The notes under the pieces were generated by a model. That model saw nothing but the letters and a program-made list of their open reading frames with translations, searched no databases and was not told the origin of the DNA. Shown piece by piece: positions 1 through 64,000 of a stretch of 64,000 bases of DNA (the stretch's first letter is position 1; every line of letters begins with the position of its first letter). The stretch comes from Thermostichus lividus PCC 6715 (GTDB lineage: Bacteria > Cyanobacteriota > Cyanobacteriia > Thermosynechococcales > Thermosynechococcaceae): assembly GCF_002754935.1 (NCBI RefSeq), contig NZ_CP018092.1:434001-498000 (forward strand), given 5' to 3'. The translations under genes were made by a program, and so were the position numbers.

Positions 1-1
1 A

Positions 2-586
2 TTTATAGGTGCCACCGCCATGGCGGCCTTTAGTAGCTATTTAATGTACATTTTGGCCACCGCCATTCAAGCGTCTTGCCCCTACTGTATTGCCTCCGCT
101 CTCTTTAGCTGGGCCTTTTTAGTATTGGCAGTGATTGGTCATGACTGGGGCGATCGCGGCCAATTATTTTTTACAGGCTTTATTGTAGCAGTGATTACAC
201 TGGTGGGGGTATTTGGCGTTTACAACACAACGATGGTGCGGGATGACAGTGGCCCTGGGATACCCATCGTCAATACCTCTGGGCCTGCGGAAATTGCCTT
301 GGCACGCCATCTAACCCAAAGCGGTGCCGTGATGTACGGTGCCTATTGGTGTAGCCACTGCCACGATCAAAAAGAACTATTTGGCAAAGAAGCCGTCCGT
401 GAACTCACCTACGTTGAATGTGATCCCAATGGTGCCAACCCCCAAGTAGAGCGCTGCCGGGCAAAGGGGATTCAAGGCTATCCTACGTGGGAAATTAATG
501 ATCAACTCTACTCAGGAACGCGATCGCTAACCGAATTGGGGCAGCTCACCCAGTATCGTGGCTCCTATGCCTTTAAGAACCAGTGA
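2..586 (+). CDS. VKOR-thioredoxin fusion oxidoreductase, 3' part (5' end outside window)
   Basis: The reading frame is open to the left window edge, so the N-terminus is missing. Counting from the Met at position 20, a CPYC motif lies at residues 20-23 inside a hydrophobic, multi-helix region, as in vitamin K epoxide reductase (VKOR) homologues. A periplasmic thioredoxin-like domain follows, with CSHC at 111-114 after a YW pair. In cyanobacteria this fusion makes protein disulfides in the thylakoid lumen or periplasm by passing electrons to quinone; that role comes from the family. The TGA stop at 584-586 coincides with the terminal TGAC of the adjoining IS200/IS605 right end, so the last residues may have been altered by the insertion. 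Confidence 0.9.
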   Translation, partial: FIGATAMAAFSSYLMYILATAIQASCPYCIASALFSWAFLVLAVIGHDWGDRGQLFFTGFIVAVITLVGVFGVYNTTMVRDDSGPGIPIVNTSGPAEIALARHLTQSGAVMYGAYWCSHCHDQKELFGKEAVRELTYVECDPNGANPQVERCRAKGIQGYPTWEINDQLYSGTRSLTELGQLTQYRGSYAFKNQ

Positions 587-621
587 CACTCCCCGCCGTG
601 GAACGGCGAGGCTTCTCTGAG

Positions 622-1929
622 TTAGGCTAGAGCAAAGCCAATCTGCTCTAACTTGACCTTAGAAGGGGCTGCCACAGCCCCTCTACACACTCCACTCAAA
701 TCGATATTGAGCTTTGTGCTTACCTTTCTCATGATGTTGCAGGCTCCATTACAGTCTGCATTGATAAGCCATCCTTGAGCAGTTCGATACAGACCTCTAA
801 GAATTCGTTTTCCTGATGCCTTCCACCCTTCAGGTTTTTCGCCGAACGTAGGCAAGAAGTCATTATCAAAAAACGAGGCTTGAGACGTATACGATTCTTC
901 GGTTTCGACTAATCGAATCCCGAAAATTAAACAAAGCTGCTTAATTCGTCCAAACAGCTTGTAGTGCGGAATTTGCACGAACTCCTGATTCGTTTTTGCA
1001 CCCAAATTGATTTCATCTTTCTGCCCGTTGTTTCGACCGTAGATGATCGTATCGATGTCGTTTTCCAAGCAGAAGTTGACGACCCACCGTGCTGCTTTGT
1101 TGATGTAGTCTCGCACGTAGCAATTTCGCTTATGGGTAATAAGTTGGATTCGCTTCGAGGTCGCGCCCTTCATAGATGGCTTGCCATGAGTCAGAATCGA
1201 TTTGAATTTGGCAACCTGCTTATTGAACCATTGGTTTCGAGATTTCAACCCTCTACCATCCAGCACAAAGGCAAGTCCAGTATTTGTCACGCCGGCCAAG
1301 AGGTTATTCAGTCCTGAGTCAAGCGCTAAAACGTTTTCAGGACACAATTTGCAGCATTGAGCAGTCTTGTCCATCGTGAAGTAAACATACTCAACAACCC
1401 ACTGCCCATTCGTCGGAATGAATCGCAGTTCTCGGATATGCACATCCTTTAATCGTTCTGGTAACGGGATGTAGAACGCATCTCTTCCAACTGCAGCTTT
1501 TCCACCGTTGCCCAAAGGAACTCGAATCAAGCCTTTCTCTACTTTCAGGGATTGCCCCGTGAATACGACCTGATACAACCCGCCTTTGGTGCGGTATCGC
1601 GGCAATTTTGGTTCATGTTCGAACTGCCCCAGTTTGAACAGTTTTGAGAGTGATTTGAAGCTTTTGAACGCCTCATTCACAGATTTCAACACTTGCTGTG
1701 CAGCCTGAGAATGTAACAGCTTCCCGTTTTCACTCTCCTTCAGTTTTGCGTAGAGGTTGACATACTTCAGAACCTTGAACGGTTTCCGTCCTTGCTCAAA
1801 GAAGTATTGCCGAGACTCATACACGCCTTGGTTGTAGAGATTGTTGGCAAGACGCGCTAACTCAGTAAGCAACTGAGCAAGCTGCTTGTCAGGTTGAAAA
1901 ATATCTTTTTGGACGGCTAAAAACATCAT
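622..1929 (-). CDS. tnpB: TnpB-family RNA-guided nuclease (IS200/IS605 OrfB)
   Basis: TnpB proteins are RuvC-type nucleases guided by an RNA copied from the element's right end. The frame could begin at 2004, but the Met-Met pair at 1929/1926 followed by FLAVQKDIF is the likelier start, giving about 435 residues. A RuvC-I Asp lies in LALDSGLNN and the last RuvC Asp in the INADCNGACNI motif near the C-terminus. The usual CxxC...CxxC zinc finger is absent: after ESYTSQASF the chain runs through an FxPTFGEKPEGWKASGKRI loop. The central motif GRNNGQKDEINLG has its acidic residue shifted relative to textbook TnpB. This subfamily exists in many bacteria, so the difference alone does not imply inactivity. 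The start region overlaps that of the divergent tnpA. Confidence 0.85.
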   Translation of the reverse strand: MMFLAVQKDIFQPDKQLAQLLTELARLANNLYNQGVYESRQYFFEQGRKPFKVLKYVNLYAKLKESENGKLLHSQAAQQVLKSVNEAFKSFKSLSKLFKLGQFEHEPKLPRYRTKGGLYQVVFTGQSLKVEKGLIRVPLGNGGKAAVGRDAFYIPLPERLKDVHIRELRFIPTNGQWVVEYVYFTMDKTAQCCKLCPENVLALDSGLNNLLAGVTNTGLAFVLDGRGLKSRNQWFNKQVAKFKSILTHGKPSMKGATSKRIQLITHKRNCYVRDYINKAARWVVNFCLENDIDTIIYGRNNGQKDEINLGAKTNQEFVQIPHYKLFGRIKQLCLIFGIRLVETEESYTSQASFFDNDFLPTFGEKPEGWKASGKRILRGLYRTAQGWLINADCNGACNIMRKVSTKLNIDLSGVCRGAVAAPSKVKLEQIGFALA

Positions 1930-1985
1930 TGGGTTAAGATGGTATGCAGTTATTATAGATGCCGATTTACGTGAATAGCAACCGT

Positions 1986-2408
1986 ATGAGAGAAGATGGT
2001 ACACAGCTAAAATCGACTCGTCATTGCACGTATCAGTCAGGACATCACTTTGTCTGGATTCCGTTCAAGCGCCGCAAAATATTTACCAACGAAGCAATCA
2101 TTGAAGCAACCAAAAGGTATGTGACTGAAGCGATTGAAAACAACGATATGGAACTAATCGCCATTGAGGTAGACCGAACCTTGATGGATCATGTTCATGT
2201 GTTTGTGTCGTTTCCTCCTAGAATGTTAGCTTCTCAGGCGGTGACCATCATGAAAGGGTACAGTTCAAGACGGCTCAGAATGGAATTTCCACATCTCAAA
2301 AACCTGCATGAAAAATCCCAACTCTGGGCAGACAGTTATTATTGGGGTACTACCGGGAACGTTTCAGCCCAGACAGTGAAACGGTATATCGAAGAATGTC
2401 AAGGCTGA
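1986..2408 (+). CDS. tnpA: IS200/IS605 Y1 HUH transposase
   Basis: This is a single-stranded-DNA transposase that excises and inserts IS200/IS605 elements at their hairpin ends. The HUH motif is visible as DHVHVFVSF, and the probable nucleophilic Tyr lies in the C-terminal KRYIEECQ helix, after the SYYWGTTGNVS loop typical of the family. The open frame extends up to 1959, but the ATG at 1986 (MREDGTQLK) gives the usual length of about 140 residues and avoids most of the overlap with tnpB. All catalytic elements are present, so it could also act in trans on the non-autonomous ends found elsewhere in this window; that is inference. Confidence 0.88.
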   Translation: MREDGTQLKSTRHCTYQSGHHFVWIPFKRRKIFTNEAIIEATKRYVTEAIENNDMELIAIEVDRTLMDHVHVFVSFPPRMLASQAVTIMKGYSSRRLRMEFPHLKNLHEKSQLWADSYYWGTTGNVSAQTVKRYIEECQG

Positions 2409-2519
2409 CTCTCCCTACTGCCGTAGACGCGGGAACCGTTCTGTATCTCCGTCGTGAACGAGCGAGGTTTTATCCGGTTCCCGAACCCTCCGGTTTCTAT
2501 AATCTGGCATAGGCAACTA

Positions 2520-2572
2520 TTGACATCCTCCCCGCCGCAAGCGGATGGTTTTTTTCGCTCACATTCGATAAA
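2520..2572 (-). repeat. Solo IS200/IS605 right-end sequence, copy 1
   Basis: The segment starts TTGACATCCTCCCCGCCGCA and continues through TTTTCGCTCACATTCGATAAA. The same 53 bases, with about four differences, recur at 45136-45188. The opening bases also match the right end of the decayed TnpB element at 3731. No tnp gene adjoins it on the element side. It abuts the left end of the intact tnpA/tnpB element, so the two insertions are nested or tandem. Confidence 0.7.
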
Positions 2573-2866
2573 CTTGCTCAAGCCCCTGCGGGAGGTCATT
2601 GCGACAAAGAGGCTAAAGCAGGTAACCTCTGGCGTCACCCGTTTGGGGGCAACTAGCAGGCTCATACAGCCCAAGACTCCCCTTCTCACCTACTCCGTAC
2701 ATTTGAGGATGCCTCAATTCTGATTATTTCTGATTATTCTAGTCAGAAGCTAACACGCTCCCCAGTGGTCGCTATGGTTGCCTCCATGCCCAGAAACAGG
2801 GGCACGTTTGATAGGATGGGGACTATCTAGTGCACTGACCCACGATCGCCATTGGGAGGCCACCGC
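2573..2866. other. Non-coding stretch upstream of the response regulator
   Basis: No convincing gene is visible. The first half looks like the body of the decayed element that starts at 2520. Near 2724-2745 there is a short direct repeat (TGATTATT twice). The promoter of the following response-regulator gene presumably lies after that, but I cannot assign -35/-10 boxes with confidence. Confidence 0.4.
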
Positions 2867-3730
2867 ATGACCACCGACCTCTTTGATTCAGGGGCGGGCA
2901 GCATCTTAATTGTCGATGATACCCCTGAAAATGTTGAAGTCTTGACTGCCTTACTGCAAATGGAGGGCTACGATGTCCGCGGAGCCATTAGTGGTCAAAT
3001 GGCACTCATGGGAATTGAAGCAGAGCCACCGGATGTCATTCTCCTTGATATCATGATGCCAGACATGAACGGCTATGAAGTGTGCCAAACCCTCAAGGAA
3101 AACCCCAAGACCCAGTCTATTCCAGTTATTTTTATTAGTGCACTGGATGACGTCTTCGATAAGGTAAAAGCCTTTGAGGTAGGGGGTGCGGACTACGTCA
3201 GTAAGCCGTTTCAGCAGGCGGAAGTGCTAGCTCGGGTCAAAAACCAACTCACTATTGCACTGTTGCAGCGTAAACTGCGGCAAAAAAATGCCCTCCTTAA
3301 GAAGCAAAATCAGCAATTACAGGAAATCATTGAAGAACGACGGGAGCTAGTATCCTCACTGCAAGCGGCTGAAGAAAAGTATCGGCAAATGTTTGAGGAA
3401 GCGGCAATTGGCATTTATCAAAGCTCGCCGGAGGGGGTGTATTTTAAAGTGAATGACACCCTTGCACGCATCTATGGCTATGCTGATGCTCAGGACTGGC
3501 TAGCAGATATTGAGCACCACACCCAGCGTCCCTACGTGGAGAGTAGCGCTTGGGAAAGGTTTCAGCAGCAAGTTCAAAGTCGTGGTGTTGTTCAGAACCT
3601 TGTATCTAAGGTGTATCGAGTTGATGACAGTATTACTACGATTTGTGAAAGTGCGCGTCCTGTCAAGAGTGAAGACGGCCAACTCCTCTACTATGAGGGA
3701 TTTGTCTTTGAGCTGCCCACCCGCAACTAG
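2867..3730 (+). CDS. Response regulator with C-terminal PAS domain
   Basis: This is a two-component receiver protein. Residues about 10-130 form a REC domain with VDD near the start, the phospho-acceptor Asp in LLDIMMPDMNG and the conserved Lys in VSKPF. A coiled-coil linker rich in Gln, Lys and Leu follows, then a PAS domain (about 170-285) that starts EEKYRQMFEEAAIGIY. The frame extends to 2852, but the ATG at 2867 gives the better N-terminus. In cyanobacteria REC-PAS segments usually lead into a histidine kinase or GGDEF domain. Here the protein stops at once after the PAS domain, and the TAG stop touches the TTGACA end of an IS element. It may therefore be a truncated sensor, or a genuine stand-alone REC-PAS regulator. 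Confidence 0.85.
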   Translation: MTTDLFDSGAGSILIVDDTPENVEVLTALLQMEGYDVRGAISGQMALMGIEAEPPDVILLDIMMPDMNGYEVCQTLKENPKTQSIPVIFISALDDVFDKVKAFEVGGADYVSKPFQQAEVLARVKNQLTIALLQRKLRQKNALLKKQNQQLQEIIEERRELVSSLQAAEEKYRQMFEEAAIGIYQSSPEGVYFKVNDTLARIYGYADAQDWLADIEHHTQRPYVESSAWERFQQQVQSRGVVQNLVSKVYRVDDSITTICESARPVKSEDGQLLYYEGFVFELPTRN

Positions 3731-4900
3731 TTGACATCCTCCCCGCCGCAAGCAGCGGGGATTCCCAAGCCTCACGACTTAGGTTTCTGCTTCTTTCCAT
3801 TGCTGGACTTGCGCAACTGCCCTTTGAGCGTGTGCTCATCAGGTCTTACGTTAGCTCCACAGACTGACACCGTGTGTCCCACGGCCAACATGTTTATCGC
3901 TGCATTCATATCTCGGTCATGGTGGACTCCACAGTTGGGACAATCCCACTCCCGCACAGGCAACGGCAATCGTTTGGTTTTCACGGATGAGCCGCGTCGT
4001 TACCCTGTGCAGATGGTCTTGTCTGGCGTTGGCAATCTGTTGGTGGATTCGAGCAAGGTTAAGTCGTGCTTTTTCTCGATTGCGAGACCCCTTTTGCTTG
4101 CGACTCAATGCCTTTTGTGCCCGTCGCAGTTGTTTGTCTCGCTGGTCAAGATGCTTGGGATTGGCAACCTTTTCGCCTGTACTCAGGGTGACAAGACTGC
4201 TAATCCCTACATCCAAGCCTACAGCGTTGGTGGAAGGTGGCAAGGTCAAATCGCGCGGGTCGTCAAACCGCAGGCTGATGTACCACTGCCCCGCAGCATT
4301 CAATCGGATGGTAACGGTGGATGGCTCAACACCGTCTGGTAATTGCCTAGACCATCGGATAGTCAATGGCTCGGAGCACTTTGCCAGAAACACCTTACCG
4401 TCTTTCCACCTGAAGGCAGACTTAGTAAATTCTGCACTACCGCCGTTGCGCTTCTTTTTGAAGTTGGGATATTTCGCCCGCCCTGCAAAGAAGTTGCTGA
4501 AAGCGGATTGCAGATGCCTCAATCCTTGCTACAAAGGAACGCTGCTGACCTCGTTGAGAAATTGCAGGTCATCCTGCTTTTTCCACGCCGTCAACAAAGC
4601 AGAGCTTTGAACATAATCAATTCGCTCTTGTCGTTCATACCAAGCTTCAGTCCTTGCCGCTAGCGCACGGTGATACATCAAGCGCACACAACCCAGCGTT
4701 CGACGCAGGAGCGATTCCTGTTCGGCAGTGGGATAGAAGCGGTAGCTGTAAGCTTTTTCCATGTCCTACATTCATTATATTGTAAAATATTGTAAACTCT
4801 GTGAGACTAGTACCCCTGTACGGCAACTTCGGAGGCGTCGAGCCTCGCTCAGTTGCCGCTCCTGTCCCTCCCTGCCCTAAAACGGCAGGGTTTCTTGGAG
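3731..4900 (-). mobile_element. Decayed IS200/IS605 element carrying a broken tnpB
   Basis: The right end begins TTGACATCCTCCCC at 3731 and forms a hairpin (CCCCGC/GCGGGG, about 3742-3762). The other end carries a hairpin CCCTGCC/GGCAGGG at about 4870-4890. No tnpA is present, so this was an IS1341-type element that depended on a transposase in trans. The element lies exactly between the stop codon of the response regulator and the start of a small hli gene, so it probably separated the two. Confidence 0.75.
3772..4762 (-). pseudogene. tnpB: Degenerate tnpB (nonsense codon plus internal deletion)
   Basis: Three pieces of one TnpB are visible. The N-terminal piece (4762-4529, MEKAYSYRFYPTAEQE) ends at an in-frame TAG after SSVPL; the same frame then continues QGLRHLQSAFSNFF to 3917. 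That middle piece contains RuvC-I (AVGLDVGISSLV) and ends soon after ENQTIAV. The zinc-finger tail ([22 protein letters not shown]) is in another frame, at 3772-3984. The section normally between ENQTIAV and the zinc finger is missing, so a deletion removed the central RuvC residues and shifted the frame. The nonsense codon and the deletion are not homopolymer errors; this gene is truly dead. Confidence 0.88.
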
Positions 4901-4906
4901 GTAGTG

Positions 4907-5058
4907 ATGAACGAGCCTGAGGAATTGTCCCCCAGTTTGGTTGGTCTCGCTACGCAGAGCGAATGAACGGACGCTTTGCTATGGTAGGGTTTGTGGCACT
5001 ATTAGTGCTGGAACTGCTGACACGCCAAGATTTTTTTACGTGGTTAGGCCTGCGTTAG
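4907..5058 (+). pseudogene. hli: High-light-inducible protein (Hlip/Scp), frame broken at a C run
   Basis: Hlips are one-helix chlorophyll-binding thylakoid proteins that protect photosystems and assist chlorophyll recycling. A start ATG at 4907, with GGAGG five bases upstream, opens MNEPEELSP. The frame then shifts at a run of five Cs (4929-4933) into QFGWSRYAERMNGRFAMVGF followed by a hydrophobic tail, ending at TAG 5056-5058. One extra C gives an uninterrupted 50-residue Hlip with the diagnostic ExxNGRxAMxGF chlorophyll-binding motif. As written the gene is frameshifted; a base-calling error in the C run is likelier than a real lesion, because seven similar breaks occur in this window. The decayed TnpB element lies directly upstream. 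Confidence 0.8.
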
Positions 5059-5110
5059 ATCAGGTGAGCCGCTGCTTGCCATTGGCCATGGGAAACTGCT
5101 GGAGGAGGGC

Positions 5111-6202
5111 ATGACGGCAACGCTGCGCTTAAGTGAGGTCTGCCGGCGATTTCACCCATCCGGAGGTATTGGGCCTATTTCCTTAACCGTTCCTGCGGGG
5201 GAACTATGGGTGATTGTGGGTCCCTCTGGCTGTGGTAAGTCCACTCTTTTGCGCCTAATTGCGGGTCTTGAGCAGCCCACCAGCGGTCAGATCTATATTG
5301 GCGATCGCTGCGTGAATGACCTCAGTGGTCGCGATCGCGATGTGGCGATGGTGTTCCAGAACTATGCGCTTTATCCCCACATGAGCGTCGCTGAAAACCT
5401 TGGCTTTGGCCTAAAGATGCGGGGCGCAGACGCAACGACGCGGCAGCAGCGGGTGCAGCAGGTGGCCACAATGCTGGGCATTGACTCACTCTTGCAGCGC
5501 AAACCCCGTCAACTTTCCGGCGGCCAACAACAGCGGGTCGCTTTAGGTCGAGCACTGGCGCGATCGCCCCAAATTTTTTTACTGGATGAACCGCTTTCTA
5601 ATCTTGATGCCCAACTGCGGGAGGACACCCGCGCTGAGTTAAAGCAGTTGCACCAGCGGCTGGGGATTACCACCCTGTACGTCACCCATGACCAAGTGGA
5701 AGCCATGACCTTGGGGGATCAGCTAGTTGTCCTAGATCGCGGACAGATACAGCAGATTGGCACTGCCGCCAGCCTGTACGAACAACCCGCCAATACGATG
5801 GTGGCGCGGTTCTTGGGCAGTCCACCCATGAATTTGTTGTCGGCGCGTTGGCATGACCAAACCCTGTGGGTTAAGGATCAACAATTGCCGTGCCCCGCCC
5901 TCTATAAACCACTGCTTCAGCCCAACCAAGCCCTCGTGGTTGGCCTACGCCCAGAGCACTTGCAGCCTCAGCCCTTTGAGCACAAAGAAGGTCTAGGGGC
6001 GATCGCCACCCTTGTTGAACCCTTAGGACGAGAAGCAATTGTTCGCTGCCAACTGCTAGAAAGCGAGTTGGAGCTACTGTGGCTTGCCCCTAGGGGGTGG
6101 ATTCCCCAACTGGGCGATCGCCTGCGCTTTACGGTTGCCGACCCCCACCTATACCTCTTTGATGCCACCACTGGTAGGTCACTCAATCGGACAACTCCCT
6201 GA
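5111..6202 (+). CDS. ABC transporter ATP-binding protein, MalK/UgpC type
   Basis: This cytoplasmic ATPase energises a binding-protein-dependent importer, most likely for sugars or glycerol-3-phosphate; the substrate is inferred from the subfamily. Walker A is GPSGCGKST (residues 37-45), the signature is LSGGQQQR, Walker B is IFLLDEPLS, and the switch His is in YVTHDQVEAM. The C-terminal third is a TOBE/OB regulatory region with GLRPEHL, typical of MalK-like ATPases of about 360 residues. No permease or binding protein is adjacent, as is usual for ATPases shared among several sugar importers. Confidence 0.9.
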   Translation: MTATLRLSEVCRRFHPSGGIGPISLTVPAGELWVIVGPSGCGKSTLLRLIAGLEQPTSGQIYIGDRCVNDLSGRDRDVAMVFQNYALYPHMSVAENLGFGLKMRGADATTRQQRVQQVATMLGIDSLLQRKPRQLSGGQQQRVALGRALARSPQIFLLDEPLSNLDAQLREDTRAELKQLHQRLGITTLYVTHDQVEAMTLGDQLVVLDRGQIQQIGTAASLYEQPANTMVARFLGSPPMNLLSARWHDQTLWVKDQQLPCPALYKPLLQPNQALVVGLRPEHLQPQPFEHKEGLGAIATLVEPLGREAIVRCQLLESELELLWLAPRGWIPQLGDRLRFTVADPHLYLFDATTGRSLNRTTP

Positions 6203-6296
6203 AAATTGAGCCTGACCCTTACCCAAGATTGGACGGTTCGCTTAGAATACAACTAGGATTCTGTAAAATTTCGTAACTTATGCGGCCACCCCGTCC

Positions 6297-7268
6297 ATGA
6301 CTTCGGTAACTTCTCTTTTTTCGCCCGTTGAAGCAGACCTCTGTGTACTGACACAGAACCTCAAAGCACTTATTGGGGCGCAACACGCTGTACTGTCCGC
6401 CGCCGCCGAACACCTCTTTGCTGCCAATGGGAAGCGAATCCGTCCTGCCATTGTCTTTTTGGTTTCGCGCGCCACCCTACCGGATCACACCATTACGGCG
6501 CGTCACTGCCGCCTTGCGGAAATTACAGAAATGATCCACACCGCCAGCCTATTTCATGACGATGTTGTCGATCAGGCACAACTGCGGCGAGGGGTACCCA
6601 CGGTCAACAGTGTCTTTGGCAATCGGGTTGCCATTCAAGCCGGAGACTTCCTCTTTGCCCAAGCCTCATGGTACCTTGCTGACCTCGATAACCTAGAAGT
6701 TGTGAAACTGCTGTCACAAGTGATCAAAGACTTTGCTGAAGGGGAAATTCGCCAAGGGTTTAACCGTTTTGATACGAGCCTCACCTTTGACGACTATCTT
6801 CTAAAGACCTACTACAAAACCGCCTCCCTCATTGCCAACAGTGCCAAAGCAGCAGCCGTACTGAGTGAAGCACCCGCCGCCACCATCGAAGCCATGTACA
6901 CCTACGGCAAAAACTTGGGATTAGCCTTCCAAATTGTGGATGACATTCTTGACTTTACCCGCTCCACCACAGAGCTGGGGAAACCCGCTGGCTCCGATTT
7001 GCGGGACGGTAACTTGACAGCACCCGTTTTATTTGCCCTGCCGCGGGCACCTTACCTACACACCCTCATTGAGCGCGAATTTAGTGAAGAGGGGGATCTC
7101 GATACCGCCCTTACCCTAGTGCGCCAAAGTGGTGCCATTGAAGAAGCTCGCGACCTCGCCAAACAGTACGCTAAGGCTGCCCTGCCTGCCCTTGAGGTGC
7201 TGCCCCCGTCTGAACCGCGTCACGCCCTTAGTCAGTTAACCGACTATGTGCTGGAGCGGTTGTACTAA
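6297..7268 (+). CDS. sds: All-trans polyprenyl (solanesyl) diphosphate synthase
   Basis: This enzyme condenses isopentenyl diphosphate with allylic diphosphates to make the long side chain of plastoquinone. Both Asp-rich motifs are intact: DDVVD at residues 88-92 and DDILD at 215-219. KRIRP near residue 46 binds the diphosphate of the homoallylic substrate. The small residues A83 and S84 upstream of the first motif fit a long-chain product. The length of 323 residues is normal for the family. The ATG at 6297 is well placed. The next gene, lepB, starts about 95 bases downstream on the same strand. Confidence 0.92.
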   Translation: MTSVTSLFSPVEADLCVLTQNLKALIGAQHAVLSAAAEHLFAANGKRIRPAIVFLVSRATLPDHTITARHCRLAEITEMIHTASLFHDDVVDQAQLRRGVPTVNSVFGNRVAIQAGDFLFAQASWYLADLDNLEVVKLLSQVIKDFAEGEIRQGFNRFDTSLTFDDYLLKTYYKTASLIANSAKAAAVLSEAPAATIEAMYTYGKNLGLAFQIVDDILDFTRSTTELGKPAGSDLRDGNLTAPVLFALPRAPYLHTLIEREFSEEGDLDTALTLVRQSGAIEEARDLAKQYAKAALPALEVLPPSEPRHALSQLTDYVLERLY

Positions 7269-7362
7269 GGTTGCAGGGATCTAGAGCTAGCCAAGGCCTG
7301 TTTTCAGGGCAGGGGCGAAAGCTAATCCGATACAATAGGGAGTGCCCTCTCACCGTTAGCCC

Positions 7363-7926
7363 ATGGGTTCCTCCATCACTGAACCATCCCCCCCATCTCG
7401 TTGGCAGTCCCTAAAGGCCAATATTCTGATCATTGTGATGGCTGTACTGCTGACCCTACTGGTGCGTTTTTTTGTGGCGGAGTCGCGGTTTATTCCCTCG
7501 GAGTCAATGGAGCCAACCCTCTGGCCAGGCGATCGCATTGTGGTTGAAAAAATTACTTACCGCCACCGACCGCCCCAGATAGGGGATATTGTTGTCTTTT
7601 ATGCGCCACCTTTATTGCAAACTATGGGCTACAGTCGCGATCAAGCCCTCATTAAGCGAGTTATTGCCACGGCGGGGGATACAGTCGCGGTAGAGAATGG
7701 TCAAGTATGGGTGAACCATCAGCCCCTGCAAGAACCCTACATCGCAGAGCCGCCCGTTTATACCATGCCCCCCCTCACTGTGCCAGCCAACACCCTCTTC
7801 GTCATGGGTGATAATCGCAATCATAGTAATGACTCGCACATCTGGGGGGTTTTACCTGTCGAGAATGTCATTGGTCGGGCGATCGCCTGCTACTGGCCGT
7901 TCAACCACGCGGGAGCCCTGTCCTAG
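7363..7926 (+). CDS. lepB: Signal peptidase I
   Basis: This membrane-anchored serine protease removes signal peptides from exported proteins at the plasma or thylakoid membrane. One transmembrane helix lies at about residues 20-38. The nucleophile is Ser48 in PSESMEPTL, the general base is Lys98 in ALIKRV, and the conserved MGDNRNHSNDSHIWG motif follows. The length of 187 residues matches cyanobacterial type I peptidases. Cyanobacteria often have two copies; I cannot tell which this is. Confidence 0.93.
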   Translation: MGSSITEPSPPSRWQSLKANILIIVMAVLLTLLVRFFVAESRFIPSESMEPTLWPGDRIVVEKITYRHRPPQIGDIVVFYAPPLLQTMGYSRDQALIKRVIATAGDTVAVENGQVWVNHQPLQEPYIAEPPVYTMPPLTVPANTLFVMGDNRNHSNDSHIWGVLPVENVIGRAIACYWPFNHAGALS

Positions 7927-8006
7927 CGCAGCGCTCCAACGCCACCATCGAGCGGCAACAGTGATGCTACCGATTTGTTTGTTGCACACTCAACGGCTTC
8001 AGGACA

Positions 8007-8729
8007 ATGTTTCTCAACCTCAAAGATATTATTCTGCTGCTGCACCCCATCCTTGCCTGCACCTTTGTCTTTCCGGTGATTGGCATCACCACCTTCTTTG
8101 CCTTGCAAACGCGTGAGCGGCGGCTGGCCACGAAATCAACAATTCCACCGACCGTGGGGTCGCTCCACGTTCAGTTGGGCAATCTGTTGGCGGCTGGAGT
8201 TGTCGGGATCACCCTCGTGGCTCTAGCCTACTCGGTGATCTTTGGCTTTCAGGGCTTTTTGATGCAAGCAGAAACTAATACCCTGCAGCCCCTCTCAGTC
8301 ATCTTAGTCGCCTTAATGTTTATCGTCACCATTGGGGCAACGGCGCTGCTGTACCGGGCGCAGTCGACGCTATGGCGGGGTGTGTTTGCCACCCTTTCCG
8401 GCATGGGGGTGGTGGTTCTAGCCTTTCAGCCCGGGGTGTTCCGGCGGGATGATGAGTGGTGGGCATCCCACTTTTACTTTGGTTTAGTGGCCGTTATGCT
8501 AATGATTTTTTCGGTGGCGATTGTCCGTGACATTTATCAAGATAGAACCCTAACGTGGCGACGCATTCACATGAGCCTGAATACCGTTGCCTTAGTGTTG
8601 TTTCTTTTGCAAGGCATTACCGGCACTCGCGATCTGCTGGAAATTCCCTTAAGCTGGCAAGCGCCAGTGGTGTATCAGTGTAATTTTGATGTCAATTCAC
8701 CGGACTTTAAGACCTGTCCGTCCCCCTAA
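8007..8729 (+). CDS. DUF4079 multi-pass membrane protein
   Basis: The protein of 240 residues has about six hydrophobic segments and the layout of the cyanobacterial DUF4079 family: LLHPILACTFVFPV at the N-terminus, conserved His residues in SLHVQLGN, SHFYFG and RRIHMSLN, and LLFLLQG-type text near the end. The spaced His residues suggest a cytochrome-b561-like haem fold, but that is inference; no function is established to my knowledge. It sits between lepB and uppP on the same strand. Confidence 0.8.
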   Translation: MFLNLKDIILLLHPILACTFVFPVIGITTFFALQTRERRLATKSTIPPTVGSLHVQLGNLLAAGVVGITLVALAYSVIFGFQGFLMQAETNTLQPLSVILVALMFIVTIGATALLYRAQSTLWRGVFATLSGMGVVVLAFQPGVFRRDDEWWASHFYFGLVAVMLMIFSVAIVRDIYQDRTLTWRRIHMSLNTVALVLFLLQGITGTRDLLEIPLSWQAPVVYQCNFDVNSPDFKTCPSP

Positions 8730-8749
8730 TGCCGATACAATACTACGGG

Positions 8750-8788
8750 TTGGCATCCTCCCGCTGTCTAAAAGGGGATGACCGGAGG
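8750..8788. repeat. Degenerate IS200/IS605 right-end-like sequence
   Basis: TTGGCATCCTCCCGC at 8750 resembles the TTGACATCCTCCCCGC right ends, with a weak CCTCCC/GGGGAT pairing after it. It ends in GACCGGAGGT, which also provides the GGAGG ribosome-binding site of uppP. The match is short and imperfect, so this may be coincidence. Confidence 0.35.
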
Positions 8789-8793
8789 TATGG

Positions 8794-9624
8794 ATGGCAG
8801 ATTGGGTAACATGGCTGCAAGCAATTGTTTTGGGACTGGTTCAGGGCATCACGGAGTTTTTGCCCATCAGCAGTACCGCTCATTTAATTCTGTTTAGTGA
8901 TGTATTGGGCTGGAAGGGCGTTTGGCACAAGACAGCACTGGATGCCATGCAGTTTGGTAGTGTCATTGCTGTGTTCTGGTACTTTTGGCCTGACCTTCGC
9001 CAAATTGTCATGGGTGCGTGGCAGGCATGGCAGCAAAAGGACTGGCAGCGGGATGAGTGGAAGCTCTTGATCGGCATTACTGTTGGTACGCTCCCTGCCT
9101 TAGGGGTGGGATTTATTTTGAAGCAAGCGAAGGTGGTGCTGGATACTCCAGAGATTATTGCCACCATGGCGATCACCATGGCAGTTCTGCTGGGGTTAGC
9201 CGAAAAATTCGGATCTCGCAAGCGCGCCTATCAGGACATTGGCATTTGGGATGGCATTCTGGTGGGCTGTGGCCAAGTCATCGCCCTGTTGCCGGGGGCA
9301 TCGCGATCGGGGTCAACCTTAACGACGGCGCTCTTTTTGGGGCTGAATCGGGAAACGGCGGCTCGTTTTTCTTTTTTACTGGGCATTCCCACCTTGACGA
9401 TCGCGACGTTGGTACAGGCCAAAGATGTGTTTGAGGAGGGCACCTTGTTTATTCCCCTACTGGTGGCCATTGTATCAAGCATGGTGTTTTCCTATTTAGC
9501 GATTGCTTGGCTCTTAAAATTTTTGCAGCGGCACTCAACGTGGGTGTTTATCTGGTACCGCATTGGGTTGGGGGTGGCCCTCTGGGGGGCGATCGCCCTC
9601 GGATCGCTACAGGCTGCCACTTAG
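8794..9624 (+). CDS. uppP: Undecaprenyl-diphosphatase
   Basis: This integral membrane phosphatase recycles undecaprenyl diphosphate, the lipid carrier for peptidoglycan and surface polysaccharides, and gives bacitracin tolerance. Both signature regions are present: GITEFLPISSTAHL (residues 18-31) with the catalytic Glu, and PGASRSG (167-173) with the catalytic Ser and Arg. About seven to eight hydrophobic segments and 276 residues match the BacA/UppP family. A GGAGG box lies just upstream of the ATG at 8794. Confidence 0.95.
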   Translation: MADWVTWLQAIVLGLVQGITEFLPISSTAHLILFSDVLGWKGVWHKTALDAMQFGSVIAVFWYFWPDLRQIVMGAWQAWQQKDWQRDEWKLLIGITVGTLPALGVGFILKQAKVVLDTPEIIATMAITMAVLLGLAEKFGSRKRAYQDIGIWDGILVGCGQVIALLPGASRSGSTLTTALFLGLNRETAARFSFLLGIPTLTIATLVQAKDVFEEGTLFIPLLVAIVSSMVFSYLAIAWLLKFLQRHSTWVFIWYRIGLGVALWGAIALGSLQAAT

Positions 9625-9813
9625 GAGGGGTTAATAAAAATTTAATTTAGCCTGTGGTCAAGATCACAGCAGAATCACGGATGTGTACTCATACTAAGGT
9701 ACGGGATCGTGGAGTATGGACTTAATATGCTGAGAGGCAGCGATCGGGTGTGCCATTTACCTCAGCACTGCTGGGGTTGTTAACTGTAAGATTACCAAGA
9801 GATTGTGTAGCCT

Positions 9814-10605
9814 ATGCCACTGCATACCCTCAACAGCGATAATGCCGAGTTAAAAACTTCGACCCTATCCTTACTACAGACCTATCAAGCAACACCAACA
9901 CTAGAACTGCGTAATCAACTGGTGCAGCTTAACCTAGGGTTAGTCCGCAAAGAAGCCTATCGCTGGGTGCAGTTCTCTCAGGAGAGCTTTGAGGACTTAA
10001 TGCAAATTGGCTGTATGGGCTTAATTCGGGCGATCGAGCGCTTTGACCCCAGTAAAGGGGTAGCTTTTAGCTCGTTTGCCATGCCCTATATCCGCGGTGA
10101 AATCCAGCACTACCTGCGGGATAAAAGCCCACAAATTCGTGTACCACGGCGATGGTACACCTTGCAGTACCAAGCCAAGCGCGTTAGCCAAGACCTGCGG
10201 CAACAACTCAACCGCTGTCCTACCGACAGTGAAATTGCCCATGCCCTTGAGGTACCCCTTGAAGAATGGGAAGCTGCCAAGTTAGCTACCTACCATGCCA
10301 CCCCTATCAGCTTGGATGCTCCCACGGTTGAAGGCGAGGACGAAGGAGCGTCCCTTGGCGATATTGTCCCTGACCAACGGTACCAAAGCTTTCAGTTAGC
10401 CCAAGAAGATCGGTTGCGTTTGCAGCAGTGCCTCCAGAAACTCGAAAGCCGCACCTGTCAGATTTTAGAGTTTGTCTTTCTCCACGATTTAAGCCAGAAA
10501 GAAACTGCTGAGCTACTCGGTTTAAGTGCCGTAACCGTATCTCGGCAAATTAAAAAAGGCCTGCGTGCGCTCCAGCAAATGATGGCAGTAGATGATAAAG
10601 AGTGA
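9814..10605 (+). CDS. sigF: Group 3 RNA polymerase sigma factor, SigF type
   Basis: This alternative sigma-70 family factor shows region 2 (LVQLNLGLVRKEAYRW, then EDLMQIGCMGLIRAIERFDP), region 3 (IRGEIQHYLRDKSPQIRVPRRW) and a region 4 helix-turn-helix (LSQKETAELLGLSAVTVSRQ). The length of 263 residues and the RVPRRWYTL segment fit the SigF/SigB-like group. In Synechocystis SigF controls pilus genes and motility and affects stress responses; that role is carried over by family. It stands alone, with no anti-sigma genes beside it. Confidence 0.88.
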   Translation: MPLHTLNSDNAELKTSTLSLLQTYQATPTLELRNQLVQLNLGLVRKEAYRWVQFSQESFEDLMQIGCMGLIRAIERFDPSKGVAFSSFAMPYIRGEIQHYLRDKSPQIRVPRRWYTLQYQAKRVSQDLRQQLNRCPTDSEIAHALEVPLEEWEAAKLATYHATPISLDAPTVEGEDEGASLGDIVPDQRYQSFQLAQEDRLRLQQCLQKLESRTCQILEFVFLHDLSQKETAELLGLSAVTVSRQIKKGLRALQQMMAVDDKE

Positions 10606-10644
10606 GTAATGCCAGCTAACCGCGATAGGTTTTATTCTGTTTGA

Positions 10645-10789
10645 GGCATTGCTGAATGTGGCTATGAATTGCCCCCATCCCCAACCCTTCTCCTTGGGGA
10701 GAAGGGAGCCAAGATTCTTGTTCCCTCTCCTTTGGGAGAGGGCGGCAAAAGACTCAAACCCGAAAATCATAGGTCTATTCAGCAACGCC
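10645..10789. mobile_element. Small MITE-like element with 13-bp terminal inverted repeats
   Basis: GGCATTGCTGAAT at 10645-10657 and ATTCAGCAACGCC at 10777-10789 are inverted copies with one mismatch. They enclose two strong hairpins: CCCTTCTCC/GGAGAAGGG and CCCTCTCC/GGAGAGGG, separated by about 20 bases. No coding capacity is visible. The GC-rich double-hairpin core is of a kind scattered through many cyanobacterial genomes. It lies between the convergent sigF and pmbA-like genes, where it may also terminate transcription. Confidence 0.6.
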
Positions 10790-10798
10790 AAAAGTGCG

Positions 10799-12154
10799 TC
10801 ACTCACCAGTAATCGCCAAGGGAGCAACCCAGACCTCAGGGCACATTCCATAGGGGGTAAATGCTGGCTCTGGCGCAAGGTAAAGAATCTGGTGCAGCAG
10901 GGTGCGAATGTCCCCAGCAACTGTGGCAGATTCAATGCTAATCGCGTCTCCATTCCGTAGGAGCCACCCATCAAAGGGTAAGGAAAACGAGCCTTGAAGA
11001 GCTTTGACCCCGGCGTGCAGGGCATGGAGTTCATCAATCCAGACAACGCCATCGGCGCGATCGCGCCGGTACTGAGCCGCCGTTGTCTGACCCGGCAGCA
11101 CATCGTAAAAATAGCCACTGACGGTGACTTTAGCGCCTAGGTTGGCATGACCTGTCGGTTGGCAGCCAAAGCGAACCGCCGTGCCCGCGCTGTGGTATAG
11201 CCCCGTAAGGCAACCTGCTTCAATTAAAGGAATGCGGCGAGTGGGGGTTCCTTCCCCATCAAATAACGGTTGACCAATATTGTGGGGGTGGCGGGCATCG
11301 TCGTAAATCGTTAGCAGTGGCGCAGCGATCGCCTGGTGGAGAGAATCAGGACTCGACAGGCTTTGACGATCAAGGATATTTTGAGCATTGAATAGGTTAG
11401 AAAAGGCATTGAGCAAACTCAAAAAGGCTTGAGGCGAAAAAAGCACTGGGTACTGCCCCGATGGAATAGGGGCATAGTCAAGATGACGAATGGTTTTGTC
11501 CGCCACTTCTTCAATGCAGCCGTTAATATCTAATTGCTCGAGATCGGCGCTGAGGCGCATGGCACCAGCGCTACGGGGCTTACGACCTGCTTCCTCGGTT
11601 TTGCTGTAAAGGTAGAGAGTCGTCGTTGTAGTGCGTTGCTGGCGATTGGCGCCATCGCTGTTGAGATAAAACCGCTCTGTGCATCGCTGGCTAAGGCCGT
11701 TGTAGGGCACACTGGCGATCGCCGGGTGGCGGCCAAGAAGTTCCTGCTCAGCAGCAATCAGGTGATCCAAAAGCATTTTGGCAGGGGCGAGGGGCTGTGC
11801 CTCTGGCAGCGATAGTTCCGCAAGGGGTGCCGTTGCCAGTGGGCTAAAGTCTGGAATATGCTCATCTACCCCAAACTCGCTGGCTTCCAGCGCCATGCCT
11901 AGAGCCGTTTCTAGCCCCTGATCATCCAATTGGGTAGTACTGGTGACCCCCAAGCGACCTGCAGCATTCCAGACCCGCACCGTAATGCCAGATCGCTGGG
12001 ATGCCTTGACTTGCTTCGGCTCCCCTTGCTGCACCTGAACGCTCACTTCATCAACGTGGGCACCGCCTAGATCAAATTTGCGAATGCCTAACCGCTGGGC
12101 GATCGCCGTTGTTCGTTGTTGTAGGGTCACGTTAGGAGTAAGCGTGGCAGTCAT
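10799..12154 (-). CDS. TldD/PmbA-family protein, TldE (PmbA) subunit type
   Basis: TldD and TldE form a heterodimeric metalloprotease that trims unfolded peptides and modified peptide precursors. This protein of about 451 residues has the PmbA-type layout: the N-terminal EVSVQVQQGEPKQVKASQRSG region, the central Y-x-F-x-S-D-G-like stretch (RFYLNSDGANRQ) and the C-terminal barrel-like domain ending PEVWVAPLAITGE. I see no HExxxH zinc motif, so it is the TldE-like partner; the tldD gene is not in this window. The longer frame starts at a TTG (12175); the ATG at 12154 is preferred. Confidence 0.85.
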   Translation of the reverse strand: MTATLTPNVTLQQRTTAIAQRLGIRKFDLGGAHVDEVSVQVQQGEPKQVKASQRSGITVRVWNAAGRLGVTSTTQLDDQGLETALGMALEASEFGVDEHIPDFSPLATAPLAELSLPEAQPLAPAKMLLDHLIAAEQELLGRHPAIASVPYNGLSQRCTERFYLNSDGANRQQRTTTTTLYLYSKTEEAGRKPRSAGAMRLSADLEQLDINGCIEEVADKTIRHLDYAPIPSGQYPVLFSPQAFLSLLNAFSNLFNAQNILDRQSLSSPDSLHQAIAAPLLTIYDDARHPHNIGQPLFDGEGTPTRRIPLIEAGCLTGLYHSAGTAVRFGCQPTGHANLGAKVTVSGYFYDVLPGQTTAAQYRRDRADGVVWIDELHALHAGVKALQGSFSLPFDGWLLRNGDAISIESATVAGDIRTLLHQILYLAPEPAFTPYGMCPEVWVAPLAITGE

Positions 12155-12257
12155 GGCAGTGCTAAATTTTAGCAATTGTAATTGTTAATTTATATTACCA
12201 AAAATCGCGGCTTCTCACCAGCCACAGTAAATCGCCGCAGGCAACGCATTTAGCACC

Positions 12258-13517
12258 TTAAGCAGGCCGAGGTTGAGTACGATGCCGCGCTAGCACCTCC
12301 TCATACACCGCAAGGTACTGCTTTGCTACCACCGGATAGGCAAACTCCCGAACTGCAAACGCCCGGGCATTTGCGCAAAGTTGAGCGTGACGATACGAGT
12401 CCTCAATCACCCATTGAATGCCGTGAGCCAAATCAGCCGCGTCAAAAGGAGTGGCCAAATAACCCGTTTGCTGATGAGTCACAATATCTGGTAAGCCACC
12501 AACCGCAAAGGCGACAACAGGTGTACCACATGCAATCGATTCAATGGCTGTATTGGGTAGGTTATCCTGACGGGACGGAACAACCATCACATCCGCGGCA
12601 CTATACAATATTCGCAAACTAACATCATCATAGAGGTGTCCTGCATAATGAGTAGGAAACCCAAGATCTGGCGGTTGTTGTGGTTGACGCTCACCAAAAA
12701 CAAGCAGTTCTAACCCAGACACGTTAACCTGTAGAGACTGCAACGCCGCCTGCAATAGGTCAAATCCCTTGCGCGGATCACGAGTGCCCCCTACTGCCCC
12801 AAATAGCACTAAGGGAACCTCCAGCGGTAAATTAAGTAGCTTACGTGCCAACTCACGGTTTAGCGGCTGCCAAGCTTCCGTATCGATGGGGTTAGGAATC
12901 ACAGTAACTGGCCAATCGTGCATCAAAGCACTCTGACGGACACACGCCGCCAGCCACTGACTAGGGGTCACGATTTGGATGGGATGTTTCCAGTGTTTGC
13001 GTTTACGCTCCCATGTCCAGCGATTGAGGTCAACGCCGCGTTCATAGGCTGGACGATTATTGGCGCGATAGCCCTCTTGCCAGCGCCGATCTTCTGCGTA
13101 GTGCTCTGCCCCGCAAAATGCCCACATATCATGAAGCGTCCAGACCAGAGGTTTTTGCAAGCGGCCAATGTCAGCCACTGAAAGCATTTCATTTTGTACC
13201 CAGTGCAAGTGCACTAGATCTGCCTCACAGGTGTTTAAGCGCCGTAACCGACCGGAAGGAAAGATGGATGGGGAATGAAGAACTGGGTTGTCGGTGCGCA
13301 ACAGGCGGGTGGCTAAACTACCCAGATGAGGTCGCAGCACCACCCATGCCTTGGTAATTTTGCTGTTTGGTGCTTGAACTGTCCAATCCCCAGATATAGC
13401 AACATCAGTCATTAACCTAGAATCCACGTCTGCCGTGCGCAAAGCACAGTGGATACGATAGGCAGCACGAGCAGCTCCACCAACGATGTCTGAGTGGTTG
13501 AGGTGGAAGACGTGCAT
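12258..13517 (-). CDS. Family 4 glycosyltransferase
   Basis: This GT-B fold glycosyltransferase of 419 residues starts with MHVFHLNHSDIVGGAARAAY, the acceptor-side motif of GT4 enzymes that begin with GGAARAA. The donor-binding domain has VFGAVGGTRDPRKGFDLL, and the E-x7-E-like signature is in VVPSRQDNLPNTAIESIACGTPVVAF. It probably adds a sugar to a cell-surface polysaccharide or lipid; the sugar is unknown. No other polysaccharide gene adjoins it, and the 650 bases upstream lack conserved genes, which could mean that the gene was acquired on its own. Confidence 0.88.
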   Translation of the reverse strand: MHVFHLNHSDIVGGAARAAYRIHCALRTADVDSRLMTDVAISGDWTVQAPNSKITKAWVVLRPHLGSLATRLLRTDNPVLHSPSIFPSGRLRRLNTCEADLVHLHWVQNEMLSVADIGRLQKPLVWTLHDMWAFCGAEHYAEDRRWQEGYRANNRPAYERGVDLNRWTWERKRKHWKHPIQIVTPSQWLAACVRQSALMHDWPVTVIPNPIDTEAWQPLNRELARKLLNLPLEVPLVLFGAVGGTRDPRKGFDLLQAALQSLQVNVSGLELLVFGERQPQQPPDLGFPTHYAGHLYDDVSLRILYSAADVMVVPSRQDNLPNTAIESIACGTPVVAFAVGGLPDIVTHQQTGYLATPFDAADLAHGIQWVIEDSYRHAQLCANARAFAVREFAYPVVAKQYLAVYEEVLARHRTQPRPA

Positions 13518-14163
13518 GCTTATGGTTGGTATTTGAATTCAACAAGCAGAGTATGACCAGGTAGCAGCCTACGTAAGCCCATGCGCAAAGTTAACTGCAA
13601 AGGGAAGGTCGTCGGTGGGAGTGTCAATATCATAGAGTAAAGATACTTAAAAGGTTATAGTGCCCCCAAGATATTTTGAGTTCACTCTTCATAATTGAAG
13701 AAATTTTCTTGCTCTTAACACTGTAACTTAAGGCAGTTTTTACATACAAGGCTCATTGAGGTTTGTTAAGCCACTACAGGACTGAAATACTAGGAATACA
13801 GAGAGCAGACTACACTGAAATACTAGGGATACAGAGAGCAGACTACACCGACGCATTCACTAGGTTTTCATTAGGTTTTCATTCACTAGACTTTATGGCG
13901 CATGGGTATGGTGGCCTACTAGGGGCAGAGCGGTTCATAGTGACGAAGGGTACAGCATAGATGCTCAGTGCCAGAGAATTTCGGTCGTCCGTTTTGCAGA
14001 GCTTGAAGCAGGGATGCCCCAACCTGCTATGCTGCAATTGATCTAGATGTGCGGCAGGACTATGGTGCGTTCACTATCTCTGTGGCGTTCTCTGGACGGC
14101 ATAGAGACCTTGATCATACCTCCCATCGTGTTTGCTGCCTTTGAACGTGATGATGGTTAGCGG
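13518..14163. other. Gene-poor stretch between glycosyltransferase and hisG
   Basis: No conserved gene is recognised. The stretch is AT-rich at first, then holds a 33-base tandem repeat (listed separately) inside a 65-residue TTG-started frame at 13763-13960 that resembles nothing I know. A 32-codon frame at 14062-14160 (ATG, then VRSLSLWRSLDGIETLI) ends three bases before hisG and could be a leader peptide or chance. The promoter of hisG must lie here. Confidence 0.4.
13781..13846. repeat. Two tandem 33-bp repeat units
   Basis: The unit begins ACTGAAATACTAGG and ends GCAGACTAC. It is present at 13781-13813 and 13814-13846 with a single base difference. Because 33 is divisible by three, the short frame through it repeats TEILGIQRADY twice. 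A second small duplication (AGGTTTTCATT twice) follows at about 13862-13883. Confidence 0.85.
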
Positions 14164-14823
14164 ATGTTAACGATTGCTCTGCCCAAAGGTGCTCTCTTAA
14201 AAGAGAGCATTGCCTACTTTCAGCAGGTGGGCTTAAATTTTGATGCGCTGTTAGAACCGGATAATCGTCAGCTACAGGTCGTTTCCCGCGATGGTGTGGC
14301 GCGTGCCTTGCTAGTACGTGCCCAAGATGTGCCGGTGTATGTGCAGTACGGTCAAGCGCAGTTGGGTATTGTGGGTTACGATGTTCTGCGGGAGAAGACT
14401 CCCCATGTTGCCCAATTAGCAGATCTGGGTTTTGGGCGATGTCGCCTGTCAGTGGCTGTGAAGGCCACTAGCCCTTATCGCAGTGCCCGTGATTTACCGC
14501 CCCATTGCCGAGTGGCTTCAAAATTTGTTCGCTGCGCCAATGCCTTTTTCCAAGAGTTAGATGTACCAGTGGATATTGTGCCCCTCTACGGTTCTGTGGA
14601 ACTTGGACCGCTGACCGGCATGGCGGAGGCTATTGTGGATCTGGTGTCCACCGGGCGCACTCTCAAGGAAAATGGATTGGTGGAACTCGAGCAAATTTTT
14701 ACTAGCACGGCCTACCTGATTGCTCACCCCCGTAGCTATCGCCTCAATATCGCTGGCCTAGGACACTATGTGAAGTGTCTTGAAGGCTATCGGAATCGCA
14801 TGGAGGGCAGGGCCTCCGCGTAA
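14164..14823 (+). CDS. hisG: ATP phosphoribosyltransferase, short form
   Basis: This enzyme makes the first step of histidine synthesis, joining ATP and phosphoribosyl diphosphate. The protein is 219 residues, the length of the short HisG_S form that lacks the C-terminal regulatory domain and needs the HisZ subunit. Recognisable motifs are [11 protein letters not shown] at the start, LGIVGYDVL in the middle and the PRPP-binding [18 protein letters not shown] near residue 157. hisZ is not in this window, which is normal for cyanobacteria with scattered his genes. Confidence 0.95.
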
Positions 14824-14972
14824 TTCTCAACACAGCGCTTGGCAGGGTTTGCAGGCTGTCCGTTAGGCATCCTATGACAATTTTTAGCCAAGGCTTGCGT
14901 TTTGTTAAAAATCCGATAACCTAGTTCGTAAAACAAAACATTTTTATACGTCATTGGCGTAGGTGTGTGGTG

Positions 14973-15281
14973 ATGAGTGAGTGGCGCAAAATGGAGTGGA
15001 CGATGGATGAGCAGGAGTGGCGGGCGATCGCCAACTCCCGCAGTCAGATCGAGCAATCGTGGCGTACCAGTTCGCAGTCGCCCGTGATAAATCATTTAGG
15101 TCATTTACGGGCTGCAAAAATACACTCGGCATCGGTTCCTCGGGTTCCGCGTCGCGCTGTCGAACCCATTGGTATCCAGCCATGGCAGGCTGAGTTTACC
15201 CAACAGCGATTTCGTACCCGGACACCGCTCCCCTTGAAACGTCCGCAGGTGGAACTCCCGCAGTTTGCCACCCGTCGTTAA
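14973..15281 (+). CDS. Small hypothetical protein upstream of glmS
   Basis: I do not recognise this protein. From the ATG at 14973 it has about 102 residues, is rich in Arg, Gln, Trp and Pro, and has no membrane segment or signal peptide. The C-terminal half is strongly basic (QQRFRTRTPLPLKRPQ). It ends 29 bases before glmS on the same strand, so the two could be cotranscribed. A competing frame exists on the minus strand (14944-15183), and neither shows a known domain. The plus-strand frame is preferred for its position and length. Confidence 0.45.
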   Translation: MSEWRKMEWTMDEQEWRAIANSRSQIEQSWRTSSQSPVINHLGHLRAAKIHSASVPRVPRRAVEPIGIQPWQAEFTQQRFRTRTPLPLKRPQVELPQFATRR

Positions 15282-15310
15282 CGTCCTCACAACTCATAGA
15301 GAGGTTTGCT

Positions 15311-17191
15311 ATGTGTGGCATTGTTGGCTACATCGGTCCACAGCGGGCAGCGGAGGTGCTGCTACAGGGCTTGCAAAAGCTCGAATATCGTGGCTACGAT
15401 TCGGCGGGCATTGCCACCCTTAGTGAAGGTGAACTTCTATGTGTGCGCGCCAAGGGTAAGCTCCACAATCTTGCGGAAAAAGTTCAGCAACTCGAAATTC
15501 TGGCTCATGTTGGCATTGGCCACACCCGCTGGGCAACCCATGGCAAACCAGAGGAGCACAACGCTCACCCCCATCGGGATAGTCGCGATCGCCTTGCGGT
15601 GGTGCAAAACGGCATCATTGAAAATTACCGCGAATTGCGGCAACAGTTGCAGGAGCGAGGGCACCTCTTTCGCTCGGAAACCGACACAGAAGTTATTCCC
15701 CATTTAATTTCGGAGTATTTACCTGCCACTCCTCAGCCCAATGGGTTGCTGGAGGCGGTACAGAAGGCCGTGCAAGAGTTAGAAGGGGCGTTTGCGATCG
15801 CCGTTATTTGCGCCGACTATCCCGATGAACTGATCGTAGCGCGGCAGCAAGCTCCCCTCGTCATTGGCTTTGGCCAAGGGGAGTTTTTCTGCGCCTCCGA
15901 TACTCCCGCCATTATTCCCTATACTCGCGCGGTACTGCCCCTAGAAAATGGTGAACTGGCGCGATTGACCCCCACTGGGGTTGAAGTCTATGACTTTGCT
16001 GGCCAGCGTCTGCGCAAAACCCCTCGCACCCTGAACTGGAACCCCGTCATGGTGGAGAAACAGGGCTTTAAGCACTATATGCTCAAGGAAATCTATGAGC
16101 AACCCGGTGTGGTGCGCACTTGTTTAGAGGTGTATCTGCGCCCTGAGTGGGAGCCGCAAGCGCCCTATAGTCCGGTGCAACTAGGGTTGGCACCTGCGGT
16201 TCTCGCTGACCTTGAGTTCATTCAAATTGTTGCCTGTGGTACTAGTTGGCACGCCAGCCTTGTCGGCAAATACCTGCTGGAGCAGTTAGCCAACATTCCC
16301 ACGAGTGTGCAGTACGCCTCGGAGTTTCGCTATGCGCCGCCACCGCTGCTGCCCAACACCTTGACCATTGGGGTGACCCAATCCGGTGAGACGGCGGATA
16401 CCCTAGCTGCCCTAGAAATGGAGCTGAGCCGACGGCAGGGGCTAGAGCCGCCGTTGAGTGCGCGGCTATTGGGCATTACCAACCGCCCTGAAAGCACCTT
16501 GGGGCAGTTAGTCCCCGCCATTATTGATACCCATGCAGGCATTGAAATTGGCGTTGCTGCAACGAAAACCTTTGTGGCTCAACTCATGGCCTTTTACTTG
16601 CTGTCGCTGGAGTTGGCATGGCAGCGGCAGACCCTAGGGGGCGATCGCCTCGCTGAACTGGTGGCTGGCCTACGGCAGCTACCGGCGCAAATTGAACTGA
16701 TTTTAGAAAGCCAAGAGCGTTATATCGAAGCGCTGTCCCACGACTTTTCGGACACCCAAGACTTTATCTTTTTAGGGCGTGGCATTAACTTCCCTATTGC
16801 CCTAGAAGGTGCCCTTAAACTCAAGGAAATTAGCTACATCCATGCTGAGGGTTATCCCGCCGGAGAGATGAAACATGGCCCCATTGCCCTGCTGGATGCT
16901 AAAGTCCCCGTGGTCACGATCGCCATGCCTGGGAGTGTGTTTGAAAAGGTACTCTCTAATGCCCAAGAAGCCCGCGCCCGGGATGCCCGCTTAATTGGCG
17001 TTACCCCCATGGCAGAGGTTGAAGCACAGCACACCTTTGATGATCTATTGCCCGTGCCGGAGGTGGATGAACTTCTCTCGCCAATTTTAACGGTGATTCC
17101 GCTGCAATTGCTGGCGTACCATATTGCGGCGCGGCGCGGCTTAGATGTGGATCAACCTCGCAACTTAGCCAAGTCGGTCACAGTGGAGTAG
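15311..17191 (+). CDS. glmS: Glutamine-fructose-6-phosphate aminotransferase (isomerising)
   Basis: This enzyme makes glucosamine-6-phosphate from fructose-6-phosphate and glutamine, the entry to peptidoglycan and lipopolysaccharide amino sugars. The N-terminal Ntn glutaminase begins MCGIVGYIG, with Cys as residue 1 after Met removal. Two SIS domains follow, with CGTSWHASLVGKY and TQSGETADT in the first and FLGRGINFPIALEGALKLKEISYIHAEGY in the second. The C-terminus DQPRNLAKSVTVE is the standard ending. It is full length (626 residues). I see no glmS ribozyme in the short upstream space. Confidence 0.97.
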   Translation: MCGIVGYIGPQRAAEVLLQGLQKLEYRGYDSAGIATLSEGELLCVRAKGKLHNLAEKVQQLEILAHVGIGHTRWATHGKPEEHNAHPHRDSRDRLAVVQNGIIENYRELRQQLQERGHLFRSETDTEVIPHLISEYLPATPQPNGLLEAVQKAVQELEGAFAIAVICADYPDELIVARQQAPLVIGFGQGEFFCASDTPAIIPYTRAVLPLENGELARLTPTGVEVYDFAGQRLRKTPRTLNWNPVMVEKQGFKHYMLKEIYEQPGVVRTCLEVYLRPEWEPQAPYSPVQLGLAPAVLADLEFIQIVACGTSWHASLVGKYLLEQLANIPTSVQYASEFRYAPPPLLPNTLTIGVTQSGETADTLAALEMELSRRQGLEPPLSARLLGITNRPESTLGQLVPAIIDTHAGIEIGVAATKTFVAQLMAFYLLSLELAWQRQTLGGDRLAELVAGLRQLPAQIELILESQERYIEALSHDFSDTQDFIFLGRGINFPIALEGALKLKEISYIHAEGYPAGEMKHGPIALLDAKVPVVTIAMPGSVFEKVLSNAQEARARDARLIGVTPMAEVEAQHTFDDLLPVPEVDELLSPILTVIPLQLLAYHIAARRGLDVDQPRNLAKSVTVE

Positions 17192-17237
17192 GTGGAATCG
17201 CGCTAGGCTAGTAAATGCACCTCTGGGACTGGAATGC

Positions 17238-18110
17238 ATGTACTTAGTCACAGGCGCAAGTGGACAACTGGGGTTGCGAGTGGTGCGGCGCTGTGTGTCC
17301 CTCAATGTGCCGGTGCGTGCCTTTGTGCGCCTCACGAGCCAGTATGACATGCTGAAGGAGTGGGGAGCCGAGGTCTTTATTGGCGACCTCCAAGAGCCAC
17401 GGGATATTGCCAAGGCCATGCAGGGGATCACAGCGTTGGTCTGCTGCCATGGGAGCCACCTCATTAGCCGCCACATCCACGCTATTGATTACCGTGCCAC
17501 CCTTGATCTGATTCAAGCGGCCCAAGCTCAACAGGTGCGCCATGTCACCCTCATTTCCCCGTTGGCTGTCACTGGCGATCGCCACGATTCACCCTTTCTT
17601 AAGGCCAAGTACGAAGCCGAGCAAGCTCTGATCCGCAGTGGCTTGAACTATACCATCTTCCGCTGTGCCACCCTAATGTCTAGCTTGATTCCCCTTGCGG
17701 AGCGCTTTCAGCAAACCGGTATCTATGTGATTTTGGGGGATCCGCAGCACCGTCTGCAACTCACCAGCCCGGAGGATTTGGCTCGCTGCATTATGATTGC
17801 TAGCCACACCAGCGATCGCCAGATTTTTAGCATTGCCCATCCAGAAATCTTTAGCCGTCAAGAGATTGCCGATCGCCTAGGTCGCTTTTTTAATAAACGC
17901 CCTTTTGTGGTTAACCTGCCCTTGGGGGCGATCGACGGTGCCCGCCAATTTCTAGGGTTATTCAATCGTGACATTGAAGCCAGCATGGGCACCCTGCGCA
18001 CCCTATTGGCCTACGAAAGTTTGTGTCCTAGCAGCGACATTGAGCGAGTACAGCACTACTTTCAACTCCCCTTAGAGTCTCTTGAGGATTTCCTGAACCG
18101 CTATTTTTAA
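17238..18110 (+). CDS. Atypical short-chain dehydrogenase (NmrA/Ycf39-like)
   Basis: This is an NAD(P)-binding Rossmann protein of 290 residues with TGASGQLG at residues 5-12 and the NmrA-like layout (FVRLTSQYDMLKEWGAEVFIGDL). The active-site Tyr-x-x-x-Lys of classical SDRs is replaced by FLKAKYEAEQ, as in atypical SDRs. Relatives in cyanobacteria include Ycf39 and other assembly or regulatory proteins, but this could also be a reductase; the substrate is unknown. It starts 46 bases after glmS and converges with the methyltransferase gene. Confidence 0.8.
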   Translation: MYLVTGASGQLGLRVVRRCVSLNVPVRAFVRLTSQYDMLKEWGAEVFIGDLQEPRDIAKAMQGITALVCCHGSHLISRHIHAIDYRATLDLIQAAQAQQVRHVTLISPLAVTGDRHDSPFLKAKYEAEQALIRSGLNYTIFRCATLMSSLIPLAERFQQTGIYVILGDPQHRLQLTSPEDLARCIMIASHTSDRQIFSIAHPEIFSRQEIADRLGRFFNKRPFVVNLPLGAIDGARQFLGLFNRDIEASMGTLRTLLAYESLCPSSDIERVQHYFQLPLESLEDFLNRYF

Positions 18111-18119
18111 TTGGCTAGG

Positions 18120-18794
18120 TTAGCGGTAGGCAACAACGGTCCAATGGCGATCGGAGGTGGCGGTCACCTCAACGCTGCAGGGTGGCTGGGGTATATTGGC
18201 CAACATGCTGCTAATTTCCTCAAGGGTGAGGGCGGCATGGAGGGAGTCGGCAAAGAGTTGGCGTTGCTGTGGATCACAGTCTTGGGCGTAGGTTTGCACC
18301 AGCGTATTGAGGTGCTCATGGGTGGTCGGGCGGATCAGATCCCGCACAAAGAGCAGCCCGCCGGGGCGCAGTACCCGCAACATTTCTGCGAACGCTGGCC
18401 GTGGATCTGGCAAGTGATGAATAAGGCTATTGCTGATGACTACGGCAAAGGAACCGTCGGTAAAGGGCAGTGCCTTGGCATCGCAGGGGCAAAGGGTGAT
18501 GTTAGGGCATTGCTGAGTATGGGTGTGGGCGATCGCCAGCATAGCTGCGCTCAGATCCGTGGCGGTGATGTGCCAATGGGGGTATCGCTGCGCGAGCATT
18601 TGGGGAATTCGTGCTGTGCCTGTGCCGACATCCAGCAAAGATAGGGGGTGATCGGCCTCGGTAATCTGCGCCAGTAAATCCTCACAAAACGCCGTGTTAA
18701 CTGCCCTAAAGTCTGTGGCATCGTAGGCGGCTGCGGCTTCAGGGGTGTCCATCACCTCTGGCTCGAGAACCCGCGGTAAGTGAGCAGTAACCAT
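18120..18794 (-). CDS. Class I SAM-dependent methyltransferase
   Basis: This 224-residue methyltransferase has the SAM-binding motif I LLDVGTGTARIPQ, an acidic motif II (ITATDLSAAML), and PFTDGSFAVVISNSLIHHL with RVLRPGGLLFVRDL as post motifs. The substrate is unknown. The frame runs on upstream to 19064, but that part lies opposite a tnpB remnant and reads as nonsense, so the start is put at the ATG at 18794 (MVTAHLPRV). Confidence 0.85.
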   Translation of the reverse strand: MVTAHLPRVLEPEVMDTPEAAAAYDATDFRAVNTAFCEDLLAQITEADHPLSLLDVGTGTARIPQMLAQRYPHWHITATDLSAAMLAIAHTHTQQCPNITLCPCDAKALPFTDGSFAVVISNSLIHHLPDPRPAFAEMLRVLRPGGLLFVRDLIRPTTHEHLNTLVQTYAQDCDPQQRQLFADSLHAALTLEEISSMLANIPQPPCSVEVTATSDRHWTVVAYR

Positions 18795-18851
18795 GCAACC
18801 CCTAGTCCGTGACCTTTCGTATTCTATCGAAGCTAGACCCTGCTCAGCTAA

Positions 18852-19214
18852 AAACCGCAGGAGCGCCGCAGAGCCAACAGTTGGGCGTTTTATCAATTGA
18901 GACAATGTCTGCAGTACAAGGCGATACTGGCAGGGGTTAACCTTGTGGTTGTGCCGCCGGCCTACACATCGCAGACTTGCCACAAGTGCCTGCATATTCA
19001 TCCTGACCGGAGCAAATCTTATCGGTTGGGCAAGATGTTTACGTGCGGTCATTGTGGCTGGCAAGGGGATGCAGACTTGAATGGAGCAAACCTGATCAAG
19101 CGTTTGGGTCTGTCTTTAAACCAGCTTGGAGGAGCCGAGAAATTGTCTTGCTCTTTGAGTGAGCATATCTTGAGGGCTACTGAAAGCTCCCGTCTAGAGC
19201 ACGTTAGCGCTTAG
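18852..19214 (+). pseudogene. tnpB: 3' fragment of a tnpB gene
   Basis: The frame opens after a stop at 18849 and reads ANSWAFYQLRQCLQYKA, then PPAYTSQTCHKCLHIHPDRS, CGHCGWQGDADLNGANL and a tail ending at 19214. These are the C-terminal parts of TnpB: the helix before the zinc finger, the four-Cys zinc finger and the last RuvC Asp. The N-terminal two thirds are missing, so it cannot be functional. It differs from the zinc-finger-less tnpB at 622-1929 and from the broken copy at 3772-4762. It is thus evidence of a third TnpB lineage. Confidence 0.85.
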
Positions 19215-19248
19215 CGGAAGTTGTTTACAGAGGCGTTGAGAAGCAACA

Positions 19249-20037
19249 ATGGGCATCTTTGGTGGCATTTTAGTTGTGGTTGCAGTTGTGCTGTTTTTTG
19301 TGCAACGCCACTATCGCCTGAAGCTACGCAGCCTCAAGTTAGCAACCCCATCCACCACCGCTGAACTGCATCACCTAGGGGAGCAAGTGGCACGGGAAAT
19401 TGGCGGTGGCAATCTGCGCGAATATGTAAAAATTACAGGCCAAGTGACGACGGAGTCTCCCTTAACCTCAGAATTAAAGCAGGTGCCCTGTGTGCACTAC
19501 AAAATGTCCGTCACGCGGGAGTACGAGGAACAGGTACGTGAGACAGATAGCGACGGGCGGACACGCTGGCGTACCGAACGTCGCTCTGACACCATTAGCA
19601 GCAATAGTCAGTCGATTCCCTTCCGTCTGCGCGATCGCTATGGTGACATTGAAGTGGATCCGACCGGGGCGGATATTGAAACTGTACAGGTCTTAAATGA
19701 GTTTCGCCCCGCCAATAATGCCAATCGGCTCTCCTTCGGGGCATTTACCTTGAATATTGGTACCTTGTCCTTCGGCAGTGGCACCACCCTCGGCTACCGC
19801 TATCAGGAATGGATTTTGCCCGTGGATCGCTCGGTTTTAGTGGTGGGGACTGCTAGCGACCAGACGGGAACCCTACGGATTGAGCGCCCAACTGCGAAGG
19901 GGCAAAAGTTTTTTATTTCCCTGAAGTCGGAAGACAGCCTCACTCAAGACACCAGTAATACCATTCTTTATACTGGTCTGGGGGCGGTGGCCTGTGGTGG
20001 CATCGGAGTGCTACTCATTTTGCTGAGCCTGTTCTAG
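19249..20037 (+). CDS. GIDE-domain membrane protein
   Basis: The 262-residue protein has an N-terminal transmembrane helix (residues 3-19), a soluble central region and a C-terminal helix (about 240-261). The central text, with GQVTTESPLTSELKQVPCVHYKMSVTREYEE and DRSVLVVGTASDQTG, matches the GIDE/BAM-type domain shared with mitochondrial E3 ligase MUL1; bacteria keep this domain without the RING finger. The function in cyanobacteria is unknown. Its last 27 bases overlap the 3' end of rsmA on the other strand. Confidence 0.78.
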   Translation: MGIFGGILVVVAVVLFFVQRHYRLKLRSLKLATPSTTAELHHLGEQVAREIGGGNLREYVKITGQVTTESPLTSELKQVPCVHYKMSVTREYEEQVRETDSDGRTRWRTERRSDTISSNSQSIPFRLRDRYGDIEVDPTGADIETVQVLNEFRPANNANRLSFGAFTLNIGTLSFGSGTTLGYRYQEWILPVDRSVLVVGTASDQTGTLRIERPTAKGQKFFISLKSEDSLTQDTSNTILYTGLGAVACGGIGVLLILLSLF

Positions 20038-20810
20038 CGCTTCGCTGAGGGCTAGCCAGTCTCTCAGGCTCAAGGCTTCAGCACGGCTCTCGGGAGGAAG
20101 TCCCAGTTCCGCTAAGACCTGACGAACAGCACTCGGATCAACCAGTGATTTTAAGGCATTGGCTAGCATTTTGCGGCGGGTGGCAAACCCCTGCTTCAGC
20201 AGCCGCTCTAACCACTGGGGGAAGTCACCTGAGGTGGCGTTGGGTGAGGCCGTAAACAGATCACCATCGATTCCACTTTTGGGGGTGGCTGAAAGGCGCG
20301 CGGGGGAACGGCACAGACAGGTTCACAGGTGGCCAAGAACTGGCTACGTACTGAAAGGGCACCGTAGGCTTTGCTGCCCGGTTTGGCCATGAGGCGATCG
20401 CCAATTTCCTTTTGCACGAGGAGGATGAGGCGCTCAAAGGCGGGGGTGCGAGGCTGGCTCAGGGTTCCCAGTAAGTGTTCTAGGAGCAGGCCTGTGATGT
20501 TGTAGGGAATATTGGCCACTACTTTGTTACACCCCAAAGCCGCCAGATCAGTGCGCAGGATGTCCCCTTCCATCAGCACGAAGCGATCGCTGCGGATCTG
20601 CCGCTTCAGGCTTGCACATAAATCGCGATCCAGTTCCACCGCAACCACCGCAACCCCAGCCGCCAACAGGGGACGAGTGAGTGCACCGCGCCCTGGGCCT
20701 ACTTCAAGGACGCGATCGCCCGGTGTTAAGTGCGCCGCAGCAATCATCTGTGCCAACACCGCTTCACTGCGTAGCCAGTGCTGGCCAAACCGTTTGCGAG
20801 GTCGATTCAC
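20011..20810 (-). CDS. rsmA: 16S rRNA (adenine1518/1519-N6) dimethyltransferase, frame broken at a G/C run
   Basis: RsmA (KsgA) dimethylates two adjacent adenines near the 3' end of 16S rRNA late in small-subunit assembly. The N-terminal frame has FGQHWLRSEAVL, VLEVGPGRGALT and NIPYNIT motifs. As written it stops early at 20208 after VTSPSG. With one more base in the five-base run at 20217-20221 it continues PQWLERLLKQGFATRRKML and on to QAQQNE with a stop at 20011. This gives 266 residues, the normal length. The lesion sits in a homopolymer and looks like a sequencing error. The start abuts the end of eno. Confidence 0.88.
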
Positions 20811-22523
<1,713 letters not shown>

Positions 22524-25115
22524 ATGAGTAATTTTTCCGATTCCAACGGTCACGCCCCTAACTCCTCTGCTGTTCCACCAACCGATGACCATTGCGATCT
22601 CTACATCGAGAGCGATCGCACGGGCATGACGGTGCAAACCCTGAAGCGCGCCTTTGTCGATAACTTGCACTACATCCAGGGCAAAGATGCCACCTTTGCC
22701 ACCCCCTACGATTATTTCATGGCACTGGCCTACACGGTGCGCGATCGCCTGTTGCACCGCCGCATTAAAACCGCCCAAACCTATTTTGAGCAGGATGCCA
22801 AAGTAGTTTATTACCTGTCGGCGGAATTTTTGATCGGGCGGTTATTGCTCAATAACCTCATTAACGTCGGCCTTTACGAGCAAGCCAAACAAGCCATGGC
22901 AGAGTTTGGGCTTGACCTGAATGAGCTGATGGAGCGAGAGCCAGAACCTGGCTTGGGCAATGGGGGCTTGGGTCGGCTGGCAGCTTGCTTTTTAGACTCC
23001 TTGGCCACCTTGGAAATCCCGGCAGTGGGGTATGGCATTCGCTATGAATACGGCATCTTTGAGCAAGTCATCACCAACGGCTGGCAGCACGAAGTACCCG
23101 ATAACTGGCTCCGCTTTGGGAACCCGTGGGAAATTGCCCGCCCCGACTACAACGTCGAAGTGAAGTTTGGCGGCCATACAGAAGCCTACACCGATGCTCA
23201 AGGCCACTATCGGGTGCGATGGGTGGCAGGCACCACCGTTCTTGGCACCCCCTACGATACCCCCATTTCCGGCTACGGCAAAAATACCGTCAACACCTTG
23301 CGGCTGTGGAGTGCCCGCGCTGCCCAAGACTTTAACTTGCAAGTCTTTAACGCCGGGGACTATACCCAAGCGGTTTCGGAGAAAACCTTTAGTGAAAACA
23401 TCTCCAAAGTTCTGTACCCCAACGATAATACCCCACAAGGGAAGGAACTACGGCTGCGGCAGCAGTATTTCTTTGTCTCGTGCTCACTGCAAGATATTAT
23501 TCGGCTCTATCTGCGCAAGCACACCAGTTTTGATGCATTCCCCGAAAAAGTTGCCATCCAGCTAAACGATACCCACCCGGCCATTGGGGTGGCGGAATTG
23601 ATGCGACTGTTGATTGACGAGTATCAACTGACGTGGGAGGAAGCGTGGGACATTACCCAGCGCACCTTTGCTTACACCAACCATACCCTTCTTTCTGAAG
23701 CCTTAGAACGCTGGTCTATTGATCTGTTTGGGCGACTGTTGCCGCGTCACCTAGAGATCATTTATGAAATTAACTACCGCTTTCTCAATGAAATCCGTCA
23801 GCGATATCCCGGTAATACCGCCCGCTTAGCACGGATGTCTCTGATTGAGGAGGGGCACCCGAAGCAGGTACGCATGGCGCACTTAGCCTGTGTGGGTAGC
23901 CATACGGTAAATGGCGTGGCCGAACTTCACACCGAGCTAATTAAACAGGAATTGATGCGGGACTTCTACGAGATGTACCCCGACAAATTCCAAAACAAAA
24001 CCAATGGCATTACGCCACGGCGCTGGCTCCTCCTGAGCAATCCCCAATTGGCCAAGCTGATTACCGATACCCTCAACAGCGATCGCTGGCTTTACCACCT
24101 AGAAGACCTGCGAGGCTTAGAACCCTACGCGACGGATCCGGCGTTCCACGCCAAGTGGCAGAAGATTAAACAGGTCAATAAGGAACGCCTCGCCGACTAC
24201 ATCTGGCGCAACAATCAAATTGAAGTGGATCCCTACTCCTTATTTGACATTCAAATTAAGCGCATCCACGAGTACAAGCGCCAGCACTTGGCCGTGCTGC
24301 ACATTATTACCCTGTACGAGCAAATTAAGGCCAACCCCAATATTGATATTCAACCGCGCACGTTTATCTTTGGTGGCAAGGCGGCACCCGGCTATTTCAT
24401 GGCCAAGATGATGATCAAACTGATCAATTCTGTTGCGGCCATGGTGAACCACGACAGCGATGTCAATGGTCGCCTTAAGGTGGTATTCCTGAACAACTAT
24501 TCGGTGTCTCTGGGGGAAATTGCCTATCCGGCGGCGGATCTCTCAGAGCAGATTTCCACCGCAGGAAAGGAAGCCTCAGGAACCGGCAATATGAAGTTTG
24601 CCCTCAACGGTGCGCTCACCATTGGCACCCTAGACGGCGCAAATGTGGAAATTCGCCAAGAAGTCGGGGCTGAAAATTTCTTCCTCTTTGGGTTAACAGC
24701 GCAGGAGGTGATGAGCCTCAAAGCGGAAGGCTACAATCCCCGTGACTACTACAACAGCAATCCGTTGCTGAAAAAAGTCATCGACAGCCTCATTTCCGAC
24801 TATTTTTGCCCGCGGGAGCCGGGGTTATTTGAGCCAATTGTTAGCTCACTGCTCAATGACGATCAATACATGCTCTTGGCGGACTACCAGTCCTATATAG
24901 ACTGCCATCAGCGGGCAGCGCAGGCCTTCCGTGATAAAGACCGCTGGACCCAGATGTCGATTTTGAATGTGGCGCGCATGGGGAAATTCTCTAGCGATCG
25001 CACCATTGCTGAATACTGCAAAGACATCTGGAAGATTGAACCAGTGCCCGTCTCCTTAGATGCGTGTCGGCCTGCCTTCCAGCCTGCACGAACCACACAA
25101 ACCAGTAGTCTCTAG
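22524..25115 (+). CDS. glgP: Alpha-glucan (glycogen) phosphorylase
   Basis: This enzyme releases glucose-1-phosphate from glycogen at night or in stress. It has 863 residues and the complete family signature EASGTGNMKFALNGALTIGT, whose Lys carries pyridoxal phosphate, then LDGANVEI. The N-terminal part has YYLSAEFLIGRLL and EPEPGLGNGGLGRLAACFLDS. The first about 35 residues are poorly conserved and acidic, so a slightly later start is possible, but the ATG at 22524 is reasonable. Confidence 0.96.
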   Translation: MSNFSDSNGHAPNSSAVPPTDDHCDLYIESDRTGMTVQTLKRAFVDNLHYIQGKDATFATPYDYFMALAYTVRDRLLHRRIKTAQTYFEQDAKVVYYLSAEFLIGRLLLNNLINVGLYEQAKQAMAEFGLDLNELMEREPEPGLGNGGLGRLAACFLDSLATLEIPAVGYGIRYEYGIFEQVITNGWQHEVPDNWLRFGNPWEIARPDYNVEVKFGGHTEAYTDAQGHYRVRWVAGTTVLGTPYDTPISGYGKNTVNTLRLWSARAAQDFNLQVFNAGDYTQAVSEKTFSENISKVLYPNDNTPQGKELRLRQQYFFVSCSLQDIIRLYLRKHTSFDAFPEKVAIQLNDTHPAIGVAELMRLLIDEYQLTWEEAWDITQRTFAYTNHTLLSEALERWSIDLFGRLLPRHLEIIYEINYRFLNEIRQRYPGNTARLARMSLIEEGHPKQVRMAHLACVGSHTVNGVAELHTELIKQELMRDFYEMYPDKFQNKTNGITPRRWLLLSNPQLAKLITDTLNSDRWLYHLEDLRGLEPYATDPAFHAKWQKIKQVNKERLADYIWRNNQIEVDPYSLFDIQIKRIHEYKRQHLAVLHIITLYEQIKANPNIDIQPRTFIFGGKAAPGYFMAKMMIKLINSVAAMVNHDSDVNGRLKVVFLNNYSVSLGEIAYPAADLSEQISTAGKEASGTGNMKFALNGALTIGTLDGANVEIRQEVGAENFFLFGLTAQEVMSLKAEGYNPRDYYNSNPLLKKVIDSLISDYFCPREPGLFEPIVSSLLNDDQYMLLADYQSYIDCHQRAAQAFRDKDRWTQMSILNVARMGKFSSDRTIAEYCKDIWKIEPVPVSLDACRPAFQPARTTQTSSL

Positions 25116-25195
25116 AGCCAAGCCTGCTGCCCAATCTAGTGGAGTGCTGTTCTTTGCTCTACACTGGACAAGGTTTGAGCAATGAGGAGAACGGC

Positions 25196-26461
25196 ATGGC
25201 GGGGATCGGGTCAGCCCTACGGGTCTTTCAAAGCCGCAAGATGGCGGCACTCCTACTGCTGGGCTTTTCATCCGGCTTGCCGCTGTTTCTCACCAGCCGT
25301 ACCCTCCAAGCCTGGATGACCGTAGAGGGGGTTGACCTCACGGCGATCGGGCTGTTTAGCTTGGTGGGGCTGCCCTACTCCCTCAAGTTTCTGTGGTCGC
25401 CGCTTTTAGATCGCTATACCCTCCCCTTTTTGGGGCGGCGGCGCGGCTGGTTGTTACTGATTCAAGGGTTACTGCTGGTGGCGATCGCCCTGATGGGGCT
25501 ACAGAATCCGAGTGCCAGCTTACGGTTACTGGCGATTAATGCCTTGGCGATCGCATTTTTAAGTGCCAGCCAAGATATTGCCGTCGATGCCTACCGCGCC
25601 GATGTGCTCGATCCCCTTGAAATGGGAGCAGGAGCCGGTATTTATGTGTTGGGCTATCGAATGGCACTCCTGATCACCGGATCCGCTGCGTTGATCTTGG
25701 CGGATCAACTGCCGTGGCCGCTGGTCTATGGCGTAATGTCGCTGTTGATGCTGGTGGGGATGCTGACAACCGTTTGGGCACCGGAGCCGGAGGTGCAGCC
25801 AGCCGCTCCTCGCTCTTTGCGCCAAGCGGTGCTTCAACCCTTTTTAGATTTTTTTCAGCGGTATAGCTGGGGGACGGGGCTGATTATCCTAGGGTTTATT
25901 TGTTTGTATCGCCTAGGGGATGCTCTCACGGGGAATATGATGACCCCCTTTCTGCTGCAACAGGGCTTTAGCCAAACAGAAATTGGCGCTGTGCAGGGCG
26001 GAATTGGTCTCATTGCCACCATTGTTGGTGCACTGGCTGGGGGGGCTGCTATCAGTCAAATTGGCATTCATCGTGCCCTTTGGGTGATGGGAGGGCTACA
26101 GGCCTCTAGTAATGTGTCCTATTTTGTCTTGGCCAATGCGGGTGCAAATCCGGTTGTTATGATTGCTGCCATTAGTATTGATAATTTTTGTGCGGGGCTG
26201 GCGATCGCTGCGTTAACAGCACTTTTAATGAGCCTCTGCAACCCCCAATTCAGCGCCACTCAGTATGCACTCCTCTCCAGTTTATTTGCCTTTAGTCGAG
26301 ATGTTCTGGCCGCTCCTGCCGGGAAAGCAGCGGAACTCATGGGCTGGCCCTTGTTTTTCCTCTTTACGATTGGTGCTGCCCTTCCCGCGCTGCTGCTGTT
26401 GCCCTTCTTTGCACCATGGCACCCCGAAGCCGATGTTCCCCGACCCGGCAGTGATGGCTAG
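25196..26461 (+). CDS. Major facilitator transporter, AmpG-like
   Basis: This is a twelve-helix membrane protein of about 421 residues. LLLGFSSGLPLFLTSRTLQAWM, SLVGLPYSLKFLWSPLLDRY and the QDIAVDAYRADVL segment are hallmarks of the AmpG family, which in enterobacteria imports anhydromuropeptides for cell-wall recycling. In cyanobacteria the substrate is not settled. The longer frame begins at 25139, but the first 19 residues are not membrane-like; MAGIGSALRVF at 25196 is preferred. It follows glgP by 80 bases. Confidence 0.85.
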   Translation: MAGIGSALRVFQSRKMAALLLLGFSSGLPLFLTSRTLQAWMTVEGVDLTAIGLFSLVGLPYSLKFLWSPLLDRYTLPFLGRRRGWLLLIQGLLLVAIALMGLQNPSASLRLLAINALAIAFLSASQDIAVDAYRADVLDPLEMGAGAGIYVLGYRMALLITGSAALILADQLPWPLVYGVMSLLMLVGMLTTVWAPEPEVQPAAPRSLRQAVLQPFLDFFQRYSWGTGLIILGFICLYRLGDALTGNMMTPFLLQQGFSQTEIGAVQGGIGLIATIVGALAGGAAISQIGIHRALWVMGGLQASSNVSYFVLANAGANPVVMIAAISIDNFCAGLAIAALTALLMSLCNPQFSATQYALLSSLFAFSRDVLAAPAGKAAELMGWPLFFLFTIGAALPALLLLPFFAPWHPEADVPRPGSDG

Positions 26462-26464
26462 CAT

Positions 26465-28741
26465 TCAGGCCGGGCTGGGTGTATCGCTGCCGAGCCGCAC
26501 AAAACTGCGTCGGGGGCGTTTTTTCCAAGGAATATCCAGCATACCCGTTTGGGAGCGGCCACTACTGATTTTATGCTTCACCTTCACAGGACGGTAGTCT
26601 GTGAGAATCCGCAGACTATTGAGTTCTGCTAATAGGGTTGCCCCATTGCTAATGAGCACCGCCAGCACTGGGTGTAGGCTCAAAAATACCCCTGCTAAGA
26701 CCACACTGACGTTGGGAATAACCACCAAGGCAATGTTTTGGTTAATAATCTCCATGACTTCTTTACTGAGGGCGATCGCCTGAATAATCCCTTCAAGATT
26801 ATTATTCATCAGTAAAATATCTGCCGTTTGCCGTGCGGCATCACTGCCCTCCGGCAGGGAAATGGAAATGTCGGCGTAGGCCATCGCCGCTGTGTCGTTA
26901 AACCCTTCCCCAACGTAGGCCACGACGTTTTCGCCATTATTTTTAAACTTTTTGAGAATCTCCACCTTATCTTCTGGCAGGGTATTGGTGTAAATTTGGC
27001 CAAGACGAAAGCCAGCGGCATAACCAACGGCGTTGGCAACTTCGTGGTGATCCCCTGTCACCATATAGCATTCAATGCCGCGATTTTGCAGATCGGCAAT
27101 GACACTGGCCGTTTCTGGGCGCACCGGATTGCTGTAAAAAAGGACAGCCACCAGTTCACCATTACAGGCAACGCAAGCAAGGGAGCGATTCCAGAGCACG
27201 CCCTCGTGGGAGCGAAGTTCTTCAAGGTCGGCGTCAATATTGTTGTCAGTCATAAACTGGTGTGTGCCCACCAGAATCCGTTGCCCCTCTACCAACCCCA
27301 TAGCACCGCGCCCGGGTTCATAGCTCCAATCTGAGTACTCGCCCGGCGAGATCCCCCGCGCTTGGGCGTACTCCATCACCGCTAAGGCAAAGGGATGGTT
27401 GATGTGCTGCTCAATGGTGCTGAGCCAGTACAGGAGGGTGTCTTCGCTAAGGTGTTCTTTGAGAATTTCCACCCCAGCAATGGTGCCCTTCACTTCCGTG
27501 AGAGTGCCGGTTTTATCAAAGACGATAATATTTACCCGCGAGAGTAGCTCAAGGGCACGACCATTGCGCACATACACGCCTACTTGGGGAGCATGGGTCA
27601 GGGCGGCCAAAATGGCTGTCGGAATGGTAATGCCAATCCCAGCGCCAAAGTCAAGCTGTAACGGGGCGATCGCCCGGTGAGCATCCAAGGTCAGCCCATA
27701 CACAAGGGCAGAGACCCCCATAGCCGGTAAGATCGCTTGGTTAGAAATTTCTTCGGCGTAATTCTCAATGCGTGTATCGAGTTGGGGGGCTTGTTTGGCC
27801 AGTTGGAGCGTTTTCCCCACTTGGGTATCATTGCCAACCGCCTTAGCAGCAATACAGAGTTGCCCCCGCACCACCAAAGACGAGGCCAGCACCGCCTGCC
27901 CCGGTTCACAGGTCAGTAAATCCGACTCACCCGTCAAAAACTGCCGCTGAATCACCGCTGACCCCCAGAGCACCTCGCCATCGACAGGTACTGCCGAGCC
28001 AGCCGCCACAATGACGTGATCCCCCACGTGTAACTCACGAATTGAGACGTTACGACGACTACCATCCCGCTCAATCCAGTAGGTGCGCTGCTGATCAAGG
28101 GGATCAAACACTTGGGCTTCACCCACCTGTGCTGTCATGTCCCGCAGGCATCCCCCCATTTGGCTCATGAACACCGCTAGCACTGGAGCCATATACTCCC
28201 CTTGCAAGGTATGCAAAATCGTCCACAGGGATTCCAGTTGGGTGACGTTGAGATGGCGATGCTCAAGGCTTTCGAGGGCTTCCTGAAATGTGGGCAGAGC
28301 AATGATGGTAATGATTGTCGCGACAATTACTGGATAGAACGGAGTTTGCAGTGGCAATAGGGCAACAATGGCTAAGGCAGCCACAGGCAAGGCCATCTTT
28401 TGCAAAAAGTAGGCGGTGTTCCATGGGGAATACACCTGCTTGTCAATCGGCAGAATGGTGGGGCTGGGTAAGTCAGGGTCGGCGGCGCGACGGATCAGGG
28501 AACTAAACAGGGCAAGGTGACTCTCGCCATCGCTGTTATATTCGATCACGATACAGGCGGCAGCAGCATTGACGCGAATTTGCTGAACAACCTCCTGCTG
28601 CACCAACAGGTGCTGAAGTTGGCGCAGGTAGTGCTCGTCATAGCGCAGACGCGGAACCCGCAGCCGCAACCGCCCAGGAAGGTGATGAACCACTTCGTAG
28701 GCAATGGTTTGGGGGTCAGGATGAGTAGTGGTCATGGTCAT
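26465..28741 (-). CDS. P1B-like P-type ATPase lacking the CPC metal motif
   Basis: This 758-residue P-type ATPase has an N-terminal HMA2-like domain (HHLPGRLRLRVPRL, without CxxC), TGES in the actuator domain (270-273), the phosphorylation site DKTGTLT starting at Asp409, an HP pair in INHPFA and the hinge motif as GEGFND instead of GDGxND. In helix 6, where heavy-metal pumps carry CPC before xxLGLATPTAI, this protein reads FGAGIGITIPTAI: the metal-binding cysteines are gone. The transported substrate is therefore unclear; a non-metal or hard-cation substrate, or a regulatory role, are possible. Its start overlaps the end of the bestrophin gene by 26 bases, so the two form an operon. Confidence 0.85.
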   Translation of the reverse strand: MTMTTTHPDPQTIAYEVVHHLPGRLRLRVPRLRYDEHYLRQLQHLLVQQEVVQQIRVNAAAACIVIEYNSDGESHLALFSSLIRRAADPDLPSPTILPIDKQVYSPWNTAYFLQKMALPVAALAIVALLPLQTPFYPVIVATIITIIALPTFQEALESLEHRHLNVTQLESLWTILHTLQGEYMAPVLAVFMSQMGGCLRDMTAQVGEAQVFDPLDQQRTYWIERDGSRRNVSIRELHVGDHVIVAAGSAVPVDGEVLWGSAVIQRQFLTGESDLLTCEPGQAVLASSLVVRGQLCIAAKAVGNDTQVGKTLQLAKQAPQLDTRIENYAEEISNQAILPAMGVSALVYGLTLDAHRAIAPLQLDFGAGIGITIPTAILAALTHAPQVGVYVRNGRALELLSRVNIIVFDKTGTLTEVKGTIAGVEILKEHLSEDTLLYWLSTIEQHINHPFALAVMEYAQARGISPGEYSDWSYEPGRGAMGLVEGQRILVGTHQFMTDNNIDADLEELRSHEGVLWNRSLACVACNGELVAVLFYSNPVRPETASVIADLQNRGIECYMVTGDHHEVANAVGYAAGFRLGQIYTNTLPEDKVEILKKFKNNGENVVAYVGEGFNDTAAMAYADISISLPEGSDAARQTADILLMNNNLEGIIQAIALSKEVMEIINQNIALVVIPNVSVVLAGVFLSLHPVLAVLISNGATLLAELNSLRILTDYRPVKVKHKISSGRSQTGMLDIPWKKRPRRSFVRLGSDTPSPA

Positions 28742-29729
28742 GGGGAATTACCACATCGTCAAGGGAGGATTGGTGGGGTGCTGGCGTACTAATGAGGTCA
28801 TGAATGTTTTGCTGCATCGTAATGCAGATTGCATCTAATGGTAAATCATTTAAGTCGCGGCCAAAGGGGTTTTCAATTTCAATGCCAATTTCCTCAACGC
28901 CAAAGAGGGTAAAGGCAATCAGACCCACCATTGGCCCTGTTAACCACCCAAGATCATCCACCAGTTGGAAGGGTAACAGCAGACAGTACAGCAGTAATAA
29001 CTGCTTGAGGTGAATGGCGTAGGCCAAGGGGATCGGTGTTTTCAGGATGCGCTCACAACTGCCTAGGGCATCTACAAGCAGCACGAGTAACTCATCCATA
29101 TAGGTGAGTTGATACAGAGACAACTGACCACAGCAGTGTTGTTGATGCAGATACGATTCTATCCATAGGGCAATGCGCAGCGGCACATTTTGTACCGATT
29201 GCAGTTCCTGATATTCGTGAGGAGCAAGGAATGGCTGAAGCTCTACAAAGGTTTGGTGGCGCAGGTGCTGCTTGGTGGCGATCGCAAAGGCGCCCACTAA
29301 GTTCACGGCTTTGATTTTGCCTTGGCGATCGGCGGCTGTTTGCTCATCAATGGCCGTCCACATCAAGCGGGTTAAGTTGCGGGAGGCGTTGATGATGTTC
29401 CCCCACTGTCGCCGTCCTTCCCAAAACCGCTCGTAGGCGGTGTTGGTACGAAACACAAGGAGTAACCCGAGCACAATAGAGGGGATTAAGCTGCCCAGAA
29501 CTGGCCAATGCAGATTGACAATGTAAATGTCTGCCGCTGAAATCAACACCCCAAAGGCAACACAAAAAAGGACTTCTGGCAGAATAGCAGGAATGACGGA
29601 GCCGCGCAGCCGCAGCGCCAAGCGCAACCAATTTGGATCTAACAATAGCCGCTTAACGGCACTAGGACTGAATTGGCGCAGTTGGTGGTTGGGAGGCAAG
29701 TTCAAGCGTAAAAATGAGGTTCGAGGCAT
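28716..29729 (-). CDS. Bestrophin-family anion channel
   Basis: The 337-residue protein belongs to the bestrophin/UPF0187 family of pentameric chloride or bicarbonate channels. It has the early segment RLRGSVIPAILPEVL, the RTNTAYERFWEGRRQWG motif and the C-terminal FGVEEIGIEIENPFGRDLNDLPLD signature. Cyanobacterial and plastid relatives affect thylakoid ion balance and bicarbonate supply. The natural start is the ATG at 29729 (MPRTSF). The 442-bp mobile element begins two bases upstream, so the ribosome-binding site (AAGGAGGGGAG) is contributed by the element's end. A longer frame starts within the element at 29783. The ATPase gene follows with an overlap. Confidence 0.88.
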   Translation of the reverse strand: MPRTSFLRLNLPPNHQLRQFSPSAVKRLLLDPNWLRLALRLRGSVIPAILPEVLFCVAFGVLISAADIYIVNLHWPVLGSLIPSIVLGLLLVFRTNTAYERFWEGRRQWGNIINASRNLTRLMWTAIDEQTAADRQGKIKAVNLVGAFAIATKQHLRHQTFVELQPFLAPHEYQELQSVQNVPLRIALWIESYLHQQHCCGQLSLYQLTYMDELLVLLVDALGSCERILKTPIPLAYAIHLKQLLLLYCLLLPFQLVDDLGWLTGPMVGLIAFTLFGVEEIGIEIENPFGRDLNDLPLDAICITMQQNIHDLISTPAPHQSSLDDVVIPHDHDHYSS

Positions 29730-29731
29730 AC

Positions 29732-30173
29732 TTGACTTCTCCCCTCCTTGAAAGAGAGGGGATTCCCAAAGGATGCTACGCAACGGGCTGAAGCCGCGTT
29801 GCTTCGCTTTTCCCTTGAGCTGTCACCCACAACTTAATGCGGGTGGGGGCAGTCAAAGACCCCCTACTCACCTCAAGCATCTCTGCTATTGGGACTACGT
29901 TTATGTTTCGGTTCGTGGTTTCGCACTTTTCAACACTAGCCAGTTCGATACGCTCAACATCCTGCCATTGCTTGCAGTGGTTTAGGCTTGCCGCCAAAGC
30001 GGTAGTGACTTACTTGCCGGGATCTCTCCGTACTAGGATGTTTCTTCGCGTAGTTGATACGCCTACTTTCCACGTCTCTAGTTTAACACATAGAGAGGGC
30101 TAAAGCCCCCTGAGTTGGCTGTATCCCCTCGCTAAAGCGGAGGGGTTTTAGCCCGCCCACATCACTCCTATAA
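29732..30173 (-). mobile_element. 442-bp non-autonomous IS200/IS605-like element, copy A
   Basis: The element begins TTGACTTCTCCCC with a hairpin CCCCTC/GAGAGGGG followed by GATTCCC, the same layout as the TTGACA right ends elsewhere. The far end has a second hairpin, CCCCTCGC/GCGGAGGGG, and ends ATCACTCCTATAA. An inverted copy of the same length, with only a handful of substitutions, lies at 54846-55287. No transposase is encoded; short frames inside it are not genes. The right-end half resembles a TnpB guide-RNA scaffold. Its right end points into the bestrophin gene. Confidence 0.85.
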
Positions 30174-30179
30174 TCCTAG

Positions 30180-30317
30180 AACGGAGTTGCGTTCCCAAAC
30201 AATTACCTCTTTGGCTGCCACGAAAACTGGGATACGGTTACCGATACTTGGCATGCAACCCTCGAGGATGCGAAAGCACAAGCTGCGTTTGTAATTATCT
30301 ATCGTTGTGGCGGATGA
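30180..30317 (+). pseudogene. Possible gene remnant next to the 442-bp element
   Basis: The frame after a TAG at 30177 reads FPNNYLFGCHENWDTVTDTW and then HATLEDAKAQAAFVIIYRCGG before TGA at 30315. The composition is protein-like and ends sensibly, but no start codon with a ribosome site exists, and the 442-bp element ends just upstream. It may be the 3' end of a small gene cut off by that insertion. I do not recognise the family. Confidence 0.35.
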
Positions 30318-30364
30318 GTGCGGACGTTCGACCGTATGCCAGAATGGGTGGGAGATTACTTAAG

Positions 30365-30402
30365 TTGACATCCCCATCGTCGCTACGGCGGGGAATTCCG
30401 CG
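30365..30402 (-). repeat. Solo IS200/IS605 right-end hairpin
   Basis: TTGACATCCCCATCGTCGCT followed by ACGGCGGGGAATTCC reproduces the plan of the right end at 3731: TTGACATCC, a CCCC/GGGG stem and then GAATTCC. No tnp gene adjoins. It lies about 70 bases upstream of the aldehyde dehydrogenase start codon. Confidence 0.65.
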
Positions 30403-30472
30403 CGTCTTGTTAAGAAAAACCCTGTTAGCCGACAGCGGTTATTATTTATTTACAGGAGAATCGGCCTCATTT

Positions 30473-32105
30473 ATGACTGTTGCAGTACCGGCAATTAAGG
30501 AACTCGAACGACTCCACCAGCAGGCGCGCCGCTGGCAAGAACTTTCTCCTCGAGAGCGCATCCCCTATTTGCAGCGCATGAAACACCTTGCTCGCCACCA
30601 TGCCCAAAGGTGGGTAGAACTGGCCTGCCAGATCAAGGGGATTGACCGCGACTGGGTCGGCGAGGAGTGGACGACTGGACCGCTGGGGTTGATTCTCAAG
30701 CTAGACCACTATATCTATGCGCTGCGCCATAACGGTGTGCCGCCGGTGCCCCGCTGGCAAACCACCCCAACCGGACAGCGGGTGGCTCACATTCTGCCCC
30801 GCAATTGGCAAGAACGACTGCTGTGGTTTGGGGTCAGCGCTCAGGTGTGGTTACAGCCAGATCAGCCGGCTACCCAAGGCTCTGCCTACCGCAATCCGCC
30901 ACCGCCGGGCGTTGCCGTGGTTTTAGGGGCAGGGAATATTACATCCCTGTGCTTGGCCGATGCCCTCTACCAACTCTTGGCAGCCAATCGGGTTGCGCTG
31001 CTAAAAATGAATCCGCTGCTGGATCCCTTAACAGACTGTTTTCGGCAAGTTTGTGCCCCACTCATTGAAGCGGGCTTTTTAGAGATTGTTACCGGGGATG
31101 GCACAGTAGGTGAGCAGCTTTGTCACCATCCCCTGACGCAGCATATTCACATCACCGGTTCCCACCATACCTATAACCGTCTGGTTTGGGGGGGGCAATC
31201 CCAGATTCTCAGCAGCCACGCCTAACCACACCTGTGACTGCAGAGCTGGGAAATGTGACTCCCCTAATGATTGTTCCCGGGGACTGGTCAGCCGCAGAGC
31301 TGGACTACCAAGCGCGGCAGGTGGCGAGTGCTCTGGTTCATAATGCTAGCTTTAACTGCATCGCCGCCCAAATTGTTGTCACTTCTCGGGAATGGCCACA
31401 GCGGCTAGCCTTTTTGAGTGCCCTGAAGCAGCACTTGCAGGCTATCCCGCCACGCCCGGCCTACTATCCGGGGGCGATCGCCCGCTACGAGTCCTTTTTA
31501 GCGGAGTATCCCCAAGCTACAGTGCTCTCCCCCAAGCAGCCAGGCACGATTCCTTGGACCTTGATTGAAGGGCTAGACCCCACGGCTAACCCACGCATTT
31601 TTCAAGAAGAAGTCTTCTGCGGGCTACTGGCAGAGGTACAACTGCCGAGTAGGAATGCCCGCGACTTCTTAGCGATGGCGGTGCCCTTTGTCAATGAGCA
31701 GCTTTGGGGGACGCTGGGGTGCACTGTGATTATTGATCCGCGCACGGAGGCGCAGGAAGCAGATGCCTTTAACCAAGCGATTGCTCAACTGCGCTATGGT
31801 TCTATTGCGATCAATGCGTGGGTCTCCCTTGGGAATGGTTTGGGGTGTACCCCTTGGGGTGCGTTTCCCGGCCATACGCCTGCCGACATTGGTTCTGGGT
31901 GGGGGTGGTTCACAACAGCTTTTTGTTTGATTACCCTGAAAAAGCTGTCATCCGCGCTCCTTTTCGGTTACCTGTAACCCCACCGTGGTTCTATGGTCAC
32001 CGTAGGCTACCCGAACTGGCACAGGCAGTCATGGATATTTATACCAGTGGTAATCCCCTGAGCTGGTTCATGGTATGTTATTTCGCTTTAGGAAGCGTAC
32101 ATTAA
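30473..32105 (+). CDS. Aldehyde dehydrogenase family protein, frame broken twice at G runs
   Basis: The conserved start is MTVAVPAIKELERLHQQARR at 30473. The first frame stops at 31225 beyond a run of eight Gs (31188-31195). The protein continues in the next frame as AIPDSQQPRLTTPVTAELGNVTP, then NASFNCIAAQ, which holds the probable catalytic Cys. Near a five-G run at 31901-31905 the frame changes again to VVHNSFLFDYPEKAVIRAPF and ends at 32105. One added base at each site restores a 544-residue protein. The nucleotide-binding GAGNIT, Glu in ELGN and Cys in FNC fit the ALDH superfamily; the substrate is unknown. Some such enzymes have poorly conserved active sites. Confidence 0.78.
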
Positions 32106-32154
32106 GCCCCTGAGCGATCGCCCTGTCAGTCTATGGGCGTTGCACAATATCAGT

Positions 32155-33306
32155 ATGATGCTTGGTCGGCCAGTGTATCTCAAGCGTTTAAGCCTGCGCC
32201 ATTTTCGTAACTACCCTGAGCAAACGGTCTCCTTTACCGCGGCTAAAACGATTTTGCTGGGGGACAATGCCCAAGGGAAGTCCAACCTGCTGGAAGCGGT
32301 GGAATGGCTGGCCACCTTGCAGTCCCACCGTACCCCCCGCGATCGCGATTTGATTCAGCATGGCCACACCACTGCCCAGATGACGGCAGAGGTGGAACGG
32401 CAGGGGATTCCCCTTGAGTTAACGGGGGTGCTACGGCAGGGGGGAGGACGCAGCCTGCGGGTCAATGGCTGTACGGTGCGGCGCACCCTTGATTTTTTAG
32501 GCCAGTTGAATGTGGTGGAGTTTTCCTGTTTAGACCTCGACCTTGTGCGGGGAACCCCAGCGCTGCGGCGCTCATGGCTGGATCGCATTCTTGTGCAACT
32601 TGAACCGGTCTATAGTCAACTGCTCCAGAGCTATCAAAAAACTCTGCGGCAGCGCAATGCTCTGCTTAAGCAGGGCACAGGAATAGATGAAGGGTTATGG
32701 CAGGCTTGGAACCAGCAGCTTGCCGTCACAGGAACGCGGATGATGCGCCGTCGCCAGCGACTCATTGAGCGCTTAGCTCCCTTGGCTAGCCACTGGCATC
32801 AGGTCTTAAGTGGCGATCGCGAGGTGCTCACCCTTAGCTACCACAGCCATGTGCCCATTGCTGACCCCAGTCCCGAAGCAATGTTGGTCAGGTTTATGGA
32901 GCGTTTGGCAGAGCGCCGCTCGTTGGAACTCATCCACAAAACCACGCTGGTGGGCCCCCACCGTGATGATGTGGGGTTTGACCTCAACCATCAGCCAGCT
33001 CGTCAGTACGCCTCCCAAGGACAGCAGCGAACCCTAGTATTGGCGCTGAAACTGGCGGAGTTAGCTCTTGTGGAAGCTGTGGTTGGGGAGTCCCCCCTGT
33101 TGCTGCTGGATGATGTACTGGCAGAGTTAGACCTCTATCGTCAGCAGATTTTGCTAGAGGTGATGGGCGATCGCTACCAGACCCTGATCACCACAACCCA
33201 CTTGACCCCCTTTGCCACTCCTTGGCGCTCCGATGCCCAGGTGCTTAAGGTGGCGGGGGGGCAGATTGCAGCCGTTGCTGGCACTGCTGTTGAAACCAGT
33301 AGCTAA
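32155..33306 (+). CDS. recF: DNA replication/repair protein RecF
   Basis: RecF is an SMC-like ATPase that loads RecA at gaps with RecO and RecR. Walker A is GDNAQGKSN, preceded by LSLRHFRNYPEQ; the signature is QYASQGQQRTLVLALKLAEL and Walker B is LLLLDDVLAELD. The frame could start with TTG at 32140, but the ATG at 32155 or 32158 is better, giving about 383 residues. The 3' end overlaps the convergent small gene by about 60 bases. Confidence 0.95.
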   Translation: MMLGRPVYLKRLSLRHFRNYPEQTVSFTAAKTILLGDNAQGKSNLLEAVEWLATLQSHRTPRDRDLIQHGHTTAQMTAEVERQGIPLELTGVLRQGGGRSLRVNGCTVRRTLDFLGQLNVVEFSCLDLDLVRGTPALRRSWLDRILVQLEPVYSQLLQSYQKTLRQRNALLKQGTGIDEGLWQAWNQQLAVTGTRMMRRRQRLIERLAPLASHWHQVLSGDREVLTLSYHSHVPIADPSPEAMLVRFMERLAERRSLELIHKTTLVGPHRDDVGFDLNHQPARQYASQGQQRTLVLALKLAELALVEAVVGESPLLLLDDVLAELDLYRQQILLEVMGDRYQTLITTTHLTPFATPWRSDAQVLKVAGGQIAAVAGTAVETSS

Positions 33307-33634
33307 TTTGCGCGATCTCTAGCTCGGCGACGGTGACATTGGCGCTGGCGGCAATGATTCGCAGTTGCTTCAGGGCACTGATGAGAATCTGACCATACCA
33401 CGTCATAAAACCCGCTTGTCGTTCTTCTTCTGCTTGCAGACGGGGATCTTTGGCAATGCAGTCATAGATCTGTGCCTCGGTGAGGTCGTCTAGGGGGCGA
33501 TCGCCCACCGCTGCCTTGAGATAACGTAGGGTATAAACCGCAACCCGGATGGCAAAGCGATCCGCTGCGGGGAGCAGGAGTTGATCAATCCCTTGGCACT
33601 CGCTCACACTGAGGAGACTATCCGGGTCTATCAT
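33245..33634 (-). CDS. Conserved small hypothetical protein
   Basis: The 129-residue protein starts MIDPDSLLSVSECQGIDQLL. It is helical and soluble, with no signal peptide and no recognised domain. The ATG at 33634 overlaps the stop codon of the preceding CysQ-like gene (ATGA), so translation is coupled. A longer frame upstream (to 33697) lies inside that gene and is not used. The C-terminal run of prolines falls in a seven-G stretch of the plus strand, so the exact end may be affected by a base-count error. Confidence 0.7.
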   Translation of the reverse strand: MIDPDSLLSVSECQGIDQLLLPAADRFAIRVAVYTLRYLKAAVGDRPLDDLTEAQIYDCIAKDPRLQAEEERQAGFMTWYGQILISALKQLRIIAASANVTVAELEIAQISYWFQQQCQQRLQSAPPPP

Positions 33635-34475
33635 GGGTTGGCGGCTAAAAAGGCTTGCAGGCGATCGCCCACGGTGGGGCGCAGGCTGGGATGGCACACC
33701 ACCAACGGCTGCCAGTGCTGCACATCGGCTCGATTATAGCGGGGAACTTCGCCATTGGCATAGGTAAAGGCACCGCCCGCCTCCTGCATAATTAAATCCG
33801 GGGCAGCCAAGTCCCAATCTTTGGGGGCACTGCGACCGGTAAGGTTCACATAAAGATCGGCTTGTCCTTGACAAATAGTCGCGGTTTTGCAGCCCATGCT
33901 GCCCATGGGAATTTGCTGAACCCGGCCAAGGGTGCTTAAAAAGGCTCGTAGGCGATCGCCCCCATGGGAGCGGCTTATCACCACCCGCAACGGTTCCTGT
34001 GAAGCAGGGGGAGCAACCGTCAAGCGAGTACAGCCATGGCGGGTTTCCCGATAGGTGCCCGCGCCAGTAATCGCCGTAAAAAGAACCTCCTGCTCCGGCC
34101 ACACCACCGCCGCCACACAGGGGCGCTGCTGATGCACCAGGGCAACATGGATCGCATACTCCCCCGTCTGCTGCAGAAAGTCGTAGGTGCCATCGAGGGG
34201 GTCAATGATCCACTGGTAGGGCTGGGGCAGCGGCTGCCCGGGCTGGTAGGTCTCCTCCGTGAGGTAGCCAAACATCGTCTCTGGAAAATCGCGCTGGAGA
34301 GCGTGGCGCAAAAAAGCATCGATGGTTTGATCGGCAATCGTGACCGGATCGCCCCCTTATCGGCAACCGCCAAATCCTGCACATGGCGGTAAAACTGACG
34401 CAACTGCTCTAGGGCTTGCCAGAGCACGGGGCGCAGTGTGGCTAAAACACGATGAAAATCAAGAGACTCAGACAC
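33631..34475 (-). CDS. Inositol-phosphatase-family protein, CysQ-like, frame broken at a C run
   Basis: This is an FIG-superfamily phosphatase, probably a 3'(2'),5'-bisphosphate nucleotidase that removes adenosine bisphosphate from sulfate assimilation. Metal-binding motifs are present: GYLTEE, WIIDPLDGTYDF and KDWDLAAPDLIMQEAGG. The start is a GTG at 34475 directly after the stop of the ABC gene. The first frame is lost at a five-base run at 34352-34356. One extra base there turns DKGAIRSRL into DKGGDPVTIADQTIDAFLRH, joining both halves into 281 residues. A sequencing error is the simplest reading. Confidence 0.85.
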
Positions 34476-36202
34476 TCAAGCCGCCTCAACGGATAGACCA
34501 CGGGGAATGGCCGCAATTAGGGTGCGGGTATAGGGGTGCTGTGGCTGGGCATAGATCGCTTCTGCCTCGCCCATTTCCACAATTTCGCCATTGTACATAA
34601 CCATGAGGCGATCGCTCATAAACTTGACCACATTCAGATCGTGGGAAATAAACAGATAGGTCAGCCCCAATTCCTGCTGCAGCTCCTTGAGTAGGTTGAG
34701 CACCTGCGCTTGCACCGACACATCCAGCGCCGACACCGACTCATCACAGACAATAAACTCAGGGTTCAGAGCAAGGGCACGGGCAATACAAATGCGCTGC
34801 CGCTGCCCACCGGAAAATTCGTGGGGATAGCGCCGCTGTGCTGCTGGGTCAATGCCTACCCGTGCCAGTAAGGTAGCGACCCGTTCTTGGCGCTGTTGTT
34901 TCGAGGGTGGCCGTCTGTGAATCACCATCGGTTCAGCCACCAGTGCCCCAATGGTCATGCGTGGGTCGAGGGAGCTATAGGGGTCTTGAAAAATGAGTTG
35001 CATCCGCTGCCGTAGCGGGCGCAGTTGTCGAGGCCGCAGGTGCGTAATGTTGCGATCGCCAAACCAAATCTGCCCTTGGCTGGCGGGTACCAGACGCAGC
35101 AGGGCGCGCCCTAAGGTGGTTTTGCCACAGCCGGATTCCCCAACTAAGCCGAGGGTTTCTCCCCGGTGAATCGTAAACGACACATCCCGCAGCGCCTTGA
35201 CGTATTGTTGCTTACCCTGCCCAGGATACTGCACCCAAAGATGCTCCACCCGCACCAAGGGAGGCTGAGCCGCCAATTGAGCTAAACGCGCCTGCTGCGC
35301 CGCGGCGGAGACAAGGGCTAAGGGGGGTGGAGTCTGGCTCATAAAATCAGCCACCGTTGGCAAAATAGCTAGGCGTTGCTCCAAGCGAGGGCGACAGGCC
35401 AGCAGGCCTCTGGTGTAGGGATGCTGAGGTGCCCGGAATACCTCGGCAACAGCACCCGCTTCCACAATTTGGCCACGGTACATCACCACCACCTGATCCG
35501 CCAAATCCGCGACAAGGTTCAAATCATGGGTTACAAAAATCAGCGAGAGATGGTACTGCTGCCGTAACTCCCGCAACAGTTGCAAAATTGCTGCCTGTAC
35601 CGTCACATCCAACGCCGTGGTGGGTTCATCGGCAATGAGCAGGGCTGGTTCTGCGGCGATCGCCATGGCAATCATCACCCGCTGGATCTGCCCCCTGAGA
35701 GTTGATGGGGATACCGTTGTAAAAAGCGGTGCCGTTGGTCTAGCGGGTCTTCCGGCTTAAGCAACTGGACTTGTTCAAGGAGGGCGATCGCCCGTTGCTG
35801 TACCTGCTGGCGGGGGAGTCGCTGCTGCGGATCAATGGCCTCTGCCAATTGAAAGCCAATAGTGTAAACCGGATTGAGGGAACTCATGGGTTCCTGGAAC
35901 ACCATACTGATCCGGCACCCCCGGATCTGTTGCATTTGTCGTTCTGAGCACGCCAAAAGATCGATCGCCGCTCCCTCTGGCTCCGGCTGAAACCAAGCAC
36001 ACCCCTGCGTCACCCGACCGGGGGGCAACAGTAACCGCAGCAGAGCCATACAGGTTACCGACTTTCCCGATCCCGACTCCCCGACAATGCCAAGGGTTTG
36101 CCCACGCTCTAGGGAAAACGACACCCCATCCACTGCCCGCACCGATTGCCCGACCTGTGGAAAATCAACGGTTAACTTGTCAACCTGTAAAAGTGGTGCA
36201 GA
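34476..36202 (-). CDS. Peptide/nickel-type ABC transporter, two fused ATPase domains, frame broken at a C run
   Basis: This is a double ATP-binding subunit of a dipeptide, oligopeptide or nickel importer (DppD-DppF or GsiA type). The first domain has GESGSGKS and [13 protein letters not shown]; the second has [27 protein letters not shown] and LSGGQ-type [15 protein letters not shown]. The frame breaks inside the first domain's signature at a five-base run (35691-35695). An added base turns LSGGRSSG-stop into [20 protein letters not shown] and gives one protein of about 575 residues. Domain linkers HPYTRGL and HPYTRTL are typical of this class. No permease genes adjoin it. Confidence 0.88.
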
Positions 36203-36284
36203 CATTACGCAGACAAGATTCAAGATTAAGGAGTACAGCCAATTCCAGATAATCCTAGAATAGATGGGGTTTCCACATACGTCT

Positions 36285-37571
36285 ATGGAACTTGCCTTTT
36301 TGGGGGTAGGGTTCCTGCTGGGGATAGGAGTCTGGCTCTGGCAGCGAACTCATCTACAGCGGCAGCTAGAAGCGATCCTTGCGCAATACAATGTCCATCC
36401 CCTCAGGTCGTCCCTTCCTCAGCGGGTGCAAACGGCGCTGGCCCAGCAGGCGATCGCCCAGCAACATTGCCTCAGTCAAATAGAGCGGTATCAAGCCATC
36501 CTTGATGCGGCTCCCGTCGCCTATCTCGAAGTGGATGCTGCCAACCGTATTGTTTTCTGTAATCAACAGGCGCGTTCCCTCTTTCGACTCAGCACCCCCC
36601 ACGGACGGCTGTTGCTAGAGCTAGTGCGCTCCTACGAGCTGGACTGCTTGATTGAAGAGGTACGGGAGCAAAATGCCATCACCGAGAAAGAATGGCTGTA
36701 CGGATTTTTAACCCCAACAGGGCAAACCCGACGCAAACCCCTGCGGGGGCGGGGAATTCCCATTGCGGAGGCACATGTTGGGATTTTTCTGGAGGATCGC
36801 GAGGAGGTGACCCGCCTGCGGGATGAGCGCGATCGCTGGGCAACGGATGTCGCCCATGAACTCAAAACCCCCCTCACCTCCCTGCGCTTGGTGGCCGAAA
36901 CCCTGCAACAGCGAGTTCCAGAGCCACTGCGAGATTGGGTCGATCGCCTCCTCGACGAAATTATTCGCCTCAGTTTACTAGTGCAGGAGTTGCTCGATCT
37001 CAACCGTCTTGCCCATACCCCCCTCAGTGAGATTGAGCGCCACTCCCTTGATCTGGTGCAAGTGATACACACTGCTTGGCAATCCCTTGCGCCCCTTGCC
37101 CAACATAAACAGATTGACCACACCTACACCGGCCCCGCCCAGCTCCCCTACTATGGCAACGAGGCACAACTGTTGCGGCTATTGGTCAACCTTTACGATA
37201 ACAGCATCAAGTACTGTGGCCGTGGCGACCATGTGATGACGCGGCTGCTCCAAGCTAGCAGCGAAAGTCACTACCTATGCTTGGAAATTATTGATACTGG
37301 CAATGGGTTTCCCAGCAAGGATTTACCCTACATCTTCGATCGCTTCTACCGCGGCCAGTCACGGCGACATCGCCTAGTTCAACCGGCCACCGGCGATGTG
37401 ACAACCATTGCCCCCATTGGCAGTGGCAGTGGCTTGGGGCTGGCGATCGCCCGCCAAATTGTCGAGTGCCATGGCGGCTACATACAAGCAGCCAATCATC
37501 CTGAGTACGGTGGGGCGTGGCTACGCATTTATTTACCCATCACTAGTGAGGCTGGCACTGCCGCCCTCTAG
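36285..37571 (+). CDS. PAS-containing sensor histidine kinase, SphS/PhoR-like
   Basis: The protein has an N-terminal hydrophobic helix (about residues 1-20), a PAS domain starting YQAILDAAPVAYLEVD, a HisKA domain with the phospho-acceptor His in VAHELKTPLTSLR, and a HATPase domain with NLYDNSIKYC (N box), DTGNGF (G1), FDRFYRG (F box) and GSGLGLAIA (G2). The short membrane anchor plus PAS plus kinase layout fits the cyanobacterial phosphate sensor SphS, but the partner regulator is not beside it. The ATG at 36285 is preferred over 36264. The end overlaps the convergent GGDEF gene by 39 bases. Confidence 0.85.
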   Translation: MELAFLGVGFLLGIGVWLWQRTHLQRQLEAILAQYNVHPLRSSLPQRVQTALAQQAIAQQHCLSQIERYQAILDAAPVAYLEVDAANRIVFCNQQARSLFRLSTPHGRLLLELVRSYELDCLIEEVREQNAITEKEWLYGFLTPTGQTRRKPLRGRGIPIAEAHVGIFLEDREEVTRLRDERDRWATDVAHELKTPLTSLRLVAETLQQRVPEPLRDWVDRLLDEIIRLSLLVQELLDLNRLAHTPLSEIERHSLDLVQVIHTAWQSLAPLAQHKQIDHTYTGPAQLPYYGNEAQLLRLLVNLYDNSIKYCGRGDHVMTRLLQASSESHYLCLEIIDTGNGFPSKDLPYIFDRFYRGQSRRHRLVQPATGDVTTIAPIGSGSGLGLAIARQIVECHGGYIQAANHPEYGGAWLRIYLPITSEAGTAAL

Positions 37572-39878
37572 GGTTTTTGCTACCCAGCGATTGCGCCCAG
37601 CAGCTTTTGCCTCGTACAGGCACTGATCCGCAAGCGCTAGTAGATCTGTCGGCGACAGCCCAGATTGGGGGATCGTTGTGGCAATGCCAAAACTGGCCGT
37701 CAGTGATGATCCAGCTGTACTTTTCTCATGGTGAATGGCGAGGTCACGCAGCGCAGCCTGGACCTTTTTGACGATACAGATGGCACCCTCGAGATCGGTA
37801 TTGGGCAAGAGCAAAACAAATTCTTCACCCCCATAGCGGGCAACCATATCCCCTGCGCGCTGCAGATGCTTTTCCAATAAGCGCGCCACCTGTTTAAGAA
37901 CCTCATCCCCCTGCAGGTGGCCGTAGAAATCGTTATAGGCCTTAAAGCAGTCAATATCGATCATGATGAGGCTCAACGGCTGCTGCTCGCGCTGGCAGCG
38001 CCGCCACTCTTTGGGAAACAGATCATCAAAGCAGCGGCGATTGCCAATATCTGTGAGGCCATCGAGATAGATCATCTGCTGGAGGTTGGTGTTGCTGACT
38101 TCCAACGACTGATACATTTCTGCCTGCTGTAAAGCGACAGCTAACGGCTCAGCAATGCGCTGCAACAAAAAGACGTCTTCCCGCGTCCAAAGGCGAGGAG
38201 CACGGCACTGGTGTACAATCAACAGACCCCAAAGATCTCGACCACGCAACAGGGGGACAACCAAGTTAGCTTGGACGTTGAAGCTCAAAAGCATATTGCG
38301 GTGGCAGTCCATGATTTGTGCCTGTTGCACATCGCTGATCACTAATGTGCGGCCTTCTAAAAAGCGCTGAGCAGTGCCTTTAGTAAAGCAGGGATCGTGG
38401 ATCAGCTGGCCGAGGATAGAGTACTGAGGCGCGGAGAGCGCTTCGACCTCAACCACACCAGCGCCATCAGCTAAAAAGCGGTAAGTGAAGACACGATCGC
38501 TCAGGAGCAATTGCTGAATACTGGTGACGGCTCGCTGCAAAATATCTGCCAAGTTAATCGTTTGGCGGATGTCTTGAATAATAGTGCTGACAATCAGCTC
38601 GCGCTCTAAGGCTGTTTTGAGGCGCTCTTCCGTACGCTTTTGCTCTGAGACATCCAGCAACACACCGTGAAAGCTGCGATTCTCTGGGTGAAACTGCCCG
38701 CGATCATTGAGCCAGCGAAAGCGGCCATCGCGGTGCTGAATGCGATAGGTGGTGTTGTAGGAGCGCTGTTGAGCCATGGCCTGTTCAATCTCGCGCTCGG
38801 CCATAACCCGATCCTCTGGAGGAATCAAGGTCTGAAATGAGGGTAAATCTTGGGGGAAATAACCGGTGAGTTGATAAATATGATCGCTGACGTAGCTAAA
38901 ACGCCAAAGGTTGTTGTCACTTCGACAATACAGAGCGACGGGCAAGTAGCTCATCAGGGTGTTGTAGCGCTGTTCACTTTCAGTAATAGCCGCTGTAATG
39001 GCTTGCTGCTGAGACAGTTGCCAGCGCAGCTCTGCCGTAGCTTTATTCAGCTCTTGCGTCAGAACCTGAATCAAACTCTCGGCTTCTGCAATGTCAATGG
39101 CAGCGAGAATGTTACTCTGGGTAACAATCCCCACCATTGCCCCCTGCTTATCCACAACCACCACGCGGCGGATGTGGTGTTCTTTGAGCAGATGATTCAC
39201 CTGCCAAAGATTTTGATACGGCTGTACTGTCAACACCGGCTGGGACATTGCCGTGGCCACCGTTCCCTCTAGCTTGCCGCCTGAGCGGCACAGAACCTCA
39301 AAAATATCCTTTTCGGTAATAATGCCACGGGGGTAGCCATTGACAGGGTCAGGAATCACCAGACTTGTAATCCCCCGCTCAGCCATGAGTGTGGCCGCCT
39401 CCTTCAGGGAGGCCTCAGCGCTAATGGTAGCCACCTCTTTGACCATGACATCAGCAACTGGCTTAATTCGCAGCAAGTCAACGGGGCGCAAACTATTGCG
39501 GAAGGCTTGGCGGGTCAGCATCCCCTCCACACGGCCACTGTTATTGACAATAGGCAGTGCATCTACGCCCAGATGGCGAAACTTTCCCAAAACGGTCAAA
39601 GGGTGATCGAGATCACTGAGGTGGAGGCAATAGTCTTGAGGCAGCATAAGGGTTGCTGCCGTGATGCGTTCTAGATCAGTGCCTTCTCCTACAGCACGTA
39701 CCACTTCCCGCTGGGTAATCAAGCCGCAAAACTGACCCTGCTCTTCGACCACTAATCCTCGTCCTTGATTGCTGCTCAACCCTGCAATAATTTCAGCCAA
39801 GGAACCCGTAGGGGCAATAGTGACGCCATGTGGCTGAACTAATGTTTGCAAACTTAGGGTTGGATTGAATCGTTCCAT
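37533..39878 (-). CDS. Diguanylate cyclase with CBS, PAS and GAF domains
   Basis: The 781-residue cytoplasmic signalling protein has, in order, four CBS motifs in two pairs (residues about 1-265), a coiled coil, a PAS domain with PAC (about 290-415), a GAF domain (about 435-590) and a GGDEF domain with the active motif GGEEF in ARYGGEEFVLLLPNT. It is therefore expected to make cyclic di-GMP in response to an adenine-nucleotide signal (CBS) and a small-molecule or light signal (GAF). In the GAF domain I did not find an obvious bilin-binding Cys-His pair. There is no membrane segment. Confidence 0.92.
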   Translation of the reverse strand: MERFNPTLSLQTLVQPHGVTIAPTGSLAEIIAGLSSNQGRGLVVEEQGQFCGLITQREVVRAVGEGTDLERITAATLMLPQDYCLHLSDLDHPLTVLGKFRHLGVDALPIVNNSGRVEGMLTRQAFRNSLRPVDLLRIKPVADVMVKEVATISAEASLKEAATLMAERGITSLVIPDPVNGYPRGIITEKDIFEVLCRSGGKLEGTVATAMSQPVLTVQPYQNLWQVNHLLKEHHIRRVVVVDKQGAMVGIVTQSNILAAIDIAEAESLIQVLTQELNKATAELRWQLSQQQAITAAITESEQRYNTLMSYLPVALYCRSDNNLWRFSYVSDHIYQLTGYFPQDLPSFQTLIPPEDRVMAEREIEQAMAQQRSYNTTYRIQHRDGRFRWLNDRGQFHPENRSFHGVLLDVSEQKRTEERLKTALERELIVSTIIQDIRQTINLADILQRAVTSIQQLLLSDRVFTYRFLADGAGVVEVEALSAPQYSILGQLIHDPCFTKGTAQRFLEGRTLVISDVQQAQIMDCHRNMLLSFNVQANLVVPLLRGRDLWGLLIVHQCRAPRLWTREDVFLLQRIAEPLAVALQQAEMYQSLEVSNTNLQQMIYLDGLTDIGNRRCFDDLFPKEWRRCQREQQPLSLIMIDIDCFKAYNDFYGHLQGDEVLKQVARLLEKHLQRAGDMVARYGGEEFVLLLPNTDLEGAICIVKKVQAALRDLAIHHEKSTAGSSLTASFGIATTIPQSGLSPTDLLALADQCLYEAKAAGRNRWVAKTLEGGSASLTSDG

Positions 39879-39958
39879 GCGCTATAGTCTAAGCACTAAT
39901 TCTAGTGTCCCACTTAACTTAGACTTAATCAATTTCAATAATAAATTTATTAAGATTC

Positions 39959-40498
39959 ATGACTTTCTTTAAGGATTTGCACAGCTTTCTTGAGCAGCGT
40001 CTGGAGGACGTTATTCGTGCTAACCCGCAACTTGAACTCAACCTCCTGCTCATGGAGCTAGACGATCAAGAGCGACAAACCCAAGACCTTTACCTGAAGT
40101 TGCAGCAAGAGGTGCATGAATGCGAGCAGCAAATTCTCAATCTGGTTAGCGAGATTCGTCGCTGGCGCGATCGCATTCAAACCGCAACGGCAGCTCATCG
40201 GCCTGACTTAGTGAAGGTTGCTCAGCAGCGGGAAGCCCAACTACGGCAACGGGGGCAAGAGCTTTGGACCCAGCGCCTCAATGCCCTCAACCAACTGCCG
40301 GCGACTGAACAACTGCTCGCTAAGATTCGCGATCGCCGTCAGGAATTGCAGCGTCGGGTACCTCGTGCTAGCACACCGCCTCCCTCCCCGCCACCGTTTA
40401 CTGGCTCCAACTCGCCGAGTGATCCCCTAGAGGCAGAATTCCATCGCTTAGAACTCCAAACAGCCCTTGAGGAATTGAAGCGTTCGATGGGACTCTAG
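39959..40498 (+). CDS. TIGR04376-type coiled-coil protein
   Basis: The protein of 179 residues has the typical start MTFFKDLHSFLEQRLEDVIRANP, a long coiled coil (QERQTQDLYLKLQQEVHECE and on), a Pro/Ser-rich linker (TPPPSPPPFTG) and a short C-terminal helix. This matches a small cyanobacteria-specific family known as TIGR04376, whose function is unknown. It is preceded by an AT-rich spacer that separates it from the divergent diguanylate cyclase. Confidence 0.8.
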   Translation: MTFFKDLHSFLEQRLEDVIRANPQLELNLLLMELDDQERQTQDLYLKLQQEVHECEQQILNLVSEIRRWRDRIQTATAAHRPDLVKVAQQREAQLRQRGQELWTQRLNALNQLPATEQLLAKIRDRRQELQRRVPRASTPPPSPPPFTGSNSPSDPLEAEFHRLELQTALEELKRSMGL

Positions 40499-40688
40499 CT
40501 GCTGCCCATAGGGCTGAAAACGTGCTGATAGGTCTCTAGGGAAGCTTAAGGTCAACCATTGATGACGGCAAATACTGGCTAGATCGTATAAGTATTTTAG
40601 ATACCTTACTCCCCTAGAATTACGAAAACGATACGAACACAGGGGTAAATGCAGCGACCAAGACAAGAGTTTTCCCCTAGTATCTTAA

Positions 40689-41033
<345 letters not shown>

Positions 41034-41169
41034 AAAACATTGAAACGGTAAAGGTGATTGGGGTGGTCGAGGCGATCGCCCCTTTTGCTTGCAAAAGAGC
41101 GTAGTACGATCAGTGCGCCCGCGAGCTTGAGCTGAGGTTGTAAGATAATGGTAGTATCCCCACCTACCT

Positions 41170-42291
41170 ATGTTTTCTGATATTCCCCCCACCAGCGACC
41201 TCGTTATTCGTCCCCTTGCTTACCGCGATATTGATGTGGTTGAGCAATGGCTGAGTCAGCAGGGTGTTCATGAGCAGCCGTTTGGTAAACACACTCTGCT
41301 ACCCCAGTCGATGACGGCACCGCTACAGCGTTTGCAGTGGCTCACAGGTACAGCCAAGCAACGTATTTACGTTGCCGAGCGTGGCGACAAGCTATTGGGG
41401 GTGGCGCAGGTGGCGCCCTTTAATGAAAACCGCACCACATGGCAAGTACAGCAGTTGGCGGCGACAGAGTTTACTGAAGTGGGCACCCAGCTTCTGCGGC
41501 ATTGCTTTAGTAGCATTCTGGAAGCCCGCACATGGATGCTAGAAATTAACATTGAGCATCAGGATGCCTTGGCACTCTACCGTCACAATGGCTTTCAGCC
41601 CCTTGCGCAGTTAACCTATTGGCAAATTTCTAGCACGCAGCTGGCTCAGCTTGCCCAGCAAACTCCCAGCTTGCCCAACCTGCTGAAGGTGACCAATGCG
41701 GATGCACCACTGTTGTACCAACTGGATACGGCATCAATGCCTGCCTTAGTGCGACAAGTTTTTGATCGCCATAGCCGAGATTTCAGAATCAGTCTGACGG
41801 ACTGGCTTCAGGACAGTTTTGCTAGTTGGATCGCCCAAGCTCACGCCAGCCGTGCCTACGTTTTTGAGCCTCAACGGAAGGCGGCGATCGCCGCCTATAC
41901 CTTGTATGCCTGCCAAGATGGTCGATCGCCCCATTGGCTAGAATTGACTGTGCACCCTGCCTATACGTGGCTCTATCCAGAGCTATTTGCGCATCTTGCC
42001 CGCGTGCTGCAACCCTACGCACCTGCCCCCTTAGTACTGGTTTCAACGGATTACCAACCTGAACGCGAAGCCTATCTTGAACAGTGCGCAGACCCGATTC
42101 GCCACAGTTTAATGATGTCCCGTTCTGTGTGGCATAAGGTACGCGAGGTACGCTCGACCCTCCCAGAAGGCTTAACCCTCTCGGAAGTGCTGCAAGGGTT
42201 ACAAACTCACCACCGTCCTCAGCCCGGACGCATGAGCACCAAGGAGGGGATGCAGGTCTATTATCAAGAACCCGATCAAGGTAACGGATAA
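41170..42291 (+). CDS. GNAT-family N-acetyltransferase-like protein
   Basis: The N-terminal half shows a GNAT core: IYVAERGDKLLGVAQVAPF, a central helix, and LEINIEHQDALALYRHNGFQ, the latter being the usual end of the acetyl-CoA domain. The C-terminal half (about 190-370) has a second, weaker GNAT-like region with VFEPQRKAAIAAYTLY. The substrate is unknown. It runs head to head with the long fusion gene, whose 3' end overlaps it by 16 bases. Confidence 0.8.
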   Translation: MFSDIPPTSDLVIRPLAYRDIDVVEQWLSQQGVHEQPFGKHTLLPQSMTAPLQRLQWLTGTAKQRIYVAERGDKLLGVAQVAPFNENRTTWQVQQLAATEFTEVGTQLLRHCFSSILEARTWMLEINIEHQDALALYRHNGFQPLAQLTYWQISSTQLAQLAQQTPSLPNLLKVTNADAPLLYQLDTASMPALVRQVFDRHSRDFRISLTDWLQDSFASWIAQAHASRAYVFEPQRKAAIAAYTLYACQDGRSPHWLELTVHPAYTWLYPELFAHLARVLQPYAPAPLVLVSTDYQPEREAYLEQCADPIRHSLMMSRSVWHKVREVRSTLPEGLTLSEVLQGLQTHHRPQPGRMSTKEGMQVYYQEPDQGNG

Positions 42292-44990
42292 TGGGTTTGC
42301 AGGTAGGCAATGGCACTGGCGCGATCGCTCACTAGGCCATCAAGGGTGGCAGCTTGGAGTGCCCTCAACATCTGCCGTAGTTGCGGGCCGCGTTGATAGC
42401 CCAAGGCTTGAAGGTCGTGGCCATTGAGGAGGCTTTTTTGCAGCCGCCACTGCCACAAATAGTCCCGTAGCAGTTCAACACGGTGGGGGTCAGGCTCGCT
42501 ATGCAGTTGTGCCGCTAACAAAACGACCAGCGGCAGCGGGTAGCTCTCTAAACAGTGGTAATAATCACTTAAACGAGCACTTGCTGCGAGGATGGCTTGC
42601 CACTGTTGGCGCAGCGCCGGTAAGTCCTGTAGCCACCGAATAGCATCTTCACTGAGTTGCAGTTGCCGGGCGATCGCCACAGCAGTGGGAGCACTAATAA
42701 TTAAGGCCAATAATAAGAGTTGCCAGAGGGGAACAGTTTGCCATTTTTGTTTTTGCGGGAGTTGCGGCCACCACTGCCACACCAGTTGCAAACGAGCACG
42801 AGCCGCGTCATCAAAACAGACGTGCCGATCTAAGCACTGGAGTGCTCCCAGTTCCGCCAGCAGGGTAAGGGCGCGATCGCCAGCAAAGGCCTCCCCAGGA
42901 GCGACAGGCAGTTCTAATATATGGCGCAGTTCATTGCGGAGGCGGCTTTGGAGAGAGGGTCGTTTGCTAGCAGCGCGATCGTCCCCCTCAAACACCCCGC
43001 TGGTGAGGGCATAATCAATATACTGCCGGGTTTGGGATTCTAGCTCAAACCCCAGCCGCACCGCAAACCGCACCGCCCGGAAGATGCGCGTCGGATCCTC
43101 AATAAAGCTATTGGGGTGCAACACACGGATTAAGCGCTGCTCTAGATCCTCGCGCCCACCAAAAAAATCTAGCACTTCACCGTGGCGGGGGGCACTAAGG
43201 CGCAACGCTAGGGCATTAATCGTAAAGTCACGGCGGTAGAGGTCTTGGCGAATCGAACTGGCGGCCACTTCCGGATGCGCTGCCGGATAGGGATAAAACT
43301 CACTGCGGGCGGTGGCAATATCCACGGCAAAGCCAGCCAAGTCAGAGTGCTTTGGCCAGTGCAGGGCAGCGGTTTGAAACTGACCATAGACCTGGAGCAC
43401 CGTCTCACGGTAGAGATCATGGAGAGCTTGGGCTAGGTGCACCCCCGCCGCCTCGTCCTGCTGTACCCCATCCACCACTAAATCAAATTCACGGGTGGGT
43501 ACCGCCTCCGACCCTTGGGCGATCGCCAGCAATAAATCCCGCACGGCTCCGCCGACAAGATACAGTTGCCAGCCTCGATCCTTAGCAATGTTGGCCGCCC
43601 GCTGCAGTAGCGCCCACAGTCGCGAGGGCAACCGCTGCTGCAACGCCTCGTAAAGATTCAGTGTCGGCAGCGGGCACACCGTTTCGGTCTCCACCGTCAG
43701 AGCATAGAGATGGCGCAACACATCGGTGCGGGTGACAATTCCTAAAAGGTTGCCCTTAGGGGTCATCACCGGCAATCGCCCAATATCATACTTCACCATC
43801 AAGGCTTGGATCTCTGGCAACGTGGTATCGGGGGTAATGGTGCGCACGGGTGCCTTCATATAGCCTTTGACTGGCGCGTGGGCAAAGCCGTGGTGCAGGG
43901 CAATATCCAAATCTCGCCGCGAAATAATGCCCACCAGTGTCCCTGTGGCATCAACGACCGATAACCCCGAATGACCATAGCGCAGCAATACCCGATGGGC
44001 ATCTGCAATGGGGGTGTCTGGCCGCACAGTTCGCACGGGGGACGACATCAGTTCTACGGCAGTGGGAGGATGCGGCACCTGCTGACAAAGACTGTGATAC
44101 ACCTCTTTGAGCACCTGCTCCGGGGTCTCTGTGATCACGGTAGCAGCGGCGGCTTGGGCGTGCCCTCCCCCTCCCAAAGCAGCAAGACTGTAGGCCACAT
44201 TCACTCCCGGAATTTGACTGCGGGCAATCACCGCCAGATGGTTGTGGCGATAGGCATGGCCGAGGAGGATTGCATCGCACTCACTTAAATCCGCAAGTTG
44301 AGTCACGAGCCGCGACAACCCGGGGAGATAGGATGCCGTTGCCAGCAATACCCAACCTAGGCGATAGCCGTGGTGCTCCTCTTGGTGCAAGTGTTCCCAT
44401 GCCTCTCGTAGGAGGGGCTGTAAGTCTTCACTTAGCCCCGCCTCACTATAGGTGGCGATCGCCCGTTGATTGGCACCCTGACTCAGCAGCCAAGCTAATG
44501 CTTGCACGTCCCGCACCGTCGTTTGCTCAAAAGTAAGAGAACCCGTATCCGCATGAATTCCCAGAGCCAGCACCGTGGCCTCAGTGGGGGTTAAGGCAAG
44601 GTTGGCAGCCTGTAGCTGCTCAGCAATAATTGTACTGGTGGCACCCACTGGCTCTAGGTACAGGGTAGTAGCGGCAATATCCCCGGACAGCTCCACGTGG
44701 TGATCGTAAATCGTAATCTTTACCTGCGGTTGATCCAGCCATAGAGCGGCTTGTCCCAACTGCTTGCGCCATTGGGTATCCACAATCCACAGTTGACGTA
44801 ACTGGGTTGGGTCCACAGCTCGCGCTTCAATCAGAGGATATTCGTCACGGTGGTAGGCCAAGAATTCACCAATTTTGGGATGGGTACCTCCTGTTAAAAC
44901 AATTTTTGTGCCCGGATAAAGCCGTGAGAGACCCACCGCTGCCCCTAGGGTGTCAAAATCAGCAATTTGATGGCACAGCACCAGATCCAT
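42276..44990 (-). CDS. DHH phosphoesterase-CBS-tRNA nucleotidyltransferase fusion
   Basis: The 904-residue protein begins with a DHH/DHHA1 phosphoesterase (CHQIADFDTLGAA, YDHH, GGGGHAQAAA), followed by two CBS motifs and then a class II nucleotidyltransferase head (YLVGGAVRDLLLA, with FDLVVDG carrying metal-binding Asp residues) and the RNA-binding domains. Such fusions in cyanobacteria act in tRNA 3' CCA or A addition; some lineages split the C- and A-adding activities between two proteins, and which activity this one has cannot be read here. The ATG at 44990 starts MDLVLCHQIADFDTLG. Confidence 0.9.
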   Translation of the reverse strand: MDLVLCHQIADFDTLGAAVGLSRLYPGTKIVLTGGTHPKIGEFLAYHRDEYPLIEARAVDPTQLRQLWIVDTQWRKQLGQAALWLDQPQVKITIYDHHVELSGDIAATTLYLEPVGATSTIIAEQLQAANLALTPTEATVLALGIHADTGSLTFEQTTVRDVQALAWLLSQGANQRAIATYSEAGLSEDLQPLLREAWEHLHQEEHHGYRLGWVLLATASYLPGLSRLVTQLADLSECDAILLGHAYRHNHLAVIARSQIPGVNVAYSLAALGGGGHAQAAAATVITETPEQVLKEVYHSLCQQVPHPPTAVELMSSPVRTVRPDTPIADAHRVLLRYGHSGLSVVDATGTLVGIISRRDLDIALHHGFAHAPVKGYMKAPVRTITPDTTLPEIQALMVKYDIGRLPVMTPKGNLLGIVTRTDVLRHLYALTVETETVCPLPTLNLYEALQQRLPSRLWALLQRAANIAKDRGWQLYLVGGAVRDLLLAIAQGSEAVPTREFDLVVDGVQQDEAAGVHLAQALHDLYRETVLQVYGQFQTAALHWPKHSDLAGFAVDIATARSEFYPYPAAHPEVAASSIRQDLYRRDFTINALALRLSAPRHGEVLDFFGGREDLEQRLIRVLHPNSFIEDPTRIFRAVRFAVRLGFELESQTRQYIDYALTSGVFEGDDRAASKRPSLQSRLRNELRHILELPVAPGEAFAGDRALTLLAELGALQCLDRHVCFDDAARARLQLVWQWWPQLPQKQKWQTVPLWQLLLLALIISAPTAVAIARQLQLSEDAIRWLQDLPALRQQWQAILAASARLSDYYHCLESYPLPLVVLLAAQLHSEPDPHRVELLRDYLWQWRLQKSLLNGHDLQALGYQRGPQLRQMLRALQAATLDGLVSDRASAIAYLQTHYPLP

Positions 44991-45135
44991 AACATGCCCT
45001 AAAAAACTGCAAACTGATATTAGCGGGGTGAAAACGTGAAAAGCCTACCCCACACTGGCAAAACTGATCCGCCGGAGCAGACAATGTTCCTAGGGCACTA
45101 AGGATACCTGCATAGATCCTAGCGCGGCAACAAAG

Positions 45136-45188
45136 TTGACATCCTCCCCGCCGCAAGCGGACGGAGTTTTTCGCTCACATTCGATAAA
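45136..45188 (-). repeat. Solo IS200/IS605 right-end sequence, copy 2
   Basis: This is the second copy of the 53-base sequence at 2520-2572, starting TTGACATCCTCCCCGCCGCA and ending ATTCGATAAA, with about four substitutions. An AT-rich stretch follows. It lies between the DHH-fusion gene and the IscB remnant, and marks an insertion whose coding part has gone. Confidence 0.7.
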
Positions 45189-45239
45189 TCTTTTTATTAA
45201 TTTTTGTTAATATTCATCGTAGCTGAAACTATTCTAGGC

Positions 45240-45520
45240 ACTTCGGGTACCTTAGGAGGCAAATCTCCTTAGACTGACATCAGTGTTGTTGGGGTTCCAC
45301 CTCTTCAATGACCCCCACCTAGCATCCGCCGAGGTGGGGGAGTGACCGGAGATAACCCGGTCGTAGCTGCGAATAGGCCACCAAGGTTAGTACGGCAACA
45401 CTTCCGGTTGCTTCTCTAAATCGGATTATCTGTAAGGCCCTAGAATCTCAGGGAGTGGGTTCAGCCCAGAAACACCGTGCTAACTGGCTTAAGAGACCTG
45501 TAGTTTTGGAATTATCTTCC
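45240..45520 (+). ncRNA. Candidate omega-RNA (guide RNA scaffold) upstream of the iscB remnant
   Basis: About 280 gene-free bases lie directly upstream of the iscB fragment, the usual place for the omega-RNA of IscB systems. The segment has strong secondary structure: a nine-base perfect stem CCCCCACCT/AGGTGGGGG (45312-45340) followed closely by GACCGG/CCGGTC (45344-45362). Structured leader, position and orientation agree; the RNA itself is inference. Confidence 0.45.
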
Positions 45521-45900
45521 ATGCAACGCATCCCCGTCCAAAACCCTGATGGTACTCCCGCCATGCCCACCAAGCGCAGTCGCGCGCAGCGATGGGTAGA
45601 GCAAGGCAGAGCAACATGGGTAAAAACAAATCTCCGCCTTAAGGCCGTGCGCCTGAACGCCGAACCATCGGGTCGTAAGACTCAACCCATGGTGGTTGGA
45701 GTCGATCCCGGCAAACTCTATTCAGGGATTGCCGTTCAATCCGCTCAAGCGACATTATTCCAGTCCCACCTAGAACTCCCCTACCCCAAGGTGCGGGCAC
45801 GGATGGATAATCGCAGAATGCTACGGCGTTCTCGCCGCAGTCGGCGGATTCATCGAGAGTTACCTTTTCAATTACGGAATCATCGCCAAAACGGTGCGAG
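45521..45900 (+). pseudogene. iscB: IscB N-terminal fragment
   Basis: IscB is the RNA-guided nuclease of IS200/IS605 elements that is ancestral to Cas9. The fragment from the ATG at 45521 has the N-terminal PLMP-like domain (RIPVQNPDGTPAMPTKRSRA), RuvC-I (VVGVDPGKLYSGIAV) and the Arg-rich bridge helix (RRMLRRSRRSRRIHR). It then loses similarity near 45890, where the next gene begins. The HNH and remaining RuvC parts are missing, so it cannot cut DNA. The break is not a simple frameshift; the rest has been deleted. Confidence 0.85.
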
Positions 45901-45926
45901 GTGGGGGTTTCCACAAGGAGTTTTTG

Positions 45927-46469
45927 ATGAAAATTGGCGAATTATTGCTCAAAGCTGCCCTGATCAACACTGGACAACTGCAAGTAGTGCTAATGGAGAA
46001 AGACATTTATGCTAACTTGCGGCTAGGGGACATCATTTCCCTGCATGGTTGGGTTGCCCAAGAGACGATTGACTTCTTTGTGGAGGAATGGCCGCAGCTT
46101 ATCCAAGCCAAAGAAAAAAAACCACTGGGGTTCTATCTCCAGCGTGCAGCTTTACTCACAGAGGCACAAATTCAACAGATTCTTAAAGATCAGTGGCAAG
46201 CCAGTTACCGCTTTGGTGCCCTTGCGGTCTTAAATGGCTGGTTAAAGCAAGAAACTATCAATTTCTTCCTTCAACACATTAACCCTAATGCCCTCAAAGA
46301 AAGCACGCGGATTGAAAAAGCAACCCTATCGGATATATCTCGCGTCAGAGTGCCTAAGGTGCCCTGCTCAAAGCAAATGTTGACTGACGAGCTTCAGCGG
46401 CAACTCATTGACCCAGAAGATTTAGCAGATATAGATATCAACCTTGATGACGTTACGTGGCTGAATTAG
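45927..46469 (+). CDS. Hypothetical protein with duplicated helical domain
   Basis: The protein of about 180 residues starts MKIGELLLKAALINTGQLQ at 45927, with AAGGAG upstream. Residues about 1-58 and 66-118 are two versions of the same unit: LLKAALI...LRLGDIISLHGWVAQETIDFF and LQRAALL...YRFGALAVLNGWLKQETINFF. This resembles the N-terminal helical repeats of type II secretion/pilus ATPases (GspE_N-like). The C-terminus is acidic (DPEDLADIDINLDD). The function is unknown; similar small proteins occur in cyanobacteria. The iscB fragment abuts its start. Confidence 0.75.
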   Translation: MKIGELLLKAALINTGQLQVVLMEKDIYANLRLGDIISLHGWVAQETIDFFVEEWPQLIQAKEKKPLGFYLQRAALLTEAQIQQILKDQWQASYRFGALAVLNGWLKQETINFFLQHINPNALKESTRIEKATLSDISRVRVPKVPCSKQMLTDELQRQLIDPEDLADIDINLDDVTWLN

Positions 46470-46487
46470 CGCAGCAGCGGCGGGGTG

Positions 46488-47504
46488 TTACTCATTCGAC
46501 AGAGCAACTAAGGCCTGGAGTTTAGCCCAGGCTGCACCGCTAGCAAGAATGGCTTTGGCGTGATCCACACCTTGCCACCAGTCGTTTACTGCCCCAGCAA
46601 CGTAGAGTGCCAAGGCGGCATTAAGAGCCACGACATCTGTTTGGGCTGCACTGCCATTGCCCTGCAAGACAGCCTCTAGAATTGCGCGATTTGTGCTGAC
46701 ATCGCCTCCTGCAAGTTCTGAAAGGTCAGCCTGCCGTAGCCCCAAGGCTTGGGGGTCTAGCACCTCTTGCTGTAGGGAGTCTTGGGGGCTTGTAAACATG
46801 ACCATATCGGTCATATTGCCAAGGGTGGCCTCATCAACCCCTTCCCGACCATAGAGGACAATTCCCCGCTGACAGCCTAGTTGTTGCAAGGCACCGGCCA
46901 TGGCTTCCAAATAGCGATCGCTAAACACACCAATGACTTGACCCGTAGGATGCAGTGGGTTGACCAAGGGGCCAAGGAGGTTGAAGACGGTGCGAATTTT
47001 CAGGGTACGGCGCAGCGGGGCAACGGCCTTCATGGCGGGATGCCAGCCGGGGGCAAATAGAAATGTAATCCCTACCTCCTGCAACAACCTCTGGGGATCG
47101 GGGTGGGCAAGGTTCACGCCCAACGCTTCCAGAACATCTGCCGACCCGACGCGGCTCGAAACGGAACGGTTGCCGTGCTTAGCCACCTTCACGCCTGCCG
47201 CTGCCACCACAAAGGCAACGGCTGTCGAAATATTAAAGGTGCCCGCGCGATCGCCACCGGTGCCACAGGTATCAATGAGGGGAACGCCCAAATTAATGGG
47301 CTGACCGGTTGATTGCTGGAGGAGCACACTGGCCATCCCCGTGAGCTCAGGCACCGTCAGTCCCTTAAATTGTAGTGCCGTTAGAATTGCTCCCCCAAGC
47401 GCCTCAGGAATGTCGCCTTTTAGCCACCCCTCCATTAACTGCACAGCTTGCTCTTGGCTAAGAGCCTGCCGATCCAGTAGTTGTTGCAGAAGTTCTGGCC
47501 ACAT
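46488..47504 (-). CDS. trpD: Anthranilate phosphoribosyltransferase
   Basis: This enzyme transfers phosphoribose to anthranilate in tryptophan synthesis. The 338-residue protein has the PRPP-binding motif [17 protein letters not shown], then [23 protein letters not shown] and the [17 protein letters not shown] segment. Length and motifs are complete. It lies alone, as trp genes usually do in cyanobacteria, 30 bases upstream of a small membrane-protein gene start in reverse order (that gene is transcribed first). Confidence 0.95.
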
Positions 47505-47536
47505 GAAGACATTGAGGCGTAGAAATTTATAGGAGA

Positions 47537-47917
47537 TTAATTAGGCTGCTGCTGCTGCTGCCGCTGGCGAGACTGCCAATAGTGCATTGGTAAGCACAGG
47601 AGCGAGGAGAACGTCAGCAAAAAGGCCAACAGTGCCGTAATTTTGCACATCTGACCTAGATCAGTGCCTTCTAATGGTACAGCGATCTGGAGGCCGGTGG
47701 CACCACAATAGACGAGCCAATAGACAAAAATCATTCGCCATAGGGTTTCACCATAGGCTTGCTGAGGGGAACAGCCCTGCAGTGGGTGCTGTTTGCTCTG
47801 CTGCTGAGCCTCGTGGAGGAGCCAACTCAGACCAATCAGAGCGGCGATCGCCGACACAACTAACATGACAACAGACCACTGACTCACCACTAACATTGCA
47901 CCATTTAACTCCCACAA
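47537..47917 (-). CDS. Small membrane protein of unknown function
   Basis: This protein of up to 126 residues has three predicted transmembrane helices (about 8-33, 60-80 and 90-110 of the long frame) and a Gln-rich tail (RQRQQQQQ). I do not recognise it. It is transcribed towards trpD and may be cotranscribed with it. The first or the eighth codon (both Met) could be the start. Confidence 0.6.
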
Positions 47918-47992
47918 ATGTATGTACCGTCCTTTAGTCTAGGGGAGTTGTTTATAAGCTATGACAAATGCTTACAATTTGAAATTTTTACA

Positions 47993-49474
47993 TCAACATA
48001 ATTTACAAACTGGTTCTAAATTAAGGTGAGCCATCACAGCATCAGTCAGCCGATCCAGTTGTCGGTCTCGCTCCGTTGCATAGTCAGGGATCGCTGTGGG
48101 CAACGGGGGCAACTGTCGCCGCGATCGCAGCTGATTGAGCCAGTGGCGCCGCCATGAACCATTTTCAAAAAGACCATGGAGATACGTTCCCCAGAGGGTT
48201 CGTGCGGTATTGACGCACCCTAGCTCTGGCGTTTCAAACAGCATCTGCCAGTCGCCTACGGTGGCAGTATAGGTACTTTGGCCGTGATGAATTTCATAGC
48301 CATGAATGGGTGTGTCACTCGGAAAAACGAGGGAACGGGTCTGCCGCTGTTGCGTGATTTTCTTGGGGGTCAGGTGCGTCTGTAGTGGCATTAATCCTAG
48401 CCCCGCGTGCACGCCTTGGCATCCTTCTAGCCCCTCCGGGTCGGCGATCGTCTCACCGAGTAATTGCCAACCGCCACAGATTCCCAAAATGGTGCCCCCC
48501 TGAGCCGCATACTCCTGTAGTTGTTGCGCCATCCCCGTCTCACGCAGTACCTGCAAGTCGGCAATGGTGGTTTTTGTCCCCGGGACGATCACCGCATCGG
48601 GGTTCCCTAAGGGGTCAGACGGCGAACAAAACCGCAGACTCACCGTAGGCTCTGCCAACAGCGGATCAACGTCGGTAAAATTGGCGATCCGCGGCAGGCG
48701 CACAACCGTAATTTGAAGATCGGCAGCGCGCTGCGGGCGTGGATCCAATAGATCGAGGGAATCCTCCGCTGGGTGGTGCAGATTCAGCCAAGGGATCACC
48801 CCTAAAACCGGTACACCCGTTGTCTCCTCGAGCCACTTCAAGCCCGACTCCAGCAGCGATCGCTGACCGCGAAACTTATTAATGACTACCCCCCGAATCA
48901 ACGCCCGCTCATCAGGGTCAAGGAGCATCAGGGTTCCCACAATGTGGGCAAACACACCGCCACGGTCAATATCTGCCACTAGGATTGTTGGCGCCTTTAG
49001 GTACTTGGCCACTCGCATATTCGTGAGATCGCGATGCTTTAGGTTCACTTCCGCCGGGGAACCCGCTCCCTCACAGACAATCCAGTCAAAGCGCTCCTGT
49101 AACTCTCTCAAGGCCGTGGTAATGGCCTGCCAGCCCCGATCAAAATAATCTCGGTAATAGTTGGCTGCCTCAGTGACGCCAGCACTGTGACCATTGAGAA
49201 TCACCTGGGAGGTCATGTTGCCTTGGGGCTTCAGCAAAATTGGATTCATTGCCACTTCCGGTTCAACCCCCGCTGCCCAAGCCTGTACTGCTTGGGCATA
49301 GCCAATTTCGCCGCCCTCGCTAGTCACGTAGGCATTCAAGGCCATATTTTGCCCCTTAAAGGGAGTCACCCGGCAGCCGTGCTGTGCTAACCAGCGACAG
49401 AGCACCGCCGTCAGTAACGATTTTCCGGCATGGGACGTGGTGCCCACGATCATTAACGCCTGTGCTGCCATCAT
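47993..49474 (-). CDS. cobQ: Cobyric acid synthase
   Basis: This enzyme amidates four side chains of adenosylcobyrinic acid diamide in cobalamin synthesis, using glutamine and ATP. The N-terminal ATPase domain has LMIVGTTSHAGKSLL (P-loop-like) and PFKGQNMALNAYVT; the C-terminal glutamine amidotransferase domain has the catalytic Cys in ILGICGGWQLLG and the late His in GYEIHHG and YLHGLFEN. The length (493 residues) is normal. No cobalamin riboswitch is apparent in the short space upstream. Confidence 0.95.
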   Translation of the reverse strand: MMAAQALMIVGTTSHAGKSLLTAVLCRWLAQHGCRVTPFKGQNMALNAYVTSEGGEIGYAQAVQAWAAGVEPEVAMNPILLKPQGNMTSQVILNGHSAGVTEAANYYRDYFDRGWQAITTALRELQERFDWIVCEGAGSPAEVNLKHRDLTNMRVAKYLKAPTILVADIDRGGVFAHIVGTLMLLDPDERALIRGVVINKFRGQRSLLESGLKWLEETTGVPVLGVIPWLNLHHPAEDSLDLLDPRPQRAADLQITVVRLPRIANFTDVDPLLAEPTVSLRFCSPSDPLGNPDAVIVPGTKTTIADLQVLRETGMAQQLQEYAAQGGTILGICGGWQLLGETIADPEGLEGCQGVHAGLGLMPLQTHLTPKKITQQRQTRSLVFPSDTPIHGYEIHHGQSTYTATVGDWQMLFETPELGCVNTARTLWGTYLHGLFENGSWRRHWLNQLRSRRQLPPLPTAIPDYATERDRQLDRLTDAVMAHLNLEPVCKLC

Positions 49475-49563
49475 TGCCCCAAAAGGAACGCCGCTGTAAC
49501 CTGAATCAATGATCCCAAAATCCAGTAAGGTTGATGCAGTAGTTGACGAGTCACTCGCGATTC

Positions 49564-50292
49564 ATGACGGCCTCAAAATCCACAAAACGCCCCCTGCCCC
49601 TTGCAGCGCAATTCTTGAAACTGGTCGGCATCATTCTCCTACTCACGTTTTTTGTGGAGTGGGGACTTCTTTTTGTCTCCCCCCAGTTTAGTAATAATCA
49701 GTGGCAACTGACAGTCGTCAACCAGTTTATTGAGCGCGGTGCCACCCCCCTCATTGGCTTTGTTTTTATTTATACTGGCTTTTGGATCCAAACGGTCTCT
49801 GGAAACGCCCCTCAAGTAGATCCTAGCCAGTCCGCCCTGAAAGACTGGCGGTTTTGGGTGTTTGTTCTCTCTAGTTTGCTGGGGCTCCTTTGCCTGTTGG
49901 GGATTCCGCTTTACCTCTCCATTACAGGGCAAATTACTGAGCAGGCAGTCAATCAGATCAATCAAGAAGCCGCCCAAGCTGAGATCCGTGTTGATCAAGA
50001 GCAGCAGCAAATAAAACAACTCGCCAGCAGTGGTCAATTGGAGCAAGTTTTACAAAGTGGTCAACTGCCTGCCGAGCAAAAAGCGCTTCTCCAGCAGTTG
50101 AAAAATGATCCGCAAGCCCTCGATCGCCAAGCGGGTCAAGCTCGAGAGCGCATCCGTTCTCAGCAGCAAGAAGCAGTGGAGCGGGCGCAACAGGAAGCCC
50201 TCATCAACCGTCTAAGGGTGAGTATTCGCAGCTTTTTGTTAGCCATTGGCTTTATTACCATTGGTTGGAGCGGCCTGCGGGAACAACGTTAA
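49564..50292 (+). CDS. HpsJ-family membrane protein
   Basis: The protein has three or four transmembrane helices (about 18-40, 62-80, 98-120 and the C-terminal 215-235) and a long Gln-rich coiled coil between (EQAVNQINQEAAQAEIRVDQ and on). This layout matches the HpsJ family named after hormogonium polysaccharide secretion in Nostoc, but homologues occur in unicellular cyanobacteria that make no hormogonia, so the role here is open. The ATG at 49564 is preferred over 49543. Confidence 0.78.
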   Translation: MTASKSTKRPLPLAAQFLKLVGIILLLTFFVEWGLLFVSPQFSNNQWQLTVVNQFIERGATPLIGFVFIYTGFWIQTVSGNAPQVDPSQSALKDWRFWVFVLSSLLGLLCLLGIPLYLSITGQITEQAVNQINQEAAQAEIRVDQEQQQIKQLASSGQLEQVLQSGQLPAEQKALLQQLKNDPQALDRQAGQARERIRSQQQEAVERAQQEALINRLRVSIRSFLLAIGFITIGWSGLREQR

Positions 50293-50373
50293 GTTTTTGC
50301 CATGGGTTGTGTGGGTTGGCTGGCCAATCTCGCTACAATTCCCTAGAAGCAGGCCATGGCAGAGGAGTGAAGT

Positions 50374-51543
50374 ATGGTCTATTTAGTATTTTTGTGGCGA
50401 TCGCTGACCCGTGCTGGTGGCCTCAGTGTGCTGATGACGCTCTTGCTCTCCTCAGCGGCTTGGGCAATTGAGCTACGGGTGGCCATCCTTGAAGGGGTTC
50501 GTCAAGTTACCATTAGCAGCTCCACCCCTGCCCAGTTACGGGACGATGCGGGTCGCGCTATTGCTGTCTCGCCCCAGCAATCTGTGGCCGCAGTCTTTAC
50601 CGGTAGCAGCGTTCAGGCAGCGGGGATCCAAGGCCGACAATTGCTCCTTGAACCACGGGACACCGGTTTAGTGCGGGTGGGCGATCGCTGGTATCGGGGG
50701 CGGTTGCAGATCCTGAGCACCAGCCGCGGTTTGTTGGTGATTAACCTTGTTGACCTTGAAGACTACCTCCCCAGTGTTGTTGGTAAGGAAATGTACCCTT
50801 CATGGCCACAGGAGGCTCTAAAAGCCCAAGCGGTTGCCTCCCGTTCCTTTGCCCTGTTTCGGTGCGATCGCGAACGGCGGCGTCCGGGTACCCTCTACGA
50901 TGTGGGTGCCACAGTGACCCATCAGGTCTATCCTGGTGTGAGTTCAGAAACCGCCAGTACCCTCGCAGCAGTGGCGGCTACTCGTCATCAAGTCCTCACC
51001 TATGGCGGTCAAGTTATTGAAGCTGTCTTTCATGCTGCGTCGGGGGGGCATACGGAGGATTCTGAGTACGTTTGGCAAAAACCTGTGCCCTACCTACGTG
51101 GCACCCCTGATTTTGATCAGGTATCGCCTAACTTTCAGTGGACTGTTCGCTTAACAGCGGCACAACTGCGCCAGCGCATTCCCGGTATTGGCACCATTGT
51201 TGGCTTCCGCCCCCTACAAACCAGTCCCCAAGGACGGATTATTTCCATGCAAGTGGTGGGGACAGCGGGTAGCCGTACTATTTCTGGCAATGAGTTGAGA
51301 CGTGCTCTGGGGTTGCGCAGTACCCTCCTCACGGTTGCCCCTGAGTATGGGAATGTGGCCAGCCAAGCGGGACAAAGTGTGCCCGTTGCCTTTACGATTA
51401 CAGGACGCGGTCATGGGCATGGCTTGGGGATGAGCCAGTGGGGTGCTTACGGTATGGCATTGCAGGGCTATACCTACGATCAAATTTTGAGGCATTATTA
51501 CCAAGGGGTGACCCTCAGCGACATCAGTAACGCTGGGCGTTGA
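50374..51543 (+). CDS. SpoIID/LytB-domain exported protein
   Basis: The N-terminus has a signal-peptide-like helix (to about residue 30, SSAAWA before IELRV). The SpoIID domain follows, with NLVDLEDYLPSVVGKEM, WPQEALKAQAVASRSFAL and the C-terminal GRGHGHGLGMSQWGAYGMA motif. SpoIID is a lytic transglycosylase acting on denuded glycan in sporulation; cyanobacterial homologues probably remodel peptidoglycan. A run of seven Gs at about 51046 inside the gene is correctly in frame, so not every long run is miscounted. Confidence 0.88.
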   Translation: MVYLVFLWRSLTRAGGLSVLMTLLLSSAAWAIELRVAILEGVRQVTISSSTPAQLRDDAGRAIAVSPQQSVAAVFTGSSVQAAGIQGRQLLLEPRDTGLVRVGDRWYRGRLQILSTSRGLLVINLVDLEDYLPSVVGKEMYPSWPQEALKAQAVASRSFALFRCDRERRRPGTLYDVGATVTHQVYPGVSSETASTLAAVAATRHQVLTYGGQVIEAVFHAASGGHTEDSEYVWQKPVPYLRGTPDFDQVSPNFQWTVRLTAAQLRQRIPGIGTIVGFRPLQTSPQGRIISMQVVGTAGSRTISGNELRRALGLRSTLLTVAPEYGNVASQAGQSVPVAFTITGRGHGHGLGMSQWGAYGMALQGYTYDQILRHYYQGVTLSDISNAGR

Positions 51544-51595
51544 CGTTGCTGGTTGCCTCGTCTATACTCCCAGTGCAAGGCAGGAGACAGCGGCT

Positions 51596-52234
51596 ATGGG
51601 CTTGACACTCTACTTTTTACGCCATGGTCAAACCAGTTTTAGCCGTGCTAATGCATTCTGCGGTGAACTGGATCCCCCGCTCACGGAGGCGGGGACTGCC
51701 ATGGCGGCAGCCTTTGCCAGCGCCTATGCCGAACTGCCTTGGCAGGCAGTGTTTGCCAGCCCCATGCTGCGAACCCGTGCAACTGCTCAGTTCCTCTGCG
51801 ATCGCCTCGGGTTACAGATGCAACTGCGGGATGGCCTACGGGAAATTTACTACGGCCAGTGGGAAGGATTATCCACCCAAGAGGTTAACGAGCGGTTCCA
51901 CGATGACTACGTGAGTTGGCTCTCGGATCCGGGCTGGAATGCCCCGACGGGTGGCGAGCGCGGTATTGATATTTATTACCGGAGCAATGCCGTGCTACTG
52001 GAAATTGAGCGTCAATATCCGAGTGGCAACATCCTGATCGTGTCCCACAAAGCCACTATTCGGATCATGCTGTGCGGCTTGCTGGGGATTGATGTTGGGC
52101 GGTTTCGCGATCGCATTGCTGCGCCGGTGGCCAGTGTGAGTATTGTGGAGTACACAGCTCGCGGCCCATTATTACTCGCCCTTGCGGAGCGATCGCACCT
52201 GCCAGCCCATTTGCGGGAGCTACCCGGAACGTGA
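51596..52234 (+). CDS. Histidine phosphatase superfamily protein
   Basis: The 212-residue protein has the RHG motif with catalytic His10 (FLRHGQTSFSRAN), a second motif REIYYGQWEGLS, and the late catalytic His in ILIVSHKATIRIM. This is the phosphoglycerate-mutase-like branch 1 fold; members dephosphorylate sugar phosphates, alpha-ribazole phosphate or other small molecules. cobQ is nearby but not adjacent, so a CobC role is possible but unproven. Confidence 0.88.
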   Translation: MGLTLYFLRHGQTSFSRANAFCGELDPPLTEAGTAMAAAFASAYAELPWQAVFASPMLRTRATAQFLCDRLGLQMQLRDGLREIYYGQWEGLSTQEVNERFHDDYVSWLSDPGWNAPTGGERGIDIYYRSNAVLLEIERQYPSGNILIVSHKATIRIMLCGLLGIDVGRFRDRIAAPVASVSIVEYTARGPLLLALAERSHLPAHLRELPGT

Positions 52235-52295
52235 TGTCCCCGCAGCAAACCTTGTTGGGACAGCGCGGCGCTTCCTAGCTAGTCGCTTGGAGATC

Positions 52296-53036
52296 TCAAC
52301 AGTCGCCGTAATAGCTGCTGTGGTCAAAGTCGGTCTGATCACAACAACTCCCTTGCAGGTTGGCATGGCGAAAATTGGCCCAGCGGCAAACAGCATGGCT
52401 AAGATTGGCATTCACAAACAGTGCTCTGGCAAAATACCCCTTGGTTAGCCCTGCATAGGTGAGGCTGGCTCCCTGAAAGTTACAGCGATAGGCATACACG
52501 CCTTCAAGGGAGGCATAGTCAAGTTGGGCAAAACGCAAGGTGGCATCGTTGAGGCTCGCAGCCACCAGTTGCCCACCTTTGAAGTCCGCTGCGGTCGCTT
52601 GGGCAAAACTGAGATCCGCATCCCGAAAATTGGCTCCACGGCAGTCCGCTTGCTCGAGAATAGCCCATGCCAAGTCGGCGTGCTGAAACTGTGCCTGTTG
52701 CAAATTGACCAAGCGCAGAATGGCCCGCTGACAGGTGCTGCGATCGCCCACGGCTCGGTAAAACAACGCCCCCGTACAGTCTGCCTCTTCTAGATTTGCC
52801 GCGTGTAAGTCTGCGCCATAGAAATTGGCGTAGCAAAGAGTTGCCCGCCGCAGGTTAACCAAGCGCAGTACACTATGGCTAAAGTTACACCCCCGCAGAT
52901 CATAGCCGCCTAAATCTAACCCCGTGAGATTCACCTCACTCAGATCAACGCTAAGCTGGGGATAGGACTGCCGCCACTGATTCCAATGGTGGCGACCCGC
53001 CCGCAGGCAACCGTACAGCCACTCCCTTGATGCCAT
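52296..53036 (-). CDS. Pentapeptide-repeat protein
   Basis: From the ATG at 53036 (MASREWLYGCLRAGRHHWNQ) the protein has a short N-terminal segment and then about 35 tandem pentapeptides of the A(D/N)LxX type (NLTGLDLGGYDLRGCNF, YADLHAANLEEADCTGA and so on). These form a right-handed beta-helix with a square cross-section. Such proteins are abundant in cyanobacteria and have no general function. A longer frame begins at 53057. Confidence 0.85.
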   Translation of the reverse strand: MASREWLYGCLRAGRHHWNQWRQSYPQLSVDLSEVNLTGLDLGGYDLRGCNFSHSVLRLVNLRRATLCYANFYGADLHAANLEEADCTGALFYRAVGDRSTCQRAILRLVNLQQAQFQHADLAWAILEQADCRGANFRDADLSFAQATAADFKGGQLVAASLNDATLRFAQLDYASLEGVYAYRCNFQGASLTYAGLTKGYFARALFVNANLSHAVCRWANFRHANLQGSCCDQTDFDHSSYYGDC

Positions 53037-53193
53037 TGCTATCGGCTTACCGATCATCTATCCCTCCGCAAGACACCTTCGCGCAGCACGCACAGGATGT
53101 CAATTTGGATACAGTATTCTTTGGTTTTCGTTATCATGACGTGAAATTTGATAGAATTTCATCTATAGTAGTTTTACTGCTGTCTGCAGCACA

Positions 53194-53219
53194 TCCAACA
53201 GTTGGGTCTCTCTGTTGGA
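53194..53219. promoter_or_regulatory. Inverted repeat upstream of the LysR gene
   Basis: TCCAACAG and CTGTTGGA form a perfect eight-base inverted repeat with a ten-base spacer. A second, wider pair (ATCTATAG at 53161-53168 and CTATAGAT at 53224-53231) surrounds it. LysR regulators commonly control their own promoters through dyads; either pair is a candidate operator. No T-run follows, so it is not a simple terminator. Confidence 0.35.
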
Positions 53220-53274
53220 GGTTCTATAGATCAATCATGCTATTAGTCGTAATCACTTTGCTGAGGAAAGGAGA

Positions 53275-54237
53275 GTGGGTTTGAAACAGGCAACCCTACA
53301 TCAGCTTAAGGTGTTTGAGGTCACTGCTCGCCACGGAAGTTTTACTCGCGCTGCGGAGGAACTTTTTCTGACCCAGCCCACGGTTTCAATTCAGATGAAG
53401 CAGTTGACCCGTGCTGTCGGTATGCCCTTGTTTGAGCAGGTGGGTAAACGCCTTTACCTCACGGAAGCGGGTAAGGAACTGTTAGCCACCTGCCAAGACA
53501 TCTTTGAGCGCTTAGATCGCTTTGAAATGGCGGTTGCCAACCTCAAGGGGTTGAAGCAGGGGCACCTGCGCCTCTGTGTCATTACCACAGCCAAATATGT
53601 CATCCCCCGCTTGCTGGGGCCATTTTGCCAGCGCTATCCGGGGATTGACGTTGCCCTGACGGTCACGAACCACGAACAGGTGGTAGAGCGTATTCGTGGG
53701 AATATGGATGATCTCTATATTCCCAGCTATCCTCCCGACAACGTCGATGTAGAGTGTCACCCTTTTTTAGATAATCCTTTAGTGGTGGTTGCCCCCAGCC
53801 AACACCGCCTGAGTCAGCGCCATGGCATTTCCATCCACGAGCTTGAAGGCGAACCGTTTATTATGCGCGAGCAAGGGTCGGGGACGCGCCAAGCGGTGGA
53901 AAAACTCTTTGCCCAGCACGGAGTGTCGATCAATATCCGCTTGGAACTGGGCAGTAATGAGTCTATTAAACAGGCGATCGCCGGGGGATTAGGAATTTCG
54001 GTGTTGTCCCATCACTGCCTTGCCCTTGACCGTGAGTCCAGTCAGTTGACTATTCTTGATGTTGAACACTTTCCGATTCAACGCCACTGGCACATTGTCT
54101 ATCCAGCTGGGAAACAGCTTTCAGTGGTTGCCCAAGCCTTTTTTGACTACGTTTCTACGGAAGGGCGCGAGATGATTGAGTCTAGTTTGAGTTATCCACC
54201 ACTGCCCCAAACGACGAAGGAACTCAACCCTGTCTAG
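53275..54237 (+). CDS. LysR-type regulator, CbbR/RbcR/CmpR-like
   Basis: The 320-residue regulator has an N-terminal winged helix-turn-helix (LHQLKVFEVTARHGSFTRAA, LFLTQPTVSIQMKQL) and a periplasmic-binding-like sensor domain (GHLRLCVITTAKYVIPRLLGPF, MDDLYIPSYPPDNVDVECHPF). This sequence type covers cyanobacterial RbcR, CmpR and NdhR, which sense carbon status. Which of the three it is cannot be decided without a tree, and no carbon-uptake gene adjoins. The start is the GTG at 53275, with AAAGGAG upstream. The esterase gene follows after two bases. Confidence 0.88.
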   Translation: MGLKQATLHQLKVFEVTARHGSFTRAAEELFLTQPTVSIQMKQLTRAVGMPLFEQVGKRLYLTEAGKELLATCQDIFERLDRFEMAVANLKGLKQGHLRLCVITTAKYVIPRLLGPFCQRYPGIDVALTVTNHEQVVERIRGNMDDLYIPSYPPDNVDVECHPFLDNPLVVVAPSQHRLSQRHGISIHELEGEPFIMREQGSGTRQAVEKLFAQHGVSINIRLELGSNESIKQAIAGGLGISVLSHHCLALDRESSQLTILDVEHFPIQRHWHIVYPAGKQLSVVAQAFFDYVSTEGREMIESSLSYPPLPQTTKELNPV

Positions 54238-54239
54238 CC

Positions 54240-54871
54240 ATGGCTGCCCTGCGCTACCGTTGTGCGCCTGATCCGCCAACAACGGCCGATCGCACCCTAT
54301 TATTGCTCCACGGCTGGGGTGCCAATGCCGCAGACCTGTTACCCCTTGCCTCTGTGCTCGCCCCCACCTATCAAGCCTATGCGGCGGACGCTCCCTTTCC
54401 CCACCCCTACGTTACGGAGGGGCGGATGTGGTACGACCTCAGTCAGCACGACGGTGCCTCGGAGTCCTTGCTACTCGACGATCGGGCAACGGATTTAGCC
54501 ACTAGTGAAGCAATGCTCTCACAGTGGTTTGAGGAACTGCCCATTGACCTCAGCCGCACAATTCTGGCCGGGTTTTCCCAGGGGGGTGCCCTCACCCTTT
54601 CACTGGGGTTACAGTTCCCCTTTGCCGGCTTAATTGTCTTTAGTGGCTATCTTGTGCGCCCCCCACACCGCGATCGCCCTGTCCACCTGTACTGATGATT
54701 CATGGCACTGCGGATCCGGTGGTACCCTTTGCCATCGCCCAAGCCAGTTACCGCCACTTAGCCGCTGCCAATGTTCCGGTTCGCTTCCATCCCCTCCCCA
54801 TGGGTCACGAGATTAATCCGGCGGCGATCGCCCTCGCCCAAAGCTTTATAGGAGTGATGTGGGCGGGCTAA
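54240..54871 (+). CDS. Phospholipase/carboxylesterase-type alpha/beta hydrolase, frame broken at a C run
   Basis: The 5' frame holds the oxyanion region LLLHGWGANAADLLPL and the nucleophile Ser in LAGFSQGGALTLSLG, then runs off at a run of six Cs (54659-54664). One more C continues RPPTPRSPCPPVLMIHGTAD with PVVPF (Asp of the triad) and PMGHEI (His), restoring about 210 residues. The last eight codons (IGVMWAG) and the TAA come from the 442-bp mobile element inserted at 54846, so the native C-terminus has been replaced. The gene starts two bases after the LysR stop, so the two are probably cotranscribed. Confidence 0.82.
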
Positions 54872-55287
54872 AACCCCTCCGCTTTAGCGAGGGGATACAG
54901 CCAACTCAGGGGGCTTTAGCCCTCTCTATGTGTTAAACTAGAGACGTGGAAAGTAGGCGTATCAACTACGCGAAGAAACATCCTAGTACGGAGAAATCCC
55001 GGCAAGTAAGTCACTACCGCTTTGGCGGCAAGCCTAAACCACTGCAAGCAATGGCAGGATGTTGAGCGTATCGAATTGGCTAGTGTTGAAAAGCGCGAAA
55101 CCACGAACCGAAACATAAACGTAGTCCCAATAGCAGAAATGCTTGAGGTGAGTAGGGGGTCTTTGACTGCCCCCACCCGCATTAAGTTGTGGGTGACAGC
55201 TCAAGGGAAAAGCGAAGCAACGCGGCTTCAGCCCGTTGCGTAGCATCCTTTGGGAATCCCCTCTCTTTCAAGGAGGGGAGAAGTCAA
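54846..55287 (+). mobile_element. 442-bp non-autonomous IS200/IS605-like element, copy B
   Basis: This is the inverted twin of 29732-30173, of identical length and with only a few substitutions, so one copy arose recently. It carries a CCCCTCCGC/GCGAGGGG hairpin at the left and GAGGGGAG(A)AGTCAA at the right. The left end lies inside the esterase gene and supplies its stop. The right end faces the convergent petD gene and leaves a small spacer. Confidence 0.85.
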
Positions 55288-55335
55288 TCGATTTCTGATC
55301 CTAGTGGTTACGGTGCCGGTTTTCCCGTCTAGACG

Positions 55336-55371
55336 ACAAAATAAATCGCACCTAGTTCACACTAGATGCGA
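55336..55371 (-). terminator. Probable intrinsic terminator of petBD
   Basis: TCGCATCTAGT and ACTAGGTGCGA (read on the minus strand) form an eleven-base stem with one wobble pair and a four-base loop, followed by TTTATTTT. It lies about 30 bases after the petD stop, in the right orientation for rho-independent termination. Confidence 0.7.
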
Positions 55372-55401
55372 CTCTATAGCTTTGAATCGATCTATGTTGA
55401 T

Positions 55402-55887
55402 CTAAAACAGACCCAAGGTTAGAGACTTATCTAGGGGGAAAGCAGCACCAATGCCCAGCCAAAGGGTCACGACCGTGCCAAACAGAAACACTGTCATCGC
55501 CACTGGCCGACGAAAGGGGTTCTGGAACTTGTTAATGCTCTCTATGAAAGGAATCAGCATTAGCCCCAGCGGAATCGTCGCATTCATGAGCACCCCCAAC
55601 AGCTTGTTAGGGACAACACGGAAAATTTGGAACGTTGGATAGAGATACCACTCTGGCAAAATCTCCAACGGCGTTGCAAAGGGATCCGCAGGTTCACCGA
55701 TCATGGCGGGATCCATCACTGCCAAACCAATTATCAAGGCGATCGTGCCCATGATCACAACAGGGAAAATGTACAACAGATCATTGGGCCACGCAGGCTC
55801 GCCATAGTAGTTATGGCCCATACCTTTTTTGAGCTTTGCCCGTAATGCCGGATTTGCTAAATCAGGCTTTTTCAAAACTTTTGCCAT
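55402..55887 (-). CDS. petD: Cytochrome b6f complex subunit IV
   Basis: Subunit IV forms the C-terminal half of the cytochrome-b core in the thylakoid b6f complex. The protein is 161 residues with three transmembrane helices, starting [20 protein letters not shown]. The conserved PEWYLYP (PEWY) motif of the quinol-oxidation site is in [15 protein letters not shown]. It follows petB by about 120 bases on the same strand, the usual petBD operon, and a terminator hairpin lies just downstream. Confidence 0.97.
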
Positions 55888-56007
55888 AGAACCGTTGTTC
55901 TCCTAAGGGTTAGCAAGGGGGAGTGTACTTGGAGCATAACAAGTTCCGACGCCACGTAGGGCTGGCGACGTTACATTTCGTTATGCTCAACCATCGTCAA
56001 TTGCGTT

Positions 56008-56655
56008 TTAGAGGGGGCCAGAAATGCCCTGCTTCCGAATCATCAGGAAGTGCATGAGCATAAAAACAGCGATCGACCAAGGTAACACAAAGGTGTGTAG
56101 GCTGTAGAAGCGAGTTAAGGTGGCTTGGCCAACGCTTTCACCGCCACGCATCAGCTCTACCAATTGGTCGCCGACCACGGGGATGGCTGCTGGAATACCG
56201 GAAACAATTTTTACCGCCCAATAGCCCACTTGATCCCAAGGTAACGAATAGCCAGTCACCCCAAAACTGACGGTGATCACCGCTAAAACTACGCCTGTTA
56301 CCCAGGTCAGTTCACGGGGCTTCTTAAAGCCACCGGTCAAATACACTCGGAAGACGTGCAGAATCATCATCAACACCATCATGCTGGCGGACCACTTGTG
56401 GATCGAGCGAATCAACCAGCCAAAATTCACCTCATTCATGATGTACTGCACTGAGGTAAATGCTTCAGCGACGGTGGGCTTGTAATAAAAGGTCATCGCA
56501 AAGCCCGTCGCAAACTGCACCAAGAAACAGGTCAGCGTAATGCCACCAAGACAGTAAAAAATGTTGACATGAGGTGGAACGTATTTACTGCTGATGTCAT
56601 CGGCGATCGCCTGAATTTCGAGGCGTTCCTCAAACCAGTCGTAAACTTTATTCAT
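56008..56655 (-). CDS. petB: Cytochrome b6
   Basis: This is the haem-carrying subunit of the b6f complex that moves electrons from plastoquinol to plastocyanin and back across the membrane. It has 215 residues and four transmembrane helices. Cys35, which binds the extra c-type haem, lies in HVNIFYC; the haem-b His pairs are in [20 protein letters not shown] and LHTFVLPW...[11 protein letters not shown]. The start [20 protein letters not shown] is standard. The 240 bases upstream must contain its promoter, shared with the divergent small gene at 56902. Confidence 0.98.
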
Positions 56656-56901
56656 AACAGAGATTAGTCCTGAGAAACCGCTGCTTTACTTTGAAAAATG
56701 TAACACAACGCCTCTCAGAGTTTCCACATTTCGCAACAATCTCCTTGTCTTGCCGCCAGATGTTGGTTGCTTGCGGCTACCGCCCATCGGATAATAGCAA
56801 GTAACCGTCAACAGCAAGGGGCAGTAACCAGCTGTGTGACCTAAAATACTTGAATTTTAGCTTGACCTCAATAGTACACAACCGCTTAGGAGGGTTATCG
56901 C

Positions 56902-57255
56902 ATGGGTCTGTTGAAAAAACTCTTTGGTGCCATTTTTGGTCTTTTTGCCGCCCTTGGCAAACTCTTAGGACTCGGAAAGAAGGGGGAATTCTACGTTGAG
57001 CTAGAACCAACCGCTCCGTCACCAACGCCAGTGGCGGCACCCGAGCCAAGCCCTGCTGTCGCCACCCCCAAACCAGACCCTGCACCCGTGGCTGCCGCGG
57101 CTGCTGTAGAGCCACCGCCCGCTGCTCCGGCTCCTGCACAGGCTACAGCGAGTGAGGTGTCATCGCGACCCTATACCCAATTTGCTCGCCGTCGTCCGGG
57201 GGCTAACATGGCAAGCTTTTTGGCGATGGCCCGGCAAGTGCGCCCTTCGACGTAA
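56902..57255 (+). CDS. Small Pro/Ala-rich cyanobacterial protein
   Basis: The 117-residue protein has an amphipathic, Gly-Leu-rich N-terminus (MGLLKKLFGAIFGLFAALGK, then LLGLGKKGEFYVEL), a long Pro/Ala-rich linker and a short C-terminal motif (FARRRPGANMASFLAMARQV). Similar proteins appear in many cyanobacteria; the N-terminus could bind membranes. I know of no function. It has a good AGGAGG site upstream of the ATG. Confidence 0.75.
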   Translation: MGLLKKLFGAIFGLFAALGKLLGLGKKGEFYVELEPTAPSPTPVAAPEPSPAVATPKPDPAPVAAAAAVEPPPAAPAPAQATASEVSSRPYTQFARRRPGANMASFLAMARQVRPST

Positions 57256-57412
57256 GGCACCTTAGGGCAACACCTAAAACACGTTAACGAAGAGATAAGA
57301 TCGGGGCGGTTATCCCACAGATAACGCGCCTCGTTTTACTGTTGCAAGGGTCAGGTTGAAATGAACCCCTGCTTGGAGTACGATGCTTGCAAACTGTGAA
57401 GAGTGAACGACT

Positions 57413-58690
57413 ATGGCTCAACCGCAATCGTGGGCATGGATCAAAATTGTTGCCGGTGTGCTCCTTCTTCTTGGGGTCGGTGCCTGTGAAAATACGAACA
57501 CAACGACTGGTTCTGCAAGTGATGGCCTGCGCATTGGTTCGCTACTGCCCTCAACCGGAGACTTGGCCTCCGTAGGTACCCCTATTGCCGAGACAGTTCC
57601 GCTGCTGGTGGAAACCGTTAATGCCTGTGGCGGTGTCAATGGCCAACCGGTAACGTTGATTGCGGCTGACGATCAGTCGAGCCCAGCGTCGGGCGCAGAG
57701 GCTATGACAAAACTGGTAGAAATTGATCGTGTTGCTGGTGTGGTTGGCTCCTTTGGTAGTAGTGTCTCTAATGCTGCTGCGGACATTGCCACCCGTGGGC
57801 AAGTAATGCTAGTGTCGCCAGGTAGTACCAGCACCTTACTGACCGAGCGCGCCAAAAAAGGAGACTTTAATGGTTACTGGGCACGCACTGCGCCGCCTGA
57901 TAACTATCAAGCTCAAGCCTTGGCGCAGCTAGCGAAAGATCAGGGGTTCAAGCGGGTTTCTACGGTCGTTATCAACAATGACTATGGCCGCAGCTTTGAG
58001 CAGGAATTTACCCGCGCGTTCAAGGCGCTGGGGGGCACTGTGGTCAATGAAGCCCGTCCTACCCGCTATGATGAGCGCTCAACCACCTTCACTACAGAAG
58101 CAGCCGCTGCCTTTGCTGGCAACCCTGATGCTGTTGTCGCTATTTTATATCCGGAGACGGGTAGCCTACTTCTCAAGTCAGCCTTTGAGCAAGGACTCAC
58201 CCAAAATGTGGCTATTTTGCTCACGGATGGGGTGAAATCTGACAGTTTTCCAGAACAGGTGGGGCGCACTCCCGATGGCACGTATATTATTGCTGGAGCC
58301 AAGGGCACTGTGCCCGGTGCTGATGGCCAAGCCTTAGCTGCCTTGCAAGAACTCTGGCGTACCAAAAAAGGGGGAGAGTTACCTGCCTTTGCCGCTCAAG
58401 CGTGGGATGCTGCCGCCTTACTTGTTCTGGCGGCTCAGGCCGCTAAAGCCAATACCGGCGAAGGGATTCGCTCTAAGTTGCGGGAGGTCGCTAACGGCCC
58501 AGGGGAAGAGGTGGATGATGTTTGTAAAGCCCTAGCCCTGCTGCGGGAGGGCAAGGAAATCAACTACCAAGGGGCGAGTGGTAATGTGGATATTGATGAA
58601 AACGGCGATGTGGTTGGGGTCTATGACATTTGGCAGGTGACGAAGGACGGTAAATTAGAAGTGATTGGTAAAGTTAACCCCAAACCCTAG
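57413..58690 (+). CDS. Branched-chain-amino-acid-type ABC substrate-binding lipoprotein
   Basis: The 425-residue protein has a lipoprotein signal with lipobox LGVGAC (Cys25) and a LivJ/UrtA-like type 1 periplasmic-binding fold: [48 protein letters not shown] and [19 protein letters not shown]. The ligand may be an amino acid or another small molecule; no permease or ATPase genes adjoin, so the system is split or works with components elsewhere. yajQ starts two bases after its stop. Confidence 0.88.
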
Positions 58691-58692
58691 GC

Positions 58693-59184
58693 ATGGCAAG
58701 TACGTTTTCCTTTGATGTTGTGAGTGATTTTGACTGGCAAGAGTTGGTCAATGCCGTTGATCAAACGGAACGAGAAATTAAGACTCGCTACGATCTTAAA
58801 GACACCAAAACGACGGTGGAACTGACCAAGGAGGGGCTGACTATTCAAACTGATAGTGAGTTTACGCTCACAGCAGTGCATACAATCTTGCAGCAGAAGG
58901 CTGCCAAACGGCAACTTTCTCTAAAAATATTTGACTATGGTGCGGTGGAGACGGCTAGCGGTAGCCGTGTCAAGCAAGTCATTCAATTGCGTAGGGGTAT
59001 TAATCCTGAGCTGGCGAAGGAAATTAGTAAGCTCATTCGGACTGAGTTTAAGAAGGTGCAAGCCTCAATTCAAGGAGATACCCTAAGGGTTACAGCTAAA
59101 TCTAAGGATGACTTGCAAGCGGTAATTCAACGCTTAAAGGGGGCAGACTATCCGGTGCCATTACAATTTACGAACTACCGTTAG
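58693..59184 (+). CDS. yajQ: YajQ-family nucleotide-binding protein
   Basis: The 163-residue protein starts [20 protein letters not shown] and carries the family text [20 protein letters not shown] and [14 protein letters not shown]-like [20 protein letters not shown], with two ferredoxin-like halves. Homologues bind cyclic di-GMP in Xanthomonas and nucleic acids or tRNA in E. coli. A cyclic-di-GMP link would fit the diguanylate cyclase in the window, but that is inference. Confidence 0.92.
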
Positions 59185-59201
59185 GGTCACAACTGAAGAC
59201 T

Positions 59202-59777
59202 ATGCTAGGTTCATTTTCCTTGGGCACCGTTGGCTTACTTGTTGGTTCGCTGCTGACAGTGGTGGGGGTCGTTGCCTATGCAACTGGGAATGCCACTCTC
59301 AATCTCGCTGGGTTCTTTTATGGTGTGCCGTTGCTATTGGGGGGGCTGGCACTGAAGGCTGCAGAACTTAAACCTGTCCCCTACCGTGAGCTACCGACGG
59401 CTGAGGTAATTGCTGCGCGATCGCAGGCAACGCCAACACAAACACAAATTCGCAAGGATGTGACTCGCTATCGCTATGGCCAAGAGGCACATCTAGACAG
59501 TACGTTGGCTAGTTTGGGACTGAGTCCGTCGGAGGATGAGCGTCCAGTTTTGGTGGCGATCGCGGAAGCCTTGAGAAATGGAGCCTACACCTTAATTTTA
59601 GAGTTTGATTCGCCGGCGGTTCCCCTTGAGGTCTGGCAGTCTAAGCAACTGAAAATGGAAACATTCTTTGGTCCTGGGGTTGCTGTAGCCATTGAAGCGT
59701 TAGGAGACAACCGAGTGCAAGTGGCGCTGATCCGGCACTCGGTGGTAACAGGTGTTACAGTTCAGCAAGATTCCTAG
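59202..59777 (+). CDS. DUF2854 membrane protein
   Basis: The 191-residue protein has two N-terminal transmembrane helices (about 9-29 and 33-53) and a soluble C-terminal domain with the text TRYRYGQEAHLDSTLASLGL and AEALRNGAYTLILEF. This matches DUF2854, a family conserved in cyanobacteria and plants with no firm function. It follows yajQ by 17 bases and is probably in the same transcript. Confidence 0.82.
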   Translation: MLGSFSLGTVGLLVGSLLTVVGVVAYATGNATLNLAGFFYGVPLLLGGLALKAAELKPVPYRELPTAEVIAARSQATPTQTQIRKDVTRYRYGQEAHLDSTLASLGLSPSEDERPVLVAIAEALRNGAYTLILEFDSPAVPLEVWQSKQLKMETFFGPGVAVAIEALGDNRVQVALIRHSVVTGVTVQQDS

Positions 59778-59915
59778 TAAATATCATTTTTCAGGATTAG
59801 GGTGCTACCATAGCATCATTATTGGGGCAATATAACAGGTAAAGATGAATTTCGCTGGGTCGAAGTCATTACTTGGTCTTGGAAAACAGATTTCGGAAAT
59901 AACTCATTTGCGGCT

Positions 59916-61873
59916 ATGGGTAAAGTCATTGGCATTGACCTCGGAACCACAAACAGTTGTGTGGCTGTTTTAGAAGGGGGTAACCCAGTTGTCATTCCCA
60001 GCGCTGAAGGTGGTCGAACAACACCAAGTATCGTTGCTTTTGGTAAATCGGGCGATCGTCTTGTTGGTCAGCTTGCGAAGCGCCAAGCGGTGACCAATGC
60101 TGAAAATACCGTGTTTAGTATTAAGCGCTTTATCGGTCGTCGCTGGGACGAAACTGCTCCGGAACGGGCACGAGTGCCCTATACCTGTGTTCCGGGGCGT
60201 GACGGTACGGTGGATGTGCAAATTCGCGATCGCACCTACACACCCCAAGAAATTTCGGCCATGGTGCTGCAGAAACTCAAGCAAGATGCAGAAGCGTACT
60301 TGGGGGAGACTGTGACCCAAGCAGTCATTACTGTGCCTGCCTACTTTAGTGATGCCCAGCGCCAAGCCACCAAAGATGCTGGGGCGATCGCCGGCCTTGA
60401 AGTCATGCGGATCATCAACGAACCCACTGCTGCCGCCCTAGCCTATGGTGTTGACAAACAGGATCAAGATCAAAAAATTCTTGTCTTTGACCTTGGGGTG
60501 GCACCTTTGATGTGTCTATTCTCCAGCTAGGGGACGGCGTTTTTGAAGTCTGCGCCACTGCTGGTAACAACCACCTCGGGGGCGATAACTTTGACGAGTG
60601 TATTCTAGACTGGCTGCTGGCAACCTTCAAAGAACAAGAAGGCATTGATCTGTCCAGCGATAAGATGGCACTACAGCGATTGCGCGAAGCCGCTGAAAAA
60701 GCCAAAGTCGAGCTATCTGGTACCCTTTGCACCTCCATTAACCTCCCCTTTATTACAGCGGATGAAACCGGACCGAAGCACCTTGAAATTGAACTCACCC
60801 GCAGTAAATTTGAAGAGCTTTCGGCACACCTGATTCAAGCAACCCTTGAGCCAATGCAGCAGGCACTTGCCGATGCCGGTCTCACCGTTGAGGATATCGA
60901 TCGCGTCCTCTTGGTAGGTGGCTCAACCCGCATCCCAGCCATCCAAGAGTTAGTGAAACAGTTTTGTGGCAAGCCCGCCGATCGCTCCGTCAACCCTGAC
61001 GAAGCCGTTGCTGTTGGTGCCGCCATCCAAGGGGGAATTCTTGGCAAGGAAACCACGGTTAAAGACTTACTGCTGCTGGATGTGACCCCCCTTTCCCTAG
61101 GTTTAGAAACCTTGGGCGGCGTATTCACAAAAATCATTGATCGCAATACGACTCTGCCCACCAGCAAAACCCAAAGCTTTTCAACGGCAGCGGATGGTCA
61201 AACCGTGGTTGAAATTGCTGTCTTCCAAGGAGAGCGCCCCATTGCCCGGGACAATAAGCAACTGGCCTGTTTTGAATTAACGGGCATCCCCCCTGCTCCC
61301 CGAGGTGTGCCCCAAATCGATGTCACCTTTGATATTGATGCCAATGGCATTCTCAGTGTTTCAGCGGTTGATAAAGCCACAGGTCGCCAACAGAGTGTTC
61401 GCATTACCAACCGTGGCGGCCTCAGCAGCATGGAAATTGAGCGGATGCGCCAAGAAGCCGCAATCTATGCTCAGGCTGACGAAATAAAAAAACAAGTGGC
61501 AGAACTGCGCAACCAAGCAGACGCCCTGCTTTACAGCTACGAGTCAACCCTGAAAAACCACGGTATTAGCTTGCCTGCAGATCTGCGATCGCGCATTGAG
61601 CCAGCAGTGCAAAGTATGAAGGCAGCCATGGTGGATGACAGCATCACCCCCGATGAAATTCGCAAACGCATGGAGGTACTCCAGCAGGCGTTGGTAACCC
61701 TTGGCACCGTGGTTTATCAACAAACTGCCGGGGGATCCGTCATGGCACCTACCCCTACAATGGCAGGCGGATCAACCATTAGCTCCCAAGCAACCCAAGT
61801 TTTAGATAGTGATGCCACAGTAATCAGCGATAATGAAGATACGGTTGTTTCAGATTATGAAGCTGTTGATTAA
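59916..61873 (+). CDS. dnaK: Chaperone DnaK (Hsp70), frame broken at a G run
   Basis: DnaK is the ATP-driven Hsp70 chaperone. The N-terminal frame starts [20 protein letters not shown] and ends at 60530; the rest restarts in another frame and runs to 61873. At the break (GGGG, 60495-60498) one more G converts FDLGVAPLM into [20 protein letters not shown], the universal DLGGGTFDVS phosphate motif. The joined protein has 652 residues with a normal substrate-binding domain. The C-terminus ([20 protein letters not shown]) is not the usual EEVD-like or DnaK2-type tail; cyanobacteria have several paralogues, and I cannot name this one. dnaJ follows. Confidence 0.92.
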
Positions 61874-61890
61874 TTTAGGTAACTGTGGCT

Positions 61891-63018
61891 ATGGCTCGTG
61901 ATTTCTATGAGATATTGGGTGTCTCGCGTTCTGCCGATGCCGAGGAATTAAAGCGAGCTTATCGGCGTCTAGCCCGTAAATATCACCCCGACGTCAATAA
62001 AGAGGCAGGCGCTGAGGAAACCTTTAAGGAAATCAACCGCGCCTACGAGGTATTGTCGGATCCCCAAGCCCGCGCCAACTACGATCGCTTTGGGGAGGCC
62101 GGAGTGACTGGAGCAGCTGGCTTCAGTGACTTTGGCGTTGGCGATATGGGAGGCTTTGCCGATATTTTTGAAACCTTCTTTGGCGGCTTTGGCACAGGGG
62201 TCGGTACAACGGGTCGTCGCCGTCCGGGGCCAACCCGTGGCGATGACCTGCGCTACGACTTGAGGTTGGACTTTCGAGAAGCTATTTTTGGTGGCGAAAA
62301 AGAAATTCGCGTCAATCATCTAGAAACCTGTCAAGCCTGCAAAGGCAGTGGTGCCAAGCCTGGCACTCGCCCTGTTACCTGTAGTACTTGTAACGGTGTG
62401 GGTCAAGTTCGACGCTCAACCCGCACCCCCTTTGGGAGTTTCACCCAGTTGAGCACCTGTCCCACCTGTGGGGGGTCTGGCTCGATGGTGGAAGATCGGT
62501 GCGAGGCCTGTGGTGGCCAAGGACATATTCAAGTCAGTAAAAAGTTAAAGATTACAATTCCAGCAGGGGTTGATACCGGTACGCGGTTGCGGGTGTCGGG
62601 GGAAGGGGATGCTGGTCAACGCGGTGGGCCTGCAGGGGATCTGTACGTTTACTTGTTTGTAGAGCCTGATCCCGAGTTTCAACGAGATGGCAACAACATT
62701 CTTTCACGGCTTAAAATTAGCTACTTGCAAGCGATTCTAGGGTGTCGGGTCATGGTTAGCACTGTGGATGGTGAGGCAGAGCTAACCATTCCAGCCGGAA
62801 CCCAACCAGGAACAGTGCTTACCTTGGAAGGTCATGGGGTACCACGGGTGGGTAATCCGGTGGCGCGGGGCGATCACTTAATTACAATTGAGGTGGAAAT
62901 TCCTACCCGTATTAGCCATGAGGAACGAGAACTTCTAGAAAAATTAGCGAAGATTCGTGGTGAGCGCCTTGGGAAAGGCGGCCTTGAAAACTTTTTAGGG
63001 GGTCTCTTTGGCGGCTAG
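61891..63018 (+). CDS. dnaJ: Co-chaperone DnaJ (type I)
   Basis: The protein has an N-terminal J domain with HPD in [12 protein letters not shown], a Gly/Phe-rich segment ([17 protein letters not shown]), four CxxCxGxG-type zinc repeats ([42 protein letters not shown]) and a C-terminal substrate domain. It stimulates the ATPase of DnaK. The start at 61891 ([10 protein letters not shown]) follows dnaK by 17 bases, so the two are translated from one transcript. Confidence 0.95.
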
Positions 63019-63225
63019 GGTAACGCCCCTGCCTACCGCTACGCGGAAGCAAGCCAGCAGGCATGGGGACTATGTCAACAACTGTTGTGATTGCTTGATT
63101 GTAAACTGCTCTTGATCCCTCGAATTCGCTCAAAACTTAATGGTTCTGCTCAACTAACTTGTTCAATACTGCATCGCTGTTTATGTATCGACTTTCAATA
63201 TTTCTGTCTCCATGCATAATCTTTG

Positions 63226-63247
63226 ATTTGGGTGGAGAGGATGTCAA
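63226..63247 (+). repeat. Solo IS200/IS605 right-end-like sequence at the 3' end of the DUF482 gene
   Basis: Read on the plus strand the sequence ends GGTGGAGAGGATGTCAA, that is, TTGACATCCTCTCCACC on the minus strand, matching the TTGACATCCTCCCC right ends. The DUF482 gene runs into it, and its TGA stop is the TGA of TTGACA. Confidence 0.5.
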
Positions 63248-64000
63248 CGTTGTTTCATTGGTAATTCGCTATTGATGGCTTCAATGCGGTCTTGCTCTGC
63301 GGCATTCATGTGGTCAAGGTAGTGATCAAAGATCTGGGCAAGGCGCGGCTCATAAAATCGATGGAGGCTGTAGTTGGGCGTTGCCGGAAAGCCGCGGCGT
63401 TTCTTGTGGCTGCCGCCAGCGCCGGGATCAAACCGCTGGATACCGTTGGCGATCGCCCACTCAATCGGTTCGTAGTAGCAGGTACTAAAGTGCAAGCAGT
63501 CAATATCTTGCCGTGTGCCCCAGTAGCGACCGTAAAGCTGATCTCCCTTGGTGACACAAAAGGACATGGCCGTAGGCTGGTGGCCTCCTTGGCTTGGGTA
63601 GGCGGCAAACAACACTAGGCGGTGCTGATAGCGATCGCTGAGGGCTTCAAAAAAATCTCGGGTGAGATACTTGCTGCCCCACCAGCCAAATTTGTCGCAG
63701 GTATCGGCATAGAAATCGTACATTTGCCGCAACAGCCGCCCAGTAACGTCATTGCCATGGTGGACCCGAAAGGTCAGTTCCGCTTGGGCAACGGCCTTGC
63801 GCTCCCGCTTGATATTACGGCGTTGGTTGGCATTAAAAGCCGCTAAGTAGTCCGCAAACGTCTGGTAGTTGTGATTGTGCCAGATGTAACTGTGGTGTAG
63901 CCATGGCTGATAGCCATAGGCTGTGGCGTAGGGCATCCACTGCGGATCCACGTAGAGAAAATGGCAACCAGACAGACGATGATGGGCACAAAGGCGATCG
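63244..64000 (-). CDS. DUF482 (GNAT/FemAB-like) protein, 3' part (5' end outside window)
   Basis: The frame is open to the right window edge, so the N-terminus is missing. The visible about 250 residues contain DPQWMPYATAYGYQPWLHHS, RRNIKRERKAVAQAEL, FYADTCDKFGWWGSKYL and HFSTCYYEPIEWAIANGIQRF, typical of DUF482, a GNAT-fold family often annotated as peptidogalycan or peptidoglycan biosynthesis protein. The exact reaction is unknown. The stop codon is shared with a TTGACA mobile-element end. Confidence 0.85.
   Translation of the reverse strand, partial: DRLCAHHRLSGCHFLYVDPQWMPYATAYGYQPWLHHSYIWHNHNYQTFADYLAAFNANQRRNIKRERKAVAQAELTFRVHHGNDVTGRLLRQMYDFYADTCDKFGWWGSKYLTRDFFEALSDRYQHRLVLFAAYPSQGGHQPTAMSFCVTKGDQLYGRYWGTRQDIDCLHFSTCYYEPIEWAIANGIQRFDPGAGGSHKKRRGFPATPNYSLHRFYEPRLAQIFDHYLDHMNAAEQDRIEAINSELPMKQR

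Follow-up and report, generated by a model that had tools for sequence, protein, structure and literature searches.

Within a 64,000-nucleotide stretch of the Thermostichus lividus PCC 6715 genome (hereafter the window), we identified a bestrophin gene that directly precedes the gene of a P1B-like P-type ATPase. The sequences show that the pump combines an intact catalytic machinery with a replaced metal site, that its pairing with the bestrophin is conserved and that it is under purifying selection. The reading that we tentatively favor is an active P1B-like exporter of a hard or borderline divalent cation, with the co-operonic bestrophin easing charge or ion balance. The host genome is complete, a single contig of 2.66 Mb, and the features discussed below are collected in Table 1.

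Table 1. Features of the bestrophin-ATPase locus (positions in the window).
Feature	Position	Strand	Details
P1B-like P-type ATPase, window clade (GEGFND, LDFGAGIGIT)	26465..28741	-	758 aa; TIGR01525, trees, model, Foldseek
M5/M6 stretch, conserved N669, N677, N699 (candidate ligands with D364)	26645..26737	-	alignment, model
Hinge GEGFND (residues 611-616)	26894..26911	-	motif and alignment
Phosphorylation motif DKTGTLT (residues 409-415)	27497..27517	-	motif and alignment
M4 motif LDFGAGIGITIP (residues 363-374): FGA for CPC, D364 invariant, G370 for Arg/Lys	27620..27655	-	
TGES of actuator domain (residues 270-273)	27923..27934	-	motif and alignment
HMA_2 domain (residues 15-70), GRLRLR motif, without CxxC	28532..28699	-	PF19991, 35.5 bits
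Overlap of bestrophin stop and ATPase start	28716..28741	-	26 bases
Bestrophin_2 gene, predicted pore-neck I85, L89, F93	28716..29729	-	337 aa; ATG at 29729
High-copy repeat, transposon-like end, stops 2 bases upstream of bestrophin start codon	29732..30165	-	

The pump keeps its catalytic motifs and lacks the soft-metal site

The ATPase scores 423.4 bits against TIGR01525, the P1B subfamily profile (cut-off, 346.25), and motifs and profiles identify the hallmarks of P-type pumps: DKTGT, TGE, a HAD hydrolase domain and the hinge Asp. DKTGTLT, TGES and HP are intact, as a preliminary description of this DNA had stated, and the catalytic residues E272, D409, H449, K592, N615 and D616 are retained in all 10 aligned orthologues (the window clade). 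That description had also singled out the hinge, which indeed reads GEGFND rather than GDGxND. GEG is not peculiar to bestrophin-linked pumps; three relatives without a bestrophin neighbor (L105:6689, L116 and L266) carry it too, so it predates the pairing.

To compare membrane sites, we aligned 68 sequences from two families, the LDFxTGI family to which the pump belongs and a family of pumps with D(Y/F)SCA(L/I)(K/R) in M4 (hereafter DYSC pumps), each named after its M4 motif. The position aligned with CPC reads FGA, within LDFGAGIGITIPT, and none of the CPC, SPC, CPH or TPC metal motifs of P1B pumps occurs in M4. The Ser-Cys of the DYSC motif, as inferred from homologues, is found in 0 of 10 window-clade orthologues, all of which have Gly followed by Ala or Ser instead. 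At the N terminus, an HMA_2 domain (PF19991; cut-off, 30 bits) contains a single Cys and no CxxC, and its R24 and R26 are kept across both families, including all 10 orthologues. With FGA for CPC and no CxxC, the usual soft-metal binding site is missing, in agreement with the earlier description on all three points. A CVAC in the soluble part was considered as a soft-metal site elsewhere in the pump and rejected, as neither the orthologue in the sister genus (G211) nor the other aligned relatives conserve it.

The alignment revealed what may take the place of the cysteines. All 68 sequences of the two families have M4 Asp364; M5 Asn677 occurs in 67 of them and M6 Asn699 in 66. Four residues ahead of the M4 Pro, the 58 sequences outside the window clade all have Arg or Lys and the 10 within it all have Gly, a change that counts as one evolutionary event, not ten. 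An AlphaFold2 model (mean pLDDT 78, pTM 0.64) predicts eight membrane helices (residues 109-128, 136-160, 166-179, 184-212, 324-351, 354-387, 650-687 and 691-709) in the P1B layout with two extra N-terminal helices, and places a break in M4 at residues 363-364, beside Asp364. Foldseek searches with this model returned P1B pumps as the nearest solved folds.

The pump thus shares fold, catalytic motifs, the two extra N-terminal helices and an HMA-like domain with P1B pumps such as CopA and ZntA, and differs from them in having FGA for CPC, no CxxC, GEG for GDG and an Asp/Asn-based membrane site. Although its best family-model and fold matches are copper and zinc pumps, we consider it very improbable that it moves copper or zinc through an unusual site: M4 offers no Cys, HMA_2 offers no CxxC, and two CPC-bearing pumps are encoded in the same genome.

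The bestrophin neighbor is conserved but not obligate

The preliminary description had called for a search for this ATPase subtype next to bestrophins. We surveyed 29 genomes of the order for orthologues and extended the search to 386 cyanobacterial genomes. Of the 11 genomes of the genus, 9 carry an orthologue, and so does one sister genus, G211 (n = 10; 67-100% identity); among the 386 genomes there was none beyond these two genera, the next matches being about 40% identical. A bestrophin directly precedes the pump in all ten, and no orthologous pump without a bestrophin was found in the 386 genomes. The pair sits in four contexts that have no other close neighbor in common: the window genome, G218, a set of seven genomes, and G211. 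Because all ten orthologues carry the same substitutions and the same neighbor, and pump dN/dS among them is 0.06-0.12, the substitutions are not chance.

In the window, the 26-base overlap is as described, the bestrophin stop ending at 28716 and the ATPase beginning at 28741. Overlaps of 26, 20 and 14 bases occur in three lineages, and a 17-base gap takes their place in four examined genomes of the set of seven. Tight spacing is therefore conserved and overlap is not, and we discarded the overlap as a conserved signature. Co-transcription of the two genes is likely. Translational coupling, which had been claimed from the overlap, is plausible.

In two further members of the genus (G216 and G219) the bestrophin and the downstream recombinase gene persist, and just short remnants of the pump are left between the two. 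A single bestrophin is present in each genome of the genus, and the examined relatives outside the two genera have bestrophins without such a pump nearby. The losses in G216 and G219 indicate that the pump is dispensable and that the bestrophin does not exist solely to serve it. The pairing is thus real without being obligate. The joint function that had been suggested is weakened by the two deletions; it is possible, not required.

These observations bear on a rival reading to which we give roughly one chance in three: the pump was inserted once behind an old housekeeping bestrophin and uses its transcription, the two proteins having no joint task. Bestrophins stand alone in the examined related genomes and are present in 71 of 194 cyanobacterial genomes, and the two genomes that erased the pump retained the bestrophin, all as expected of mere operon neighbors. 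Against this, the pair has remained intact across at least four genomic contexts and down to 67% identity, with no orthologous pump found apart from a bestrophin. The same two deletions, together with the lost M4 Arg/Lys, the change from GDG to GEG and a catalytically dead paralogue in the same genomes, could mark a pump that is degenerating or has become a non-transporting sensor. This strikes us as most doubtful, since all catalytic residues are retained and dN/dS is about 0.1 or lower.

The dead paralogue lies outside the window and is the third HMA_2 paralogue of the genome (G000:C1:1676692-1678545, reverse strand; L275:4693-6546). It keeps the HMA_2 domain and an M4 reading FDFGSGVQLS; DKTGT has become IDGRSG or IDARAG, TGES and GDGxND are gone, and most of the nucleotide-binding part is missing. 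Orthologues occur in most of the genus, in G211 and G209 and, more distantly, in G205 (73-83% identity within the genus; 54%, 45% and, along part of its length, 39% in the three further genera), with dN/dS of 0.10-0.25.

The surroundings of the pair vary. No third conserved operon member emerged: a tyrosine recombinase gene follows the pump in most of the genus and a UPF0114 gene follows it in G211, neither of them universal. In most of the genus the recombinase gene (L089:5383-6531 and orthologues) overlaps the pump 3' end; the window genome has its homologue elsewhere (G000:C1:1872746-1873885). In G211 (L096), a crcB-like gene lies upstream of the pair and the UPF0114 gene directly downstream. 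A ksgA-like and an enolase gene (window 20208-22097) lie near this pump, and in several relatives such genes are found next to the paralogous one. The repeat upstream of the bestrophin is present in at least 40 copies in the genome, 97-100% identical, and probably supplies the ribosome-binding stretch AAGGAGGGGAG ahead of the bestrophin; from the look of its terminal hairpin it is IS200/IS605-like. A further copy lies at about window 55009-55287. Rfam returned no structured RNA above the gathering score between the genes or upstream, and we found no paper treating such a pump and a bestrophin together.

The pump belongs to a divergent clade within a broad family

The window clade falls within a cyanobacteria-rich family whose M4 reads LDFxTGIR and which includes one Deinococcus and one Chloroflexi member. 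The LDFxTGI family forms one clade (support 100/100) in a tree without an outgroup, in which the root is not placeable, and the branch leading to the window clade is long, 0.93-0.99 changes per site in both trees. The window pump is a direct member and shares the family's M4, M5 and M6 pattern; all 39 of the LDFxTGIR relatives have retained the M4 Arg/Lys and most of them GDG, whereas the window clade has neither. A paralogue of the same family, 39% identical, is encoded at G000:C1:616945-619074. Among the family members surveyed, none outside the window clade had a bestrophin next to it. The pump had been described as a kind of ATPase with no known substrate. It is not an isolated subtype: it has a wide family around it, in which gene neighbors suggest ferrous iron, manganese and calcium.

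In a quick tree with distant P-type pumps, the LDFxTGI family groups with the DYSC pumps (SH-aLRT 94), to which it is probably related. DYSC-type pumps are found in Desulfovibrionaceae, Clostridia, Methanobrevibacter and Rhodomicrobium. From these hosts and a multi-gene cluster in Hahella reminiscent of the six-gene fez operons, we infer that DYSC pumps correspond to P1B-6/FezB, which are represented here by motif homologues. FezB is the putative ferrous iron transporter of ferrosomes (PMC10979944, PMC12574912), and the fez genes of R. palustris are RPA2333-2338 (PMC12016538).

The likeness extends to GRxRxR, the invariant M4 Asp and the conserved M5 and M6 Asn, and other LDFxTGI branches lie near HMA_2 genes and FeoB. 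A ferrosome-type pump (FezB, P1B-6) that fills a membrane compartment with Fe2+ would account for the GRxRxR and Asp/Asn membrane pattern common to the DYSC pumps of Desulfovibrionaceae, Clostridia and Rhodomicrobium and for the grouping of the two families. We nevertheless regard it as improbable, because the window pump has no M4 Ser-Cys, adjoins none of the partner genes recognised in DYSC or DUF5132 clusters, with no fez-like neighbors in the window, and belongs to what is presumably an aerobic phototroph. It further differs from P1B-6/FezB pumps in having no Arg/Lys four before the M4 Pro and no partner cluster, and in its bestrophin neighbor.

Neighbors of relatives suggest a hard divalent cation

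The pump's own neighbors in the window clade are not metal genes; the hints come from its relatives. Many members of the LDFVTGIR clade have FeoB within about 8 kb, and members of the LDFATGIR clade adjoin HMA_2 and DUF5132 genes; we found no paper on DUF5132. The nearest GEG-type relatives, those of G205 and G405, share a cluster with a GDG-type pump, MntP and a gene of the Na/Ca-exchanger family; in G211 and G218, the paralogue too has MntP or a Na/Ca exchanger nearby. MntP is a putative manganese efflux protein. The G205 and G405 clusters (L105 and L277) also carry a sulfatase-modifying-factor-like protein, and the G205 cluster additionally has DUF5132 and a homologue of the pseudoenzyme.

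The FeoB, MntP and Na/Ca-exchanger neighbors suggest Fe2+, Mn2+ or Ca2+ as the substrate of the family. Our best guess, from these neighbors and the membrane residues, is that the window pump would likewise carry a hard divalent cation (Mn, Fe or Ca) and not Cu or Zn. The long branch and the loss of the M4 Arg/Lys leave room for its substrate to differ from that of its relatives.

The bestrophin neck lies between a sodium and a chloride channel

The bestrophin is a clear member of its family (PF25539, Bestrophin_2; 322.7 bits, cut-off 27), with dN/dS of 0.09-0.15 where computable. Its solved relatives are KpBest and VCCN1-type channels, and we placed its neck, I85, L89 and F93, by alignment with KpBest among 15 homologues. 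Klebsiella KpBest, with the neck I-I-F, is a Na+ channel that I66F shifts toward Cl- (PMC8496536), and VCCN1 from plants, whose neck reads P-L-F, is a channel for Cl- (PMC9076864). Since I-L-F falls between the two, polarity is not callable from the neck, and the earlier label of anion channel was an assumption. The protein shares family and predicted pore anatomy with KpBest, VCCN1 and Chlamydomonas BST1-3, and departs from them in its I-L-F neck and in sharing an operon with a pump of the P-type.

Bestrophin_2 is common in cyanobacteria, and its presence in 71 of 194 genomes contrasts with the statement that cyanobacteria lack bestrophin-like bicarbonate transporters (PMC10092803). The function of cyanobacterial bestrophins seems unstudied.

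Discussion

Taken as an active exporter, the pump would be made from the same operon as the bestrophin and, following P1B precedent, would carry ions out of the cytosol into the periplasm or thylakoid lumen. The site in the membrane would consist of Asp364 in M4 with Asn677 and Asn699 in M5 and M6; with such a site in place of cysteines, Mn2+, Fe2+ or Ca2+ would be expected rather than Cu+ or Zn2+. The bestrophin, as its adjacency suggests, may act as a passive ion path that relieves the pumped charge, or may tune the ion balance of the same membrane. A more specific version, which we put forward as a long shot, is that the M4 Arg/Lys serves as a counter-ion in the relatives and that its loss made the window pump dependent on the bestrophin or on counter-transport, in moving a photosynthesis-related hard cation alongside the paralogue and the dead ATPase.

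P1B-like pumps without cysteine ligands are hardly characterized, and the window branch offers a compact test of how a hard cation is chosen, of the role of the M4 Arg/Lys, and of whether an ATP-driven pump can be served by a bestrophin. Should the cation be manganese or calcium, the pump could bear on the supply of the photosystem II metal cluster.
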